From an uncultured Metabacillus sp. (lineage in GTDB: Bacteria; Bacillota; Bacilli; Bacillales; Bacillaceae), in contig NZ_CANNCR010000022.1 of NCBI RefSeq assembly GCF_947503125.1, forward strand, positions 1 to 64,000: a DNA stretch of 64,000 nt. The letters run 5' to 3'. A program made the position numbers and the translations under genes. The notes under the pieces are model-generated. The model had not been told where the DNA came from and did no database searches. It saw only the letters and a list, made by a program, of their open reading frames with translations. Shown here one piece after another: positions 1 through 64,000 of this stretch (positions are counted from its first letter, which is position 1; the number at the start of each line of letters is the position of its first letter).

Positions 1-92
1 CCCTATTCAATATAGGAATCATCTTCTATTTGCTTGACTCTTTTTTTCATGTGTCCTTGACACGGGTACCAGTTTATGGCAGCCTCTCTTTA

Positions 93-218
93 TTATTTCT
101 GTAAATCCTTTTTCGTTTTTTCACTTCTAATATTAATATCCTTTGAAAACTCTGTATCCTGTTGTTTGTTATTCGGATATTTGTTTTGTCGTTCACGATT
201 ATCATTACGATTTGTCAT
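93..218 (-). CDS. Small hydrophilic hypothetical protein (41 aa)
   Basis: A 41-codon reading frame starts with ATG at 218 behind a strong ribosome site (GAGAGGAGG, plus strand 222-230) and ends with TAA at 93. The protein is rich in Asn, Lys, Arg and Gln and has no hydrophobic segment, so it should be soluble. Such small polar proteins are common among spore-associated genes of Bacillaceae, but I do not recognise a family. It lies on the same strand as the 395-781 coat-like gene, and a terminator-like hairpin plus a repeat copy sit between them, so it is probably transcribed separately. The good ribosome site is the main support. Confidence 0.5.
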   Translation of the reverse strand: MTNRNDNRERQNKYPNNKQQDTEFSKDINIRSEKTKKDLQK

Positions 219-270
219 ACATATGTACCTCCTCTCAACATAATCAACTTTATTATGTACAAACTATAGT

Positions 271-314
271 TTTTTATCCCAATCTTTACGGGCAGTAAAC
301 CCCCCACTGATGGA
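271..314 (+). repeat. Short form of a dispersed repeat (copy A)
   Basis: The segment reads TTTTATCCC, then ACGGGCAGTAAA, a run of C, then ACTGATGGA. Copy B (880-935) and the two ends of the longer element at 48146-48384 share these words in the same order. It lies between two minus-strand small genes and carries no reading frame. Confidence 0.55.
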
Positions 315-343
315 TATAACAAGTTCAAAAAATGAATTGAAAA

Positions 344-381
344 CAAGGATGACCTTAGATAATTACTAATGATCATCCTTG
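344..381 (-). terminator. Hairpin downstream of the 395-781 gene
   Basis: The arms CAAGGATGA and TCATCCTTG can pair just past the stop codon of the minus-strand coiled-coil gene. The following T tract on the minus strand is weak, so it could also only protect the mRNA end. Confidence 0.5.
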
Positions 382-394
382 AATAATGACATGA

Positions 395-781
395 TTAAAA
401 ACCGCCTTCACCTGGAGTGAATGGCAGATCTAATCTATTTTCAACTGCACGAAGCCGTTGGTTAAGTCGATTTAATCTTCGAGTATGTTGCTCAACTCTT
501 TCATTGAGCTGTGTTACCAGCTGGTTTATACGGTTAAATTCACGACTGATTCTATTGATCTCCCGGTTTAATCGTCTTATTTCATCATTAAGTCTTGTAA
601 TTTCTCGTCCTTGGCGTTCATTTTGTCGTTCGAGTTGAGAAACTCTTCTTTCAAGTGGTGGTTGTCTATTTCCCTCATATTGTTCTGTTTGCTGTATAAA
701 AGCATCATAATCATATGGGGCATAATAATTATAATGATTAGGGATGAATTCTTGGTAATAATTGTATCCATAAGGATTCAT
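395..781 (-). CDS. Tyr/Asn-rich coiled-coil protein, spore-coat-like
   Basis: A 128-residue protein whose start at 781 is preceded by AGGAGAG. The first 35 residues are rich in Tyr, Asn and Pro, as in several spore-coat proteins. Residues about 43-118 form one long charged coiled coil with repeated R-L-N-x-E/R-I heptads, and the C-terminal end is Gly-rich. There is no signal peptide, membrane segment or enzyme motif. The coat assignment is inferred from composition alone. It is a single gene with its own hairpin after the stop. Confidence 0.7.
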
Positions 782-879
782 GAAGGCAACTCTCCTTTAT
801 TTTTTATTGTATAAAATCCATATAAGTGTATGTAGGTTATGGCGGAGTGTTACAGTTTGAATCAGTTTTTATGCGAATT

Positions 880-935
880 TTTTTATCCCATTTTAACGAG
901 CAGTAAAACCCCCGCTGATAGGAGTCTCGCTTTAT
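880..935 (+). repeat. Short form of a dispersed repeat (copy B)
   Basis: It reads TTTTATCCCA, TTTTAACGAGCAGTAAAA, CCCCCGCTGATAGGAGTCTC and then GCTTTAT. The left part matches copy A and the left end of the 48146-48384 element. The right part matches that element's right end (TGATGGAAGTCTCACTTTAT). Only the ends are present; about 170 bp found in the long copy are absent here. Confidence 0.6.
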
Positions 936-1089
936 TTGTTAAAAACGTTATATTGACTAGCTATCGATGCATAAAGCGGTTCCACACACAGTGGACAAAT
1001 ACAGCCCATTAGAAAAATACTTGCTAAAAGAGAAAAAATGGTTTAATCTAAATCACATGTTTCAATTATTTTAAAATTTAATAATGTTC

Positions 1090-1265
1090 AGGCAATAGGT
1101 GTTAAAAGCTTTGCTTTTAACTTAAAAGGGAAGATCGGTGAAAATCCGGCACGGTCGCGCCACTGTAATGGGGAGCTTCAATCGCATCCACTGTTTCAAT
1201 TTGAAATGGGAAGGGATTTGAAGTGAAGAACCTGAGTCAGGAGACCTGCCTATTGTATGCACTTA
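1090..1265 (+). promoter_or_regulatory. Cobalamin (AdoCbl) riboswitch
   Basis: The leader carries the hallmarks of the cobalamin riboswitch: a 5' G/A-rich start with GGTGTTAAAAG, the segment GGGAAGATCGGTGAAAATCC with CGGCACGGTCGCGCC, the box GCCACTGTAATGGGGAGC, and the closing AGTCAGGAGACCTGCC near 1235-1250. It is followed by an intrinsic terminator and then metE. Because MetE is the B12-independent enzyme, ligand binding should switch the gene off when B12 is available. Confidence 0.93.
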
Positions 1266-1349
1266 TTACCTACGCGAAATAGGGAGGAGTGGTGGTCATA
1301 TGTTGAAACGATTCATTCATTTCAACTCTAGTTAACTATGCCTATCCAA

Positions 1350-1383
1350 AGTCTCTCTATCTATTCATAGAGAGGCTTTTTTA
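1350..1383 (+). terminator. Riboswitch expression-platform terminator
   Basis: The arms AGTCTCTCTAT and ATAGAGAGGCT pair perfectly except for one wobble and are followed by a T run, ending about 43 bases before the metE start. Its position between aptamer and gene makes it the likely off switch. Confidence 0.85.
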
Positions 1384-1425
1384 TTGGACAAACATCAGAA
1401 AAATTGGGAACGAGGAGAGAAGAAA

Positions 1426-3714
1426 ATGAAGATAAAAAGTTCAAATATTGGTTATCCAAGAATTGGTGAAAATCGTGAATGGAAAAAGCTTTTAGAATTA
1501 TTTTGGACAGAACAAGTAAGCGAAGGACAGTTTGAGAAAGAAATGGAACATATTCGCTTATCCCATTTGAAAAAACAGAAAGAGAAAGGCATTGATCTTA
1601 TCCCGATAGGTGATTTTAGTTACTATGATCATGTGCTCGATACAGCAGTTATGTTTGGGTTAATTCCTGAGCGTTTTAAAACGGAAGAGAAAGGGCTGAC
1701 TCTTCAAACCTATTTCGAGATTGCCAGGGGAAGCAAAGGGAAAATCGCCTCTGAGATGACAAAATGGTTTAATACAAACTATCACTATATTGTTCCGGAA
1801 TTAAAGAATGCACAACCTAATTTAGGCAAAAATCGATTGCTTGACTTGTACCTTGAAGCAAAACAAAAGCTCGGCATAGAGGGAAAGCCGGTTATTCTTG
1901 GCCCAATTTCATTATTGTCTTTATCTAAAGGGTATGATAAGCAAAGAAGAGCAGAACTATTAAACTCACTTATTCCTCTCTATATAGATGTGTTTAAGCA
2001 ATTAGAAGAAGCTGGTGCAGAATGGATTCAGGTAGATGAACCCATTTTAGTAAAAAATGTTGATAAAGAAATCATTGATGAGTTTAAAAAAGTTTATGCT
2101 GCGTTTAATGAAGGGGTTCCTGAAGTTAACGTTATCCTTCAAACGTATTTTGAAAGTCTCGAATTTTATCAAGAAATCATTGAGTTGCCAGTTCAAGGGT
2201 TAGGTCTTGATTTTGTACATGATGCAGGGAGAAATCTTGAAAATCTAAAAGAACACGGTTTTCCGAGCGATAAGGTTCTTTTCGCAGGTGTCATTGATGG
2301 ACGTAATATTTGGAAATCTCATTTGACAAAAAAATTAACGGCAGTCTATGAATTAACGAGGTTTATTGATAAAGATCGCCTGATTATCCAGCCATCCTGC
2401 AGTTTGCTTCATGTTCCAGTTACTGTAAAAAGCGAGCAACAATTGGATACACAAATAAAAAAAGCCTTATCTTTTGCAGATGAAAAGCTAGAAGAAGTTG
2501 TGCTGTTAACAAAAGTTGCAAATCATGATGGCAGTGTTCAAGAACTAGAAGTACATGATCAAGCAATTGTTGAATTAACAAATTCCTCACATCGAAATGT
2601 AAAAACTGTCCAAGAAGCAATTAACAATATAGGCAATTATTCTTCGGAACGAATTGATGTGATAAAACGGAAAGAAGTACAAGCTGAACGCTTTGATTTA
2701 CCAATATTACCTACGACTACAATTGGCAGCTTTCCTCAAACGAAGGAAGTACGTAAAGAGCGATTGAAATGGAGAAAAGGTGAGCTAACAGCTCATCAAT
2801 ATGAGGAATACATCAAAGCTGAAATCAAGAAGTGGATCGATATTCAAGAAGAGATTGGACTAGATGTCCTTGTACATGGGGAGTTTGAAAGAACAGATAT
2901 GGTTGAGTTTTTCGGTGAAAAGATGGAAGGAATCGCCATTACAAAGTTTGGCTGGGTCCAGTCATATGGCTCACGCTGTGTAAAGCCTCCAGTTATATTT
3001 GGGGATGTGTATTGCAAAGAAACTATGACTGTAAAGGAAACGGTGTATGCACAATCTCTCACAGCTAAACCAGTAAAAGGCATGCTGACAGGACCTGTAA
3101 CAATTATCAATTGGTCATTTGTCCGTGATGATATTGATCGTACCGATGTCTTAAATCAAATCGCATTAGCGATCCGTTCAGAGGTTGAAGCACTTGAAGC
3201 TAGTGGAATTAAGATGATTCAAGTGGATGAAGCTGCATTGCGGGAAGGATTGCCTTTAAAAGAGGAAAAAACAGAAGCTTATTTAAATGCTGCAGTCTAT
3301 GCCTTTAAATTAGCTACATCTTCAGTGGAAGCGGACACGCAAATTCATACCCATATGTGTTATTCGAATTTTGATGATATTATTCATGCAATTGATGCGC
3401 TTGATGCAGATGTGATTTCAATTGAAACATCAAGAAGCCATGGTGAATTGATTGCTTCCTTTGAGCAGCATCATTACAACAAAGGGATTGGACTTGGTGT
3501 TTATGATATTCATAGCCCTCGTGTCCCTAGTTTAGAAGAAATCTCACAAAATATAAAACGTGCACTTGAGGTTCTGGACTACCGCGCATTTTGGGTAAAT
3601 CCTGATTGCGGACTGAAAACAAGAGGGGAAACAGAGACCATCGCTGCATTAAAAATAATGGTGGAAGCAGCTCATCAATATCGAGAAAGATTATCGACGA
3701 TCGAAACCGTCTAA
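1426..3714 (+). CDS. metE: Cobalamin-independent methionine synthase
   Basis: MetE transfers a methyl group from 5-methyltetrahydropteroyl-glutamate to homocysteine in the cytoplasm, the last step of methionine synthesis. The product from ATG 1426 is 762 residues, the usual length. I chose this start over an upstream in-frame TTG because GAGGAGA lies at the right distance. The N-terminal half holds folate-binding-type segments such as IQVDEP. The C-terminal catalytic half has the zinc ligands His643 and Cys645 (HTHMC), Glu667 (IETSRS) and Cys728 (NPDCGLKTRG), and GEFERTDMVEFFGE. It is a single gene under the cobalamin riboswitch, so it is expected to be expressed when B12 is scarce. Confidence 0.97.
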   Translation: MKIKSSNIGYPRIGENREWKKLLELFWTEQVSEGQFEKEMEHIRLSHLKKQKEKGIDLIPIGDFSYYDHVLDTAVMFGLIPERFKTEEKGLTLQTYFEIARGSKGKIASEMTKWFNTNYHYIVPELKNAQPNLGKNRLLDLYLEAKQKLGIEGKPVILGPISLLSLSKGYDKQRRAELLNSLIPLYIDVFKQLEEAGAEWIQVDEPILVKNVDKEIIDEFKKVYAAFNEGVPEVNVILQTYFESLEFYQEIIELPVQGLGLDFVHDAGRNLENLKEHGFPSDKVLFAGVIDGRNIWKSHLTKKLTAVYELTRFIDKDRLIIQPSCSLLHVPVTVKSEQQLDTQIKKALSFADEKLEEVVLLTKVANHDGSVQELEVHDQAIVELTNSSHRNVKTVQEAINNIGNYSSERIDVIKRKEVQAERFDLPILPTTTIGSFPQTKEVRKERLKWRKGELTAHQYEEYIKAEIKKWIDIQEEIGLDVLVHGEFERTDMVEFFGEKMEGIAITKFGWVQSYGSRCVKPPVIFGDVYCKETMTVKETVYAQSLTAKPVKGMLTGPVTIINWSFVRDDIDRTDVLNQIALAIRSEVEALEASGIKMIQVDEAALREGLPLKEEKTEAYLNAAVYAFKLATSSVEADTQIHTHMCYSNFDDIIHAIDALDADVISIETSRSHGELIASFEQHHYNKGIGLGVYDIHSPRVPSLEEISQNIKRALEVLDYRAFWVNPDCGLKTRGETETIAALKIMVEAAHQYRERLSTIETV

Positions 3715-3738
3715 TCCTTTTAAAGAGAATTATTTATG

Positions 3739-3773
3739 CATTACAGCCTTTTAAAGGTTGTAGTGCTTTTTTT
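3739..3773 (+). terminator. Terminator of metE
   Basis: The arms CATTACAGCC and GGTTGTAGTG, with two wobble pairs and an A/T-rich loop, precede a run of T. Confidence 0.75.
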
Positions 3774-3913
3774 AGCTATTTAACTTCCAAACTTTTAATA
3801 TACTATACCATTATTAGGCAGACTTTTAACTTGAGTCCTTTAAGGAAAATCACTTAAGCTTAACATAACCAACTTTATTGGCTAGTGAAAGCAAAATTTA
3901 GGAGGGAGCCAGT

Positions 3914-5332
3914 ATGGAACAATATCAATTGTATATTAATGGGGAATGGACAGGGGATCATTTGCCATCATTTAAGGTAACTAATCCAGCTACGAATGAA
4001 ATAATTGCAAAGGTCCCAAATGGAGGAGCAAAGGAATCATTAAAAGCGATCGAAGCAGCAACAGATGCCTTTCAGTTATGGTCTACATATTCAGCATATG
4101 AACGGGCTGAGTTAATTAGAAAATGGCATGACTTGATTCATCAGCATCGAGAGGAATTAGCTAAGTTAATGACAATGGAGCAAGGGAAGCCCTTAAAAGA
4201 AGCTAGCGGTGAAATAAATTATGCAAATGGATTTTTTTCTTGGTATGCAGAAGAAGCAAAACGCATCTATGGCGAAACGATTCCTGCTACCCAACGAAAT
4301 AAACGCTTATTTGTCCAAAAACAGCCAGTTGGCGTAGTAGCGGTTATCACTCCTTGGAATTTTCCAGCAGCAATGATTACAAGAAAGGTAGCTCCTGCAT
4401 TAGCAGCTGGTTGCACTGTTGTGATTAAGCCTGCTGAACAAACACCGCTTACAGCTTTAAAATTAGCCATGCTTGCTGATGAAGCGGGGATTCCAAAAGG
4501 TGTTATCAATGTAGTTTGTGGGCATGCAAAGGAAATTGGAAAAGTGCTGCTTCAAGATCCAAGAGTCCGTAAGCTCACATTTACAGGTTCAACAGAGGTT
4601 GGTAAGTTTTTAATGCAGCAATCAGCACAGACAGTAAAAAAGGTTTCCTTAGAGTTGGGCGGACACGCTCCAGTGATTGTTTTAGCTGATGCTGATCTGG
4701 ATAAAGCAGTTGATGGGGTTGTTGCAGCAAAATTCAGAAATGCTGGTCAAACATGTATTTGTGCCAATCGAATTTATGTTCACGAATCAATCTATCAAAC
4801 GTTCATTGAGAAGCTAATTCCAAAAGTAAAAGAGTTGGTGATTGGAAACGGCCTGGATGAAGGGGTGGATATTGGTCCGTTAATTGATCAGAAGGCGGTG
4901 GAAAAAGTGCTGCAGCATATAGGGGATGCAGTTGAAAAAGGGGCTAAAGTTGAATTAGGCGGTAAAAGAAGAGAAGGACTTTTTATTGAACCTACGATCC
5001 TTTCTAACATCAATGATAACATGCTCTGTATGACTGAAGAAACATTTGGGCCGATTGCTCCAGTGACAACCTTTAAAACGGAGGAAGAAGTGATTAAACG
5101 AGCAAACAACTCCATTTACGGATTGGCAGCCTATGTATTTACTGAAAATCTAGCGAAAGGTATTCAAGTAACAGAAGCGCTTGAATACGGAATTATTGGT
5201 TTAAACGATGGTCTGCCATCCACACCGCAAGCGCCATTCGGAGGCTTTAAGCAAAGCGGAATCGGCCGCGAGGGTGGTCATCATGGAATCGAAGAATATT
5301 TAGAGGTGAAATATATTTCACTTGGATTATAA
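3914..5332 (+). CDS. gabD: NAD(P)-dependent succinate-semialdehyde dehydrogenase
   Basis: A 472-residue aldehyde dehydrogenase, predicted to oxidise succinate semialdehyde to succinate in the GABA shunt. Visible motifs are the N-terminal NPATNE segment, the cofactor-binding TPWNFPAAM and FTGSTEVGK, the general-base Glu in LELGGHAP, and the nucleophile Cys281 in NAGQTCICANR. The LTFTGST to ELGGHAP region and the length fit GabD rather than betaine or proline-linked dehydrogenases. The start is set by TAGGAGGGAG just upstream. No aminotransferase (GabT) or regulator is adjacent, so the physiological substrate is inferred from family resemblance. Confidence 0.85.
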   Translation: MEQYQLYINGEWTGDHLPSFKVTNPATNEIIAKVPNGGAKESLKAIEAATDAFQLWSTYSAYERAELIRKWHDLIHQHREELAKLMTMEQGKPLKEASGEINYANGFFSWYAEEAKRIYGETIPATQRNKRLFVQKQPVGVVAVITPWNFPAAMITRKVAPALAAGCTVVIKPAEQTPLTALKLAMLADEAGIPKGVINVVCGHAKEIGKVLLQDPRVRKLTFTGSTEVGKFLMQQSAQTVKKVSLELGGHAPVIVLADADLDKAVDGVVAAKFRNAGQTCICANRIYVHESIYQTFIEKLIPKVKELVIGNGLDEGVDIGPLIDQKAVEKVLQHIGDAVEKGAKVELGGKRREGLFIEPTILSNINDNMLCMTEETFGPIAPVTTFKTEEEVIKRANNSIYGLAAYVFTENLAKGIQVTEALEYGIIGLNDGLPSTPQAPFGGFKQSGIGREGGHHGIEEYLEVKYISLGL

Positions 5333-5338
5333 CGGGTA

Positions 5339-5414
5339 TGAGACTGTCTCAAAGGGACTGACCCCTCCAACAAACACAATTTGGTGATCCTTTGCTGTAC
5401 AGTCTCATTTTTTT
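5339..5414 (+). terminator. Long hairpin terminator after gabD
   Basis: The arms TGAGACTGT and ACAGTCTCA enclose about 50 bases and precede a T run. The loop contains CTGACCCCTCCAACAAACAC (5358-5377), which recurs with three changes in the hairpin after glnA at 37380-37399. Confidence 0.7.
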
Positions 5415-5508
5415 AGAGTAATAGATTGTCTACCACGATCATAGGATATAAAGGATTGTTTTACGAGCTATTATTTAAAGTCAATTAAAGATAATTTTTA
5501 ATATCAAA

Positions 5509-5523
5509 TTATAATAATTATAA
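5509..5523 (+). promoter_or_regulatory. PerR box upstream of katA
   Basis: TTATAATAATTATAA is a perfect 7-1-7 palindrome identical to the PerR consensus. It sits just upstream of a -35-like TTGATT (5531) and a TATAAT (5556), and 73 bases before the katA start. PerR represses catalase genes and is inactivated by peroxide, so peroxide induction is expected. Confidence 0.85.
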
Positions 5524-5595
5524 AAAAGTATTGATTTTTAATTGAGAGATGTTATTATAATATCATACTTAAAAAATATTAGAGGTGATTCTTAC

Positions 5596-7050
5596 ATGAC
5601 GAATAACAGACTTACTACAAGCTGGGGTGCTCCAGTCGGGGACAACCAGAATTCAATCACAGCAGGAGGGCGCGGCCCGACATTACTACAAGATGTACAC
5701 CTTTTAGAGAAACTAGCACATTTTAATAGAGAACGTGTTCCTGAGCGTGTTGTACATGCAAAAGGTGCAGGTGCTCATGGTTACTTTGAAGTAACAAATG
5801 ATGTGACGAAATATACGAAAGCAAATTTCCTATCTGAAGTAGGAAAACGCACACCATTATTTATTCGTTTTTCAACAGTGGCTGGTGAATTAGGTTCAGC
5901 GGATACTGTTCGTGATCCGCGCGGATTTGCGGTGAAATTTTATACGGAAGAAGGCAATTACGATATTGTTGGGAACAACACACCGGTATTCTTTATCCGC
6001 GATGCGATCAAATTCCCTGATTTTATTCATACACAAAAGAGAGACCCGCAAACACATTTGAAAAACCCTAATGCGGTGTGGGATTTCTGGTCATTATCAC
6101 CTGAATCATTACATCAAGTAACAATCCTAATGTCTGATCGCGGAATACCGGCCACTTATCGCCACATGCATGGATTTGGCAGTCATACGTTCAAATGGAC
6201 AAATGCAGATGGTGAAGGAGTATGGATCAAGTATCACTTTAAAACAGAACAAGGGATTAAAAACATTACCCCTGAAGTTGCAGCGAAAATAGCAGGAGAA
6301 AATCCTGATTATCATACAGAAGATTTATTCAATGCGATTGAAAAAGGCGATTTTCCGGCATGGAGATTATATGTTCAAATTATGCCTTTAGAAGATGCTA
6401 ACACGTATCGTTTCGATCCATTTGATGTGACTAAGGTTTGGTCTCAAAAAGATTATCCATTAATTGAAGTAGGTCGTATGGTGCTAAATAGAAATCCGGA
6501 AAACTACTTTGCTGAAGTAGAACAAGCGACTTTCTCACCTGGAACAATTGTACCTGGCATAGATTTTTCACCAGACAAAATGCTTCAAGGCCGTTTATTC
6601 GCGTACCATGATGCCCATCGTTATCGCGTAGGAGCGAACCATCAAGCATTACCGATTAATCGTCCTAAAAATGAAGTGAAAAATTATCAGCGTGACGGCC
6701 AAATGAGATTTGATGACAATGGCGGTAAGTCTGTTTATTACGAGCCAAATAGTTTCGGTGGTCCAACAGAAACACCTGAACATAAACAGGCTGCATATCC
6801 CGTATCAGGTGTAGCAGATAGTGCTGCTTATGATCATAACGATCATTACACACAAGCGGGAGACCTGTACCGCTTAATGACTGAAGAGCAGCGTGCACAT
6901 CTTGTATCAAACATCGTAAATGCGATGAAGCCTGTTGAAAGAGATGACATTAAACTTCGACAAATTGGTCACTTCTATAAAGCTGATCCGGAATATGGCA
7001 CACGTATTGCTGAAGGCTTAGGCTTGTCTGTTCCAGAAGCAGTAAAATAA
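5596..7050 (+). CDS. katA: Vegetative haem catalase
   Basis: A clade 3 small-subunit catalase of 484 residues, converting hydrogen peroxide to water and oxygen. The start at ATG 5596 follows AGAGGTGAT; an in-frame upstream ATG at 5542 lacks a ribosome site. Motifs seen: the distal-His region ([16 protein letters not shown]), [27 protein letters not shown] split over residues about 93-118, the active-site Asn segment ([13 protein letters not shown]), and the proximal haem-ligand Tyr region ([14 protein letters not shown]). A perfect PerR box lies upstream and a terminator downstream, so it is a single peroxide-inducible gene. Confidence 0.96.
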
Positions 7051-7123
7051 TAAGAAGCTATTAAACCATTCTCAGTTAATTTGACAAATACGATTTTTAT
7101 TTGATTCTCAAATATTCTCAATT

Positions 7124-7149
7124 AAAAACACCCGCATCGGGTGTTTTTC
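7124..7149. terminator. Bidirectional terminator between katA and the thioesterase gene
   Basis: AAAAACACCC and GGGTGTTTTT form a perfect stem with T runs on both strands, between two convergent genes. Confidence 0.9.
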
Positions 7150-7167
7150 TCTATGTCTTGAAGAAAG

Positions 7168-7674
7168 TTACAATGTCACAACATTTGCAAATGCTTCACT
7201 ATGTTCGCGTCGTTCTTTACGAACTTTTATACGCTGCCCTGCAGTATTGAACAGCATCACTTCTTCATCAGACTCTGGAATGACCTTTGGTACTTCAACA
7301 GGTTTCCCTTGATGATCCAATGCAACAAATGTTAAAAAGGAAGTCGCAGCAAGTTTCCGTTCACCCGTTCTTAAATCTTCAGCGATGACTTTTACAAAAA
7401 CCTCCATAGAGGAACGACCAACATATGATACAAATGATTTTAAGCTGACAGAATCACTTTGCCGGATAGGGACTAAAAAGTCCACAGAATCGGTTGAAGC
7501 TGTAACAACATCACAGCGTGAATGCATTGCTGCAGAAATAGAGGCAACATCGTCAATATAACTCATTAATTTGCCGCCAAACAATGTATTGTGATTATTT
7601 GTATCCAATGGAAATACTCTGCTTGTTTTAATAACAAGCGAATCTTTGCATTTTTTTTCTGCTCTTTCTGTCAT
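7168..7674 (-). CDS. ykhA: Acyl-CoA thioesterase, hotdog fold (YkhA-like)
   Basis: A 168-residue single-domain hotdog protein of the cytosolic acyl-CoA hydrolase (BFIT/BACH) type. The catalytic signature region reads DTNNHNTLFGGKLMSYIDD at residues about 25-43, followed by the strand segments VDFLVPI and SMEVFVKV typical of this family. It should release free fatty acid from acyl-CoA in the cytoplasm. The start at 7674 follows GGAGAG. It is convergent with katA and shares its terminator; nothing in the neighbourhood points to a specific substrate. Confidence 0.88.
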   Translation of the reverse strand: MTERAEKKCKDSLVIKTSRVFPLDTNNHNTLFGGKLMSYIDDVASISAAMHSRCDVVTASTDSVDFLVPIRQSDSVSLKSFVSYVGRSSMEVFVKVIAEDLRTGERKLAATSFLTFVALDHQGKPVEVPKVIPESDEEVMLFNTAGQRIKVRKERREHSEAFANVVTL

Positions 7675-8035
7675 TAGTGATTCTCTCCAATCTTTTTTGC
7701 CTTTTATTTCATTATTCTGTTTTTAGAATGGATCGTCAATTCATCTGTATCATTCTATGACAGTCGATTTATGCAAAAATAACCTTTTTTCTATTTTGTA
7801 CGAAATAAAGACTATATAATCGGTCACGACTATTATTTTTCGAACAGTGATCCTGTATTGCAAATTAATCGGCTTGTTAACAGTATCTTTCGAAAAGAAA
7901 TCATTCGTTTGACAAAAAATGATGTAAAAAGACAGGAAATCGTATTATAATGAACATAATCGAACAAATGTAAACCATTTTATACTTTTTGTTTTGATTT
8001 AACACAATGTGCAATCAATTTAGGAGGGGATTATT
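7675..8035. other. Divergent intergenic region, 361 bp
   Basis: It holds the upstream regions of the minus-strand thioesterase and the plus-strand transducer-like gene. A TATAAT at 7946-7951 is a plausible -10 for the plus-strand gene but I see no well-spaced -35. No reading frame, repeat or RNA gene was recognised. Confidence 0.4.
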
Positions 8036-8407
8036 TTGAACATAAAAAAAGGTGAAACACATTGGATTATTCCTGATGGATATATTCCGCCACTAAGTTC
8101 AGGGGAACTAACAAGCCATGAATCAATCTGTATTTTAAATTGCAATGAAGAAGCTGCGAACATACTTATTACTATCTATTTTGAAGACCGTGATCCGATT
8201 GAAAAAATTCCTGTTATGGTAGAAGGAAAGCGAAGCAATCATTTACGAACTTCCACGATAGAACGAAATGGAGAGTCGATCCCTCCAGGTGTTCCATATT
8301 CCATTGAAGTTGAGAGTGACTTGCCAATTTTTGTTCAATATAGTCGATTAGATTCTACACAACCAGGCTTGGCACTTATGTCGACAATGGGGTATCCTAT
8401 AAAATAA
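8036..8407 (+). CDS. Anabaena sensory rhodopsin transducer (ASRT) family protein
   Basis: A 123-residue single-domain beta-sandwich protein of the ASRT family (PF07100). The family signatures are the N-terminal HWIIPDGYIPP with its conserved Trp, then ESICILNCNEEAANILITIY followed by FEDRDP, the polar IPPGVPYSIEVESDLPIFVQ and the SRLD segment near the C terminus. The family was proposed to bind sugars or related small molecules and is often encoded beside carbohydrate genes rather than rhodopsins. The start is TTG 8036 behind TAGGAGGGGA. It immediately precedes the pectin two-component system; a role in sensing or handling pectin sugars is my inference. Confidence 0.85.
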   Translation: MNIKKGETHWIIPDGYIPPLSSGELTSHESICILNCNEEAANILITIYFEDRDPIEKIPVMVEGKRSNHLRTSTIERNGESIPPGVPYSIEVESDLPIFVQYSRLDSTQPGLALMSTMGYPIK

Positions 8408-8488
8408 GCAAGGATGGCGGCCTTATTTTACACTTTTAATTGAAAGCGCTCGCCTTGGCTATCTTTGTTATAAGGAAAAGTGGTTAAT

Positions 8489-8527
8489 AGGAAGTGGAGG
8501 TTTGGGATAATCAACTTTCCACTTCCT
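8489..8527 (+). other. Inverted repeat between the ASRT gene and the sensor kinase
   Basis: AGGAAGTGGA and TCCACTTCCT form a perfect 10-bp stem around a 19-base loop. It is followed by A/T-rich DNA but no clean T run, so it may be a weak terminator or an mRNA-end structure. Confidence 0.45.
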
Positions 8528-8590
8528 AATTAAAATTTTCTGTAGCGATTTGTTTAAAATGTCGATGCATAGTAAGGAGTTCAACATGCT

Positions 8591-10357
8591 ATGAAGAAGT
8601 TAATATTGTTTATTTCAAATCGTTATAGAAACTTGAAAATTAAGGATAAGCTGATGGTTTTTATATCGATTATCATGGCTGTTTGTTTATTATTTATCGT
8701 AGTTGGATTTCAGTATGCATTTAATAGCTATGATGAACAAATTTATCGAAAATCCTCGCAAGTCCTCATTATGTCATCTAGTCGCATTGAAGATGAATTG
8801 AAAAATATTGAAGATGTGACATTTGAGATTATGAATGACAGTGTTATTCAAAATGCCCTGCTTCGCGCGAAGGGTGAGGTGACTAAGTACGAACAGTACC
8901 AAATTGAAAGAGAAATATGGGAGAAGCTCACGAATTATATAGGTTCTGAGAAATATATCCAGTCTATTCATCTCTTTGACTTAAATGGAACGGAATATCG
9001 GGCAGGAAGGGCACCTTCATCGATTTTATATGAACATAAGGTTGAAATCATTACGAAGGCTAGAGGAGGGAATGGCAGTAATATTTGGGTTACATTAAAT
9101 GATTCAAAAGAATCGATCTTTTCAACAAGATTATTAAAATCATATCGGAACTTAAGTTTAGAGAGATTAGGAACGTTAATCATTGAAGTGAAATTAGATG
9201 AAATTGTGAGCGAGCTTCCTAAAGAATGGGATGGCCAGGAAGGCTATATTATGATTTCACGAGGGGATAATATATTTTTTTCAGAAAAACCTTTTGCTCA
9301 GTTAGAACAGCTTAATTTTACTGAGAGTAGCAAGCAAGGATATAACATTCAAGAAATAGATGGGAAAAACTATTTTGTTACTTATTCAAAATCTCCATAT
9401 GCAAATTGGACGTATTGGAATGTGATTCCTTTTGGCGCCATGTTTGCAAAGGTTACAGCAATCAAGTTTTTTGTACTCTTCTTTTTCCTTTTTCTTTGCA
9501 TGGTTGCGGTATACCTCGTTAGTAAATTTTCAAAACGAATTACAAATCCGATTGAAAACTTAGTGTCTGCAATGAATCATGTTCAGGAAGGGGACTTTAA
9601 GGTAGCGGATTCTTTTAAGCCCTCACAAGATCAGGATGAGGTTGGAATCCTTCATCGGAATTTTTTTCATATGATTGAACGAATTAATGAACTAATAAAT
9701 GAAAACTATGAAAAACAGCTCTTAATCAAAGATACTGAGTTTAAGGCATTGCAATCCCAAATTAATCCTCATTTTCTTTATAATACGCTAGAATCCATTA
9801 ATTGGTTGGCTAAGATTAATAAGCAGCAGCAGATTTCCAAAATGGTTGAATCACTCGGTTATTTATTACGGAATGCGATTAGTTTAAAAGAAAATATCAT
9901 CTCAGTAAATGAAGAGATTGAAATGGTCAAGCATTATGTAACTATTCAAAAGTTCCGATTTGAGGAACGTTTGGATTTTCATTTATCCATTCAAGAGGAT
10001 GTAAAGGAATGTGCGATACCGAAGTTAATTGTACAGCCCTTGGTTGAAAACGCCATTCAATATGGATTGGAAATGATGATTGAACCCTGCAAGATTCATG
10101 TTTCTGCGTATCAAGAGGGAGATTTACTGTTTGTTGTTGTTGAAGATAATGGTCCTGGAATGGATGAACAGCAGCTCGAAAACGTTCAAAAAGGCGAGAT
10201 TACCACAAAAGGGAATGGAATTGGACTCCAGAATATCGATTCACGAATCAAATTCGTCTTTGGTTCGAGCTATGGATTACAGATTGAAAGTAGAGTGAAT
10301 GAAGGGACAAAGGTTCTCATTGTCATTCCATGTAAAAAGAGGTGGGACTATGTATAA
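8591..10357 (+). CDS. yesM: Sensor histidine kinase, YesM/LytS type
   Basis: A 588-residue membrane sensor kinase. A first membrane segment lies at residues about 21-45, then an extracytoplasmic domain of roughly 240 residues, a second segment at about 291-312, a HAMP linker, and a His-kinase domain of PF06580 type with phosphoacceptor His394 in QSQINPHFLYNTLESI. The ATPase part has the N box (LVENAIQYGL) and G boxes (VEDNGPGMD, GNGIGLQNID). Its stop overlaps the start of the response regulator, so the two are translationally coupled. Next to pectin-fragment transport genes it most likely senses an oligosaccharide, as proposed for YesM. Confidence 0.9.
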   Translation: MKKLILFISNRYRNLKIKDKLMVFISIIMAVCLLFIVVGFQYAFNSYDEQIYRKSSQVLIMSSSRIEDELKNIEDVTFEIMNDSVIQNALLRAKGEVTKYEQYQIEREIWEKLTNYIGSEKYIQSIHLFDLNGTEYRAGRAPSSILYEHKVEIITKARGGNGSNIWVTLNDSKESIFSTRLLKSYRNLSLERLGTLIIEVKLDEIVSELPKEWDGQEGYIMISRGDNIFFSEKPFAQLEQLNFTESSKQGYNIQEIDGKNYFVTYSKSPYANWTYWNVIPFGAMFAKVTAIKFFVLFFFLFLCMVAVYLVSKFSKRITNPIENLVSAMNHVQEGDFKVADSFKPSQDQDEVGILHRNFFHMIERINELINENYEKQLLIKDTEFKALQSQINPHFLYNTLESINWLAKINKQQQISKMVESLGYLLRNAISLKENIISVNEEIEMVKHYVTIQKFRFEERLDFHLSIQEDVKECAIPKLIVQPLVENAIQYGLEMMIEPCKIHVSAYQEGDLLFVVVEDNGPGMDEQQLENVQKGEITTKGNGIGLQNIDSRIKFVFGSSYGLQIESRVNEGTKVLIVIPCKKRWDYV

Positions 10358-11888
10358 AGTGTTGCTAGTGGATGATGAGAGGATTATTTTAGAAGGAATT
10401 TCCAATATTATCGACTGGGAAAGCATTGGAACTGAATTGATTGGTACAGCAAAAAATGGACTTGAAGCATATAACAAAATTATGAGTCACCACCCTGATA
10501 TTGTCATTTGCGATATTAAGATGCCAGGATTAAATGGTTTGGAACTTGTCAAAAGAATTTCGAAAGAGAAGCCTGAAACAAAATTTATCATTCTTTCTGG
10601 TTTTAGTGAATTTGATTATGCGAAACAAGCAATGGAGTACGGTGTTAAGCATTATCTTTTAAAGCCCTGTAATGAAAATAGTATTGTTGAGGCTCTAAAT
10701 AATTTGCTAGAAGAGTTAAAGACAGAAGAAAAGAAAGAACGTTTTTTAATTGATATTAAAACTCGTTTTGAACAAATACAGCCGTATGTAAAAAAGCAAT
10801 TATTAAAAGAATTTATTACAAGTAAAATAGATGGGAATAGGGGCATCAAATTTTATGAAAATCTATTTCAAATCAATTTTGATGAAGAAAAAATTAGATT
10901 AATCTTATTTCGTCTTGAAGGTGACTTTCATTATGAACATATGTTTGTCATCGAAAATCTTGGGGAAGACCTTTTTGCTCCTTCCATCTTATCAACAAAT
11001 ATCGGTGAACATGTTTTATTCTTAGTACATGAGGAAAACTTTGCAAGCTTGCAAACAAAAATTGAACAGTTAAGAGATCATTTTTATGAAATCTATCAAA
11101 TGGATATGACCGTTGCAGTAAGTGAAATGGATTCTATTACTCAAGCGAGGAGATTGTATTTAGATGCACTTGAATGCTTAAACCATCGTTTTTATTTAGG
11201 TGAAGGAAGTATAATTACGAAAAATGATATTCGCCAGGAAAAACAACCTTACCATTTTGACTATGATGGGCAAAATCTTTGTCTACTAATTAAATCTGGT
11301 AATTGGGAAAAAGTTCAAGAAGAAATTTCTCGTTTTTTTATTGTATTAATGGAACGAATGTCCTCAACTAGTTTAACCAGATCATATGTCATGAAGCTTT
11401 TTTTAATTATGATCCAAAATACCGATTCAAAAGATATTGAGGAATATATGGAAAAAATGTCCTCGCTTATGGACATGGACACCATCCAGCAAATGAAAGA
11501 ATTTTTTGAGGAAATTGCGCAAGAGATTACTCAGGGTCATTATGAACGACATAAATCAAATCATTCTTCTGTTATTAATAAAATGATTGAACTTGTTCAA
11601 GAGCATTTAGGAAATACAGAGCTATCATTAAAATGGGTGGCTAATAAAGTTTATATGAATGCCGACTATTTAGGAAAACTATTTAAGCAGGAAACAGGTG
11701 AGAAGTTCTCCAGCTATGTTACCCAGATGCGAATAAATAAAGCTATTGAGCAAATCGAGCAAATGGATGATGTGAAAGTATCTACTATAGCAGACATGAT
11801 CGGGTATGGCGATAATCCGCAATATTTCAGTCAAGTGTTTAAAAAGTATACAGGGTATTCACCTTCTGAATATAAGAAGGTGTTTTAA
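10350..11888 (+). CDS. yesN: AraC-type response regulator, YesN-like
   Basis: A 512-residue regulator. The receiver domain (residues 1-120) has the acidic pocket DDE at 8-10, phosphoacceptor Asp55 (VICDIKMPG) and the conserved Lys in YLLKPC. A middle segment of about 270 residues is unassigned. The C-terminal 100 residues are an AraC-type double helix-turn-helix (LSLKWVANKVYMNADYLGKL and IADMIGYGDNPQYFSQVFKK). I chose ATG 10350, behind AGAGGTGGG and overlapping yesM by 8 bases, over an upstream in-frame ATG at 10299 inside yesM. It likely activates the adjacent transport and hydrolase genes. Confidence 0.9.
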   Translation: MYKVLLVDDERIILEGISNIIDWESIGTELIGTAKNGLEAYNKIMSHHPDIVICDIKMPGLNGLELVKRISKEKPETKFIILSGFSEFDYAKQAMEYGVKHYLLKPCNENSIVEALNNLLEELKTEEKKERFLIDIKTRFEQIQPYVKKQLLKEFITSKIDGNRGIKFYENLFQINFDEEKIRLILFRLEGDFHYEHMFVIENLGEDLFAPSILSTNIGEHVLFLVHEENFASLQTKIEQLRDHFYEIYQMDMTVAVSEMDSITQARRLYLDALECLNHRFYLGEGSIITKNDIRQEKQPYHFDYDGQNLCLLIKSGNWEKVQEEISRFFIVLMERMSSTSLTRSYVMKLFLIMIQNTDSKDIEEYMEKMSSLMDMDTIQQMKEFFEEIAQEITQGHYERHKSNHSSVINKMIELVQEHLGNTELSLKWVANKVYMNADYLGKLFKQETGEKFSSYVTQMRINKAIEQIEQMDDVKVSTIADMIGYGDNPQYFSQVFKKYTGYSPSEYKKVF

Positions 11889-11892
11889 GTTA

Positions 11893-11929
11893 AAACTCAT
11901 TGTCTTTTATAAAGATGATGAGTTTTTTT
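11893..11929 (+). terminator. Terminator of yesMN
   Basis: AAACTCAT with TGTCTTT pairs with AAAGATGATGAGTTT, followed by seven T. It separates the regulators from the transport operon. Confidence 0.8.
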
Positions 11930-12030
11930 GGCTCTTTGGTTCCACTCCAATCGATATTTTAGCAGAAAATAATTAGCATTTAACAGAGCTTTTTATATTG
12001 GATAAATTTTAATATGACATAAGACTAAGG

Positions 12031-12044
12031 GTAAAGCGTTATCA
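12031..12044 (+). promoter_or_regulatory. Possible second cre site upstream of the sugar transport operon
   Basis: GTAAAGCGTTATCA matches the CcpA site consensus TGWAANCGNTNNCA at 12 of 14 positions. Confidence 0.4.
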
Positions 12045-12152
12045 TTTTGGCAGCCGATAGTGCTTATGACATATTCCATTTACACTGTTTTTTAAACATA
12101 GCTATCTGTTTTTTAAATTCAAATAGTTTGGAAAACTCTATAAAATGGGACT

Positions 12153-12166
12153 TGTAAGCGGTAACA
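12153..12166 (+). promoter_or_regulatory. cre (CcpA) site before the sugar transport operon
   Basis: TGTAAGCGGTAACA fits every fixed position of the cre consensus TGWAANCGNTNNCA. It lies 28 bases before the start of the binding-protein gene and just downstream of a TATAAA (12140-12145), so CcpA could block transcription when glucose is present. Confidence 0.75.
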
Positions 12167-12193
12167 GGAAATTGAAAATAAGGGGGATATAAA

Positions 12194-13495
12194 ATGAAGA
12201 AGTTTCTGTTTTTACTATTATCTATTGTAATGGTTTTTTCATTAGCGGCATGTAGTGGAAGCAGCTCCTCTGGTGGATCAGGTTCTGGTTCAGAGAGCGG
12301 CGGTCAAGATGGTAAAATCAAATTAAGAATTGCTTGGTGGGGTGACCAGCCAAGACACGACTACACACTTGAAATCATTAAAAAGTATGAAGAGCAAAAT
12401 CCGAATGTTGATATTCAGGCTGAATATGCAAGTTGGGATGATTATTGGAAAAAACTAGCACCCCAAGCGTCAGCCGGGCAGCTTCCAGACATTATTCAAA
12501 TGGACCTTTCTTATTTCTCACAGTATGCAGGAAATGGTCAATTAGCTGATTTAACACCGTTTGTTGGCAAGGAAATTGATACAACGAATTATACTGAAAA
12601 TTATATCAATGGTGGAAAAATCGGGGATAAATTATATGGATTTAATGCAGGGGTAAACGTTGTCGGATTCCATTATGATCCAGAGGTATTGAAAAAAGCC
12701 GGGGTAGAATCCCTTGATGAAAACTGGACTTGGGATGATTATAAAGAAATAGCTAAAAAGGCAAAAGCTGCTGGGATCTTTATGGATACTGGTATGAAAG
12801 CAGATGTTTTCTTTAACTATTACTTACGAACACAAGGAAAATCACTTTACAGCGAAGATGGTACAAAACTAGGCTATGAAGATGACCAATTATTTATTGA
12901 TTTCTTTGAAATGACTTCCAGCTTAGTGAAAGATGGAGCAGTACCGACTCCAGACTATTTAGCACAGTTAAAAGGAATTGAAGATGATCCTGTTGTTAAA
13001 CAAGAAGCGATTGGAATTTGGCAATGGTCCAACCAATTTGTGGGATTACAGCAAGTCGCAAACAGACCGTTGCAAATTCATAATATGCCGGGACCTGGCA
13101 TGAAAGAAGGACTATATTTAAAACCTAGTATGTTCTGGTCAGTTTCAAAAAATTCAAAGCATCAGGAAGAAGCTGCTAAGTTTATCAATTTCTTAGTAAA
13201 TGACATTGAAGCGAATAAACTGGCGTTAGGTGACCGTGGTGTACCAGGTTCCTCTGTTATTAAAGAAGAGCTTAAACCTTTCCTTTCTCCAGAACAAGTT
13301 CAAGTATTTGATAGTGTTGCATGGGCTGAACAAAATAGCTCTCCTTTTGATGGTCCAGATCCGATTGGAGCAGGTGAAGTAATTGAACTTCTTGACAGCC
13401 TATCTGAACAGATGAATTATGGCCAGCTAAAAGTAGAAGATGCTGCTAAGCAGTTTAGACAACAAGCAGAAAGCATCCTGTCTCAAAATAAATAA
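12194..13495 (+). CDS. yesO: Sugar ABC transporter substrate-binding lipoprotein (YesO-like)
   Basis: A 433-residue extracellular solute-binding protein of family 1. A lipoprotein signal peptide ends in the lipobox LAAC (Cys20), followed by a Ser/Gly-rich linker. The mature part starts with KIKLRIAWWG and carries YEEQNPNVDI and LPDIIQMDLSYF, typical of CUT1-type binding proteins for oligosaccharides. It is first in an operon with two permeases; as in other CUT1 systems, the ATPase is not encoded here and is probably shared. With GH105, acetylesterase and GH42 genes downstream, rhamnogalacturonan oligosaccharide is the likely ligand. AGGGGG precedes the start, and a cre site lies upstream. Confidence 0.88.
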   Translation: MKKFLFLLLSIVMVFSLAACSGSSSSGGSGSGSESGGQDGKIKLRIAWWGDQPRHDYTLEIIKKYEEQNPNVDIQAEYASWDDYWKKLAPQASAGQLPDIIQMDLSYFSQYAGNGQLADLTPFVGKEIDTTNYTENYINGGKIGDKLYGFNAGVNVVGFHYDPEVLKKAGVESLDENWTWDDYKEIAKKAKAAGIFMDTGMKADVFFNYYLRTQGKSLYSEDGTKLGYEDDQLFIDFFEMTSSLVKDGAVPTPDYLAQLKGIEDDPVVKQEAIGIWQWSNQFVGLQQVANRPLQIHNMPGPGMKEGLYLKPSMFWSVSKNSKHQEEAAKFINFLVNDIEANKLALGDRGVPGSSVIKEELKPFLSPEQVQVFDSVAWAEQNSSPFDGPDPIGAGEVIELLDSLSEQMNYGQLKVEDAAKQFRQQAESILSQNK

Positions 13496-13503
13496 CGAGA
13501 TCA

Positions 13504-13538
13504 TTCGATAGCTGATCACCCTTCGATCAGCTATCGAA
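13504..13538 (+). other. Strong intra-operon stem-loop after the binding-protein gene
   Basis: TTCGATAGCTGATC and GATCAGCTATCGAA form a perfect 14-bp stem with a 7-base loop and no T run. This is the usual place for a structure that protects the binding-protein mRNA, giving it in excess over the permeases. Confidence 0.7.
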
Positions 13539-13581
13539 GTTTAAAATAAAGTAAAGGTTCCTAAAGAAAGGAATGAAGCAT

Positions 13582-14481
13582 ATGAGTTCACGCGCTATAA
13601 GGCATAATTTGAAAGGATACATGTTTATAAGTCCCTTCATTATTGGATTTTTGGCGTTTACTTTTATCCCTATTGTTACTTCACTCTATTTATCATTTAC
13701 GCAATACAATTTATTTGCTACTCCACAATGGGTCGGATTAGAAAATTATAAAAAGATGTTCACAGATGATCCAAGATATTGGCAATCACTTAAAGTTACC
13801 CTGATCTATGTATTTGCTGGTGTCCCGTTAAGGCTCGGTTTTGCTCTATTGGTTGCGCTGATATTAAACACGGCTTCAAGAGCCGTAGGATTGTACAGAT
13901 CTTTGTTCTATTTACCTTCTTTAATTGGTGGTAGTGTAGCTGTTGCGATTATGTGGCGAAACATTTTCGGTGATGAAGGAATCGTTAATCTTTTGCTCGC
14001 CTTTTTAGGAGTTCCAAGTGTTCGTTGGTTTGGAGATCCAACAGCAGCTTTATGGATGCTCATCTTTTTATCAGTTTGGCAATTTGGTTCATCAATGTTG
14101 ATTTTTCTCGCAGGATTAAAAAGCATTCCAGCAACATATTATGAGGCTGCCAGTGTTGACGGAGCGAACTTCTTTCAAAAGTTTGCAAAAATTACGTTGC
14201 CGATGTTAAGTCCAGTAATCCTCTTTAATACGATTATGCAAACAATCGCTGCCTTTATGACATTTGTCCCGGCATTTATCATTTCAAAAGGTACTGGCGG
14301 ACCATTAGATGGAACACTTCTTTATTCACTTTATTTATTCATTCAAGGCTTTGAGTTCTTCAATATGGGTTATGCCTCAGCTATGGCATGGATCATGTTA
14401 ATCATTGTAGGTATTTTAACTGCGATTATCTTCTTCACATCGAAGTTCTGGGTTCATTACGAATCTGAAGGGGGGAAATAA
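13582..14481 (+). CDS. yesP: Sugar ABC transporter permease (YesP-like)
   Basis: A 299-residue inner-membrane subunit of the MalF/UgpA type with six predicted membrane segments beginning at GYMFISPFIIGFLAF. The cytoplasmic coupling motif EAASVDGANFFQKFAKITLP lies at residues about 193-212 and matches the EAA loop that docks the ATPase. I chose ATG 13582 because AAAGG is 10 bases upstream; an ATG at 13573 is too close to it. It works with the following permease and the lipoprotein encoded before it. Confidence 0.9.
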   Translation: MSSRAIRHNLKGYMFISPFIIGFLAFTFIPIVTSLYLSFTQYNLFATPQWVGLENYKKMFTDDPRYWQSLKVTLIYVFAGVPLRLGFALLVALILNTASRAVGLYRSLFYLPSLIGGSVAVAIMWRNIFGDEGIVNLLLAFLGVPSVRWFGDPTAALWMLIFLSVWQFGSSMLIFLAGLKSIPATYYEAASVDGANFFQKFAKITLPMLSPVILFNTIMQTIAAFMTFVPAFIISKGTGGPLDGTLLYSLYLFIQGFEFFNMGYASAMAWIMLIIVGILTAIIFFTSKFWVHYESEGGK

Positions 14482-14484
14482 CAG

Positions 14485-15378
14485 ATGAACATAAATGCGA
14501 GTCCTAAAAGTGTGACTAAAACTGAAAGAATAACTGCACCAAAGATCAAACCTGTTAAGTGGTGGGTTTATCATTTACTGGTTGGCGGCTTTGCGATATT
14601 AATGCTTTATCCGGTTATTTGGCTCTTAATGAGTTCCTTTAAACCAAGTGAAACCATCTTTGTAACCGCACAGTCGCTAATACCTGATCCATTTATTTTA
14701 GATAACTTTGCACAAGGCTGGGAAGGTATTGGAGGAAATTCGTTCGGTGTTTTTATAAAAAATACAGTGGTTTTAGTTATCTTTACCATGATCGGACAAG
14801 TTATTTCTTCTGCATTTATCGCTTTCGGCTTTGCACGATTGAATTTCTTTGGAAAAGGCTTTTGGTTTGCCATCATGATGGTAACATTAATGCTGCCGTA
14901 TGAGGTTGTTATGATTCCTCAATATATTATTTTTTCAAAGCTAGGTTGGCTTGATTCCATTAAACCGATCGTAATTCCAGCATACTTTGGACATCCGTTC
15001 TTTATTTTCTTATTGGTCCAATTTATTCGCACCATTCCTAGAGAATTGGATGAAGCAGCGACAATTGATGGATGTAATACGTTTAAAATCTTTTACAAAA
15101 TTATCTTGCCATTAATCAGACCAGCTTTAGCAACAGCATCTATCTTTTCTTTCTATTGGACATGGGACAATTTACTTGGACCTGTACTTTACTTGAACAG
15201 CCCGGATAAGTATACCGTATCAATGGCCCTTAACATGTTCTTAAGCAATGAAACTGTTTCGAACTGGGGAGCGATGTTTGCGATGTCCATTGTTACCTTA
15301 ATTCCTGTATTTGTTGTCTTCTTCTTATTCCAACGTCATGTCGTGGAAGGAATAAGTACAAGTGGTTTAAAAGGTTAA
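14485..15378 (+). CDS. yesQ: Sugar ABC transporter permease (YesQ-like)
   Basis: A 297-residue partner permease of the MalG/UgpE type. It has an N-terminal cytoplasmic tail, six predicted membrane segments and the EAA coupling loop ([22 protein letters not shown]) at residues about 190-211, preceded by the usual FIRTIPRE. It starts three bases after the preceding permease ends, with GAAGGGGGG as ribosome site, so the two are translationally linked. The substrate is inferred from neighbours to be a pectin-derived oligosaccharide. Confidence 0.9.
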
Positions 15379-15389
15379 TATTGAAAGAA

Positions 15390-15427
15390 AGGGTGTAAAT
15401 AAGGTAGTTCCTTCTATTTAACACCCT
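15390..15427 (+). other. Stem-loop between yesQ and the yesL-like gene
   Basis: AGGGTGTAAATAAGG can pair with CCTTCTATTTAACACCCT. There is no T run, so it may be a processing or attenuating structure rather than a full terminator. Confidence 0.55.
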
Positions 15428-15482
15428 AGAATTCTAATTAGCACGGTCTATCAAGATTAAAAAGAATGAGGAGGGAGTATGG

Positions 15483-16121
15483 ATGGAAACAACAGGATTT
15501 ATGGGAGGAGTTAACAGCATTCTGGAATGGATTTCAAGATTAGCTTGGCTGAATCTATTGTGGATTTCCTTTTCATTGCTTGGAATCATTGTTTTTGGTT
15601 TTTTCCCTGCAACAATAGCCATGTTTGCCGTAGTCAGAAAATGGGCCGTGGGTGAGATGGAGATTTCGATCTTTAAAACATTCTTGAACTCCTATAAACA
15701 GGAATTTGTTAAGAGTAATCTTCTTGGTTTGGTTCTTATGATCATTACTGTTATTTTGGTGATCGATTTTGTTTACCTATATCAAACATCATCGGATATC
15801 CAGAATGTGTTATTCGTACCATTTATGGTCGTATCTCTCATCTTTGTTTGTATGTTATTTTATATTTTTCCGATGTATGTTCATTTTGATATGGAGGTAT
15901 TGCAAGTTATTAAAAATTCATTTTTTGTCATGATTATGAATCCGCTCCAAACTTTGCTTATGCTCGTTGGTACTAGTGGATTACTGTTTTTATTGTCCTA
16001 TGCTCCCCCTTTGCTTATCATCTGCAGCGGCAATATTTTGGCAATGGCCATTACGAAACCTGCATTCAATGCCTTTAGTAAAGTAAATCGGAAGCATCAA
16101 AAGATTATGCAAAAACAGTAA
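15483..16121 (+). CDS. yesL: DUF624 (YesL) family membrane protein
   Basis: A 212-residue integral membrane protein with about five hydrophobic segments, beginning near residue 18 (LAWLNLLWISFSLLGIIVFG) and ending near residue 190. The segments FFPATIAMFAVVRKW and MEISIFKTFLNSYKQEF are typical of the YesL/DUF624 family. Its biochemical role is unknown, but members are regularly found with YesMN-type sensors and CUT1 sugar importers, as here. The start is at ATG 15483 behind GAGGAGGGAG. Confidence 0.85.
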   Translation: METTGFMGGVNSILEWISRLAWLNLLWISFSLLGIIVFGFFPATIAMFAVVRKWAVGEMEISIFKTFLNSYKQEFVKSNLLGLVLMIITVILVIDFVYLYQTSSDIQNVLFVPFMVVSLIFVCMLFYIFPMYVHFDMEVLQVIKNSFFVMIMNPLQTLLMLVGTSGLLFLLSYAPPLLIICSGNILAMAITKPAFNAFSKVNRKHQKIMQKQ

Positions 16122-17767
<1,646 letters not shown>

Positions 17768-17781
17768 TTGGAGGAAAAGAC

Positions 17782-18816
17782 ATGCCAAAACTTCAATATG
17801 ATGAAGCAGAAATTCGTCAGTTAATTGATAAAGTAGTAAAGAGAACGTTTGAGATGGATTTTAACTGGGATTGGCCAGGAGGAGTTGCCTTTTATGGCGT
17901 TGCGGAAGCATATGAGGCGACAGAACAACAAGAGTATATAGATCTATTAAAATCTTGGGTTGATGAATGGCTGGAAGATGGACTGCCAAAGCTATCGATC
18001 AATGAAGTTTCGATTGGACATGCTTTGATTACTCTTTACAAAGTAACTGAGGATGAGAAATATTTAGATGTTATTAAAGACATGGCAGATTACTTACAGA
18101 ATGATGCACCAAGATTCGCTGATGGTATCTTTCAACATACCGTTAACTCTGTAAAGGATGTTTTTCCAGAACAAGCATGGGTAGACACCATGATGATGGC
18201 CGGCTTATTTTTGGTTCGAGTTGGCAAGCTGCTAAATCGCGAGGATTATTTTGAGGATGGTCTCAAACAGTACCATGGTCATGAGGACTTTCTTCAAGAT
18301 CCTGTGACAAATCTATATTATCATGGGTGGGATCATCTCGCGAAAAACCACATGTCCTCAATTTATTGGGCCCGTGGTAATGGATGGGCAGCTTTAACCA
18401 TGGCAAAGGAGTTAGAGTTAGTAGAGGTTCAGCACCCTTCCTATATGATCATCGATTGCTCCTTAAGGGATCAATTAAGTGCGCTTGTTCGCCTGCAGGA
18501 CGAGTCAGGCCTGTGGCATACCATTGTGAATGATCCATCATCGTACCTAGAAAGCTCTGGATCAGCAGCGATTGCAGCCGCTCTATTAACGAGAGGAAAC
18601 CTTTATAATAAATATATTCAAAAGTCAATTCATGGGATTCAGCAAGTAATTGAAGAGGATGGAAAAGTATCAATGGTATCGGCTGGTACCGCTGTGATGA
18701 GAGATGCAGATGGTTATAAAAATGTTCCTTACAAGCGAATTCAAGGGTGGGGACAAGGGTTGGCACTCGTTTTCTTATCAGGGCTTTTAAAAGCGAGTAA
18801 ACACATCTATAACTAA
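17782..18816 (+). CDS. yesR: Unsaturated rhamnogalacturonyl hydrolase, GH105
   Basis: A 344-residue (alpha/alpha)6-barrel enzyme of GH105 (YesR/YteR). It removes the unsaturated galacturonyl residue that lyases leave at the non-reducing end of rhamnogalacturonan oligosaccharides. The catalytic Asp is probably Asp135 in EQAWVDTMMMAG; other conserved parts are FNWDWPGGVAFYG, SSIYWARGNGWAA and YKRIQGWGQGLALVF. There is no signal peptide, so it acts in the cytoplasm on imported fragments. GGAGG precedes the start. It belongs to the operon running from 16475 to the GH42 gene. Confidence 0.9.
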   Translation: MPKLQYDEAEIRQLIDKVVKRTFEMDFNWDWPGGVAFYGVAEAYEATEQQEYIDLLKSWVDEWLEDGLPKLSINEVSIGHALITLYKVTEDEKYLDVIKDMADYLQNDAPRFADGIFQHTVNSVKDVFPEQAWVDTMMMAGLFLVRVGKLLNREDYFEDGLKQYHGHEDFLQDPVTNLYYHGWDHLAKNHMSSIYWARGNGWAALTMAKELELVEVQHPSYMIIDCSLRDQLSALVRLQDESGLWHTIVNDPSSYLESSGSAAIAAALLTRGNLYNKYIQKSIHGIQQVIEEDGKVSMVSAGTAVMRDADGYKNVPYKRIQGWGQGLALVFLSGLLKASKHIYN

Positions 18817-18860
18817 TAGACTATAGTTATAAAAAAAGATAAATCAGGAGTGAACATAAA

Positions 18861-19535
18861 ATGGTTGATATAAAGCATTCTATCTATCTAGCTGGTGATT
18901 CAACAGTTGCCAATTGTCCAGAACATGAAGCGCCTATGGCTGGCTGGGGACAAGTCTTTCAATCTTTCTTTACCGAAAATGTGGTTGTTTATAATGAAGC
19001 AAAGGGCGGAAGAAGTTCAAATAGTTTTATTGAAGAAGGAAGGCTGAAATCAATTTTAGATCGTATTCAGCCAAACGATTATCTATTTATTCTTGGACAC
19101 AATGATCAAAAATCGTTTGGTACAGAGCCATATACGACATATCAAACATTTTTGTCTCAATATATAACTGGGGCACGTGAAAAGGATGCCCATCCTATCC
19201 TGTTAACTTCTGTACATCGGAGAAAATTTGATCAAAATGGACAGATTGAAAATACATTAGGTGATTACCCGCGGGCAATGATGCAATTAGCTGAAAGACT
19301 CGATGTACCTTATATTGATTTGTGGTCAAAGACAAAGCGGCTATACGAGGCTTTAGGGAAAGAAGGGTCAAGGAGTCTATTTACGATGTTTCCCCCAAAT
19401 GTCCATCCAAATTACCCAGATGGAATCGAGGACAATACCCATTTTTGCGAAAATGGCGCATATGAGATAGCAAAACTCGTCATTGAGGGGATAAAGGAGC
19501 TGCAGCTGCCGATTGCCGCTTATATCAAAAGGTAG
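18861..19535 (+). CDS. yesT: Rhamnogalacturonan acetylesterase, SGNH/CE12
   Basis: A 224-residue SGNH hydrolase. Block I is YLAGDSTVANCP with nucleophile Ser14, block II carries Gly in AKGGRSSNSF, block III has Asn in LGHNDQKSF, and the Asp-His pair lies in EDNTHFCENGAYEIA near the C terminus. This pattern is that of the rhamnogalacturonan acetylesterases RhgT/YesT (CE12), which remove acetyl groups from galacturonate. No signal peptide is present, so imported oligosaccharides would be deacetylated in the cytoplasm. It lies between the GH105 and GH42 genes, with a short gap and its own AGGAGTG ribosome site. Confidence 0.9.
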   Translation: MVDIKHSIYLAGDSTVANCPEHEAPMAGWGQVFQSFFTENVVVYNEAKGGRSSNSFIEEGRLKSILDRIQPNDYLFILGHNDQKSFGTEPYTTYQTFLSQYITGAREKDAHPILLTSVHRRKFDQNGQIENTLGDYPRAMMQLAERLDVPYIDLWSKTKRLYEALGKEGSRSLFTMFPPNVHPNYPDGIEDNTHFCENGAYEIAKLVIEGIKELQLPIAAYIKR

Positions 19536-19599
19536 CCAGAGTCTTGATTTTTCTCTTTATCTATAAATCTATTTTAAATTAACAGGTGGGAGACACAAT

Positions 19600-21582
19600 A
19601 TGCATAAAAAATTATATCATGGTGCGGCATATTATCCGGAATTATGGGATAAAGAAACAATTGCAGAAGATATCAGGCTAATGAAAGAAGCTGGAATCAA
19701 TGTTGTTAGAATGGGAGAATTCGCTTGGTCAACATTAGAAAAAGAAGAAGGTCAAATTGATATTAGCTTTTTTGTTGAGATCATTCATCAATTAAGTGAC
19801 AACGGAATTGAGACGGTTATGTGTACACCAACTCCAACTCCGCCAATTTGGTTAACCCACAATCATCCGGAACGAATGCATGTTGATGATCAAGGCCAGG
19901 TGATGGGACATGGTTCGCGACAGCATGTTTGTACAAATAATCCATATTTTCGTGAGAGGGCAGCTATCATTACTGAGGAGATCGCAAAGGCAGTCGGGAA
20001 TCTTCCAAGTGTGATTGGCTGGCAAATCGATAATGAGTTTAAATGCCATGTAAGTGAATGTATGTGTCAAACATGTAAGTTACAATGGCATCAATGGCTA
20101 GAGGAGAGGTACGGAACAATTGATCACTTAAATGAAGCCTGGGGTACACATATTTGGAGTCAATACTATCATCGATTTGATCAAGTGCCACAGCCTGGTC
20201 CGGCACCATTTCTTCATAATTCATCATTAAAAACGATGTATCAACTATTTTCTTTTGAAAAAATCGCGGAGTTTTCTGATGAACAAGCTGCAATTATCCG
20301 AAAGTATTCTAAGGCACCGATTACTCATAATAGCAATACCTTTTTCCATGTTGATAATGAACGGCTATTTAAGAACTTGGATTTTGCTTCTTTTGATACG
20401 TACGCGGAACAAAAGAATGCACACGCTTATTTATTTAACTGTGATTTATGGAGAAATTTTAAGCCAGGCAGAGATTTTTGGATTATGGAGACGAGTACAT
20501 CTTATAGCGCCTCACTCGAAAGCTATGCGGCACCACATCCAAATGGTTATTTAAAAGCTGAGGCTGTTGCTGCTTATGCATTAGGTGCGGAAGCATTTTG
20601 TTATTGGCTTTGGAGACAGCAGCGAACAGGTTGTGAGCAGCCCCATGGGTCTGTGATCAGTGCTTGGGGAAAACCAACCGTTGGCTTTGAAAATGTAAAG
20701 GAAGTAGAAAAAGCGAGAAAAGAGCTGGAGACTATCATTCTGTCCACTGCTCCTGTTCAAGCTGAGGTGGCTGTAACCTATTCTGATATAGCCAAGGCTT
20801 ATATTAAAACAGAGCCTCATAAAGGGTTAGATTATCGATCACTTGTCATTGATTTTTATGAGAAAATTTTGTCAAGCGGCATTCATCGTGATCTCATTCC
20901 AGAACAAGCAAAGCTAGATGGTTATAGATTATTGTTTACTCCGTTTGTTCACTATCTTTCAAAAGATTATATTACTCAGGCAAAAGAGTTTGTTGAAGCT
21001 GGCGGAATCTGGATTGTCGGCCCGCTGACAGGAGGAAGAACAGAGAATCATACAATCCATACAAATGCCGGACTAGGGGAGCTGGATCAGTTAGCAGGAG
21101 TTGAAACACTATTTACGTATCCAATGGATGGAACAGAATCTGTTGGTGAGTTTATGGAGGTAAGTGCACCATTAGGTTTATGGAGTTCTGTATTTCAACC
21201 GACATCTGGAAAAGCAGTTGGCTATATTACGGAAGGCATTTCTGCAGGAAAAGCCTTTATCACTGAGCATCAAATTGGAGAAGGAAAAATCGTTATGTTA
21301 GGCTCATTACCAATGGGAGATTCAGGAGATGCATTACTCAAAACATGTCTAAACCATTATGCAAAAGAAGCGAATGTTTCCTTGAAAACGGATGTATCGA
21401 AAGGAACCATAGTTGCTCCAAGACAAGGGAACGATTCCCTCGTTTGGATCATTGTAAATATGGATGGTAATGGAGGATCGGTTACTCTCCCATCTTCAGG
21501 TATAAATGTTTTAACAGGTGATTCTATAGAAAAAGGAAAATGTGAGATTGCCCCATATGAGTATAAAGTGATCCAATTCTAA
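19600..21582 (+). CDS. yesZ: Beta-galactosidase, GH42 (YesZ-like)
   Basis: A 660-residue GH42 enzyme. The barrel domain begins with AAYYPELWDKETIAEDI; the acid/base residue is Glu146 in GWQIDNEF and the nucleophile probably Glu297 in WIMETSTSYSAS. A four-Cys cluster (CHVSECMCQTC, residues about 148-158) resembles the metal site of GH42 proteins. The trimerisation domain and C-terminal beta domain follow. It releases terminal beta-galactose, here presumably from rhamnogalacturonan I side chains, in the cytoplasm. The gene ends the operon and is followed by a strong terminator. GTGGGAG precedes the start. Confidence 0.92.
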   Translation: MHKKLYHGAAYYPELWDKETIAEDIRLMKEAGINVVRMGEFAWSTLEKEEGQIDISFFVEIIHQLSDNGIETVMCTPTPTPPIWLTHNHPERMHVDDQGQVMGHGSRQHVCTNNPYFRERAAIITEEIAKAVGNLPSVIGWQIDNEFKCHVSECMCQTCKLQWHQWLEERYGTIDHLNEAWGTHIWSQYYHRFDQVPQPGPAPFLHNSSLKTMYQLFSFEKIAEFSDEQAAIIRKYSKAPITHNSNTFFHVDNERLFKNLDFASFDTYAEQKNAHAYLFNCDLWRNFKPGRDFWIMETSTSYSASLESYAAPHPNGYLKAEAVAAYALGAEAFCYWLWRQQRTGCEQPHGSVISAWGKPTVGFENVKEVEKARKELETIILSTAPVQAEVAVTYSDIAKAYIKTEPHKGLDYRSLVIDFYEKILSSGIHRDLIPEQAKLDGYRLLFTPFVHYLSKDYITQAKEFVEAGGIWIVGPLTGGRTENHTIHTNAGLGELDQLAGVETLFTYPMDGTESVGEFMEVSAPLGLWSSVFQPTSGKAVGYITEGISAGKAFITEHQIGEGKIVMLGSLPMGDSGDALLKTCLNHYAKEANVSLKTDVSKGTIVAPRQGNDSLVWIIVNMDGNGGSVTLPSSGINVLTGDSIEKGKCEIAPYEYKVIQF

Positions 21583-21624
21583 CTTTTAGTATCGTTTAGG
21601 AAAGAAAAAAGGAAAAAAACTCAT

Positions 21625-21673
21625 GAAAAACCCTCTATTTCCAAAACACATTTTGAAAATAGGGGGTTTTTCA
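21625..21673 (+). terminator. Terminator of the pectin enzyme operon
   Basis: GAAAAACCCTCTATTT pairs with AAATAGGGGGTTTTTC around a loop, ending in a T run. A-rich DNA on the left side would also let it end minus-strand transcripts. Confidence 0.85.
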
Positions 21674-21711
21674 ACACGCTGAAGATAACTCTTCATATGA
21701 GTTTTATCTTT

Positions 21712-22596
21712 TTAATTATTTGCTTTCAGTGTATTGATAACGGAGCGAATTGCTTGTAAGGTTTGTCCTTTAAATGAGTCAGACACCGACTCACCTATCG
21801 GATTTTCATAGTAAAGAACATCTTTTTCTGGATTAAGTCCAAATCCAAGATTTTGTAAGGCAGTTTGTAATTCTTGCGGTAACTCTGTTGAACCGGTTTG
21901 TTTTAAGAAATAGTCGGTAGCATATACCTTTACATCAATATCACCTTTACCTGTGTATACGACAAATAAATCTGATGAGGTTTTTACAAGCCATTGATTT
22001 TTTGAAAAAAGGGAAATTCTTGAATTCTCTAATGAAGATATACCTGGCAGATTAATTCCATAGATTAGATTAATAATTCGAATGATATCGTCGTATGTAT
22101 AATTATGAAATGTTTGAAGAAAAAGATCCATTACTTCTGCTTTTTTTAATGACATGATGGTTTGTTTCAAATCATCAGGATTGCTGAATTTGTTTTTTAA
22201 TGCTGTTCTCATTCCATCCATTATTTCCTCTGGATAGCTTGAACGTTTAGCACCTTCATCTTCGTCAGAGATTTTATTTAAATTTATCCCGAAAACGTGG
22301 AAAACAGCTTCTCTACATACTGGTCCGGTAATGGTTATCCTACCATGTTTTAAGTAATGTCTTAAAACATCAATTTTTGACATGCTTTCAATAATATGAT
22401 CGTATTTTGTAGAAATAGAAGAGCTGCCTATCCCTTTTCTCAATACATTCATAATTACCGGTGGGTATTTAGGAGTTCCTAAAGTAGGAGGGACATTTTT
22501 CTTGCACTTAACAACAATTGCTGCAAACGATAGTAGAACAAATGTGATAGAAGCCAAAAAAGTCATGTTAAATAGGAAGTGTTTGCTGTTTTTCAT
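21712..22596 (-). CDS. Unrecognised membrane-anchored protein with an internal repeat
   Basis: A 294-residue protein from ATG 22596, behind AAAGGTGGG. An N-terminal hydrophobic segment (residues about 8-27) followed by KCKKN suggests a signal anchor, so most of the protein probably lies outside the membrane. Two segments look alike: SKIDVLRHYLKHG up to FGINLNKIS (about 72-107), and KKAEVMDLFLQTF up to YGINLPGIS (about 150-186). I do not recognise the family. It is transcribed away from uxaC and lies between the rhamnogalacturonan and galacturonate clusters, which gives a weak hint of a link to pectin use. Confidence 0.7.
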   Translation of the reverse strand: MKNSKHFLFNMTFLASITFVLLSFAAIVVKCKKNVPPTLGTPKYPPVIMNVLRKGIGSSSISTKYDHIIESMSKIDVLRHYLKHGRITITGPVCREAVFHVFGINLNKISDEDEGAKRSSYPEEIMDGMRTALKNKFSNPDDLKQTIMSLKKAEVMDLFLQTFHNYTYDDIIRIINLIYGINLPGISSLENSRISLFSKNQWLVKTSSDLFVVYTGKGDIDVKVYATDYFLKQTGSTELPQELQTALQNLGFGLNPEKDVLYYENPIGESVSDSFKGQTLQAIRSVINTLKANN

Positions 22597-22758
22597 TTGT
22601 TTCCCACCTTTACTAATTATTAGATCAAAAGTCATTAGTTAGTCATTAATAGTTTAATAAATTAATGATAATTTTACCATAAAAAGATGGTAAAAGATTT
22701 TACAGCTAAATTTCGACAAAACCAATTGAAATTGATTATAAAAATTTACTAGTTATTC

Positions 22759-22787
22759 TTGAATTTGTTTATCACTAGCCATATAAT
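22759..22787 (+). promoter_or_regulatory. Sigma-A-type promoter of uxaC
   Basis: TTGAAT (22759-22764) and TATAAT (22782-22787) are separated by 17 bases. Transcription should begin near 22794, directly at the first operator site. Confidence 0.8.
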
Positions 22788-22795
22788 GAAGATAG

Positions 22796-22811
22796 ATGTT
22801 CACGTGTGCAA
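22796..22811 (+). promoter_or_regulatory. ExuR-type operator, site 1
   Basis: ATGTTCACGTGTGCAA, an imperfect palindrome centred on CACGTG, overlies the predicted transcription start. The same 16 bases recur 65 bases downstream and, with two changes, before uxaB. Confidence 0.75.
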
Positions 22812-22860
22812 TACATACACCCTAGTTTATATTTTATTTGCTCAAATGGTGCCTTTTAAA

Positions 22861-22876
22861 ATGTTCACGTGTGCAA
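22861..22876 (+). promoter_or_regulatory. ExuR-type operator, site 2
   Basis: An exact copy of site 1 lies 65 bases downstream, about six helical turns, in the uxaC leader. Two phased sites suggest cooperative or looped repression. Confidence 0.75.
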
Positions 22877-22899
22877 AAATTGAAAAGGGGTTGAATGAA

Positions 22900-24330
22900 T
22901 TGAAAACATTTATGGGAGAAAATTTTTTGTTAACAAACGAAGCTGCTTCAACTTTATTTCACCAATACGCGAAAGACATGCCTATTATCGATTATCATTG
23001 TCACCTTAGCCCGCAAGAGATCTATGAAAATAAAAAATTCAAAAATATTACGGAAGCTTGGTTATATGGCGATCATTATAAATGGAGAGCGATGAGAGCG
23101 AATGGAATTGAAGAGGAATATATTACAGGAAATGCAAGCGATTACGATAAGTTTTTAGCTTGGGCAAAAACCATTCCAATGGCAATTGGAAATCCTCTTT
23201 ATAATTGGACACATCTTGAGCTTCAGCGTTACTTCGGCGTTTATGACCTTTTAAATGAAAAAAATGCACCAATGATTTGGGAAAAAGTAAATGAACAACT
23301 AAAAAGTGAAGATTTTACTGTAAGAGAATTGATTAAAAAATCGAATGTTGAAGTTATTTGTACGACAGATGATCCTATTGATACATTGGAATATCATCAA
23401 AAACTAAAGGATTCTGATGATTTTCAAGTAAAGGTTTTACCTTCCTTTAGACCTGATAAAGGGTTGGAAATTAACCGCGACCAATTTGTTTCATGGGTTG
23501 AAAAATTAGCACAGGTTTCGAACCAATCAATTGAAAATTACGATCAATTTTTAACGGCCCTTGAATCTAGAATTGACTTTTTCCATGAGCTTGGAGGAAG
23601 AGTTTCTGATCATGCCATTGATACGATGATGTTCACTAAGGCAAAGAAGGAAGAAGTTGATTCCATCTTTAGAAAGGCTTTAGCTGGTGAAAAGGTAAGC
23701 ATTGAAGAGGAAATGAAATATAAATCATATACATTAGTATTCTTAGGGAAAAAATATGCTAGTTTAGGCTGGGCTATGCAGCTGCATATAAATGCCCTTA
23801 GAAATAATAATACGAGAATGCTTGCTGAGCTGGGTCCTGATACAGGTTATGACAGCATGAATGATGATCTCATTGCTAAGCCTTTATGCCGTTTTCTTGA
23901 TGCGCTGGAGAGTGAAAAGGCGCTGCCAAAAACAATTCTTTATTCATTAAATCCGAATGACAATCCTGTATTAGCAAGTTTAATTGGCAGCTTCCAGGGC
24001 GGCGGTGTAAGAGGAAAAATGCAGTTTGGAACAGCATGGTGGTTTAATGATCAAAAGGATGGCATGTTGGACCAAATGAAAACACTAGCAAATATTGGTT
24101 TGTTCAGCCAGTTCATTGGAATGTTAACTGACTCAAGGAGCTTCTTATCTTATACAAGACATGAATATTTTAGAAGACTTGTTTGTAATTTAGTCGGAGA
24201 ATGGGTTGAAAATGGTGAAGTTCCTTATGATCTCGACATGCTAGGTGAAATCATTCAAGGTATTTCTTATAACAATGCTAAGGAATACTTCCAGTTTACA
24301 AGTGTATTGGAATTAGAAAAAGAGCTATGA
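22900..24330 (+). CDS. uxaC: Glucuronate/galacturonate isomerase
   Basis: A 476-residue uronate isomerase converting D-galacturonate to D-tagaturonate (and D-glucuronate to D-fructuronate) in the cytoplasm. The metal-binding IIDYHCHLSPQEI lies near the N terminus, with the family segments LGWAMQLHINALRNNN, GTAWWFNDQKDGM, and DSRSFLSYTRHEYFRR near the C terminus. I chose TTG 22900 because GGGG at 22887-22890 is nine bases away and the product then matches the family length. The reading frame is open further upstream, but across the promoter and operators, so it cannot all be translated. It opens the galacturonate pathway encoded through 28480. Confidence 0.93.
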   Translation: MKTFMGENFLLTNEAASTLFHQYAKDMPIIDYHCHLSPQEIYENKKFKNITEAWLYGDHYKWRAMRANGIEEEYITGNASDYDKFLAWAKTIPMAIGNPLYNWTHLELQRYFGVYDLLNEKNAPMIWEKVNEQLKSEDFTVRELIKKSNVEVICTTDDPIDTLEYHQKLKDSDDFQVKVLPSFRPDKGLEINRDQFVSWVEKLAQVSNQSIENYDQFLTALESRIDFFHELGGRVSDHAIDTMMFTKAKKEEVDSIFRKALAGEKVSIEEEMKYKSYTLVFLGKKYASLGWAMQLHINALRNNNTRMLAELGPDTGYDSMNDDLIAKPLCRFLDALESEKALPKTILYSLNPNDNPVLASLIGSFQGGGVRGKMQFGTAWWFNDQKDGMLDQMKTLANIGLFSQFIGMLTDSRSFLSYTRHEYFRRLVCNLVGEWVENGEVPYDLDMLGEIIQGISYNNAKEYFQFTSVLELEKEL

Positions 24331-24368
24331 TATTCTAACGTAAAAGCAATGGAAAGTAGGTTTTCCTG

Positions 24369-25370
24369 GTGGGAGTTACAATTAAGGATATTGCAAAACT
24401 TGCAAATGTTTCACATACAACAGTGTCCAGAGCATTAAATAATAGTCCATTAATAAAAGAAAAAACAAAGAGAAGAATTATCGAAATAGCCAACCAGCTT
24501 AATTATTCTCCGGATGTGCATGCAAGAAGCCTTGTTATGCAGAGGTCGTATACGATTGGGTTGTTTTTAACAAGCTTAACAGAAGGAACCTCTTCAAGCT
24601 TCCTCGCAGAAACAATCAGAGGTGTTCATACGGTGATTGATGAAAATTATAATTTGTTTATAAGAGGCATCCAGGATTTTGAGCGTTTTTCTGCGATCAC
24701 CCGAAAACGATTTGATGGAATTATTTTAATGAGTCAAAGTGACGTTGATAATTCATTTATTTATCACGTTTTAGAACAAAAAATTCCTCTTGTTGTTTTA
24801 AATCGACCAGTTGATGACCGATCGATTGTCAATATCTTATCAAACGACAGGGAAGGTGCTTATGAGGCGGTATACTTTTTGATCATGAAAGGCCATCGGA
24901 AAATAGCGATAATTGAAGGTACGCCAAAATTCCGCTCCTCACTTGAAAGAAAAGAAGGTTATTTAAATGCTTTAATAGATCATCAGCTCCCGATTTTTCA
25001 GGAGTATATGGTAAAAGGTAATTATGATATGGTAAGTGGTTATGAATCTATGAAAAAGCTGTTATATTTGGAAAAACCGCCAACTGCAGTTTTCTGTTCA
25101 AATGATGATATGGCAATCGGGGCAATGAAGGCGATCAATGAGGGAGGTCTCACAGTCCCAACAGACATTTCCATCATCGGATTCGATGATATTGGTTTTT
25201 CAGAATATACAACACCTGCACTCACTACAGTAAAAAGACCAATTGAAAAGATTAGTATGGTTGGTGCCAAAAAGCTTTTACATTTAATGGACGGAACAGA
25301 AGAAACTGTTGAACCAATATTCTTAACGACCCAGCTGGTCAATCGGCAATCAGTTGCAGAACGTAAGTAA
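24369..25370 (+). CDS. exuR: LacI-family regulator of galacturonate genes (ExuR-like)
   Basis: A 333-residue LacI/GalR-type repressor. The helix-turn-helix is at residues about 4-23 (TIKDIAKLANVSHTTVSRAL), with the hinge helix near residues 50-58, then a two-lobed periplasmic-binding-like effector domain (GIILMSQSD, FCSNDDMAIGAMKAI, IIGFDDIGFSEYTTPALTTV). The order uxaC-exuR-uxaB-uxaA resembles the B. subtilis exu locus, where ExuR is LacI-type. Three operator-like sites around it are its likely targets, and a uronate its likely inducer. It starts at GTG 24369 behind a weak AGTAGG. Confidence 0.88.
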   Translation: MGVTIKDIAKLANVSHTTVSRALNNSPLIKEKTKRRIIEIANQLNYSPDVHARSLVMQRSYTIGLFLTSLTEGTSSSFLAETIRGVHTVIDENYNLFIRGIQDFERFSAITRKRFDGIILMSQSDVDNSFIYHVLEQKIPLVVLNRPVDDRSIVNILSNDREGAYEAVYFLIMKGHRKIAIIEGTPKFRSSLERKEGYLNALIDHQLPIFQEYMVKGNYDMVSGYESMKKLLYLEKPPTAVFCSNDDMAIGAMKAINEGGLTVPTDISIIGFDDIGFSEYTTPALTTVKRPIEKISMVGAKKLLHLMDGTEETVEPIFLTTQLVNRQSVAERK

Positions 25371-25483
25371 GGGTATGTCCTTTTGAATGGTTTGGCTCCT
25401 CAAGAAGAGGGGCCAAGTTATCTATCCCAATCCTTAACCAGTGGAATATCCATCTGGTAGATGTTTATTTTCGATCACTAAAG

Positions 25484-25499
25484 ATGTTAACGTGTGCAT
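25484..25499 (+). promoter_or_regulatory. ExuR-type operator, site 3
   Basis: ATGTTAACGTGTGCAT matches sites 1 and 2 at 14 of 16 positions and lies 23 bases before the uxaB start. Confidence 0.72.
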
Positions 25500-25521
25500 A
25501 TTTTATGAGGGGGTTTTTCGG

Positions 25522-27006
25522 TTGAAGCATTTAACAAAAGCGATGTTGAGTCATATTCCTGAATATCCTGAAAAAGTGCTGCAATTTGGCACCGGTAATT
25601 TTCTGAGAGCGTTTACTGACTGGCAAATCCATGAAATGAATAAGAAAAATTTATTCAATGGCCGTGTGGTTGTTGTTCAATCGACTGCAAATGGAGCTGT
25701 TAATACGATTAATGAGCAGGATGGTCTCTATACCTTGTATTTACAAGGGATTAAGGATCATCAGCCGGTTAGTGAACATGAAGTAATTAGCAGCATAAGC
25801 AGAGGAATTAATATTGTTACCGAGTATGATGACTATTTAGCGCTGGCCCAAAATCCCGAGCTGCGGTTTATTATTTCAAATACGACTGAAGCTGGAATTA
25901 CTTTTAACGACGAGGATCTTCTCCATGATCGCCCGCAAAAAAGCTTCCCTGGTAAATTAACAGCCTTTTTATTTGAACGGTTTCAAGCTTTTAATGGTGA
26001 TCTTTCAAAGGGATTTATCATATTACCATGCGAATTAATTGAGGAAAATGGAAAGGAATTAAAGCGAATTATTTTGCAATATGCCAATGCATGGAACCTA
26101 GAAACTGCATTTTGCAAATGGATTGAAGAAGCAAATACGTTTTGCAATACATTGGTTGATCGAATTGTACCCGGTTTTCCTAAGGATACGATACAGGAGA
26201 AAACAAAGGAGTTAGGTTATATCGATCAACTTGTCGTTGTTGGGGAGCAGTTTCATTTGCTTGTCATAGAAGGACCTGAGTTCGTAAAAGAAGAGTTTCC
26301 AGCCGCAAAAGCAGGGCTCAATGTCCATGTTGTGGAGGATTTAAGCTCATACAGATTGAAAAAGGTGAAAATCTTAAATGGAGCGCATACTGCGATGACA
26401 CCTGTCGCTTTTCTAGCTGGATTACAAACAGTGAGTGAAGCGGTAACAAACGATGTAACAAAGGAGTTTGTTGAATCCGTCATTTATGACGAAATTTTAC
26501 CGACTTTGCCTTTTCCAAAAGAGGAGTTAAACCAATTTGCTGAAGATGTGTTAAATCGCTTTAAAAATCCATTTATTCATCATTATTTAATAAGTATCTC
26601 GTTAAATTCCTTATCAAAATTTAAAGCAAGACTGCTTCCGACATTGCAGGAATATATTCAGGAGTTTGGTACGCTTCCAAATGGAATTGTATTTTCACTA
26701 AGTGCGATGATTTATTTCTATAGAGGAAAACGCGGGGAGGAAGACATTAAGCTTGTTGATGATCCAGAGGCATTAGCTTTATTTCAGCGATTATGGAACA
26801 ATTATCATGGAGATGAAAACGAGATTGAAACGATTGTGAAAACCATTCTTGCAGCAGAAGAGCTTTGGGGTGAAAATTTAAACGATTTGCCAAAGCTTAC
26901 GGAAGCAGTGACACAATATGTTCTAACAATCGATAAATTCGGGATGGCAGAAGCACTTCAAAAACTCCAACATTTAAAGGGTGAATATAATGAAAGCGTT
27001 CATTAA
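25522..27006 (+). CDS. uxaB: Tagaturonate reductase (altronate oxidoreductase)
   Basis: A 494-residue member of the mannitol dehydrogenase family. It reduces D-tagaturonate to D-altronate with NADH. The cofactor-binding segment is VLQFGTGNFLRAFTDWQIHEMN near the N terminus (glycine motif FGTGNF), followed by the family segments NTTEAGI and KILNGAHTAM, where the catalytic Lys is conserved. The start is TTG 25522, eight bases after GAGGGGG. The upstream part of the open frame crosses the operator. Its end overlaps the start of uxaA by 17 bases, so both are co-translated. Confidence 0.92.
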   Translation: MKHLTKAMLSHIPEYPEKVLQFGTGNFLRAFTDWQIHEMNKKNLFNGRVVVVQSTANGAVNTINEQDGLYTLYLQGIKDHQPVSEHEVISSISRGINIVTEYDDYLALAQNPELRFIISNTTEAGITFNDEDLLHDRPQKSFPGKLTAFLFERFQAFNGDLSKGFIILPCELIEENGKELKRIILQYANAWNLETAFCKWIEEANTFCNTLVDRIVPGFPKDTIQEKTKELGYIDQLVVVGEQFHLLVIEGPEFVKEEFPAAKAGLNVHVVEDLSSYRLKKVKILNGAHTAMTPVAFLAGLQTVSEAVTNDVTKEFVESVIYDEILPTLPFPKEELNQFAEDVLNRFKNPFIHHYLISISLNSLSKFKARLLPTLQEYIQEFGTLPNGIVFSLSAMIYFYRGKRGEEDIKLVDDPEALALFQRLWNNYHGDENEIETIVKTILAAEELWGENLNDLPKLTEAVTQYVLTIDKFGMAEALQKLQHLKGEYNESVH

Positions 27007-28480
27007 AATAAATGAGCAGGATAATGTTGCGGTTGCAATTCAACAGCTTAATGAAAATGAAAAGATCGACATTAATGGTACTGTCATTCAATTAAAGGAA
27101 TCAATACCAAAAGGTCATAAATTCGCTCTGAAACCGATAAGAACCGGAGAAAATGTTATAAAATACGGTTTTCCAATTGGCCACGCAATAGAAGATATTG
27201 ACTCTGGTCAATGGGTGCATACGCAAAATACAAAAACAAACTTATCCGGTGTAGAAGAATATGAATATCATCCAAAGAAAAAGGCACTAAAAGAACAGCA
27301 AGAGGGTTTGACCTTTAAAGGATACAGGAGAGATGATGGTCAGGTTGGAATCAGGAATGAATTGTGGATTGTTCCAACAGTTGGCTGTGTGAATGGGATT
27401 GCCGATCAAATTATTCGTGAATTCAAAGAAACGGTTGGCGATATCTCGCCATTTGAACATATCCAGGTTCTTAAGCATAATTATGGCTGTTCACAGCTAG
27501 GTGATGATCATGTTAATACCCGTACAATTTTGGGGAATGCAGTGAAGCATCCGAATGCTGGGGGTGTCTTAGTCTTAGGCTTGGGTTGTGAAAACAATGA
27601 GATCCATGAATTTAGAGATTCTTTGGGTGGATACAATCAAGAACGTGTGAAATTTTTACTCTCTCAAGAGGTTTCAAATGAAATTGAAGAGGGTGTAAAG
27701 CTGTTAATGGAAATCTATGAGAATGCCAAAGAGGATAAACGAGAAGATATTTCGATTTCAGAATTGAAAATCGGTTTAAAATGCGGCGGGTCTGACGGTT
27801 TTTCAGGAATAACAGCAAATCCATTGCTTGGAAGACTTTCCGATTATCTCGTTGCCCAAGGTGCAACCACGGTCTTAACCGAAGTGCCGGAAATGTTTGG
27901 CGCCGAAAAGATTTTGATGGAACGAGCGGAGAATGAAAAAGTTTTTCATGAAATTGTTGAGTTAATTAACGACTTTAAACGTTATTTCCAAAAGCATGAC
28001 CAGCCTGTTTACGAAAATCCTTCACCAGGCAATAAAGCGGGCGGAATTACAACGCTTGAAGATAAATCTCTTGGCTGTACACAAAAAGCGGGGACCGCTC
28101 CAGTAGTAGATGTACTAAAATATGGTGAAAGATTAAAAGAAAGAGGCTTGAACCTATTAAGTGCACCTGGAAATGATTTAGTTGCTTCTTCGGCATTGGC
28201 AGCAGCAGGTTGCCAGCTAGTGTTGTTTACAACAGGGAGGGGAACACCGTTTGGTACATTTGTCCCAACAATGAAAATCTCAACAAATTCGCAAATATTT
28301 GAGACAAAGAGGCATTGGATTGATTTTAATGCAGGAACACTTTTGGAAGGACAATCACCTGAAGACTTGTTAAAAGATTTTATCGCTTATATTATTAAGG
28401 TTGCAAGCGGTGAGCTTGTAAACCATGAAAAAAATAATTTCAGGGAAATTGCTATTTTTAAAACAGGTGTCACCTTATAA
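26990..28480 (+). CDS. uxaA: Altronate dehydratase
   Basis: A 496-residue iron-dependent dehydratase producing 2-keto-3-deoxy-D-gluconate from altronate. An N-terminal SAF-type domain (residues about 1-95) is joined to the large UxaA domain, with GYRRDDGQVGIRNELWIVPT, HNYGCSQLGDD and LKCGGSDGFSGITANP; conserved Cys residues in YGCSQ, GLGCE and LKCGG probably bind metal. ATG 26990 follows AAAGGGTGA inside the end of uxaB. It ends the operon; no KDG kinase or aldolase gene is present in the window. Confidence 0.93.
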   Translation: MKAFIKINEQDNVAVAIQQLNENEKIDINGTVIQLKESIPKGHKFALKPIRTGENVIKYGFPIGHAIEDIDSGQWVHTQNTKTNLSGVEEYEYHPKKKALKEQQEGLTFKGYRRDDGQVGIRNELWIVPTVGCVNGIADQIIREFKETVGDISPFEHIQVLKHNYGCSQLGDDHVNTRTILGNAVKHPNAGGVLVLGLGCENNEIHEFRDSLGGYNQERVKFLLSQEVSNEIEEGVKLLMEIYENAKEDKREDISISELKIGLKCGGSDGFSGITANPLLGRLSDYLVAQGATTVLTEVPEMFGAEKILMERAENEKVFHEIVELINDFKRYFQKHDQPVYENPSPGNKAGGITTLEDKSLGCTQKAGTAPVVDVLKYGERLKERGLNLLSAPGNDLVASSALAAAGCQLVLFTTGRGTPFGTFVPTMKISTNSQIFETKRHWIDFNAGTLLEGQSPEDLLKDFIAYIIKVASGELVNHEKNNFREIAIFKTGVTL

Positions 28481-28518
28481 CCAAAAAGGACAGATTGCTT
28501 CTGTCCTTTTTGGTTATA
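28476..28518 (+). terminator. Terminator of the uxa operon
   Basis: TATAACCAAAAAGGACAG pairs fully with CTGTCCTTTTTGGTTATA. The U-rich stretch is inside the 3' arm. Confidence 0.8.
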
Positions 28519-28673
28519 GTTTACATAATAATGTTATTGTGAATTAATCTAATCATTTTCTAGAGATATAATTCAGACATTCATTTTTTGCGTTAATAGT
28601 TTACATAATAATGTTATTGTGAATCAATCTAATCATTTTCTAGAAATAAAATTCACACATCCATTTTTTGATG
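28517..28673. repeat. 80-bp tandem duplication in a convergent intergenic region
   Basis: The segment starting TAGTTTACATAATAATGTTA at 28517 is repeated from 28597 with about five changes over 74 bases. Each unit contains the dyad-like ACATAATAATGTTATTGT. It lies between the uxa terminator and the end of the minus-strand kinase-like gene. Confidence 0.85.
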
Positions 28674-28692
28674 TTTATCGTTTTTTTGTGCT

Positions 28693-29487
28693 TTATGTTA
28701 TCGCGTTTTCCAATACCGCCCGGTTTTTTATGATCCATGAAGCAGATCTTGTACGCCATGCAACCCCCCAAAGGGGACCGACGCTTTCCTTTGTAACGTT
28801 ACCTTCAATCGCCTCGTTAGCTGTTTCGTGAACGACTACCTCAATTATTTTTTCGAAAAGGCGGCTGCGTTCTTTTTTAGCAAGACCATATCCGTCCACT
28901 ATCACCCTTACTTGTTTGGCTCTTTTTTGCGGAGAGGGCAGGTCTTGAGAAATGGCAATATCATCATCAACTAAATAAGGAAATAGCCAGCATGACCTTG
29001 CTAGTTCAATTAATGGATCTACTGGACCAGTATATTCCCAGTCAATTAAAGCACATGGCTTCCCATTTTTCGTTAAAACATTCCAAGGTGAAATATCACA
29101 ATGGCTTATGATAACCGGTTTTCCAATATCATGGATAAACCAGTCCTGCCAGCATGTGTTTTCTAATAAGGGAAACGTTTTCATTATGTCGTGTAATGAG
29201 CGTATCATTTCCCCTAACTCAAATAATCCCTCATCACTCCATGGGGAGGGGTGGATCATATCACCGCTCATATACGTTAAGGATTCTCGTCCGTCAGAGG
29301 AAAAACCTAAACCAACAAGTTGTGGTGCTTGAGTGAAGCCATGAAGATGTAAATGATTTAACACATGATGAACATTTTTCGTCCACTTGCCCGCTGGTCT
29401 TAGCACAACGTCTGCCTTTTTACTGACTGCCTTGTTTTCAGAAAGAATTTTTTCAATTGATTCATTACATTGGTTAGTAGATTTCAC
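28693..29487 (-). CDS. Aminoglycoside phosphotransferase (APH)-family kinase
   Basis: A 264-residue small-molecule kinase with the APH/choline-kinase fold. The Brenner motif is ISHCDISPWNVL (catalytic Asp, Asn ligand), followed by the metal-binding Asp in CALIDWEYTGP. The N-terminal lobe is short and the nucleotide-binding Lys is not obvious, though VVLRPAGKW may serve. Many members are not resistance enzymes, so the substrate is unknown. It starts at GTG 29487 behind AAAGGTGGG and stands alone. Next to the galacturonate locus it could act on a sugar, but nothing in the sequence shows this. Confidence 0.8.
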   Translation of the reverse strand: MKSTNQCNESIEKILSENKAVSKKADVVLRPAGKWTKNVHHVLNHLHLHGFTQAPQLVGLGFSSDGRESLTYMSGDMIHPSPWSDEGLFELGEMIRSLHDIMKTFPLLENTCWQDWFIHDIGKPVIISHCDISPWNVLTKNGKPCALIDWEYTGPVDPLIELARSCWLFPYLVDDDIAISQDLPSPQKRAKQVRVIVDGYGLAKKERSRLFEKIIEVVVHETANEAIEGNVTKESVGPLWGVAWRTRSASWIIKNRAVLENAIT

Positions 29488-30061
29488 TGATTTCCCACCT
29501 TTTCAAAGATCGGGGAAACATCTGTTAATAGGGAGATGACAAGTTGTCCCCGCTCACCATATTTACCCGAGTTGTTTTTTAAAAAGATGAATTCATCTAA
29601 TCGCCCCCTGTATTCTTAGTTAAAGGTTCTGTAAACTTGCCTGTTGATTGCAGCGATAGGAGTTCGATTTCGCTGGAGGTCCGAGATCTTACATATCCGT
29701 TCCTATTAACATCGTGCAAAAATCAACACTGAGCATTAATATTGCCCGATTAAATTAAGAATACCATAAATATGGTAATTTAAGAGAGGCAAAAGGATGA
29801 CTAAGCAAAAAAAAGACTGCCCTTGAACAAAAATATATAGGATCTAGAATAGTAGAAACTCTATATATTGGTATCGTTGGAGAGTCAGCCATTTTGAGAT
29901 AATGTTTTAGTCATTCTTTAAAAGTTAAGTATAAAACTTGTGCTTAGTTTCTGTGTCCAGCTTCTAGCTCCTATAGAGTCTTGCCCTTCATGAATTTGAA
30001 GGGCAAGTACACTTTTTTATTCATAAGCACCATAGGATAAGTAACGGGCCCTAAGCATTTC
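29488..30061. other. 574-bp intergenic region between the kinase-like gene and nadE
   Basis: No convincing gene. It contains a palindrome (TACCATA-AA-TATGGTA, 29762-29777), a short ATG reading frame of nine codons behind AGAGGC (ATG near 29797), and a hairpin TTGCCCTTC/GAAGGGCAA at about 29981-30005. The hairpin is followed by a T run on the plus strand. The segment GTGTCCAGCTTCTAGCTCC near 29955 resembles dispersed Bacillus repeats. It may be a decayed gene. Confidence 0.45.
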
Positions 30062-30880
30062 TTATTTCCACCATGTATCAAACATAGTGGAAGGTAGTTC
30101 ACGTTTATGTTGAGAGGCTAAATATCGTTTCTCAATTTTTTCAGACACTTCTTGATCCACCTGTTTACCTTCTAAATAATCATCTATTTGATCATAAGAA
30201 ATACCTAGCTCTGTTTCATCAGCCTGCTGTGGTTTGTGATCGAGCAGGTCAGCTGTTGGTGTTTTTAAATATAAGCGCTCTGGTGCATCCAGTTCCTTCA
30301 AAAGGCTTTTACCTTGTCGTTTCGTCAGTCCGGTAAGCGGTAATAGGTCTGCACCGCCATCGCCATATTTTGTAAAGAATCCAGTCACTGCTTCAGCAGC
30401 ATGGTCTGTTCCAATCACTAATAAACCGTTTTGCCCGCCAATGGCATATTGTGTAATCATGCGAACCCTTGCTTTTACATTCCCTTTGTTAAAGTCAGTA
30501 AGTTGCTCACCAGCTGTTGTGTTAAATTCCGCTGCAAATGTATCGACAGTACTGGAAATATCAAAGGCAATGCTTTCATCAGGCTTGATAAATGAAAGGG
30601 CAAGCTGGGCGTCATCTTCATCTTTTTGGATTCCATATGGAAGTCTTACAGCAATAAATTTTGCATCATAGCCTTCATTTCGGAGCTCCTCAACAGCCAA
30701 CTGTGCGAGACGGCCTGATAGGGAAGAGTCTTGCCCGCCGCTAATTCCCAATACAAAGCCCTTTGCACCCGTTTTCTTTAAGTATTCTTTTAAAAAGTGA
30801 ATTCTTGCTTCTATTTCTTCCTTAGGATTGATCGTTGCTTTTACATGTAAATCGTTCATAATTTGTTTTTGTAGATTCAT
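30062..30880 (-). CDS. nadE: NAD synthetase, ammonia-dependent
   Basis: A 272-residue NH3-dependent NAD synthetase, amidating nicotinate adenine dinucleotide to NAD with ATP. The pyrophosphatase-type P loop is [18 protein letters not shown] at residues about 45-62, followed by [20 protein letters not shown] and [16 protein letters not shown]. The length fits the glutaminase-lacking form of Bacillus. AGGAGGAATT precedes the start. It is the last gene of a five-gene minus-strand operon, 11 bases after the nadD-like gene. Confidence 0.95.
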
Positions 30881-30891
30881 ACGAATTCCTC

Positions 30892-31506
30892 CTATTGGTA
30901 TAATGAATGCTCTTTAATATAGTTATAGCATGATTCAGGTAATAGATAACGCGGTTCGCCTCCAAGAGAAAACTCTTCTCGTATATAACTTGAGCTAATT
31001 TCCATGGCAAGCCCTTTATCAATTAAATGAAAGGTTTCTCCATCATCATGATTTCGTAAAATAGGGGACTCGCTAATTGCTTTAAGCATGTTGATACCAT
31101 CTCGAGCCATAACAATAAATTTATTTTCCTTCACAAGGAGGTCTGAGTTTCCCCATTTTCCTTTCCCGATATCTATTAAAAGATCTGCACCCATAATAAA
31201 ATAAATCGTATCATGTTTGTATTTGTTTTTAAAATAGTTCAATGTTTCATAAGTCGATATATTCCACGCTTGTAACTTCATTTCATAATCATCAGCAAGG
31301 AATGTATCGTTATTTTCTATCGCCATTTTTAGCATGTTCCACCGGTGAAAATCCTCTGTTTGCATTTGTTTGTCTTTTCGTTTACTTGAACATGGTAAGA
31401 AAATTACCTTATCAAGCTTGCAGCGATGTCGGATTGTGCTTGCTGTCCAGAGATGTACATTTGTAATAGGATCAAACGAAGAGCCATAAATTCCGATTTT
31501 CCCCAT
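30892..31506 (-). CDS. Nicotinate-nucleotide adenylyltransferase-like protein
   Basis: A 204-residue nucleotidylyltransferase, predicted to join nicotinate mononucleotide and ATP into nicotinate adenine dinucleotide. The N-terminal signature is [20 protein letters not shown], a variant of the usual GGTFDPxHxGH: the first His is Thr-like and the Gly is Val. The C-terminal ISSSYIREE matches the ISSTxIR motif that contacts phosphates. The middle has [19 protein letters not shown], close to NadD. The canonical Bacillus nadD lies elsewhere, near yqeH/yqeK, so this is probably a second, salvage-linked copy. GGAGG precedes the start; it lies between pncB and nadE. Confidence 0.82.
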
Positions 31507-31555
31507 AGTAAAACCTCCATAAATTTGCTAAAAAAGCATGCGTCTAATCTGCAGA

Positions 31556-33034
31556 TCATTCATTTGTACGGTTAGAAATCATCTTTTTAACTTTTTGTCT
31601 AACCTCCTCAATATTTTTCATTTTGTTATCCCAGCACGCTTGGCTTAAGTCGACAGGATATTCTTCTGGGTGAAGGGCGCGTTTATATTCATCCCACAGC
31701 AATTGCAAATTTTCCTTCGTGTAGGCTTGCATTTGCATGATCGTTGGAGTCTCATATACAAGTCTGCCTTCTTGGAAAATAGGAGAATGAAGTTCTTTTG
31801 CATCAAAATTCGTGACAAATTTACTAATAAATGTATGAACAGGGTGGAACATTTTTATTTTTTCTTCTTTTTCCGGATCTTCATGGAAGAGGGTAATATA
31901 ATCTCCTTCTGATTTATTGTTTAACCGATTAATGATCCGATAAACCTTTTTTAACCCTGGAGTGGACACTTTTTCAGGATTTCCGCTAATTTTAATCGTA
32001 TCAAGCATCTTTCCGTTTTCATCTTCAATTGAAACAAGCTTATAAACCGCACCTAAAGCAGGCTGATCAAAGGCTGTGATTAATTTTGTGCCAATTCCCC
32101 AAATATCAATTTTTGCTCCTTGTGACTTAAGGTTTATGATCGTTTCTTCATCCAAATCATTTGAAGCGATAATCTTTGTATCATGAAAACCTGCCTGATC
32201 CAGCATTTTTCTTGCTTCCTTAGAGAGGTATGCTAGGTCACCGCTATCAAGACGAATTCCTTTAAATTCGATTTGATCGCCCAATTCCTTTGCAACCTTG
32301 ATGGCGTTAGGGACACCTGACTTTAATGTATCGTACGTATCAACAAGGAACACACAGCTTTTATGACGTCGGGCATACTTATGGAAGGCAACATATTCAT
32401 CCTTATAAGCTTGAATAAATGCATGTGCATGGGTTCCAGAAACAGGGATACCGAATAATTTACCTGCTCTAACATTTGAGGTTGCATCAAAGCCACCTAT
32501 ATATGCTGCTCTCGTACCCCATATTGCCGCATCTAATTCATGTGCCCGTCTTGTGCCAAATTCCATAACGGTATCATCACCAGCTACAAGTTTTATTCTC
32601 GCTGCTTTTGTAGCGATTAACGTTTGGTAGTTCACAATATTTAAAATCGCTGTTTCAATTAGCTGTGCCTCGGCTAACGGAGCTTCGATTCTAATTATTG
32701 GCTCATTGCCAAAGACCATTTCACCTTCAATCACCGAATAGACATTTCCTGTAAAGCGAAGATTTTTTAAATAGGATAGAAAGTCTTCCTTGTAGCCTAA
32801 TTCATGACGTAAATAGTCAATATCCGATTCACTAAAATGAAAATCTTTAAGGTATTGAATAATCCTTTCAAGTCCGGCAAAAACAGCGAAGCCATTTCCA
32901 AATGGGAGTTTACGGAAATAAACCTCAAATACCGCTTTTCTGTCATGGAAATTATCTTCCCAATAAGATTCTGTCATATTAATTTGATAAAGATCTGTAT
33001 GAAGTGCCAAGCTATCATCATTATAGGTATTCAT
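31556..33034 (-). CDS. pncB: Nicotinate phosphoribosyltransferase
   Basis: A 492-residue enzyme that makes nicotinate mononucleotide from nicotinate and PRPP. Family segments are LHTDLYQINMTESYW, FEVYFRKLPFGNGFAVFAGL, EFGTRRAHELDAAIWGTRAA with the phosphorylated-His region, GTHAHAF, and FKGIRLDSGDLAYLSKEARK. I chose ATG 33034 behind GCAGGAGGA; the open frame upstream has other ATG codons without a ribosome site. It sits 54 bases after pncA and 49 bases before the nadD-like gene in the NAD salvage operon. Confidence 0.95.
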   Translation of the reverse strand: MNTYNDDSLALHTDLYQINMTESYWEDNFHDRKAVFEVYFRKLPFGNGFAVFAGLERIIQYLKDFHFSESDIDYLRHELGYKEDFLSYLKNLRFTGNVYSVIEGEMVFGNEPIIRIEAPLAEAQLIETAILNIVNYQTLIATKAARIKLVAGDDTVMEFGTRRAHELDAAIWGTRAAYIGGFDATSNVRAGKLFGIPVSGTHAHAFIQAYKDEYVAFHKYARRHKSCVFLVDTYDTLKSGVPNAIKVAKELGDQIEFKGIRLDSGDLAYLSKEARKMLDQAGFHDTKIIASNDLDEETIINLKSQGAKIDIWGIGTKLITAFDQPALGAVYKLVSIEDENGKMLDTIKISGNPEKVSTPGLKKVYRIINRLNNKSEGDYITLFHEDPEKEEKIKMFHPVHTFISKFVTNFDAKELHSPIFQEGRLVYETPTIMQMQAYTKENLQLLWDEYKRALHPEEYPVDLSQACWDNKMKNIEEVRQKVKKMISNRTNE

Positions 33035-33088
33035 TATCGTTAAATCCTCCTGCATAAAAATCAAATTTCTTAAACGATCTTGCTTTTA

Positions 33089-33637
33089 TTAAATGATTGT
33101 AGCATTTAAACATGTTTTAAAGTGATTTAACGCCCAATGATGTCCTCGTTCATTAAAGCTTGCTACTGCTTTTTCATGAACAACGATTTTAAATCCTTTA
33201 TTATAAGCGTCAACCGCTGTATGCAAAACACATATATCCGTACATACACCGACAAGATGAAGCTCTGTAATTCCTCGTTCACGAAGTTTTATCTCAAGAT
33301 CTGTTCCGGCAAAAGCACTGTATCGAGTTTTATCCATCCAATATACATGGTTTTTCTGGATGTTTTCCATAAAAACCTGTTCTAATTTGCCAAAAAGCTT
33401 GCGACCTTCTGAATCCTTGATATTGTGAGGTGGGAATAAAGATGTTTCTGGATGAAAAATATCTTCTTGCGTATGGACATCAATCGCAAAAACAACAAAT
33501 TCCTGTTGATCCACAAATTCATTCGTTATCTTTACGATGTGTTCTTCAATTTCCTGACCAGGCTTTCCACATGTTAAGGCGCCATGGTCAGCGACAAAAT
33601 CAACTGTGTAATCAATATTTATCAATGCTTTTTTCAT
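33089..33637 (-). CDS. pncA: Nicotinamidase, isochorismatase fold
   Basis: A 182-residue cysteine hydrolase converting nicotinamide to nicotinate and ammonia. The catalytic triad is visible: Asp9 in NIDYTVDF, Lys in WMDKTRYSAFAGT, and the nucleophile Cys in VGVCTDICVLHT. Metal-binding residues are probably Asp in AIDVHTQ and the nearby His residues. AGGAGGAATT precedes ATG 33637. It follows the Nudix gene by 32 bases and supplies substrate to the pncB product. Confidence 0.93.
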   Translation of the reverse strand: MKKALINIDYTVDFVADHGALTCGKPGQEIEEHIVKITNEFVDQQEFVVFAIDVHTQEDIFHPETSLFPPHNIKDSEGRKLFGKLEQVFMENIQKNHVYWMDKTRYSAFAGTDLEIKLRERGITELHLVGVCTDICVLHTAVDAYNKGFKIVVHEKAVASFNERGHHWALNHFKTCLNATII

Positions 33638-33669
33638 CGTCTAATTCCTCCTTGTATCCGACAGATTGG

Positions 33670-34449
33670 TTAATATCTGGCGGTGTAAATCGGTTTTACG
33701 ATATTCATTTCATTTGTAAAACGATAGAGTTGTGTAGGAGTCTTTGATGTTCGTTGTGTTTTTTGCCCGGGAATTTCTTCGATAAATGGAAGTGTTTTGA
33801 TTTTCCTTGAAAAAGCTTGATCACTTGTAATAGCAGGATCATTTGTCACTGTTTTTAATACTGCCTGTAATTCTGAATACGTGAAATGTTCCTGTAAAAA
33901 ATTCCTTGCTACTGTTGTTTGCAATAAGTCATGTTTGATCACTGATATTGCATCTTCAATGATTTTGCGATGATCAAAGGCTAAGTCAAGCGACAGCACT
34001 TCATCAACAGAAAATAGTTTTACATCTTCAGCATCATCATTTGCTTTGCGTTTAGCAAGCTCATGCTCAGGTACAATAGCATAATGTGCATTGGAGATAA
34101 TCCAGCCGCGCGGATCTCTGCCTGGTTGATCATAGACGCCATAATGTTTAATATGAATGCTATTTACATTCGTTTCTTCTTCAAGTTCTCGTTTAGCTGC
34201 TTCTAATGCCGATTCGTTTGGTTGCACAAACCCGCCAGGTAATGCCCATTTTCCAGCTTCGATATTTGGGTGTCCCTCAGCATTTAATTTGGCTCTTTTA
34301 ATTAGCATCAACATTAACGTCATTAGCGGTGGTTTAAATTCTTTCACTCTAGAAGAAAGAATCGTGAAAACAGCAATGTCAGAGGTGTACCCATCAGGTG
34401 TTCGAAATTGTTTATGATCATATTGTTCTAATGCTTCTTTATTAGACAT
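33670..34449 (-). CDS. Nudix-domain protein with C-terminal winged-helix-like part, NrtR-like
   Basis: A 259-residue protein. The Nudix domain (residues about 20-160) contains the box GGFVQPNESALEAAKRELEEET, intact in its catalytic Glu residues, plus YGVYDQPGRDPRGWIIS. The last 90 residues (FTYSELQAVLKTV onward) resemble the winged-helix extension of NrtR-type regulators of NAD metabolism, which bind ADP-ribose. It is the first gene of the NAD salvage operon, and a palindrome lies at its predicted transcription start. It may be a regulator, an ADP-ribose pyrophosphatase, or both. AGGAG precedes the start. Confidence 0.8.
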   Translation of the reverse strand: MSNKEALEQYDHKQFRTPDGYTSDIAVFTILSSRVKEFKPPLMTLMLMLIKRAKLNAEGHPNIEAGKWALPGGFVQPNESALEAAKRELEEETNVNSIHIKHYGVYDQPGRDPRGWIISNAHYAIVPEHELAKRKANDDAEDVKLFSVDEVLSLDLAFDHRKIIEDAISVIKHDLLQTTVARNFLQEHFTYSELQAVLKTVTNDPAITSDQAFSRKIKTLPFIEEIPGQKTQRTSKTPTQLYRFTNEMNIVKPIYTARY

Positions 34450-34473
34450 GGTACGCTCCTATTATCTTCTTTT

Positions 34474-34492
34474 AATTAACAAAGTGTTAATT
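34474..34492 (-). promoter_or_regulatory. Palindromic operator of the NAD salvage operon
   Basis: AATTAACA-AAG-TGTTAATT is a perfect 8-3-8 inverted repeat just downstream of the predicted -10 element, covering the start of transcription. The Nudix/winged-helix protein encoded first in the operon is the obvious candidate to bind it; this is inferred. Confidence 0.65.
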
Positions 34493-34501
34493 GTTAATTG
34501 C

Positions 34502-34530
34502 ATTATATGTTAAATTTTGCACAAAGTCTA
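34502..34530 (-). promoter_or_regulatory. Promoter of the NAD salvage operon
   Basis: On the minus strand TAGACT and TATAAT are separated by 17 bases, with transcription expected near 34495. Confidence 0.65.
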
Positions 34531-34660
34531 CAGGTTTTATTAAAAATAGGCAGAAAGTTACAACGAGGTGCTACTTATTGCTGTTATTAAAGGGAATTCC
34601 GGGGATAAAAGGAAGGAGGTTCACTTTATTTTTCGTTAAATGGAAGAAATTATTTGTAAT

Positions 34661-34705
34661 AAAAAAGGGCGTCTAGAAGGATTAGATCCTACTTAAGACA
34701 GCCCT
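34661..34705 (-). terminator. Terminator of the catE-like gene
   Basis: On the minus strand AGGGCTGTCT pairs with AGACGCCCT and is followed by a T run, just past the stop codon. Confidence 0.8.
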
Positions 34706-34711
34706 AAGGAT

Positions 34712-35560
34712 TTAAATTGCTAAAATGATTTTATTATTAGATGGATCATATGTTATTTGGTGGTTATCATTATGAGTGATTTCTGCACCTAATTTTACTA
34801 GATTTTCAATAGAAGCTTTTCGTTCATCCTCACTAGGAAATGTTACCGTAAAAGTTTTTAAGCCAACTTCGTTCTCAGCTGGTGCTGATGCTCCTGCACT
34901 TTGCCATGTGTTGAGACCAATATGGTGATGATAGCCCCCGGTTGAAATAAATAATGCTTGAAGGCCGTAACGATTTACAGCACGAAAACCCAGGGCTTGA
35001 TAGAATTCTTCTGATTCTTTAATTGAAGAGACCTGAAGATGGATATGCCCCATAATCGTTTTAACTGGTAAGCCTGAAAATGGTTTATTACTTCTATTGG
35101 ATAATAAATTCTCGGCATCAAGTGGATGGGTAGCCATTTCAATGATACCGTCGATTTTCTTCCAACTATCTTCTGGACGATCAGCATAAATTTCTATTCC
35201 ATTTCCGTCAGGGTCACCTAAATAAATGGCTTCACTTACTAGATGATCAGATGCTCCTTGAAGAGGATATCCTGTCTTTAGCAAATGATAAAGGACATTT
35301 GCCAATTCCGATCGATTAGGTAACAGGAGAGCAAGGTGATATAATCCAGTCTTTCTGCCCGTGTTACGAACAGGATGATTTATTTCCTCAAGAATGATTA
35401 ATGTTGTTTTTCCGTCAGCAGTAAGCTGTGCCACTTTATCTGATTTATTAAGAACCTTTAAACCAATTATTTCTTTATAAAATTGAATCGAATTCTCTAA
35501 ATTGCTAATTTTCAAATGAACCTCACTTACATAAGTGTTCGGATGACGATGAAAGTTCAT
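34712..35560 (-). CDS. Two-domain glyoxalase/extradiol dioxygenase-like protein (CatE-like)
   Basis: A 282-residue protein with two vicinal-oxygen-chelate modules. The first (about 10-125) begins YVSEVHLKISNLENSIQFY and includes DPDGNGIEIYADRP. The second (about 165-280) begins IMGHIHLQVSSIKESEEFY and includes GGYHHHIGLNTW. The arrangement and length match CatE-type catechol-2,3-dioxygenases of Bacillus, which need an iron held by two His and one Glu. Two His candidates are clear; the Glu near the C terminus is not, so activity is uncertain. I chose ATG 35560 behind AGGGAGG; the open frame extends upstream without another ribosome site. It stands alone. Confidence 0.82.
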   Translation of the reverse strand: MNFHRHPNTYVSEVHLKISNLENSIQFYKEIIGLKVLNKSDKVAQLTADGKTTLIILEEINHPVRNTGRKTGLYHLALLLPNRSELANVLYHLLKTGYPLQGASDHLVSEAIYLGDPDGNGIEIYADRPEDSWKKIDGIIEMATHPLDAENLLSNRSNKPFSGLPVKTIMGHIHLQVSSIKESEEFYQALGFRAVNRYGLQALFISTGGYHHHIGLNTWQSAGASAPAENEVGLKTFTVTFPSEDERKASIENLVKLGAEITHNDNHQITYDPSNNKIILAI

Positions 35561-35981
35561 GTTTGGATGCCTCCCTAAAAATAATAAACTTACTTTTTGA
35601 TAGTTAGTATATAATAGTAAATTATTTGCGTCAAGGAATTTATCATAAGCTAATAACAGGGTGATTTGAATAAAAATACAATATTTTTTATATATAACCA
35701 TTATTTTCTAACTTATACAATGTTGATTGAAGAACAGGGACCAGCGAGTTCATACAGTGATTGTATGAGAGGGGAGACCACAGGCATGTTTAATAAAGCA
35801 AAAAATTAAGAAAATATTTTTAAAAAAGCAGGAGAAACTAGATTGCTATTTTGTAAACGCTTCACAATAAAATATTATAAAAATACAGAAAATTTACTAG
35901 AAAACACTTGTCAAATTTACAATCTTTAAATATAATGAATCCATGTTATAAAAATCGACATTGAATGAGAGGTTATCTAAC
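35561..35981. other. 421-bp intergenic region before glnA
   Basis: It contains the glnA promoter (35908-35936), a small hairpin CATACA/TGTATG at about 35751-35767, and a very short reading frame (ATG near 35786) behind GAGGGGAG that is probably not a gene. TGTAAACGCTTCAC at 35852-35865 resembles a cre site at 12 of 14 positions. No TnrA/GlnR-type TGTNAN7TNACA site was found. Confidence 0.4.
35908..35936 (+). promoter_or_regulatory. Sigma-A-type promoter of glnA
   Basis: TTGTCA and TATAAT are separated by exactly 17 bases, 46 bases before the start codon. Confidence 0.8.
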
Positions 35982-37346
35982 ATGGCTGAAGCGGTTATTT
36001 CAAAAGGAAAAAATGAAGCAGAAATTATTGCACAAATTAAAGAAGTTATTAATTCAAAAAGTGTAGAACTAATTCATTTACAATTTGTTGATATCGAAGG
36101 AATCTTAAAAAATGTGACTGTTACTGCAGAGCAAATAGATGATGTGTTACAAGGAAAAATAATGTTTGACGGATCTTCTGTTAAAGGTTTTTCTCCAATC
36201 AATAAATCAGATTTATATTTACAGCCTGATTATTCAACATTCGCTGTATTACCTTGGTCAGTTGAAGAAGGCTATTCAGAAGCACGTTTCCTTTGCTCAG
36301 TAACGAATCCGGACGGAACTCTATTTGAAGGTGATACTCGAAATGTGTTAAAAAAGACGGTTGAACGTGCTGCAGATAAAGGATATTCTATTTCAGTAGG
36401 GCCAGAATTAGAATTCTTCCTATTTAAGACTGATGAAAATGGTAATCCAACAATGGAACTTGATGATAATGGCGGTTACTTCGAACCATCACCAAAGGAT
36501 TTAGGCGAAAGAGTCCGTTTAGAAATCTACCGTGCATTAAAAGCAATGGGCTTCACGATTGAAGCATCTCACCATGAGGTTGCAGAAGGCCAGCATGAAA
36601 TTAACTTTAAATATGCTGATGCTCTAGGTGCTGCAGATTTAGCAACTACTTACAAATGGGTTGTTAAAACAATCGCACAAAAATTTGGCCTACATGCTAC
36701 ATTTATGCCAAAACCAGTTTTTGGTATTAACGGTTCGGGAATGCACGTAAATATGTCATTCTTTAAAGACGGTGAAAATGCATTCTTTGATCCAGCAGAT
36801 GAGCTGCAATTATCTAAAGAAGCTTATCAATTTATTGCAGGTTTAGTAGAAAATGTAAAAAGCTTTGCAGCGGTAACAAATCCACTAGTAAACTCTTATA
36901 AACGTTTAGTACCTGGATATGAGGCACCATGCTATATCGCTTGGTCAGCATCAAACCGTTCTGCATTAATTCGTATTCCAGCGAAAAAAGGCATGGCAAC
37001 TCGTGTTGAGCTTCGTTGTCCAGATCCATCTTCAAATCCATACTTAACATTTGCTGTTATTGCGTCAGCAGGTTTAGAAGGGATTGAAAAAGGATTAGAA
37101 GCACCAGCTTCTATTAACGATGATATTTTCCATATGACAGAAGAGCGTCGTGCTGAATTAGGTATTGAAAACCTTCCAGGAAGCCTTGAAGCAGCGATTG
37201 CTGAGTTAGAAAATGGTGAAATCGGCCGCAAAACATTAGGCGATCACGTATTTGGTGAATATGTTGCAGCCAAAAAAGCTGAGTGGGACAGCTATCGTAC
37301 TGCTGTACACACTTGGGAATTAACAAACTATCAATCAAAATTCTAA
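35982..37346 (+). CDS. glnA: Glutamine synthetase, type I
   Basis: A 454-residue type I-alpha glutamine synthetase, making glutamine from glutamate, ammonia and ATP in a dodecamer. Motifs: the N-terminal beta-grasp segment with MFDGSSVKGFSPINKSD, the active-site PELEFFLFK, the glutamate loop NGSGMHVNMS, the ATP-binding KPVFGINGSG, and RLVPGYEAPCYIAWSASNRSA. It lacks the 25-residue insertion and adenylylation Tyr site of type I-beta. ATG 35982 follows GAGAGG. No glnR precedes it, unlike the usual glnRA operon, so it may be a second copy; its own promoter shows no GlnR site that I could see. Confidence 0.93.
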   Translation: MAEAVISKGKNEAEIIAQIKEVINSKSVELIHLQFVDIEGILKNVTVTAEQIDDVLQGKIMFDGSSVKGFSPINKSDLYLQPDYSTFAVLPWSVEEGYSEARFLCSVTNPDGTLFEGDTRNVLKKTVERAADKGYSISVGPELEFFLFKTDENGNPTMELDDNGGYFEPSPKDLGERVRLEIYRALKAMGFTIEASHHEVAEGQHEINFKYADALGAADLATTYKWVVKTIAQKFGLHATFMPKPVFGINGSGMHVNMSFFKDGENAFFDPADELQLSKEAYQFIAGLVENVKSFAAVTNPLVNSYKRLVPGYEAPCYIAWSASNRSALIRIPAKKGMATRVELRCPDPSSNPYLTFAVIASAGLEGIEKGLEAPASINDDIFHMTEERRAELGIENLPGSLEAAIAELENGEIGRKTLGDHVFGEYVAAKKAEWDSYRTAVHTWELTNYQSKF

Positions 37347-37374
37347 TAGATGAAAAGGTAATAATATTTTAAAT

Positions 37375-37463
37375 AGGGTCTGACACCTCTAACAAACATC
37401 TATATATAGGATCTCGAACTTATGTTCCTGTATATTGTGTTAGAGGGTCCGACCCTTTGTTTT
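37375..37463 (+). terminator. Large hairpin after glnA
   Basis: AGGGTCTGACACCTCTAACA pairs with TGTTAGAGGGTCCGACCCT across a 43-base loop and is followed by a T run. The left arm shares CTGACxCCTCxAACAAACA with the hairpin after gabD. Confidence 0.8.
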
Positions 37464-39136
37464 TTAAATTTCAATGAAAATTGGCAGAATCATTGGTTTT
37501 CTTTTCGTTTGTTCAAATAAATACTGTCCAACTGTTTTTTTGATTTTTTGCTTCATAACATTCCATTGGTGTATACGATCACCTTGTAACTCGTTTATCG
37601 TTGTTTTTACAAGTCGATTTATTTCCTTTAAAAGATCCTCTGATTCCCGGGTATAGACAAAGCCACGAGAAATTGTATCAGGACCGGTAATAATTTTTCG
37701 CTCATGTTTAATAATTGTGATTACAATGACAAGCATGCCATCTTCAGACAATTGTTTGCGGTCCCGTAAAATGATATCGCCAACATCGCCAACACCAACT
37801 CCATCTACATAAGTATTTCCTGCAGGTATTTTTCGAGTTTGACGTGCTTCCATATTTTCGATATCAACAACATCACCATTGTTAATGATAAACGTATTTT
37901 CTTTTTCGACACCAACAGACTCAGCTAACAAACGATGCTGGTGCAGCATTCTAAATTCGCCATGTATCGGAATGAAATATTTCGGTTTCATTAAGGTGAG
38001 CATAAGCTTTAAATCTTCTTGGTAACCATGTCCAGAAACATGCATTTTTGTTGAGCTTCCAGATCCATAGATAACCTTCGCCCAAGTGAAAAGAGATTAT
38101 CGATGATTTTTGAGACATTCCGTTCATTTCCCGGTATAGGTGAAGCTGCTAAGATGACGGTATCTTCAGGTAGAATCTCGGCATCGCGATAACTTGAACT
38201 AGATAAACGTGAAAGAGCTGCCAGTGGTTCGCCCTGACTTCCAGTGCATAGAATCACCACTTTTTCCGGGTCCAATTTATTAATCTCATGGGGCTGGATC
38301 AACATATCATCTGGAACCGTTAAATACCCTCGTTCGATGGCAACTTCCACGACATTGACCATACTCCGTCCAAGTAATGCCAGTTTTCGATTTGTTTTTA
38401 TGCAAGCCTCGACTACCTGTTGGACACGGTTGATATTTGATGCGAAGGTAGAGATAATAACTTTTCGTTTAGCCTTCATAAAGGCTTCTTCTATATGATC
38501 TCCGACAATTCGCTCCGATGGTGTTAGGCCCGACCGTTCTGCATTCGTACTCTCAGATAATAGAACCAAGACACCTTGCATACCGATTTCAGCCATTTTA
38601 TGAATATCAGAATATTGATTGTTAACAGGTGTTAAATCAAATTTGAAGTCTCCGGTATGGACAACATTTCCTTCTGGTGTATGAAAAACAATCCCTAAAC
38701 AGTCAGGAATACTATGATTTGTTTTGAAAAAGCTAACGCGGACCTTTTCAAACTCAAGAGTTGAATCTGAATCAATTTGAATCAGCTTAGTTTCTCTTAG
38801 CAGTTTATGTTCTTTTAATTTTAATTCAATTAAGCCTAGTGTGAAACGAGTGGCATAAACAGGTACATTTAATTTTTTTAAGAAGTAAGGTATTCCGCCA
38901 ATATGATCTTCATGTCCATGGGTAACAATTAAAGCTTTGATTTTTTCTTTGTTATCGAGTAAGTAGGTAATGTCAGGGATAATTAAGTCAATCCCTAATA
39001 GACTTTCATCCGGAAATTTAGAACCGCAATCAATGATGATGATATCGTTTAAATACTCGATCGCATACATGTTTTTTCCAATTTCATTTACCCCGCCCAA
39101 AGCAAAAATGGATAATATCTCCTTTTTTGTACTCAA
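37464..39136 (-). pseudogene. RNase J-family gene broken by a single-base frameshift
   Basis: Two overlapping frames together encode one RNase J of about 556 residues. The first part starts at TTG 39136 behind GGGAGGA and carries the metallo-beta-lactamase motif THGHEDHIGG, HTGDFKFD and the beta-CASP segments FASNINRVQQV and CTGSQGEP. It runs out of frame after NLFSLG. The second frame resumes with AKVIYGSGSSTKMHVSGHGYQ and continues through KPKYFIPIHGEF to KRKPMILPIFIEI. One missing base in the C run at plus 38081-38083 explains it. It resembles RnjA but is probably an additional paralogue. It could also be a sequencing error. Confidence 0.85.
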
Positions 39137-39311
39137 TATGAAATCCTCCCATATGTAATGAAATAGGATTAGTATTCCCTTTTTATTGATCATTATCACT
39201 AGTATCTTTAAAGTAAAAATGCTTTGAATTTCACAGAAGTTGAGTTAGATGAATTCATCATATATAATAGGTAATAGAATCGTACTTTTCTAAAGATAAG
39301 GCGGTGGTTAA

Positions 39312-40154
39312 ATGAACAACACTAGCGCAACAAACTCAATAGAAAAATTTTCAGAGTGGCAAAAGGAACAAGGAAAAGCTGAAGGTACGGTAAAAACCTA
39401 TGTAGGGATTTTAGAAAAGTTTCAAGCATGGTTACATGAAAAAGACAGTAGTCTTGAACAGATCTCTACAAATGATGTTCAATTGTATATGGATTATTTA
39501 GAAGAACAGGAAATGAGTGCAGTAACAATTGAAAAATATCTTGCAGCAATTAGTGTTTTTTCTCGCTATTTAGGGAGATCTGAGATTATTTCCGGTGTTC
39601 ACAAAAAGGAAAAAATAAAAGATACGGATATCCCGGAGTCTCTAGAAGAAATGGAAGAAAAGCGCTTATTATTAGAGGTTGAACTAGAAGGAAATCTTCG
39701 AAACATAGCAATCGTCTATACGCTTTTATACACAGGGATTCGAATTTCAGAGCTCTGTGCGTTAAATGTAGCGGATATTGAAATAAACAATAAAAAAGGA
39801 ACCCTTTTTGTGAAAAATCATAATGGGGAACTTGAAAGGATCATTCCATTATCTAAAGAAGTAACAAATCACTTGAAAAGATATATTGATACACTAAATA
39901 CCAAACAAGAAGCATTATTTGCTTCTAATTCTTATAATCGGATTTCAACCAGAGCCGTGCAGTATATGTTACAAAAGTACAATGTAAATCCACATAAATT
40001 ACGTCATACATTTTGCCAGAAACTAATCAATAAAGGTATTGATATTCAAACCGTGGCAAAATTGGCAGGACATAAAGATATTAATGTAACAAAACGATAT
40101 GCCAGTGCTATAGAGCCTAATTTAAAGAATGCCATAGATCGAGCTTTTTCATAA
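39312..40154 (+). CDS. Tyrosine recombinase (phage-integrase family)
   Basis: A 280-residue site-specific recombinase. A SAM-like core-binding domain covers residues about 5-95. The catalytic domain has Arg144 (TGIRISELC), the His228-x-x-Arg231 pair (HKLRHTF), His254 (AGHKDINV) and the nucleophile Tyr263 (KRYAS). It is close in size to XerC/XerD but more diverged, and no phage genes, excisionase or attachment repeats are visible beside it. It could be a remnant of a mobile element or a resident recombinase. AAGGCGGTGG precedes the start. It is followed by a strong bidirectional terminator. Confidence 0.88.
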   Translation: MNNTSATNSIEKFSEWQKEQGKAEGTVKTYVGILEKFQAWLHEKDSSLEQISTNDVQLYMDYLEEQEMSAVTIEKYLAAISVFSRYLGRSEIISGVHKKEKIKDTDIPESLEEMEEKRLLLEVELEGNLRNIAIVYTLLYTGIRISELCALNVADIEINNKKGTLFVKNHNGELERIIPLSKEVTNHLKRYIDTLNTKQEALFASNSYNRISTRAVQYMLQKYNVNPHKLRHTFCQKLINKGIDIQTVAKLAGHKDINVTKRYASAIEPNLKNAIDRAFS

Positions 40155-40215
40155 AAGATACACACGGGTGCTTTGTCATAGTGTGCGACAAAAATTTAAT
40201 TGGAAGAAAAATAAT

Positions 40216-40251
40216 AGGGTGTCTCAAAAAAATGATCTTTTGAGACACCCT
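40216..40251. terminator. Bidirectional terminator
   Basis: AGGGTGTCTCAAAA and TTTTGAGACACCCT form a perfect stem between the convergent recombinase and FNT genes. Confidence 0.85.
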
Positions 40252-40270
40252 GTAATTGTTCATAGAAAAG

Positions 40271-41140
40271 TTAATGATCATCTGATTCCTCATCAAGCAC
40301 ATGAGTATCTATATTTTCTTTAAAAGCAAATGATAGAAGCAGCGATACCAAAATGCCGCCGCCGATTAAGTTACCAATCGAAGCGGGAATAATATTAAAG
40401 AAAATTAATTCTGACCAATTGTATGTAAATCCTTCCAGTACGGTAATGCTAAAATACCCCATATTTGCTACTGCATGTTGGAAATTCCCTGATTCAAAAA
40501 TAATAACAGGCAGAAAAATTCCTAAAATCTTTCCTGCGACATCTCTTGCCGCTGTAGCTAGAACGGCGGCCATGCCAATTAACCAATTCGCTAAAATTCC
40601 TGAAAAGAGAACTTGAAACCATCCCCATGTTCCTCGCTCAGTAAACTGCATTTTTTTCTCCATAAAGCCGAGAAGACCTTCGTAAAAATCTTTATCCAAA
40701 GAACCTGATAGATTAAGTAAAAACCCCACAAAAAGAGCCCCTAGAAAATTACCGAGATAACAAACAAGCCAAAATTGCAACACCTTTTTACTGATCCAGT
40801 ATTTGCTATATAGAATATAGCTTGGCAGTAGAACATTAATTTCCGTAAATAAGATTGAGCCCGATAAAAAGATCATTGCATATCCCATCGCAAAACCTAT
40901 TCCAGAAAAAAGGTGAAAGTACCCATCAACTTTAATGTTTGCCGATAATAAAACAGAAGCGAGGGCACCAAACGATATAAACGCTCCTGCCATGATTGAA
41001 AGGATGAATTGGGCACGTTTCGTCATTTGCTGTGTTTCTTTTCCTTTTAATATAAAGGACTCGATAATTTGTTCTGGGAAGTAATATTGCCGATTAGGAT
41101 ATTGATGATCTTGCTCGAATTTTTCATTTTTATTTTTCAT
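40271..41140 (-). CDS. Formate/nitrite transporter (FNT) family channel
   Basis: A 289-residue integral membrane protein with six predicted membrane helices and the FNT signatures AGAFISFGALASV (first helix region), GNFLGALFVGFLL (third) and ANWLIGMAAVLATAARD (fifth). FNT proteins conduct small anions such as formate, nitrite or hydrosulfide as pentamers. The tail is acidic (DEESDD). It is a YwcJ/YrhG-like member; the substrate cannot be told from sequence and no formate or nitrite enzyme gene is adjacent. I placed the start at 41140 because GGTGG lies just upstream; an ATG at 41152 is also in frame. Confidence 0.85.
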   Translation of the reverse strand: MKNKNEKFEQDHQYPNRQYYFPEQIIESFILKGKETQQMTKRAQFILSIMAGAFISFGALASVLLSANIKVDGYFHLFSGIGFAMGYAMIFLSGSILFTEINVLLPSYILYSKYWISKKVLQFWLVCYLGNFLGALFVGFLLNLSGSLDKDFYEGLLGFMEKKMQFTERGTWGWFQVLFSGILANWLIGMAAVLATAARDVAGKILGIFLPVIIFESGNFQHAVANMGYFSITVLEGFTYNWSELIFFNIIPASIGNLIGGGILVSLLLSFAFKENIDTHVLDEESDDH

Positions 41141-41311
41141 ATTAGCCACCATCGCTTTTTAAAAACAGTTCCCCTTGAAAACAGACCTTAAACCTAGCAA
41201 TTAAAAAGTGATAAAGTTTACAAGAAATTGAAGAGGGTAAACAATTAGTACATTCAAAATTTTTAATTGAAAACAATTGTAGAGGGTGCAGATAAAAAGG
41301 GGGTGAAGGAA

Positions 41312-41584
41312 ATGGATGTATTTTTCACCTATTTACTAGTTTCGAGTACCACTCCGCTCTTTCTTTGGAAAGAAAGGAGAAAATTAGCCATCCTCCATAT
41401 ACCGGTTATCGCTGCAATGTGGGGGATCTTTCTCACATATATCAACTTTGATTTAGGGCTTATAGGACATTTCCTATTTGGTGTAAGCTTTATAGTGAAT
41501 GTCGTCATCGCCCACTTAACAATTTACCATGTCTTTGTAAAACCATTCTTTACTAAAAAAATGAGAGATATTAGAACTTATTAA
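41312..41584 (+). CDS. ywcE: Small membrane protein resembling spore holin-like YwcE
   Basis: A 90-residue protein with three hydrophobic segments. It begins MDVFFTYLLVSSTTPLFLW, followed by a short charged ERRKLA loop, a second segment around IPVIAAMWGIFLTYI, and a third around FGVSFIVNVVIAHLTIYHVF. The beginning and layout match what I recall of YwcE, a holin-like protein needed for normal spore morphology in B. subtilis. ATG 41312 follows AAGGGGGTGAAGGA. It is divergently arranged with the FNT gene and followed by a terminator. Confidence 0.68.
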   Translation: MDVFFTYLLVSSTTPLFLWKERRKLAILHIPVIAAMWGIFLTYINFDLGLIGHFLFGVSFIVNVVIAHLTIYHVFVKPFFTKKMRDIRTY

Positions 41585-41624
41585 GGAAGATTAAGATCTT
41601 TTCATTTGTTTCATTTCATTAGTA

Positions 41625-41658
41625 AGCGAAGCAGGTTCACCTCCTGCCTCGCTTTTCT
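41625..41658 (+). terminator. Terminator of the YwcE-like gene
   Basis: AGCGAAGCAGG pairs with CCTGCCTCGCT, followed by TTTTCTTC. Confidence 0.75.
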
Positions 41659-41775
41659 TCTGTCTATAACAAATTCGAGCGGGGTTAGAATTTGCTAAAT
41701 AAGGGAATAGCTTATTAATTGGATTGAACAAGTTTGATATCTAATCTAATCATGATGATGGAAGGACGAAACTTT

Positions 41776-42354
41776 ATGATTGAATTTATACTTAATACAT
41801 TGAATACTCTTGGCGTTTGGGGGTTGTTTATAGGAGTTGCTCTTGAGGCAGCATCACTTCCTTTTCCAGGAATGCTTTTTGTATTGACTTACGGATATCT
41901 ATTAAAACCTTCATGGGGGATTGTGGTCCTATTAACTATAGCAGGTAGCTTAGTATATACCATTTTTAGCTATATTCCATATTTCATAGGATTAAAATTG
42001 CAAGATACTCTTAAAAAAGAAAAATATGAGAAAAAAATAAAAAGAGCGAAGGGTTGGTTTGATAAATATGGGGAATGGACCATTTCATTTTCACGAATGA
42101 TAGGAGTAGGTAATTATATTTCTTATTTTTCAGGAATGATAAAAGTTCATCCTTGGAAGTATGGGGTGCTTACTTATATCGGAATTCTGCCTTGGGTCTT
42201 ATTCATGATTATTCTTGGAAGAGCCGGGATTATTAAAACGGTTATGGAATTGTTTACTAGTATACAAAAATACCTGGTAAGCGGACTGTTTTTAGGGTTG
42301 ATTTTATATCTAGTTTACCGAATTAAGAAAAATCCTGAAAAAAGCACAAATTAA
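41776..42354 (+). CDS. DedA-family membrane protein
   Basis: A 192-residue DedA/VTT-domain protein. Early Glu and Pro residues lie in GVALEAASLPFPGM, and the family hallmark follows in FSRMIGVGNYISYFSGMIK, with the conserved Arg and Gly positions, then four predicted helices. DedA proteins are implicated in flipping undecaprenyl phosphate or phospholipids across the membrane. ATG 41776 is chosen because GGAAGGA lies 10 bases upstream; an earlier in-frame ATG at 41734 lacks a ribosome site. It stands alone before the xylA promoter region. Confidence 0.85.
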   Translation: MIEFILNTLNTLGVWGLFIGVALEAASLPFPGMLFVLTYGYLLKPSWGIVVLLTIAGSLVYTIFSYIPYFIGLKLQDTLKKEKYEKKIKRAKGWFDKYGEWTISFSRMIGVGNYISYFSGMIKVHPWKYGVLTYIGILPWVLFMIILGRAGIIKTVMELFTSIQKYLVSGLFLGLILYLVYRIKKNPEKSTN

Positions 42355-42402
42355 GACATTGTTTTTATTTGGACATAAAAATATTTATAAAATAAGAAAA
42401 AA

Positions 42403-42427
42403 ACTTTGTTTATTCGATAGACAAACT
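42403..42427 (+). promoter_or_regulatory. XylR-like operator upstream of xylA
   Basis: ACTTTGTTTAT-TCG-ATAGACAAACT is an inverted repeat with 9 of 11 arm positions symmetric. It resembles XylR sites of Bacillus, which contain AGTTTGT/ACAAACT. It overlaps the predicted -35 element. Confidence 0.6.
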
Positions 42428-42446
42428 AAGTAAATGATGGTACTAT
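42418..42446 (+). promoter_or_regulatory. Promoter of xylA
   Basis: TAGACA and TACTAT are separated by 17 bases. The first overlaps the XylR-like operator. Confidence 0.55.
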
Positions 42447-42480
42447 ATCTATAAGAATTAAATATTAACAATCTACCTGA

Positions 42481-42494
42481 TGTAAGCGATAACA
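42481..42494 (+). promoter_or_regulatory. cre (CcpA) site of xylA
   Basis: TGTAAGCGATAACA fits all fixed positions of TGWAANCGNTNNCA. It lies between the promoter and the gene, as expected for catabolite repression by roadblock. Confidence 0.78.
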
Positions 42495-42544
42495 AGTAGA
42501 TTGTTAATTTCCATTCATTTTACATTTGTCCAGGAGGAATAAAC

Positions 42545-43876
42545 ATGGCCTATTTCGAATCGATTAATAAAATCCAATATGAAGGTGCTAGTTCAAAAAA
42601 TCCATTATCATTTAAGTATTACAATCCGGAAGAAGTGATTAACGGAAAAACAATGGAAGAGATTCTTCGCTTTTCTGTTGCCTATTGGCATACTTTTACA
42701 GCAGATGGAACAGATCCATTTGGTGTTGGAACAGCAATCCGCCCATGGAATCATCTTCAAGGAATGGACTTAGCAAAAGCTCGTGTCGAAGCAGCATTTG
42801 AATTATTTGAAAAGCTAAATGTTCCTTTCTTCTGCTTCCATGATGTAGATATCGCACCTGAAGGAGCAACATTAAAAGAAACGTATCAAAACTTAGATAC
42901 AATCGTAGCAATGATTAAGGAATATATGAGCACAAGCAAAACAAAGCTTTTATGGAACACAGCAAATATGTTCACACATCCAAGATATGTACACGGAGCA
43001 GCAACTTCAAACAATGCTGATGTATTTGCTTATTCAGCTGCAAAGGTTAAAAAAGGCTTGGAGATTGGTAAAGAGCTTGGTGCAGAGAATTATGTATTCT
43101 GGGGCGGCCGTGAGGGCTATGAAACTCTGTTAAATACAAATATGCAGTTGGAACAGGATAATCTTGCCCGCTTCTTCCATATGGCGGTTGATTATGCTAA
43201 AGAAATTGGTTTTGATGCACCATTCTTAATTGAACCAAAACCGAAGGAGCCTACAAAGCATCAATATGATTTTGATGTAGCGACAGGTCTTGCCTTCTTG
43301 CAAAAATATGATTTAACAGACTACTTTAAATTTAATATTGAGGCGAATCATGCTACGCTTGCAGGACATACATTCGAACACGAATTACGTGTTGCCCGCA
43401 TAAACAATATGTTAGGTTCTGTTGATGCAAACCAAGGTGATACCTTGTTAGGCTGGGATACAGATGAATTCCCAACAGATTTATATACAACAACGCTTGC
43501 AATGTATGAAATCTTGAAAAATGGCGGCTTAGGCAAAGGCGGACTAAACTTTGATGCAAAGGTAAGAAGGGGATCATTTGAAGCTGAAGATCTTTTCCAC
43601 GCACATATAGCAGGTATGGACAGCTTTGCCATTGGATTAAAAGTAGCAAATAAGCTGATTGAAGACAAAGTTTTAGATGAATTCGTTGATCAACGTTATA
43701 GCAGCTATTCAGAAGGCATTGGTCTTGAGATCGTTGAAGGCAGAGCTGACTTCCGTAAATTAGAGGAGTATGCATTACAATTAGGTGAAATTAAAAACGA
43801 ATCTGGCCGTCAAGAACGATTAAAGGCATTGGTAAATCAATATTTATTAGAAACATTATCAAATGTTACTGTTTAA
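42545..43876 (+). CDS. xylA: Xylose isomerase
   Basis: A 443-residue class II xylose isomerase converting D-xylose to D-xylulose with two metal ions. Signature segments are [12 protein letters not shown] with the catalytic His-Asp pair, [30 protein letters not shown] with metal ligands, and [20 protein letters not shown]. The C-terminal [18 protein letters not shown] is also conserved. AGGAGG precedes ATG 42545. It stands alone: neither xylulokinase (xylB) nor xylR is adjacent, though cre and XylR-like sites are present. A terminator follows. Confidence 0.96.
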
Positions 43877-43888
43877 ATAAAATCCATT

Positions 43889-43940
43889 GAGGATGACTTA
43901 AGGAAGGGAAGACCTTCTTATAGTTATCCTCTTTTTTTAT
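43889..43940 (+). terminator. Terminator of xylA
   Basis: GAGGATGACTTAAGGAAGG pairs with CCTTCTTATAGTTATCCTC and is followed by a long T run. Confidence 0.85.
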
Positions 43941-43993
43941 GAATGTGATTAGAAATTATAAATTGAATCACGATAGCCTATCCACTATAATAA

Positions 43994-44008
43994 ATGGTAA
44001 ATTACCAT
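43994..44008 (+). promoter_or_regulatory. Palindromic operator before the GntR-family gene
   Basis: ATGGTAA-A-TTACCAT is a perfect 7-1-7 palindrome, 48 bases before the regulator gene. Size and symmetry suit a GntR-type dimer, so autoregulation is likely. Confidence 0.6.
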
Positions 44009-44055
44009 ACTAGCATAAATACATAATTAGATAGCTGTGTGAATGAGGTGAGGCA

Positions 44056-44733
44056 TTGGTATTAAATGATGGTAGAAGCGGTGGTTCAACAAGCAATTAT
44101 ATATATCAAACATTAAAAGAGCAAATTATCAATTTAACATTAGAACCCGGAAAGAAAATGTCAGAGAAAGAAATTGCAGATCAACTTAAGGTAAGCAGAA
44201 CTCCGGTTAGGGAATCCTTTTTGAAATTATCGCAAGAGGAACTTTTGGAGATTTATCCGCAGCGAGGAACATTTGTTTCACGTATTGATCTTGCCCATGT
44301 TGAGGAATCTCGATTTGTTAGAGAAAATATTGAGAAAGCAATCGTCCGATTAGCTTGTGAAAAATTATCTGAAGATGAATTATTTCAATTGGAAGTTAAT
44401 CTTACGATGCAAGAAGCCTGTGAAAAAAAGGCTAATTATATGAAATTGTTTGAATTAGATGATGAATTTCATAAAATCTTATATTATGCATGTGATAAAC
44501 AGAGGACATGGAACATGCTTCAGCAAATGAGCAGTCATTTTAAACGACTTCGATTATTGCGTCTTTCCTCAAATCCAGATTGGAATATCATTATTTCACA
44601 GCATAAACAAATTTTTGAACTGGTTAAAAATAATGAACAAGATCAAGTCGAAAAAACCATGTCAGAGCATCTGCGGTTAGTTGTGATTGAAAAAGAGCTT
44701 TTGAAACAACGTTACCCTTCTTATTTTAAATAG
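44056..44733 (+). CDS. GntR-family regulator with FCD domain
   Basis: A 225-residue regulator. The winged helix (residues about 12-78) reads YIYQTLKEQIINLTLEPGKK, then EKEIADQLKVSRTPVRESFL and YPQRGTFVSRID. The FCD effector domain follows, with metal/ligand residues in LDDEFHKILYYA and SQHKQIFELVKN. Such proteins usually respond to organic or sugar acids. It starts at TTG 44056 behind GAGGTGAGG. No operon partner is present; the palindrome just upstream points to autoregulation, and its other targets are unknown. Confidence 0.87.
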   Translation: MVLNDGRSGGSTSNYIYQTLKEQIINLTLEPGKKMSEKEIADQLKVSRTPVRESFLKLSQEELLEIYPQRGTFVSRIDLAHVEESRFVRENIEKAIVRLACEKLSEDELFQLEVNLTMQEACEKKANYMKLFELDDEFHKILYYACDKQRTWNMLQQMSSHFKRLRLLRLSSNPDWNIIISQHKQIFELVKNNEQDQVEKTMSEHLRLVVIEKELLKQRYPSYFK

Positions 44734-44766
44734 GGAAATTCTATGGTTAATCAGATCAGCTTATAA

Positions 44767-44800
44767 TAGAGGCTTCAACATATTAGAAGCCTCTATTTGT
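44767..44800 (+). terminator. Terminator of the GntR-family gene
   Basis: TAGAGGCTTC and GAAGCCTCTA form a perfect stem followed by TTTGTCTT. Confidence 0.75.
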
Positions 44801-45013
44801 CTTGGCAAAACCTTTTTACACTTGTTAATTTGCATCATGATTGCTTTAGATTTAGGAGACTGGAAGCTCAGGCTTATCATGATTTCATCGACTGTTTATG
44901 AATAATATTAACCATGATGGACATTCTGCAAAAGGAGCAGTTATAGTTCTTTAGTAGAAATAATTATTAGAATCATGCTATAGTTTTGATATTAAAATCT
45001 TAGAGGTGTTAAC

Positions 45014-45229
45014 ATGTATTATGTTGTTTTAGATCTTGGCTGTGCAGAATGTGGAGAAAGCTCTAATATACTTGGTATTTTTACAACACTAGAAGCAGCT
45101 AAAAAAGCTCAAGAAGAATATAAGGAAAAGAACCGCTTGGATGAATATTCAGATCATGAATTTTTTATCTATAAAATCGATCAACTTAATAAAATTTATC
45201 ATAATAGTTTTGAACATCTTGCTGAATAA
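45014..45229 (+). CDS. Hypothetical protein (71 aa)
   Basis: A 71-residue soluble protein that starts at ATG 45014 behind AGAGGTG. It begins with a strand-like YYVVLDLGCAECGESS, then a helix rich in Lys and Glu, then HEFFIYKIDQLN. The Cys-x-x-Cys at residues 10-13 could bind metal. The layout (a response strand, an ageing-like FTTLEAAKKAQEEYK helix and a C-terminal strand) recalls small Bacillus proteins of unknown function. I cannot name a family. It may be co-transcribed with the zinc-ribbon gene 51 bases downstream. Confidence 0.6.
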   Translation: MYYVVLDLGCAECGESSNILGIFTTLEAAKKAQEEYKEKNRLDEYSDHEFFIYKIDQLNKIYHNSFEHLAE

Positions 45230-45280
45230 ATGAAACAAATATCCCCTTTGATCATATATTGTATAAAAAGGGGTATTTTT

Positions 45281-45418
45281 ATGGAAAAATACTATTGCTC
45301 AAACTGTATGTTGCTCAATGATGAGAATGAGGCTTGTTTACATTGCGGGAGTAAAGAATTAAAACAGATTTCGATAAGTGTCCATAATCAGAATTCAAAA
45401 TATATCGTAGAAGAGTAA
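45281..45418 (+). CDS. Small zinc-ribbon protein (45 aa)
   Basis: A 45-residue protein with one four-Cys zinc ribbon: CSNC near the N terminus and CLHC 13 residues later. ATG 45281 follows AAAAGGGG; the open frame begins 51 bases earlier without a good ribosome site. The remainder is polar. No function can be assigned. A terminator follows directly. Confidence 0.6.
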   Translation: MEKYYCSNCMLLNDENEACLHCGSKELKQISISVHNQNSKYIVEE

Positions 45419-45419
45419 T

Positions 45420-45447
45420 TGACAGTGACCTTTCGCTGTCATTTTTG
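45420..45447 (+). terminator. Terminator after the zinc-ribbon gene
   Basis: TGACAG and CTGTCA close a 10-base loop and precede TTTTTGCTT. Confidence 0.7.
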
Positions 45448-45468
45448 CTTAAATAAGAAAAGAATTCA

Positions 45469-45498
45469 GGCTTTCGCCATTTGAAAAGGCGATAAGCC
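45469..45498 (-). terminator. Terminator of cotM
   Basis: On the minus strand GGCTTATCGCC pairs with GGCGAAAGCC, followed by a T-rich stretch, just past the cotM stop codon. Confidence 0.65.
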
Positions 45499-45508
45499 AT
45501 TTTTATCA

Positions 45509-45916
45509 TCAATCATCTATTGCAATGCTTGTTCGCTTATTAATACGGTCAGCATTTTTAGCAATTTTTATTTCTAAAATGCCATTATTGAAGATGGCAT
45601 GGATGTCTTTATCTTCAATCACAATGGGGAGCGTGATTTTCCTTATTATGTCTTCTGAAGATTGTTCGTTATGATTCGGGTCTGATTCAGAACGAACGGT
45701 TATCATAATTTTTTCTTTTACAGCAGTGATGTGAATATTTTCTTTTTTCTTTTCTCTAAGCTCTGCTTCAATGATAAACTCCTCACTAGTTTCAAAAAGA
45801 TCGACGCGAAATGTGTGCTCATCCAGTAAGCTTGTGAATGGATCAATAAAAAATTGTGTCATCCATTCTTCAATCCCATTAATATTCATTGGATTTGAAC
45901 ACTTTCTAATATTCAT
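45509..45916 (-). CDS. cotM: Hsp20/alpha-crystallin-type spore coat protein (CotM-like)
   Basis: A 135-residue protein with an alpha-crystallin domain (residues about 36-125): FRVDLFETSEEFIIEAELRE, then ITAVKEKIMITV and the closing FNNGILEIKIAK. In B. subtilis the outer-coat protein CotM has this fold and lies beside sspP, exactly as here, so the name rests on both fold and gene order. Ordinary small heat-shock proteins are the alternative. TGGAGG precedes the start. Expression in the mother cell late in sporulation would be expected from its B. subtilis counterpart. Confidence 0.8.
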   Translation of the reverse strand: MNIRKCSNPMNINGIEEWMTQFFIDPFTSLLDEHTFRVDLFETSEEFIIEAELREKKKENIHITAVKEKIMITVRSESDPNHNEQSSEDIIRKITLPIVIEDKDIHAIFNNGILEIKIAKNADRINKRTSIAIDD

Positions 45917-46043
45917 TTAAATTGACCTCCATAGAACGGAAACTTCTAGAATGTAATGAACCCCTTTAAACTATAAGGTATTCAAGATTGTTTTTTTGGT
46001 GAAAGCAATTCGTCCTATTAAAAATCAATTTGATATAAATGAA

Positions 46044-46068
46044 CAAAAAAGAGGCTCTCTAAGCCTCT
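46044..46068 (-). terminator. Terminator of sspP
   Basis: On the minus strand AGAGGCT and AGCCTCT pair and are followed by TTTTTTGTT. The stem overlaps the sspP stop codon. Confidence 0.8.
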
Positions 46069-46213
46069 ACATGTCATGTCCTTGATTATGCTTTTGGCGC
46101 GTATGATTTGCATTTTTAACCTTTTTTGATCCATCTAGCGGTTCTGGTTGTCCTGGATTATCTCCTTTTGGTGCATTTTTACGCATATCCTTACTAGTGT
46201 TTTTGTTTGTCAT
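46067..46213 (-). CDS. sspP: Small acid-soluble spore protein P
   Basis: A 48-residue reading frame from ATG 46213, behind GGAGGGG, encoding [17 protein letters not shown] and then [16 protein letters not shown] with a basic end (RQKHNQGHD). This matches SspP of B. subtilis almost throughout. SspP is a minor spore-core protein made in the forespore. In B. subtilis it is the second gene of the sspO-sspP operon; here sspO is 2.5 kb away (48728-48877), so promoter arrangement must differ. Confidence 0.93.
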
Positions 46214-46333
46214 ATTACCCCTCCATATAACTTAAAACATTATTTTGCTTTTACTAAATAATTACTGGCCGCCATATACTTTAATTAAAATCATTGCTTT
46301 TTTCGTAAACTTTGTTGCTATTGAACAAGGTTT

Positions 46334-46442
46334 AGGACAGGTTGATTTTCGCTCCAGGATGCTAACTTTTTGCGGGGCGGGTGCTGAGCCTCCTCGTCTT
46401 ACAACCTGTGGGGTCTCACCAGTCCCGCTCCAATCAATCTAA
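46334..46442. repeat. Shortened GC-rich Bacillus interspersed repeat
   Basis: GGTTGATTTTCGCTCCAGG, then TTGCGGGGCGGGTGCTGAGC, CTCCTCG, CCTGTGGGGTCTCACCAGTC and CCGCTCCAATCAA. From memory, many Bacillaceae carry a 130-150 bp element of this form ending in inverted TTGATT termini. This copy seems to lack an internal stretch before the final CCGCTCCAATCAA. It stands out by GC content from its surroundings and has no transposase. Confidence 0.75.
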
Positions 46443-46627
46443 AATAGTTTTGTGCATAAAACCTATTTTAGGTATCAGTGGGTTTTTACTGAACTGTTAA
46501 TAATATGCTTCACATTTCTCGATTTTATGAGTGAAATTTCCTGTAACTAAGAATCTTACGTATTTTCGCTTCAGATGTTCGTCTTTAAACGGTAATAAAT
46601 TCATTGCATAGTAAGGAGAATTTTAGT

Positions 46628-47272
46628 ATGAAAATTAAATGGTTTGGACATTCTACTTTTTTGCTAACTTCTGAAGCGGGGATTAGGGTTCTCATTGATC
46701 CATATTATCGCTTCATTCGCTACCGAATGCCGATAGTTGAATCAGATATAGTTGCCATTACCCATCAACATTTTGATCATAATAAAATTCAAGCTGCAAC
46801 TGGTGATTACTTGCTTGTAAATGAGCCAAAGGAATACATTCGCGATGATGTAAAAATTAGTGGATTTAGGACATTTCACGACAAGATAAATGGTAAGAAG
46901 AGAGGTCCCAATATTTTATATCGTTTGCAAATGAATGGTCTAACCATCTGCCATTGTGGAGATTTAGGCCATCTATTAACTGAAGAACTAGTGAATGAAA
47001 TTGGAAAAGTAGACATTCTTATCATCCCTGTAGGAGGTACATTTACGATTAATGCACGAGAAGCTACTCAAGTAATGCGTCAATTAAATCCTACTTTAAC
47101 TATTCCTATGCACTATAGAACAAAGGCATTGTCGGTTGTTGGCTTGATGTTTTCAAAGGTAGATAAGTTTCTTCAGATATCTGGACAGCGAATAATCGAA
47201 GTGAAGACATTGGAAATTTCCAAAGAAAATCTTTCTGAATATGCCGGTATTGTAACTATGCTGTATGAATGA
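46628..47272 (+). CDS. MBL-fold metal-dependent hydrolase (UlaG-like)
   Basis: A 214-residue metallo-beta-lactamase-fold protein. It begins with IKWFGHSTFLLTSEAGIRVL, has the metal motif THQHFDHNK at residues about 53-61, another ligand region CHCGDLGH, a Lys-Val-Asp site in KVDILIIPVGGTFTI, and the last His in IPMHYRTKA. This is the UlaG/YtkL subgroup, often of unknown substrate. ATG 46628 follows AAGGAGAA. It lies in the accessory stretch between sspP and sspO and has no partner. Confidence 0.85.
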   Translation: MKIKWFGHSTFLLTSEAGIRVLIDPYYRFIRYRMPIVESDIVAITHQHFDHNKIQAATGDYLLVNEPKEYIRDDVKISGFRTFHDKINGKKRGPNILYRLQMNGLTICHCGDLGHLLTEELVNEIGKVDILIIPVGGTFTINAREATQVMRQLNPTLTIPMHYRTKALSVVGLMFSKVDKFLQISGQRIIEVKTLEISKENLSEYAGIVTMLYE

Positions 47273-47467
47273 AGTAAGGATAAGCCTTTTAGTATGTGGT
47301 TACTGAATTTTTCATTGACATTAACGATTTTTAAATGTTTTAATGAAGTTAACAATATATGGAAGGGTGAAAGCGTACATGATTCAATAATCCGAACTTA
47401 GAATAGTCGATATCAAATACTTTCTATGTCCAGTGGATTTATGGTTCCTGTGATATATCGATTATTA
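47273..47467 (+). other. Non-coding segment before the attenuator
   Basis: About 195 bp with no gene. It must contain the promoter of the downstream leader; candidates are A/T-rich and none is convincing. Confidence 0.35.
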
Positions 47468-47594
47468 TTTCTGAGGTAGGATTACGATCATGTACTTTAG
47501 CTTGTGTAAGAAGAAGTCTGTTTAATGGAGTACTTTTTCGATACCAGGTATTTTACATTGACTCCTGCCTCAGAAATGAGTCCAGGAGTTTTTT
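47468..47594 (+). promoter_or_regulatory. Leader-peptide attenuator ahead of the vgb-like gene
   Basis: TTTCTGAGGTAGGA (47468-47481) is complementary, with one wobble, to TCCTGCCTCAGAAA (47563-47576). The second segment is also the 5' part of a terminator: ACTCCTG with CTCA, loop GAAA, TGAG and CAGGAGT, then six T (47561-47594). The two structures exclude each other. A short reading frame with its ribosome site inside the first segment lies between them. This is the layout of ribosome-mediated attenuators of antibiotic-resistance genes. Confidence 0.75.
47490..47525 (+). CDS. Leader peptide of the attenuator (11 aa)
   Basis: ATG 47490 opens an 11-codon frame, MYFSLCKKKSV, ending with TAA at 47523-47525. 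GAGGTAGG lies 10 bases upstream and is part of the antiterminator arm. A ribosome held here by an antibiotic would change which hairpin forms. The three consecutive Lys codons may slow translation. Confidence 0.65.
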   Translation: MYFSLCKKKSV

Positions 47595-47625
47595 GTTTGC
47601 AAAGAGATTTTAGGAGGAGTTAGGC

Positions 47626-48004
47626 ATGAATATAGAAATAAAAGAAATTGCAGTAGAACGTTCTAATTCAGCTCCCTATGGCATTGCAACGGATGATAAG
47701 GGAAATGTGTGGTTTACTCAACATAAAGCCAATAAAATAAGTTGTTTAGATAAATCTGGTCTCATAAGGGAATTTAGCATACCTACACCAGACGCCCAAG
47801 TATTATGCCATAACAACTGGCTTAGATGGTTCATTATGGTTTACTGAGTGGGGAGCAAATCAAATAGGACGTTTCTCCCTTGCTGATAGGCAAATAACCG
47901 AATATAAAATCCCTACCCCACAAGCTGAGCCACATGGTATTACTTGTGATAAAAATGGGAAAGTTTGGTTTGCTTTAGAGTGTAATAAATTAGGTCATAT
48001 ATAA
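47626..48004 (+). pseudogene. vgb: Remnant of a virginiamycin B lyase-like gene
   Basis: ATG 47626, behind TAGGAGGAG, begins a frame resembling the start of streptogramin B lyase: PYGIATDDKGNVWFTQHKAN, KISCLDKSG and EFSIPTPDAQ. After about 60 residues the frame shifts, and a second frame reads AITTGLDGSLWFTEWGANQI, GRFSL, EYKIPTPQAEPHGITCD and KNGKVWFALECNKLGHI. These match the end of the beta-propeller. About four blades of the usual 290-300 residue protein are missing, consistent with recombination between repeated blades. The product is not expected to be active, yet the attenuator and ribosome site look intact. Confidence 0.82.
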
Positions 48005-48029
48005 AAATATTTTTAGTGTCCAAGAAATA

Positions 48030-48079
48030 AAACCATTAGTTTACTGGAGTTTAATTATGTTAACTAATGGTTTCTTTTC
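48030..48079 (+). terminator. Terminator after the vgb remnant
   Basis: AAACCATTAGTT and AACTAATGGTTT form a perfect 12-bp stem followed by CTTTTCTG. Confidence 0.75.
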
Positions 48080-48145
48080 TGTAAATATTTAGTATCATTC
48101 TTATTCATCGGTGAATATTAATTTCCAATTAAGACATACTAACAG

Positions 48146-48384
48146 ATGGTTTTATCCATCTTAACGGGCAGTAATCCCCCTTTAAGATTCAAGTGAAGCT
48201 AAGATTCAAGTGAAGCTAAGAATAAGAAGATAAGAGGGAGATAAATGTCCGTAAGGATCTGACGAAGGACAGGATGTCCAAGGAAGGCGAAGCCACATGA
48301 TGTGGGGCTTTGAGCTTGATAAGTTTTTCTAACCATCAGGAGGGATGAGAAAACCACCATTGATGGAAGTCTCACTTTATACTT
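48146..48384 (+). repeat. Long form of the dispersed repeat (copy C)
   Basis: The left end TTTTATCC-ATCTTAACGGGCAGTAAT and the right end CACCATTGATGGAAGTCTC with ACTTTAT correspond to the two halves of copies A and B. Between them lie about 170 bases with potential structure: AAATGTCCGTAAGGATCTG, GACGAAGGACAGGATGTCC and a hairpin AAGCCACAT/ATGTGGGGCTT. A 17-bp tandem repeat (AAGATTCAAGTGAAGCT twice, 48184-48217) lies near the left end. No protein is encoded. Its right end is 17 bases before the next gene. Confidence 0.65.
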
Positions 48385-48400
48385 GCGATGAAAGGAATGT

Positions 48401-48673
48401 GTGAAGTTTATGCCATATAATAAGGACAAGCAACAAGCTTTTCAAGCTGCGCAGCAAGGGGCAACTGAAGCAATTGATGCGTATCAAAATATTGTCAAAG
48501 AAAGTCCAGATTACGGGAGACAGCTTAAACATTTAACAGAAGAAGTAAATGAAGCCTATCAACAAATTAATAATGCGCTTGAAAATGCATCGGAAACACA
48601 AAGAAAGCGTCTGGAACAATACCAAAACGATCTTGAAAAAATTGTTAATGAATTAAATCTAGACAATATATAA
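48401..48673 (+). CDS. Small helical hypothetical protein (90 aa)
   Basis: A 90-residue protein, probably all helical: QAFQAAQQGATEAIDAYQN, then a long helix LKHLTEEVNEAYQQINNALE and QRKRLEQYQNDLEKIVNEL, suited to a coiled-coil hairpin. It is soluble and Gln-rich, like some small Bacillus spore-associated proteins, but the family is not recognised. The start is GTG 48401 with AAAGGA four bases upstream, or ATG 48410, which gives 87 residues. It is convergent with sspO and followed by a terminator. Confidence 0.65.
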   Translation: MKFMPYNKDKQQAFQAAQQGATEAIDAYQNIVKESPDYGRQLKHLTEEVNEAYQQINNALENASETQRKRLEQYQNDLEKIVNELNLDNI

Positions 48674-48675
48674 GC

Positions 48676-48702
48676 AAAAACGACGGGGGACCGTCGTTTT
48701 TT
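48676..48702 (+). terminator. Terminator between the helical-protein gene and sspO
   Basis: AAAAACGACGG and CCGTCGTTTTTT form a perfect stem that can act for both convergent genes. Confidence 0.85.
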
Positions 48703-48727
48703 GTCAGTAAATTAATAACATTATATT

Positions 48728-48877
48728 CTATTGATTTTTTTTACGCTTTTTATTATTTTGTCTTTGTGCAGCTGTCAGTGGTTCATTTTGGAGTTCTTCA
48801 TTATATCCTGCACCTATTCCTTGTGCACTCGCATCATTCATTCCGACCCGAATGTGATTCGCTTTGCGTTTTGCCAT
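48728..48877 (-). CDS. sspO: Small acid-soluble spore protein O
   Basis: A 49-residue frame from ATG 48877 behind AGGGGGTG, encoding [20 protein letters not shown], then GAGYNEE and the end [16 protein letters not shown]. This matches SspO, a forespore-specific core protein. It is transcribed divergently from acnA, as in B. subtilis. Its operon partner sspP lies 2.5 kb downstream beyond accessory genes. Confidence 0.93.
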
Positions 48878-49045
48878 AAGTTCTTCACCCCCTACAAGAA
48901 CTATCATGTCTCAAGAAGTTGAGATCCATTCAGATGCTTGGCATAAAAAGAAAGGGGCCAAAAAATTTAGAAAAAATTTAAAAGATTTCGATGCTATTTA
49001 GTTAAAAATTTGATATAGTAAAAAAGTAAAACTAGTACGCTTTCA

Positions 49046-49060
49046 TAAGAGAAACTTATA
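49046..49060 (+). promoter_or_regulatory. CcpC box of the aconitase gene
   Basis: ATAAGAGAAACTTAT has the ATAA-N7-TTAT form that CcpC binds in the citB promoter of B. subtilis. It lies about 60 bases before the likely transcription start, matching the known -66 position; a half site TTAT follows at 49089. Confidence 0.7.
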
Positions 49061-49067
49061 CATATCA

Positions 49068-49085
49068 ATAACATCATTGTTATTT
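49068..49085 (+). promoter_or_regulatory. Second inverted repeat in the aconitase promoter
   Basis: AATAACA-TCAT-TGTTATT is a perfect 7-4-7 inverted repeat, 8 bases after the CcpC box and overlapping a possible -35 (TTGTTA, 49079). It may be a further regulator site. Confidence 0.5.
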
Positions 49086-49192
49086 ACTTATGTTACTAGT
49101 TGTATTAAGATTGAATTGTGTGAAATTTAAAAAATGGGGTACCATCCTTCGACAAGAGTCGATCTTGATCTTACTAAGGGGGAGAAAGCAAA

Positions 49193-51919
49193 ATGACTAA
49201 TCAAGTTACTACTAAACAAGATGCTTTCCAAGCACGTAAAAGCTTTACGGTTAATGGAAAGACGTACAACTACTATTCCTTACAAGCATTAGAAGATGCA
49301 GGAATTGGTAATGTTTCGCGCTTACCATATTCAGTAAAGGTTCTTTTGGAATCTGTTTTACGTCAAGTAGACGGCAGAGTTATTACAAAAGAACATGTTG
49401 AAAATTTAGCGAAGTGGGGAACTGCTGAGCAAAAGGATATCGATGTTCCATTTAAACCATCTCGCGTTATTCTGCAAGACTTCACAGGTGTACCTGCTGT
49501 CGTTGACTTAGCATCACTTCGTAAGGCAATGGCTGACATGGGTGGAGATCCTGATAAAATCAATCCTGAGATTCCAGTTGACCTTGTAGTTGACCACTCT
49601 GTACAGGTTGACAAAGCAGGAACTCCTGATGCGTTACAGTTTAACATGGATCTTGAATTTGAACGTAATAGCGAGCGTTATAAATTCCTAAGCTGGGCAC
49701 AAAAATCATTTGATAACTATCGTGCTGTTCCACCAGCAACAGGAATTGTTCACCAAGTAAACTTAGAGTATTTAGCAAGTGTTGTTCATGCTGTAGAAAA
49801 TGAAAACGGTGAATTTGAAACATTCCCAGATTCATTAGTAGGTACTGACTCACATACAACCATGATCAACGGTATCGGTGTTCTTGGTTGGGGTGTCGGC
49901 GGTATCGAGGCAGAAGCAGGTATGCTAGGACAGCCTTCATACTTCCCAGTGCCAGAAGTAATTGGTGTTAAATTAACTGGTGAGCTGCCAAATGGTACAA
50001 CGGCTACAGACTTAGCGTTAAAAGTAACACAAGTATTACGTCAGCAAGGTGTTGTTGGCAAATTTGTTGAGTTCTTTGGTCCTGGTGTAGCACAGCTGCC
50101 ACTTGCCGACCGTGCAACAATTGCAAACATGGCACCTGAATATGGTGCAACTTGCGGTTTCTTCCCGGTTGATGAAGAAGCACTTAATTATATGCGTTTA
50201 ACTGGCCGCGATGAAGAGCATATCCAAGTAGTTGGAGAGTATTGCAAAGCGAACGGTTTATTCTTTACGCCTGAAAACGAAGATCCGACATTCACAAAGG
50301 TTGTAGAAATTGACCTTTCTGAAATCGAAGCAAACCTTTCTGGTCCTAAACGTCCACAGGATTTAATTCCTCTTTCAATGATGAAGGATAAATTCCATGA
50401 GCATTTAGCAGCACCAGCTGGTAACCAAGGCTTTGGTTTAGAACCTACTGAAATCAATAAAGAAATCACTGTGAAATTTAAAAACGGTGAAGAAACAAAA
50501 ATGAAAACAGGTGCAATTGCAATCGCTGCGATTACAAGCTGTACAAATACATCTAATCCTTACGTATTAGTAGCTGCAGGTCTTGTTGCGAAAAAAGCTG
50601 TTGAATTAGGACTTGAAGTCCCTAAATATGTAAAAACATCATTAGCACCTGGTTCAAAAGTTGTAACAGGATACCTAGAAAACTCTGGTCTTCTTCCACA
50701 TTTAGAAAAGCTAGGCTTTAACCTTGTCGGATATGGTTGTACAACATGTATCGGTAACTCTGGTCCGCTTGCTGAAGAAATCGAAGAAGCTGTTGCTGCG
50801 AACGATTTATTAGTAACATCCGTTTTATCTGGTAACCGTAACTTTGAAGGACGTATTCACCCGCTAGTTAAAGGTAACTACCTTGCATCACCACCATTAG
50901 TTGTGGCTTACGCCTTAGCTGGAACAGTAGATATCGATCTTCAAAATGATTCATTAGGTCAAGATAAAAACGGAAATGATGTATTCTTTAAAGACATCTG
51001 GCCAGGAACAGACGAAATTAACGAAGTTGTTAATCAAACTGTTACACCAGAGTTATTCAGAAAAGAATATGAGCAAGTATTTGATGATAATGCTCGTTGG
51101 AATGAAATTGAAACAACAGATGAGGCGTTATATGTTTGGGATGAAAAATCGACTTACATTCAAAACCCTCCATTCTTTGAAGGTTTAACTGCTGAACCTG
51201 GTAAAGTTGAAGCGTTAAAAGACCTTCGTGTTGTTGCTAAATTCGGTGATTCCGTAACAACTGACCATATTTCACCTGCTGGTTCAATTGGTAAAGATAC
51301 ACCTGCAGGCCGTTACCTGCAAGAAAATGGTGTAACACCAAGAGAATTTAACTCTTACGGTTCTCGTCGTGGTAACCATGAAGTGATGATGAGAGGTACA
51401 TTCGCTAATATCCGTATCAAAAACCAAATTGCACCTGGAACAGAAGGCGGCTACACAACTTACTGGCCAACCGGTGAAGTAAAATCAATCTATGATGCAT
51501 GCATGGATTATAAGCAAGATGGTACAGGATTGGTTGTATTAGCTGGTAAAGATTACGGTATGGGAAGCTCTCGTGACTGGGCAGCTAAAGGAACAAACCT
51601 TCTTGGCATCAAAACAGTTATCGCTGAAAGCTTCGAGCGTATTCACCGCAGTAACTTAGTACTAATGGGTGTTCTTCCACTTCAATTTAAAGATGGAGAA
51701 AACGCAGAAGTGCTAGGATTAACTGGAAAAGAAACCATTGAAGTTGCTATTGACGAAACAGTTAAACCACGTGACTTCGTGAAAGTGACAGCTACAGATG
51801 AAGCTGGAAACAAAAAAGAATTTGAAGTATTAGTTCGTTTCGACAGTGAAGTTGAAATTGATTACTACCGTCATGGCGGAATTCTTCAAATGGTATTACG
51901 TGATAAATTACAAGCGTAA
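49193..51919 (+). CDS. acnA: Aconitate hydratase
   Basis: A 908-residue aconitase A (CitB), interconverting citrate and isocitrate in the TCA cycle; iron-free protein acts as an RNA-binding regulator in B. subtilis. The [4Fe-4S] ligands are Cys in [10 protein letters not shown] and the pair in [12 protein letters not shown]. Other conserved parts are [20 protein letters not shown], the swivel-domain [15 protein letters not shown], and [22 protein letters not shown] precedes ATG 49193. CcpC-like and second inverted repeats lie in the promoter and a perfect terminator follows. Confidence 0.97.
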
Positions 51920-51925
51920 CATTGT

Positions 51926-51953
51926 AAAAAGGAACGGGATCCCGTTCCTTTTT
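51926..51953 (+). terminator. Terminator of acnA
   Basis: AAAAAGGAACGG-GATC-CCGTTCCTTTTT is a perfect palindrome with a T run. Confidence 0.9.
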
Positions 51954-52063
51954 GTATTGAAAACTTTTGTGTCTAATCCGCAAACAAAAAGCATCATGCA
52001 TTGTTCTTTCTAAATTTCCATGCTTTAATAGAGAAAGGGATGATTTTAAGGAGATTAAGCAAC

Positions 52064-52177
52064 ATGTTTGACGCTTTTCAAATAGGACCGTTTACGGTTC
52101 AGTATTTTTATACCATTGTCCTATTCACATTTTTAACTACATATTATCTGATAGACGTGTTATTGAAGAATCCATGA
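52064..52177 (+). CDS. N-terminal part of a split membrane protein (37 aa)
   Basis: ATG 52064 behind AAGGAG opens a 37-residue frame, MFDAFQIGPFTVQYFYTIVL, then FTFLTTYYL and a stop at 52175-52177. FQIGPFTV followed by a membrane helix resembles the start of small membrane proteins encoded before TlpA-type thioredoxins. Its stop overlaps the ATG of the next frame (ATGA). If one base were restored near 52150, the frame would continue through RRVIEESMTKQL into the downstream protein. It is either a frameshifted gene or two coupled genes. Confidence 0.5.
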   Translation: MFDAFQIGPFTVQYFYTIVLFTFLTTYYLIDVLLKNP

Positions 52178-52473
52178 CAAAACAGTTGATTAAAAAGCAT
52201 TATTGGACGGTTGTTTTGATCTTATTTTTTTCATATAAATTTAGCATTGTTTTGTTTCGGCCTGAGCTCCTGTTGACAAATCAATGGATATACTTTACTG
52301 GTGGTAAAAAAGGGATTTATTTAGGGGTTGTCATTAGTATCGTATATTTAGCAGTGGCAGTAAAAAAGGAACATCTTTCGATAAAAAAGTTTAGTATCTC
52401 GATTCTCATTGTAATAATTAGCTATATTTTACTATATCATCTAATAAAAATTGTAGTATTGTCATTTGTTTAG
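52174..52473 (+). CDS. Membrane protein upstream of yneN (99 aa), possibly the C-terminal part of a split gene
   Basis: A 99-residue protein with three hydrophobic segments (residues about 10-27, 45-63, 74-97). The ATG at 52174 has no separate ribosome site; it overlaps the preceding stop codon, which suggests translational coupling or a frameshift within one gene. Segments such as FFSYKFSIVLFRPELLL and YFTGGKKGIYLG lie where I would expect a redox-partner membrane protein of the LGT-like type. The family is uncertain. The thioredoxin-like yneN follows 17 bases later. Confidence 0.55.
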   Translation: MTKQLIKKHYWTVVLILFFSYKFSIVLFRPELLLTNQWIYFTGGKKGIYLGVVISIVYLAVAVKKEHLSIKKFSISILIVIISYILLYHLIKIVVLSFV

Positions 52474-52490
52474 GAGGTCTTGTCTTACAT

Positions 52491-53000
52491 ATGAAGAAAA
52501 TATTAGCTATTTCGATCTTAGTATTTCTTGTTGGATATGCGATTTATTATGCTATAAATCCAAGCAATGTGAAGGTCGGTGTGACAGAAGGCAATGCTGC
52601 ACCAGATTTTGAATTAACAACACTGGATGGAGAAAAAGTGAGTTTGTCCAGTCTGCAGGGGAAAAAGGTCATCCTTAATTTTTGGGCAACATGGTGTCCA
52701 CCATGCCGCTCTGAAATGCCCGATATGGAGAAGATTCACAATGAATTTAATGAAGATGTTGTTATTGCAGCGGTCAACCTGACAAGTTCCGAAAAAAACG
52801 TCGAAACGGTTGAAAGTTTTGTAAAAGAATTGAATTTATCATTCCCTGTATTATTGGATAAAAAAGGGGAAATTAATAAGCAATTTGAAGTGTTATCATA
52901 CCCTACTTCTTATATAATAGATGAAAAGGGAGTCATTACATCAAAATTTGTAGGTGCTATGACCTATGATCAAATGAAAGACCTGCTTGATCTAGAGTGA
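52491..53000 (+). CDS. yneN: TlpA/ResA-like membrane-anchored thioredoxin (YneN)
   Basis: A 169-residue thiol-disulfide protein. An N-terminal membrane anchor (residues about 4-22) places the thioredoxin domain outside the membrane. The active site is Cys69-Pro-Pro-Cys72 in FWATWCPPCRSEMPD, and the cis-Pro region is VLSYPTSYIID. It resembles ResA/StoA proteins, which reduce disulfides in cytochrome c or spore-wall proteins. In B. subtilis yneN occupies the same position after citB. TAGGAGG lies upstream, and a terminator follows. Confidence 0.9.
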   Translation: MKKILAISILVFLVGYAIYYAINPSNVKVGVTEGNAAPDFELTTLDGEKVSLSSLQGKKVILNFWATWCPPCRSEMPDMEKIHNEFNEDVVIAAVNLTSSEKNVETVESFVKELNLSFPVLLDKKGEINKQFEVLSYPTSYIIDEKGVITSKFVGAMTYDQMKDLLDLE

Positions 53001-53002
53001 AG

Positions 53003-53032
53003 ACTTAAGGCCAAATGTCTTAAGTTTTTTTT
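53003..53032 (+). terminator. Terminator of yneN
   Basis: ACTTAAG and CTTAAGT pair around a 9-base loop and precede eight T. Confidence 0.75.
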
Positions 53033-53089
53033 ATTCAAACCAGAATTATATATTTCTTAACATAGCTTGCGTTTCTGAATCTAGGTTCA

Positions 53090-53207
53090 GGCGCCATCGG
53101 ATCTAGGGTCTAGTCAAACAGGAATTGAAGGTAAAGAACACCTTCTATTCCTGTTCGCCTTATGCTTGTCGCCGAATGCTTAGCGCCTTGCGCTTTTTTT
53201 ATTTAAA
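53090..53207. repeat. Hairpin-containing interspersed element
   Basis: AACAGGAATTGAAGGT and ACCTTCTATTCCTGTT (53118-53158) form a long stem. Flanks contain GGCGCC on the left and TTAGCGCCTTGCGC on the right. The GC-rich ends in A/T-rich surroundings resemble dispersed Bacillus repeats. No coding capacity. Confidence 0.5.
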
Positions 53208-53269
53208 TAATGTACTAAATTTTTTGAAAATTGGGCATCCTTTTATTAACATAAGCGGAGGTGAGATTA

Positions 53270-53401
53270 ATGAGAAAAAATAAAAAAAGAACATTTGAGG
53301 AGTTAGTTTTAGAAAATAAGCAACAGCTTCTAAAAGATCAGGAGGCTCTCGCTAGAATCGAGGAACGGTGGGAGCAAAAGATGCTTAGGAAATTAGATTA
53401 A
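53270..53401 (+). CDS. FbpB-family small basic protein (43 aa)
   Basis: ATG 53270 behind GCGGAGGTGAG opens a 43-residue frame: MRKNKKRTFEELVLENKQQL, then a helix with LARIEERWEQKML. The N-terminal basic patch, FEELV and a single charged helix fit the FbpB family of Fur-regulated small proteins, which help small RNA action during iron limitation. I see no clear Fur box upstream. It lies between yneN and sspN. Confidence 0.65.
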   Translation: MRKNKKRTFEELVLENKQQLLKDQEALARIEERWEQKMLRKLD

Positions 53402-53465
53402 CAAGCTTTACTAGTCATTTATCGCCTTTTTTATGGGCATTCTATCCGTTGAGGAGGCGATAGTG

Positions 53466-53609
53466 ATGACAAACCAAAATGATACACAAAGTCATTTTAA
53501 TCCTAACCATATCGGAACAAAACCGCGTGGATTTGGTGGTAATAAAGGCAAAAAAATGCAAGATACTTCTGGAAAACATGCACAAGTTATCCAAACTAAA
53601 GGTGAGTAA
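53466..53609 (+). CDS. sspN: Small acid-soluble spore protein N
   Basis: A 47-residue frame from ATG 53466 behind GAGGAGGCG. It contains HIGTKPRGFGGNKGKKMQ, then DTSGKHAQVIQTKGE at the end, the SspN pattern. In B. subtilis sspN and tlp form a forespore operon, and tlp follows here after about 95 bases. Confidence 0.9.
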   Translation: MTNQNDTQSHFNPNHIGTKPRGFGGNKGKKMQDTSGKHAQVIQTKGE

Positions 53610-53705
53610 CTCTTATCTTTCGCAAAAATTGTGTTTAAAAATCCCTTCAATATAGCAGACTAAAATTGTTATTTCATAAGCTAACACGAAAGGAAGGATT
53701 TTAAA

Positions 53706-53954
53706 ATGGCAAACCAAAACCGTCCAAATCCAGACGATCGCTCAGACAACGTAGAAAAATTACAAAGCATGGTTCAAAACACAATTGAAAACATTGAAGA
53801 AGCACAAGATACTCTGCAATTTGCTTCACCTGAAGAACGGGAAAGAATTGAAGCGAAAAACGCTCGTCGTGAAGAAAGCATTCATGCATTGCGTGAAGAA
53901 ATTAAGGATGAAGCACAAGCGCGTGAAAAAGGATATCGCAATGATCAACAATAA
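53706..53954 (+). CDS. tlp: Small acid-soluble spore protein Tlp
   Basis: An 82-residue highly charged, mostly helical protein beginning [20 protein letters not shown] and continuing through [10 protein letters not shown] and [20 protein letters not shown]. This is the Tlp spore-core family (named thioredoxin-like, though without a CxxC site). GAAAGGAAGG precedes the start. It is expected to be expressed in the forespore with sspN. Confidence 0.92.
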
Positions 53955-53981
53955 ATCAGGCTTTTGCCTGGTTTATTTTTT
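53953..53981 (+). terminator. Terminator of tlp
   Basis: AAATCAGGC and GCCTGGTTT pair around TTTT and precede ATTTTTTT. Confidence 0.8.
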
Positions 53982-54128
53982 TCTAAAATGCAAAGTAAGA
54001 TTGGCTAATATTACATCAATTTGTGCCATAAGTCTTTTTCATTCAGGCATTTCGCTTTCTATGATATGATTGATAGATAGATGAAAATTGCTTTACATAG
54101 CTATTAAGGGCAGCAAGGAGAGAATGAC

Positions 54129-54545
54129 ATGCTTGTATCAAAAAAAGAAATCGAAATTAGGTATGCTGAAACAGATCAAATGGGTGTGGTTTATCATGCC
54201 AATTATTTAATTTGGATGGAAGTAGGCAGGACAAAATTAATTCAAGATCTTGGGTTTTCTTATGCTGAGATGGAGAAGGATGGAATTATTTCTCCCGTCA
54301 TCGATATCGAAATTTCTTATAAAAAACCAATGCGTTATGGAGAAACAGCGATGATTCATACATGGATAGAAGAATACAACGGGATGAAGAGTGTCTATGG
54401 CTATGAAATTTATACACCATCAGGAGAATTGGCTGTACAAGCTAAATCAAGCCATGTATGTGTTCATAAAGATACGTTTCGACCAGTGAAGTTTCGTAAG
54501 CTCTATCCTGAATGGCATGAAGCATATGAAAAGGCGAAGAAATAA
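54129..54545 (+). CDS. yneP: YneP/YbgC-type acyl-CoA thioesterase
   Basis: A 138-residue 4-hydroxybenzoyl-CoA-thioesterase-type hotdog enzyme. The active-site segment is RYAETDQMGVVYHANYLIWM at residues about 9-28, with the catalytic Asp in TDQMG and His in YHANY, followed by YKKPMRYGETAMIHTWIEE. It should hydrolyse a short acyl-CoA. GCAAGGAGAG precedes the start. Its stop overlaps the start of yneQ (TAATG), so the two are co-translated. Confidence 0.9.
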   Translation: MLVSKKEIEIRYAETDQMGVVYHANYLIWMEVGRTKLIQDLGFSYAEMEKDGIISPVIDIEISYKKPMRYGETAMIHTWIEEYNGMKSVYGYEIYTPSGELAVQAKSSHVCVHKDTFRPVKFRKLYPEWHEAYEKAKK

Positions 54546-54856
54546 TGGCTTTTGGAATCTCACGAAAAGAATTAGTCAAATGGAAGGATGAAGTTTCACG
54601 TGGTGAAATTTCTTTTTTAACTCATTTTTGGCTGGATGATCGGTTTCCGAATTTACATTGTGTCACAAAAGCTGGTTGCAGTGATATTGAAAAATTAGCA
54701 ACCTGGGGTGCACAATTCGGGCTAAAAAAGGAATGGATTCACTACAATGATCACTACCCGCATTTTGATTTGTTAGGTGAAACCCAGCTGCATATTTTAA
54801 AACACTATGGGCTGGAAGATCATATTCAACGTTTTAAATTACAAAATAAAAATTAG
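54545..54856 (+). CDS. yneQ: YneQ-like conserved hypothetical protein
   Basis: A 103-residue soluble protein with many Trp and His residues: KELVKWKDEVSRGEISFLTH, then FWLDDRFPNLHCVTKAGC, and KEWIHYNDHYPHFDLLG. No known domain is evident. Position after yneP and before yneR matches the B. subtilis order. Its ATG overlaps the yneP stop. Confidence 0.82.
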   Translation: MAFGISRKELVKWKDEVSRGEISFLTHFWLDDRFPNLHCVTKAGCSDIEKLATWGAQFGLKKEWIHYNDHYPHFDLLGETQLHILKHYGLEDHIQRFKLQNKN

Positions 54857-54859
54857 CGA

Positions 54860-54903
54860 AAGGTCAAAAGCTTACACGAATAGCGGCTTTTGACCTTATT
54901 TTT
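54860..54903. terminator. Bidirectional terminator between yneQ and yneR
   Basis: AAGGTCAAAAGC and GCTTTTGACCTT form a perfect stem with T runs on both sides. Confidence 0.88.
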
Positions 54904-54914
54904 ATCCAATAACA

Positions 54915-55208
54915 TTATTGTTCGATATAAGTAAAGAACGGCTCGTTTACTTCCTCATCTAATTCCACACGGAGATTATGGTTGTCAAAGTACCAAAGAT
55001 CGCGATTTTCCACAAAAAAAGTAATCCCATTTAACTCTACACTTGCTCCGATTTCTTCAGGCTGCTGTTTCGCTACACCAAGGGAAAAGCCTTTTTGAAC
55101 ATTGCTGCATCCGCCATACCGAACAAAAAATTGAACCATATCACCTTTTTGCAGCTGTAATTCTTCTATATACCAGTTTGCAGCTTTATCATCAATGATC
55201 ATTTCCAT
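54915..55208 (-). CDS. yneR: HesB/YadR-like protein (YneR)
   Basis: A 97-residue protein with the A-type iron-sulfur carrier-like fold. Only one Cys is conserved (RYGGCSNVQKGFSLG), not the three of IscA/SufA, so it is probably not a classical carrier. The core reads VQFFVRYGGC and GITFFVENRDLWYFD. I chose ATG 55208, eight bases after AGAGGAG; upstream TTG and GTG codons are in frame. Convergent with yneQ, in the B. subtilis order. Confidence 0.85.
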   Translation of the reverse strand: MEMIIDDKAANWYIEELQLQKGDMVQFFVRYGGCSNVQKGFSLGVAKQQPEEIGASVELNGITFFVENRDLWYFDNHNLRVELDEEVNEPFFTYIEQ

Positions 55209-55353
55209 TTTCAACACTCCTCTTGTTAACCTGCGAAGATTTTTATGCTTTAAAAACAGCTGAAAATAAAAGCTGCTTTTCTAATTATAATATAGAACGA
55301 AGAATAGGACCATGATTGTACTTGGTTTGATATGTAAAGTTTTTGTGAAATAT

Positions 55354-55375
55354 AAAAAACCACTATAAGTGGTCT
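55354..55375 (-). terminator. Terminator of plsY
   Basis: On the minus strand ACCACTTATAGTGGT is followed by TTTTTATA. Confidence 0.75.
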
Positions 55376-55411
55376 TTTATTACGAAAAGTTAAACCCATG
55401 GAGGACTCAAT

Positions 55412-55993
55412 TTATAACCATTTAACTTTCGGTTCAGTTTTATCGATAATTCGTTTTATATTTGCTCGATGTCGATATATAACAAATAGGGTTAAGAGCG
55501 TAATCACAATAATTAAAGGAATATCCCTTGTAAATAGGCTGTAAATGATGCCATAGACACCTGCAAGCATTGATGATAATGACACATATTTTGTAATGTA
55601 GAGAACAAGGAAAAAGAATGCTAGCATAGTTATAAACAAGAGCGGTACATATAGCAGGAGTACACCGCCTGAAGTAGCTACCGCTTTTCCGCCTTTAAAT
55701 TTTGCAAAAATAGGATATGTATGTCCGATCACGGCAAAAATACCGACTAACAGCGGGCTTAATTCACTATTAAGTAAACCAGGCAAAGCTGCTGCTAGTG
55801 TACCTTTTAGGATGTCTGCACTGGTAACAATTAACCCGGCTTTAACTCCAAGTGTACGGAAAGTATTGGTTCCCCCTAAATTTCCGCTTCCATGCTCACG
55901 AATATCGACTCCATATCCGAGCTTGCCCACAATGAGTCCAGAAGGAATCGATCCTAGTAGATACGCTAAAATAAAAATAATCGCTTCAATCAT
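55412..55993 (-). CDS. plsY: Glycerol-3-phosphate acyltransferase PlsY
   Basis: A 193-residue membrane enzyme that transfers acyl groups from acyl-phosphate to glycerol 3-phosphate, starting phospholipid synthesis. The three conserved cytoplasmic loops are present: [13 protein letters not shown] and the [15 protein letters not shown] motif, [20 protein letters not shown], and [17 protein letters not shown]. Five to six hydrophobic segments. AAGGAG precedes ATG 55993. It is transcribed away from yneT. Confidence 0.95.
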
Positions 55994-56229
55994 ATAAGTG
56001 CTCCTTTGTATAATCTTCTTTTATTCTATCATGGAGGAAGAGAAAAACTCTATGAGAGAATAAAAAATTTAAAAAACATCTTTGGCTTTAAATAGTATTG
56101 GAGGGATTTGCACTTTCAATACAGGATAAAACAAAGAAGCTTTGTATACACTTTAAAAAGAAAAACAGCCATTTTATTTGTATGTCAAGGAAGCACTTGC
56201 TATTATGAAGGTAAAGGAGTTGGATGAAA

Positions 56230-56643
56230 ATGGCGATTGAAAATCCATCAAGGCAGGAAATTGGAGAGATCTTAAAAAACAGTAAAACCATTGCCGTTGT
56301 CGGCTTATCAGATAATCCAGAACGCACATCTTATATGGTCAGTAAGGCGATGATGGATGCCGGGTATGATATTATTCCAGTAAATCCTACCGTAGACGAA
56401 GTGCTGGGAAAGAAAGCGGTCGCATCTTTAAAAGAAATTGGTGGACATGTGGATATTGTCAATGTGTTCCGCCGTTCTGAGTATTTACTGGATGTTGCAA
56501 AAGAATTTTTAGAAATTGATGCCGATGTTTATTGGGCACAATTGGGTCTAGAGAACGAAGAAGCATATGATTTGTTAAAAAAGAATCAAAAAACCGTTAT
56601 TATGAATCGTTGTATTAAGGTTGAGCACGCAATGACGAAATGA
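56230..56643 (+). CDS. yneT: CoA-binding-domain protein (YneT)
   Basis: A 137-residue Rossmann-type CoA-binding protein. The core is ILKNSKTIAVVGLSDNPERT, followed by VSKAMMDAGYDIIPVNPTVD and VDIVNVFRRSE, with a C-terminal VIMNRCIKVEHAM. This family binds CoA but has no known enzymatic role. AAAGGAG lies 10 bases before ATG 56230; ATG 56224 is also in frame but closer than usual. A perfect terminator follows. Position before parE matches B. subtilis. Confidence 0.9.
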   Translation: MAIENPSRQEIGEILKNSKTIAVVGLSDNPERTSYMVSKAMMDAGYDIIPVNPTVDEVLGKKAVASLKEIGGHVDIVNVFRRSEYLLDVAKEFLEIDADVYWAQLGLENEEAYDLLKKNQKTVIMNRCIKVEHAMTK

Positions 56644-56664
56644 AAGAATATGATCATTTTTAGA

Positions 56665-56693
56665 AAAATCCTTGTGAAAAACAAGGATTTTTT
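56665..56693 (+). terminator. Terminator of yneT
   Basis: AAAATCCTTGT and ACAAGGATTTTTT form a perfect stem with T run. Confidence 0.88.
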
Positions 56694-56856
56694 CGTTTCT
56701 TACACGAATATGGTTTGCTAAAAGAGCAAATGAACAGATACAATAAACATGGATATTACGTAATTTGCCCGATCATAATAAACAAATTTTTAAAGGAAAT
56801 ATAAGCATTTCTTAAAAACTGTGGGTTGTCGTTACGCAAATTATTGTATAAAATAC

Positions 56857-56872
56857 TAAAACATGCGTTCTT
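56857..56872 (+). promoter_or_regulatory. Possible LexA box before parE
   Basis: TAAAACATGCGTTCTT contains AAAC-N4-GTTC, one change from the core GAAC-N4-GTTC of the Bacillus LexA (DinR) site. It lies just after a TATAAA and about 50 bases before parE. Confidence 0.4.
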
Positions 56873-56922
56873 AAATTTAGAGAGATGATTTGATTTGTGT
56901 CAACTGAAAGGGGTTTAGTCGT

Positions 56923-58890
56923 TTGAGTAATAAGCAACAATTTGAGTATAATGATGATGCCATTCAGGTGCTTGAAGGTCTGGAAGCCGTTAGGAAACGG
57001 CCAGGAATGTATATAGGAAGCACAGATAGCAGAGGCTTGCATCATCTTGTTTACGAGATCGTCGATAACTCAGTGGACGAGGCCTTAGCTGGTCATGGAG
57101 ACCATATCATTGTTACGATACATAAAGACAACAGTATATCAGTTCAAGATAAAGGCCGCGGTATGCCAACTGGAATGCATAAGCTTGGAAAGCCGACACC
57201 TGAGGTCATTTTCACTGTTCTACATGCAGGCGGGAAATTTGGCCAAGGCGGTTATAAAACGAGCGGCGGTCTGCACGGTGTTGGTGCATCTGTTGTAAAT
57301 GCACTTTCTGAATGGCTGGTCGTAACCATTCATCGTGATGGCTTTATATACGAACAACGTTTTGAAAATGGCGGGAAACCTGTAACCACCCTTGAGAAAA
57401 AAGGGAAAACGAAAAAAACAGGTACAAACACTCACTTTAAGCCAGATCCAGCCATGTTTAGTACAACGACCTATAATTTCGAAACATTAAGCGAACGCTT
57501 ACGGGAATCAGCATTCCTGTTAAAGGGTTTAAAAATTGAACTAATTGATGAACGTCATGACCAACGTGAAGTATATCATTATGAAAATGGCATTGAAGCG
57601 TTTGTCTCTTATTTAAACGAAGAAAAAGATGCACTTCATCCTGTCGTTTCGTTTGAAGGCGAGCAAAATGGCATTGAAGTTGAATTTGCTTTTCAATTTA
57701 ATGATGGTTACTCAGAAAACATCTTATCTTTTGTAAATAACGTTCGTACAAAGGATGGCGGAACACATGAGGCTGGCTCAAAAACCGCCATGACAAGGGC
57801 GTTTAATGAATATGCGAGAAAAACTGGGTTGCTGAAGGAAAAGGATAAAAACCTTGAGGGTTCCGATATTCGTGAGGGGCTTGCTGCAATTGTGTCTGTC
57901 CGGATACCTGAGGAGCTGCTGCAATTTGAAGGTCAAACGAAGGGAAAACTCGGTACAAGTGAGGCTAGGTCTGCTGTTGATGCGATCGTTTCTGAAAACC
58001 TCGCTTATTTCCTGGAGGAAAATCCAGATGCAGGAACTTTGCTTGTTAAAAAGGCAATTAAAGCTTTTCAAGCGAGGGAAGCAGCACGGAAAGCAAGGGA
58101 AGAAGCAAGGAGTGGAAAGAAACGAAAACGTTCAGAAACGACGTTAAGCGGTAAACTTACGCCAGCACAATCGCGCAACCCGTTAAAAAATGAATTGTAT
58201 CTCGTGGAGGGTGACTCTGCCGGCGGCTCAGCCAAGCAAGGAAGAGACCGGCGTTTTCAGGCGGTATTGCCTTTAAGGGGTAAAGTTATAAACACAGAAA
58301 AGGCGAAGCTTGCTGACATTTTTAAAAATGAAGAGATCAATACAATCATTCATGCTATCGGTGCAGGTGTTGGTGCTGAATTTGCCATTGAAGATATTAA
58401 CTATGATAAGGTTATTATCATGACCGATGCCGATACAGATGGCGCCCATATTCAAGTCTTGCTCTTAACCTTCTTTTATCGCTATATGAAGCCGCTTATC
58501 GAGAATGGCAAAGTATTTATTGCCTTACCTCCATTATACAAAGTAAGCAAGGGAACAGGGAAAAAAGAGGTCATTGAATATGCATGGTCTGATGATGAAT
58601 TAAAAGGTGCTATTTCAAAGGTCGGTAAAGGATATATGATCCAGCGTTATAAAGGTTTAGGCGAGATGAATGCGGATCAGTTATGGGAAACAACGATGAA
58701 CCCGGAAACAAGGACGCTCATCCGCGTGAAAATTGATGATGCTGCGCGTGCTGAGCGCCGTGTGACAACATTGATGGGCGACAAGGTTGAACCACGCCGT
58801 AAATGGATTGAAAGCAATGTCGCATTTGGTCTTGATGAAGAGACAAATATATTAGAAAACGAACATTTATCGGTTGCAGAGGAGGTATAG
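56923..58890 (+). CDS. parE: DNA topoisomerase IV subunit B
   Basis: A 655-residue GHKL-type ATPase subunit of topoisomerase IV, which separates linked daughter chromosomes. The ATP site includes EIVDNSVDEALAGHGD and SGGLHGVGASVVNAL; the TOPRIM domain begins YLVEGDSAGGSAKQGRDRRF and continues PLRGKVINTEKA and MTDADTDGAHI. The length equals B. subtilis ParE. The start is TTG 56923 behind GAAAGGGG. It is followed three bases later by parC. Confidence 0.96.
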   Translation: MSNKQQFEYNDDAIQVLEGLEAVRKRPGMYIGSTDSRGLHHLVYEIVDNSVDEALAGHGDHIIVTIHKDNSISVQDKGRGMPTGMHKLGKPTPEVIFTVLHAGGKFGQGGYKTSGGLHGVGASVVNALSEWLVVTIHRDGFIYEQRFENGGKPVTTLEKKGKTKKTGTNTHFKPDPAMFSTTTYNFETLSERLRESAFLLKGLKIELIDERHDQREVYHYENGIEAFVSYLNEEKDALHPVVSFEGEQNGIEVEFAFQFNDGYSENILSFVNNVRTKDGGTHEAGSKTAMTRAFNEYARKTGLLKEKDKNLEGSDIREGLAAIVSVRIPEELLQFEGQTKGKLGTSEARSAVDAIVSENLAYFLEENPDAGTLLVKKAIKAFQAREAARKAREEARSGKKRKRSETTLSGKLTPAQSRNPLKNELYLVEGDSAGGSAKQGRDRRFQAVLPLRGKVINTEKAKLADIFKNEEINTIIHAIGAGVGAEFAIEDINYDKVIIMTDADTDGAHIQVLLLTFFYRYMKPLIENGKVFIALPPLYKVSKGTGKKEVIEYAWSDDELKGAISKVGKGYMIQRYKGLGEMNADQLWETTMNPETRTLIRVKIDDAARAERRVTTLMGDKVEPRRKWIESNVAFGLDEETNILENEHLSVAEEV

Positions 58891-58893
58891 GAC

Positions 58894-61347
58894 ATGGCAG
58901 AATCAGTCGAACTATTTCGTGACTTGCCTCTTGAAGATGTACTAGGTGACCGTTTTGGACGTTATAGTAAGTACATTATTCAAGATCGTGCGCTTCCAGA
59001 TGCGCGTGACGGCTTAAAGCCTGTACAACGAAGAATTTTATATGCCATGCATGTTGACGGAAATAAGTTTGATAAAAACTTTCGTAAATCCGCTAAAACA
59101 GTAGGGAATGTTATTGGTAACTATCATCCCCACGGAGACTCATCCGTTTATGACGCAATGGTGCGTATGAGCCAGGATTGGAAAGTGAGGAACCTTCTAA
59201 TTCAAATGCATGGAAATAACGGAAGTATTGACGGTGACCCGCCTGCAGCGATGCGTTATACGGAAGCGAGGCTTTCTGCGATCGCTGCTGAGTTGCTGCG
59301 TGACATTGAAAAAGAAACAGTCGAATTTGTTCCAAACTTTGATGACACGAGTAAGGAGCCTCTTGTGCTCCCTGCCATGTTCCCAAATTTATTAGTAAAT
59401 GGTTCAACAGGAATATCGGCAGGTTATGCAACAGATATCCCGCCTCATCACTTAGGTGAGGTTATTGATGCGGTCATAAAACGGATGGATAAACCGGACT
59501 GTACTGTCGATGACTTAATGAAGGTGATCAAAGGTCCAGATTTTCCAACAGGCGGGATTATTCAAGGAATTGAAGGCATAAAAAAGGCATATGAAACCGG
59601 AAAAGGCAAAATTATTGTCCGAGGTAAAGCGAGCATTGAAGAAATTCGCGGCGGAAAACAGCAAATTGTCATTACGGAAATACCATATGAAGTAAATAAA
59701 GCGAACTTAGTAAAGCGTATGGATGAATTCCGGATCGAACGAAAGGTTGAAGGAATTTCTGAAATACGGGACGAAACGGACAGAACAGGACTCAGAATCG
59801 TCATAGAGCTGAAAAAGGATGCAAATGCAGAAGGTGTATTAAATTATTTATACAAAAATAGTGATCTGCAAATTACGTATAACTTTAATATGGTGGCAAT
59901 CCATAATCGCAGACCAATGCAAATGAGCTTGCCAGCTATTCTTGATGCCTATATTGGCCATCAAAAAGAAGTTGTCACAAACCGCTCTAAATATGAACTT
60001 CGAAAAGCACGTGAGCGCCAACATATCGTAGAAGGCTTAATGAAAGCATTATCCATTTTAGATGAAGTGATCTCTACGATCCGTGCTTCTAAAGATAAGC
60101 GAGATGCAAAGGATAACTTAATTCAAAAATATGAATTTACCGAGCCACAGTCCGAAGCGATTGTCTCCTTACAGCTTTATCGCTTAACAAATACGGATAT
60201 TACCGCACTCAGAAATGAAGCGGAAGAGCTTGATAAGAAAATCAATGAGCTAACAAGCATTTTGAATGACGAAGGTGTGTTGCAGAAAGTCATTAAAACG
60301 GACTTAAAAAAGGTGAAAAAGGCGTATGCAGATGAGCGCCGCTCAGTCATCGAAGCTGAAATTGAAGAAATTAAGATCAATCTTGAAGTCATGGTTGCCT
60401 CTGAGGATGTGATTGTAACAGTGACCAAAGATGGCTATGTAAAACGAACAAGTTTAAGATCTTATGCTGCATCAAATGGCCAAGACTTCGGGATGAAGGA
60501 TAGTGACAGGCTGCTATCACAAATTGAGATTAATACGACAGATGTCGCCCTTCTCTTCACAAATAAAGGGAATTATTTGTATTGTCCTGTTCATGAATTG
60601 CCTGATATACGCTGGAAGGATCTTGGCCAACATATTGGCAACATTATTCCAGTTGACCGAGATGAAATCATTCTTAAGGCAATTCCTGTAAAGAATTTTG
60701 AAGAAAAACTTTATTTAACCTTTATTACGAAGACGGGCATGGTGAAAAAGACAGAATTAAGTCAATACAAGGCACAAAGGTATTCTAAACCGCTTGTTGC
60801 TTTAAATTTAAAAGGTGATGACACCCTTGTTGATGTTCATTTAACAAGTGGCCAACATGATTTATTTATCGTTACCCATTTAGGATATGGATTATGGTTT
60901 GAGGAAGAGGAAGTAAGTATTGTCGGCCCAAGAGCTGCCGGTGTGAAAGGAATCAACTTAAAGCCGGATGATTATGTTGTAAGCGGGAAAATAATCGAGC
61001 GCAATCAAAAAGCCTTTCTTGTCATCGCAACCCATAGAGGTGCTGTAAAGAAAATGTCACTATCTGATTTTGAAAAATCATCACGTGCAAAACGCGGTTT
61101 GGTGATGCTTCGAGAATTAAAGAATAATCCGCATCGTATTGCCGGAGCAGAAATTGTCCAAGATCATGGTGACTTTTATCTTGAAACAGAAAAAGGAATC
61201 ATCGAAAGTGTTGATGTTCGTTCATTAAGACCTAATGATCGCTATAGCAACGGGTCCTTCGTGATTGATGAGCAGGATGCTGGAGCAGTCATACATGTAT
61301 GGATTGAAAATACTGATACTGAAGAACAAAAAATAAATGATGAATAA
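58894..61347 (+). CDS. parC: DNA topoisomerase IV subunit A
   Basis: An 817-residue cleavage/rejoining subunit. The active-site Tyr is Tyr122 in [10 protein letters not shown]. The quinolone-determining region reads [19 protein letters not shown], with the usual Ser (83) and acidic (87) residues, so no typical resistance change is seen. The C-terminal part (residues about 500-800) is a beta-pinwheel with repeats such as [13 protein letters not shown] and [21 protein letters not shown] precedes the start. It forms an operon with parE and ends at a clear terminator. Confidence 0.96.
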
Positions 61348-61351
61348 AAAT

Positions 61352-61384
61352 GAGGCTGTCTCAGGTAGAGACAGCCTCTATTCT
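61352..61384 (+). terminator. Terminator of parEC
   Basis: GAGGCTGTCT and AGACAGCCTC form a perfect stem, followed by TATTCTTTG. Confidence 0.78.
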
Positions 61385-61388
61385 TTGA

Positions 61389-61508
61389 TTATTTCTTCTG
61401 AAAATAATCTGAAAATGCATGTAAGAACTCTATTCCTTGGTATGTGAATAGACTAAGTGCAGTTATTGAAAAAAAGACAACTGGAATCATTCTTAACCAA
61501 AACATCAT
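61389..61508 (-). CDS. Small single-span membrane protein (39 aa)
   Basis: ATG 61508 behind AGGAGG opens a 39-residue frame, MMFWLRMIPVVFFSITALSL, then FTYQGIEFLHAF and a charged end (YFQKK). One membrane helix is predicted. Function unknown. It lies just downstream of the other small membrane protein on the same strand (61532-61876), so they may share a transcript. Confidence 0.6.
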   Translation of the reverse strand: MMFWLRMIPVVFFSITALSLFTYQGIEFLHAFSDYFQKK

Positions 61509-61531
61509 TTATAACCTCCTATTTTGAAAAT

Positions 61532-61876
61532 TTAGGCTGTAAATAAATGATTTTTAGAAAAGTATGATGATTGGTAATAAACGGAGTAAAGGAACTGCTT
61601 TAACTTTCGTCGCGTCTTAGTTGAAGCTGTAAATATAAGTGATACCATTGCAACGACTAAGATCAACGGATCCTTTAACTGATTGTTGCTAACAAATAAA
61701 CCGTGCTTTTGATCATCTTCTTGTAGATTGATAGTTGCGACTGATGCTTCAGATTCAACGCCTAGTACTTTACCATGATGGACTGGCTGATGTAAGTGAG
61801 ACATTGAAACAAAATGAAACCCTGCAAAAACGATCAAAAGCATCATCGTTGATTTAATCAGCAAGTGAAGTTTCAA
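61532..61876 (-). CDS. Small membrane protein of unknown function
   Basis: A 114-residue protein from TTG 61876, seven bases after AAAGGGGTGA. Two hydrophobic segments (about residues 5-26 and 68-88) flank a His-rich stretch (HLHQPVHHGK) and an acidic segment; the C-terminal end is basic and aromatic. An upstream in-frame ATG at 61912 lacks a ribosome site. I do not recognise a family. The His-rich patch outside or between the helices might bind metal. Confidence 0.55.
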   Translation of the reverse strand: MKLHLLIKSTMMLLIVFAGFHFVSMSHLHQPVHHGKVLGVESEASVATINLQEDDQKHGLFVSNNQLKDPLILVVAMVSLIFTASTKTRRKLKQFLYSVYYQSSYFSKNHLFTA

Positions 61877-61908
61877 TGTTGTCACCCCTTTGCCGAGTAA
61901 TAGTCTCA

Positions 61909-62382
61909 TCATATACCTTTTTAGCTGATTTGAAAAGAGTTTTATTTGTCTGTAATGGTCAATTTTTGTCAGATTGGCAATGTAAGAGTTAACTAAATTT
62001 CTTATTGTTAGTCATATTAATTTCCTCCTAGATTGATTTTTTTCATGATTGGTAAAACCCTTCATGTGTAAATTTCTTGGTTGGTGCTTCGCCAATCCCA
62101 CTTATTCATCCATAATAACAACAATTTTATCTTGGATATTTAACATACTAAGTAACATACTTTCTTTTAAATTGTTTAATAAAACAATACATTTGCAACT
62201 AAAATGGTAGGCGCTGATTTCATATATCAAAGAAAATCATCATTGATTGATTAATCAACATTTGTTTATAATTATAAATAGAAACATGATACCTTCAATG
62301 GTTAATTGAGCGCGATTCGTTTATTACTCAATAAATTAATAATAATTGTTGATTAACTTTAGGAAAGTTAGGTGAGCAAACA
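61909..62382. other. Intergenic region of about 470 bp before the TetR gene
   Basis: It holds an eight-codon frame on the minus strand behind AGGAGGAAATT (ATG near 62016), which is probably a gene remnant or leader. The palindrome TTGATTAATCAA lies at 62247-62258 and a related GTTGATTAAC at 62348-62357. The rest is A/T-rich with no recognised feature. Confidence 0.4.
62247..62258 (+). promoter_or_regulatory. Palindrome that may be a TetR-type operator
   Basis: TTGATTAATCAA is a perfect 12-bp palindrome about 125 bases before the TetR-family gene. A similar half (GTTGATTAAC) lies 25 bases before it. Confidence 0.4.
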
Positions 62383-62928
62383 ATGCCGAAAATAGATAGA
62401 AGAATAATCAAAAGCCAAGAAGCAATTAAAAAGGCTCTTATCGAACTAATGTCTGAAAAAAGTTTTGATAACATTACCATTCAGGATATTGCCGACAAGG
62501 CAAATGTGAACCGAGGAACCATCTATCTTCATTACTTAGATAAATTTGATCTTTTAGATAAGATCATGGAAGAACATATAAACAACATGAATAATTTTTG
62601 CGAGTCGGCATCTGAAATGGATTGGCTAGAATCGACTGTACACTGTATGGAATATTTTAAAAGCAATTATTTATTCTTTTCGACGATGTTAGCGAGTGAA
62701 GGAGCCACATATTTTCGCAGCCGGTTCCTTCAGTTTAATATCGAAGAGTTCAAGAAAGATGTGGACATAACAAAAGGAAAAAATGTCGGTCAAAGTGAAG
62801 AAGTAATTGTTCAATTTGTTGCAAATGCTTACGTAGGGGTCGTGGAATGGTGGTTGAAGAATGGAATGCCTTATCCGCCTCGTGTCATGGCAGAAAAAGT
62901 AGGGGATTTGTTAGACAGGCTTGTATAA
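62383..62928 (+). CDS. TetR-family transcriptional regulator
   Basis: A 181-residue regulator. The helix-turn-helix (residues about 10-57) reads IKSQEAIKKALIELMSEKSF and ITIQDIADKANVNRGTIYLH followed by YLDKFDLLDKI. The C-terminal ligand-binding part ends VEWWLKNGMPYPPRVMAEKV, typical of the TetR_C_7 group. ATG 62383 follows TTAGGTGAG at a workable distance. It precedes an alpha/beta hydrolase gene on the same strand, which it may control. A terminator follows. Confidence 0.9.
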   Translation: MPKIDRRIIKSQEAIKKALIELMSEKSFDNITIQDIADKANVNRGTIYLHYLDKFDLLDKIMEEHINNMNNFCESASEMDWLESTVHCMEYFKSNYLFFSTMLASEGATYFRSRFLQFNIEEFKKDVDITKGKNVGQSEEVIVQFVANAYVGVVEWWLKNGMPYPPRVMAEKVGDLLDRLV

Positions 62929-62970
62929 TTATTTCTGAATGGTCAGTTGATAAACTAATACAATCAAGGA

Positions 62971-63010
62971 ATAACGACCACCCGTTATTATCACGGGTGG
63001 TCGTTATTTC
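62971..63010 (+). terminator. Terminator of the TetR-family gene
   Basis: ATAACGACCACCCGT and ACGGGTGGTCGTTAT form a perfect 15-bp stem followed by TTC. Confidence 0.85.
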
Positions 63011-63216
63011 TATGACAGAATTCTCATTAATTTCTAATCGTTTTATAATTTTTCCTTAATTTAGTTAGATTAAGGTGAAAACTAAGCCTAAATAAAAGGT
63101 GATGTTCACAAAGAAAGGGGGATAAGGCATGCCAACAAAATATATTTTGAGCAAATTTCAAACGTGAACAGAACAGAATAGAAATCACATCAGCAAAAAC
63201 ATTGGAGGAATTTAAC

Positions 63217-64000
63217 GTGAAAAAAAATCTATTATGAAGCGTGGCCTTCAGATTCTCACAGTGTTGGGACTGGGCTTAGTTTTATCCACGACAGGCGTTG
63301 GTGCTGCATCCAAGACCGGCGTTGGCGATACATACACGCCGGACATGTCCAATGGAGCAGACAACTTTTACAAAAGCAACAAGGTAACCATGAAGAAGGT
63401 TGAGTTTAAAAATCAATACAACATGAATGTTGTAGGGAATCTTTTTATTCCCAAAGATTTGAAGAAGAACACCAAAAATCCCGCGATCATTGTTGGGCAT
63501 CCTATGGGCGCAGTAAAAGAACAAAGTTCGAATTTGTATGCCCAGAAAATGGCTGAACGGGGATTCGTTACTTTGTCCTTGGATTTGTCTTTCTGGGGAG
63601 AGAGTGAGGGTCAGCCTCGCAATGCTGTTTCGCCGGATATCTATGCCGAGGATTTCAGTGCTGCGGTGGATTTCCTAGGCACCCGGTCGTTTGTTGACAG
63701 GGATCAGATTGGTGTACTTGGGATTTGTGGAAGCGGGAGCTTTGCCATCAGCGCAGCCAAGATCGACCCACGTATGAAAGCCGTTGCGACAGTCAGTATG
63801 TACGACATGGGTGCTGCCAATCGTAATGGGCTTAACCATTCCCTTACACTTGAGCAAAGAAAGCAGATCATTGCAGAGGCAGCCGAGCAACGTTATGTGG
63901 AGTTCACGGGCGGTGAAACCAAATACACCAGTGGGACAGTACATGAGCTAAATGAAAACTCTACAGCTATTGAGCGTGAGTTTTATGACTTCTACCGCAC
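63217..64000 (+). pseudogene. Secreted alpha/beta hydrolase gene, 5' frameshift in a poly-A run, cut by the window end
   Basis: From ATG 63234 the frame stays open to the window end (255 codons). It encodes a signal peptide (ILTVLGLGLVLSTTGVGAAS), NPAIIVGHPMGAVKEQSS, SLDLSFWGESEG and IGVLGICGSGSFAISAAKID, where Cys replaces the usual Ser nucleophile, as in dienelactone-hydrolase-like enzymes. The good ribosome site (GGAGG) serves GTG 63217, from which the frame hits TGA after six codons. One more A in the run of eight would give MKKKSIMKRGL and the full signal peptide. It may be a pseudogene, a slippage-variable gene, or a read error. The codons look more GC-rich than its neighbours. Confidence 0.7.

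Follow-up and report, generated by a model that had tools for sequence, protein, structure and literature searches.

A vmlR-like candidate attenuator on a three-codon reading frame precedes a broken streptogramin lyase gene in Metabacillus

What would an RNA leader sense, and why would it still be present, when the resistance gene behind it has collapsed? The question is raised by one locus in the window, the 64-kb stretch of DNA from an uncultured Metabacillus analysed here, where, between 47315 and 48080 of the plus strand, a promoter-like site and a structured leader are followed by a terminator, a broken gene for the streptogramin B lyase Vgb, and a closing hairpin. The regulatory unit begins at ~47315, upstream of the region delimited in an earlier, sequence-only reading of this DNA, and in an alignment of relatives' leaders the conserved block starts ~110 nt before that region does. 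We consider it very probable that 47315-47595 attenuates transcription in the ribosome-mediated manner of vmlR, with a Met-Ile-Gln upstream open reading frame (uORF) at its core, and that it stands before a vgb gene broken by one recent deletion.

All parts of the unit lie on the plus strand. A putative sigma-A-like promoter (47315-47344), read from the letters, consists of TTGACA (47315-47320) and TTTAAT (47339-47344) with a spacer of 18 nt; TTGACA is also present in two related leaders, L005 and L006, and the latter has TTTAAT at a spacing of 17. The site is absent from the list of a consensus scan, which admits only downstream hexamers with A as their second letter. Downstream, the Shine-Dalgarno sequence GGAAGGGTGA (47361-47370), with GGTGA columns that are invariant in 18/18 aligned leaders, is followed by the likely sensing frame, Met-Ile-Gln-stop (47379-47390; ATG ATT CAA TAA, then TCC), in which ATGAT and TAA are likewise invariant (18/18). 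The uORF is overlapped by the 5' arm of an anti-antiterminator, which together with an inner stem, P1, occupies 47375-47413 in the fold and the column pairs; the 3' arm, again with P1, occupies 47455-47495 (fold, column pairs and complementarity shuffles) and includes the 5' arm of an antiterminator (47468-47481). The 3' arm of the antiterminator (47563-47576) in turn overlaps the 5' arm of an intrinsic terminator (47560-47595, a stem at 47560-47590 and a T run). Through these overlaps the anti-antiterminator and the antiterminator are mutually exclusive, and so are the antiterminator and the terminator.

Folding and comparison both bear on these helices. Read from the sequence, 47468-47481 and 47563-47576 form 14 pairs, including a single G-U pair. 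For the stretch 47460-47597 the fold has -44.4 kcal/mol (z -5.15), which none of 200 shuffles equals, and the terminator stretch 47559-47597 folds with z -3.70, with 1/200 shuffles as good; a simple terminator scan listed neither this terminator nor the hairpin that closes the unit. The upstream half, 47361-47500, folds at -41.6 kcal/mol (z -4.0; 0/200 shuffles as good) through pairs 47375-47384/47486-47495, 47388-47393/47479-47484 and 47397-47402/47470-47475, with P1 inside. The leader had no match in Rfam, either at the gathering score or at E up to 1.

When column pairing was computed across 13 leaders with no preset structure, it returned 9 pairs of the anti-antiterminator, 8 of P1, 14 of the antiterminator and 9 of the terminator. 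Two short helices were added to this structure by hand before pairs were counted; in the extended structure 92.3% of 440 cells pair, compared with 37-54% when partners are slid by 1-3 columns, and two-sided changes occur in 20 cells against a shuffled mean of 7.2, counts that come from alignments of related sequences and are not probabilities. The number of pair types in the same structure is not above that of shuffles, 95/500 of which reach it. In the antiterminator helix 97.8% of 181 cells are paired (33-57% when slid); taken alone, this helix has two-sided changes in just 2 pairs, a count that 207/500 shuffles reach. In the terminator helix 95.7% of cells pair, with two-sided changes in 5/9 pairs. 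We also scored the complementarity of the uORF to the downstream arm leader by leader, in 59 leaders (21 from vgb searches and 38 hand-chosen from the 56 loci described below): in 33/59, the window included, no shuffle of 30 matches the score, while in 26/59 at least one of 30 equals it, and in some leaders (e.g. L033, L108 and L121) the best pairing lies elsewhere. The antiterminator arm at 47468-47481 and the terminator, as named in the sequence-only reading, are correct on the evidence of folding and of the 13-leader comparison, the partner of the arm being 47563-47576.

That reading placed the sensor in an 11-codon frame (47490-47525), taken as a leader peptide whose ribosome site lies in the antiterminator arm and is sensed by its occupancy. 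The frame does exist, with GAGGTAGGA 8 nt 5' of its ATG, and the start at this place is ATG in 10/13 leaders of the same architecture and GTG in 3/13. The frames that begin there run from 3 to 29 codons, however, and encode mostly unrelated peptides, whereas the frame at the uORF position is Met-Ile-x in 12/13 leaders and Met-Ile in one, the sister leader L005, the uORF of which has two codons. ATCATGTAC in the 11-codon frame is complementary to the letters GTACATGAT where the uORF begins. CATG being self-complementary, the 3' arm of the anti-antiterminator carries an ATG as the mirror image of the uORF start codon, and pairing with the uORF segment accounts for the conserved letters near 47490. 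A ribosome on the 11-codon site would, in addition, block the antiterminator arm and favour termination, which is the wrong sign for induction. We therefore regard a sensing 11-codon peptide as highly unlikely, and 47490-47525 as more likely a part of the RNA switch; what is conserved in the leader is the three-codon uORF and not the 11-codon peptide. The same mirror relation predicts the weak matches (E 0.017-3.1) of our uORF model, R1, to the minus strand of the antiterminator arm in L009, L022 and L028.

The three-codon uORF recalls the leader of B. subtilis vmlR, which was tested in the laboratory and which (PMC9226507) likewise has a Met-Ile-x three-codon uORF (MIN) within an anti-antiterminator, an antiterminator in competition with an intrinsic terminator, and a resistance gene downstream. 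Comparison with leaders of the B. subtilis group adds a shared TAATC(C/T)TA...TAGGATTA core; these leaders (L131-L133) have the MIN uORF, TAATCTTATTTTT and a matching AAAAATAGGATTAG arm, and stand before an ABC-F gene (its class determined for L131) that we take to be vmlR. Several points differ: the vmlR leader controls an ABC-F protein, whereas the leader here stands before vgb, and a broken one; the leader here has the P1 stem counted above; and the NusG pause motif of vmlR, TTNTTT, is resembled by a TTATTT at 47465-47470 that by eye is not at the equivalent place, leaving pausing unsupported. The features of a vmlR-type attenuator found at this locus are a uORF with a Shine-Dalgarno sequence, sequestering by the anti-antiterminator, overlap of antiterminator and terminator, and a resistance gene directly downstream, this gene being the broken vgb in the window and, where L005 has its counterpart of the locus, a complete frame. 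The leaders of cplR, vmlR2 and lsaA, as described in PMC10201436, likewise carry ultrashort uORFs (MR[I/M], MK[L/Q] and MAGN), on which drug-stalled ribosomes are thought to allow expression of the resistance gene, as shown experimentally for cplR; their peptides and downstream genes differ from those of the leader here, and cplR has an additional translational attenuation through its terminator stem.

Based on this likeness, we suggest the following mechanism. In the absence of drug, ribosomes would clear the uORF, and 47375-47393 would pair with 47479-47495, a helix that encloses additional pairs and the stacked P1; the anti-antiterminator would then tie up 47468-47481, leaving the terminator (47560-47595) to form and end transcription. 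If a drug arrested the ribosome at the start of the uORF, 47375-47393 would be covered and the anti-antiterminator blocked; the freed 47468-47481 would pair with 47563-47576, the terminator would be lost, and transcription would continue into vgb. The toeprint reported for vmlR (PMC9226507) is 16 nt 3' of the first base, A, of the start codon, and a ribosome stalled in the same way would reach ~47395 here, covering 47375-47393. We infer by analogy the stalling of ribosomes, the response to drugs and a switch that still works in this strain, in which read-through would yield only Vgb fragments.

Vgb destroys streptogramin B. The inducers, again by analogy, are likely to be lincosamides, pleuromutilins and streptogramin A rather than this substrate of the enzyme. 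In B. subtilis, as PMC9226507 reports, virginiamycin M and lincomycin are inducers of vmlR, uORF(MIN) has to be translated, and induction is efficient only with drugs from which VmlR protects, retapamulin being such a drug and erythromycin a non-cognate one.

How widely the leader occurs was examined with R1, a sequence-only model of the uORF region. It was trained on the leaders found earlier, which therefore match by construction. It replaced an exact pattern search that had matched 5/9 genomes, had found no vmlR leader and had given one match in a reversed control. In the genome that the window comes from, R1 gives a single match at E <= 0.01, and it has matches in 92/397 genomes of the order and 61/398 of the class, two sets that overlap; matches near E 0.01 were not trusted singly. 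In the order and class searches together, the 56 best-scoring matches listed, a selection that favours strong matches, have a same-orientation downstream gene of class ABC-F in 18, MFS in 16, vgb in 8 and vat in 6, with 8 unassigned, so that one of these four classes follows in 48/56. Two of the 56 carry training letters (L078, which is the window, and L075, which is L006), and weight is placed on the other 54; the MFS genes weigh most, being absent from the training set. The loci without an assigned resistance class are L083, L084, L103, L107, L119, L126, L129 and L130; the gene at L083 by eye encodes an MFS-type pump; that at L107 was matched to an SDR enzyme, and those at L084 and L103 are without a match. 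Four further R1-match regions were examined beyond the 56.

A three-codon frame is present at the R1 position in 52/56 of these best-scoring loci, with Ile as the second codon in 42, Lys in 9 and Asn in 1. Among the four exceptions, the frame has seven codons in L122 and five in L130, no stop was found for that of L120, and at L129 the script detected no frame. L120 (before vgb) and L122 (before vat), in which the usual uORF stop is missing at the R1 match (1501-1545), are natural uORF variants. L130, a weak match lacking such a uORF, is probably false.

The sequence-only reading had called for a search for the leader before intact vgb genes; the same leader does stand before complete vgb in Bacillus sp. 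SA1-12, at the same locus, and in other Bacilli. The idea that a transcription attenuator of the antibiotic type precedes the collapsed streptogramin-lyase gene is supported. A constitutive terminator surrounded by chance pairings, with no regulation at all, would hardly come with well-supported, mutually exclusive helices and an invariant uORF, standing before resistance genes, and we consider it extremely unlikely.

Gene order varies behind the leader. At L030 it is followed by vat and then vgb; at L008 it is present with an ABC-F gene 5' of vgb; at L010, with the same two genes, there is no leader match on a contig that starts 217 bases before the ABC-F frame. A search of the genus with the leader DNA gave matches in 3/21 genomes, the window, L005 and L004; the last was dropped, being a 34-nt match inside an unrelated gene, by eye a chemotaxis-type receptor.

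The leaders themselves vary as well. At L008 (325-690), and also at L009, L011 and L037, two tandem antiterminator-like arms with their partners are visible by eye 3' of a single uORF. The vgb leader of B. glycinifermentans (L031, 2111-2370) by eye lacks a T run, and its arm equivalent to the 5' arm of the terminator could cover the vgb ribosome site, which would amount to translational control. The reverse case, a terminator-like remnant 5' of vgb with no match to the uORF model, is seen at L021, L024, L027 and L064, and in the last of these vgb itself has stops. At L035 and L110 the leader is followed by what by eye is only the 3' end of vat and then by vgb, which points to gene loss behind the leader on other occasions.

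The vgb gene behind the window's leader is a remnant in two frames. Its first piece (47626-47847) is a 73-codon frame that encodes blade 1 of the propeller followed by out-of-frame residues and matches positions 1-61 of the NCBIfam Vgb(B) profile (E 8.4e-21); against Pfam PF24684 it scores 49.0 bits, just below the cut-off of 50. The last blades follow in another frame (47807-48004; positions 230-288, E 1.6e-19), with the junction at ~47807. Both pieces thus match profile ends of the streptogramin B lyase Vgb (NCBIfam NF000096 and NF000022; Pfam PF24684), whereas the middle of the propeller is missing, in line with the earlier description of a gene that keeps only its first and last blades with a frame change. 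A complete propeller in one reading frame is not present, and judged from its letters the remnant is not expected to be a working lyase. A terminator-like hairpin follows at 48030-48080 (-14.2 kcal/mol, z -3.33; 1/200 shuffles as good).

In the sister locus of Bacillus sp. SA1-12 (L005), of the same genus, the vgb frame is complete and is bordered by the same flanks, which are 94% identical to those of the window on the aconitase side and 82-87% on the other. Aligned with the L005 gene in two BLAST pieces, the window matches on both sides of the junction and lacks ~500 bp; one deletion of this size accounts for the loss of blades as well as for the altered frame. The window comes from a draft assembly of 244 contigs and propeller blades are repeats, so one may ask whether the assembly is in error and the gene intact in the living strain. 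The junction lies mid-contig, however, between well-aligned pieces, and the blade repeats are probably too diverged to collapse; we think an assembly error very unlikely.

Similar damage is seen elsewhere. The vgb gene is also broken behind a matching leader in L009, L025 and L037; at L032 the gene start was not found, and at L016 there is an early stop in the frame. The defects in these five may be errors of draft genomes. In Marininema halotolerans (L012, 2992-3279), the same collapse has an independent counterpart: the first and last Vgb blades are joined in a single 95-residue frame with a TTG start, at a locus without a match to the uORF leader.

The age of the collapse can be gauged by taking L006 as the outgroup. 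In the leader, 9 changes fall on the window branch and 20 on that of L005, and in the vgb pieces 8+8 = 16 and 13+16 = 29, respectively; the resolved codon changes on the window branch comprise 5 synonymous and 1 nonsynonymous, with 18 codons unresolved. As there is no excess of substitutions on the window branch, the loss looks recent, and persistence of the leader after a recent loss needs no new function; an intact leader is then no sign of selection for an orphan sensor. The sequence-only reading had offered that the leader might be kept to control the small proteins that are left. Selection of this sort, on the remnant frames or on another gene behind them, would agree with the few changes in leader and pieces on the window branch and with the independent in-frame fusion in Marininema. 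However, the remnant pieces have changed about as little as the leader, for which a recent loss suffices; no start codon in the 3' piece opens a frame of at least 30 residues; the terminator-like hairpin closes the unit; and the Marininema locus is without the uORF match. We find continued selection on the leader very unlikely and see no support for control over small proteins; the switch has probably just outlived a gene that was lost recently.

Two other features of the window were observed. A dispersed repeat lies at 48150-48400, parts of which match 28 places in the same genome, itself included (E <= 0.001), and 48155-48376 has no match in the orthologous L005 stretch. At 1080-1267 there is a cobalamin riboswitch (110.4 bits).

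The class of mechanism is already known. In the literature searched, open articles without their supplements, among them PMC9226507, PMC10201436 and PMC5155152, we found no account of a leader of this kind for vgb or vat, or for the MFS pumps seen here. We lean, if only slightly, towards the view that a single transferable module, made up of a Met-Ile-x or Met-Lys-x uORF, an anti-antiterminator, an antiterminator and a terminator, serves across Bacilli as a shared sensor of streptogramin A, lincosamides and pleuromutilins, driving vgb, vat, ABC-F genes, MFS pumps and possibly others; before vgb the lyase would then answer to streptogramin A, and repeated loss of the downstream gene would leave orphan sensors behind. 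If this is true, a streptogramin B lyase would be switched on by the partner drug, streptogramin A, and not by its own substrate, and the tested sensor design of vmlR would extend to streptogramin lyase and acetyltransferase genes. The prediction would be that, with a two-component antibiotic, the enzyme directed at one component is induced by the other, and the module would provide a simple sequence signature by which inducible as well as silent resistance genes of Bacilli could be recognised.
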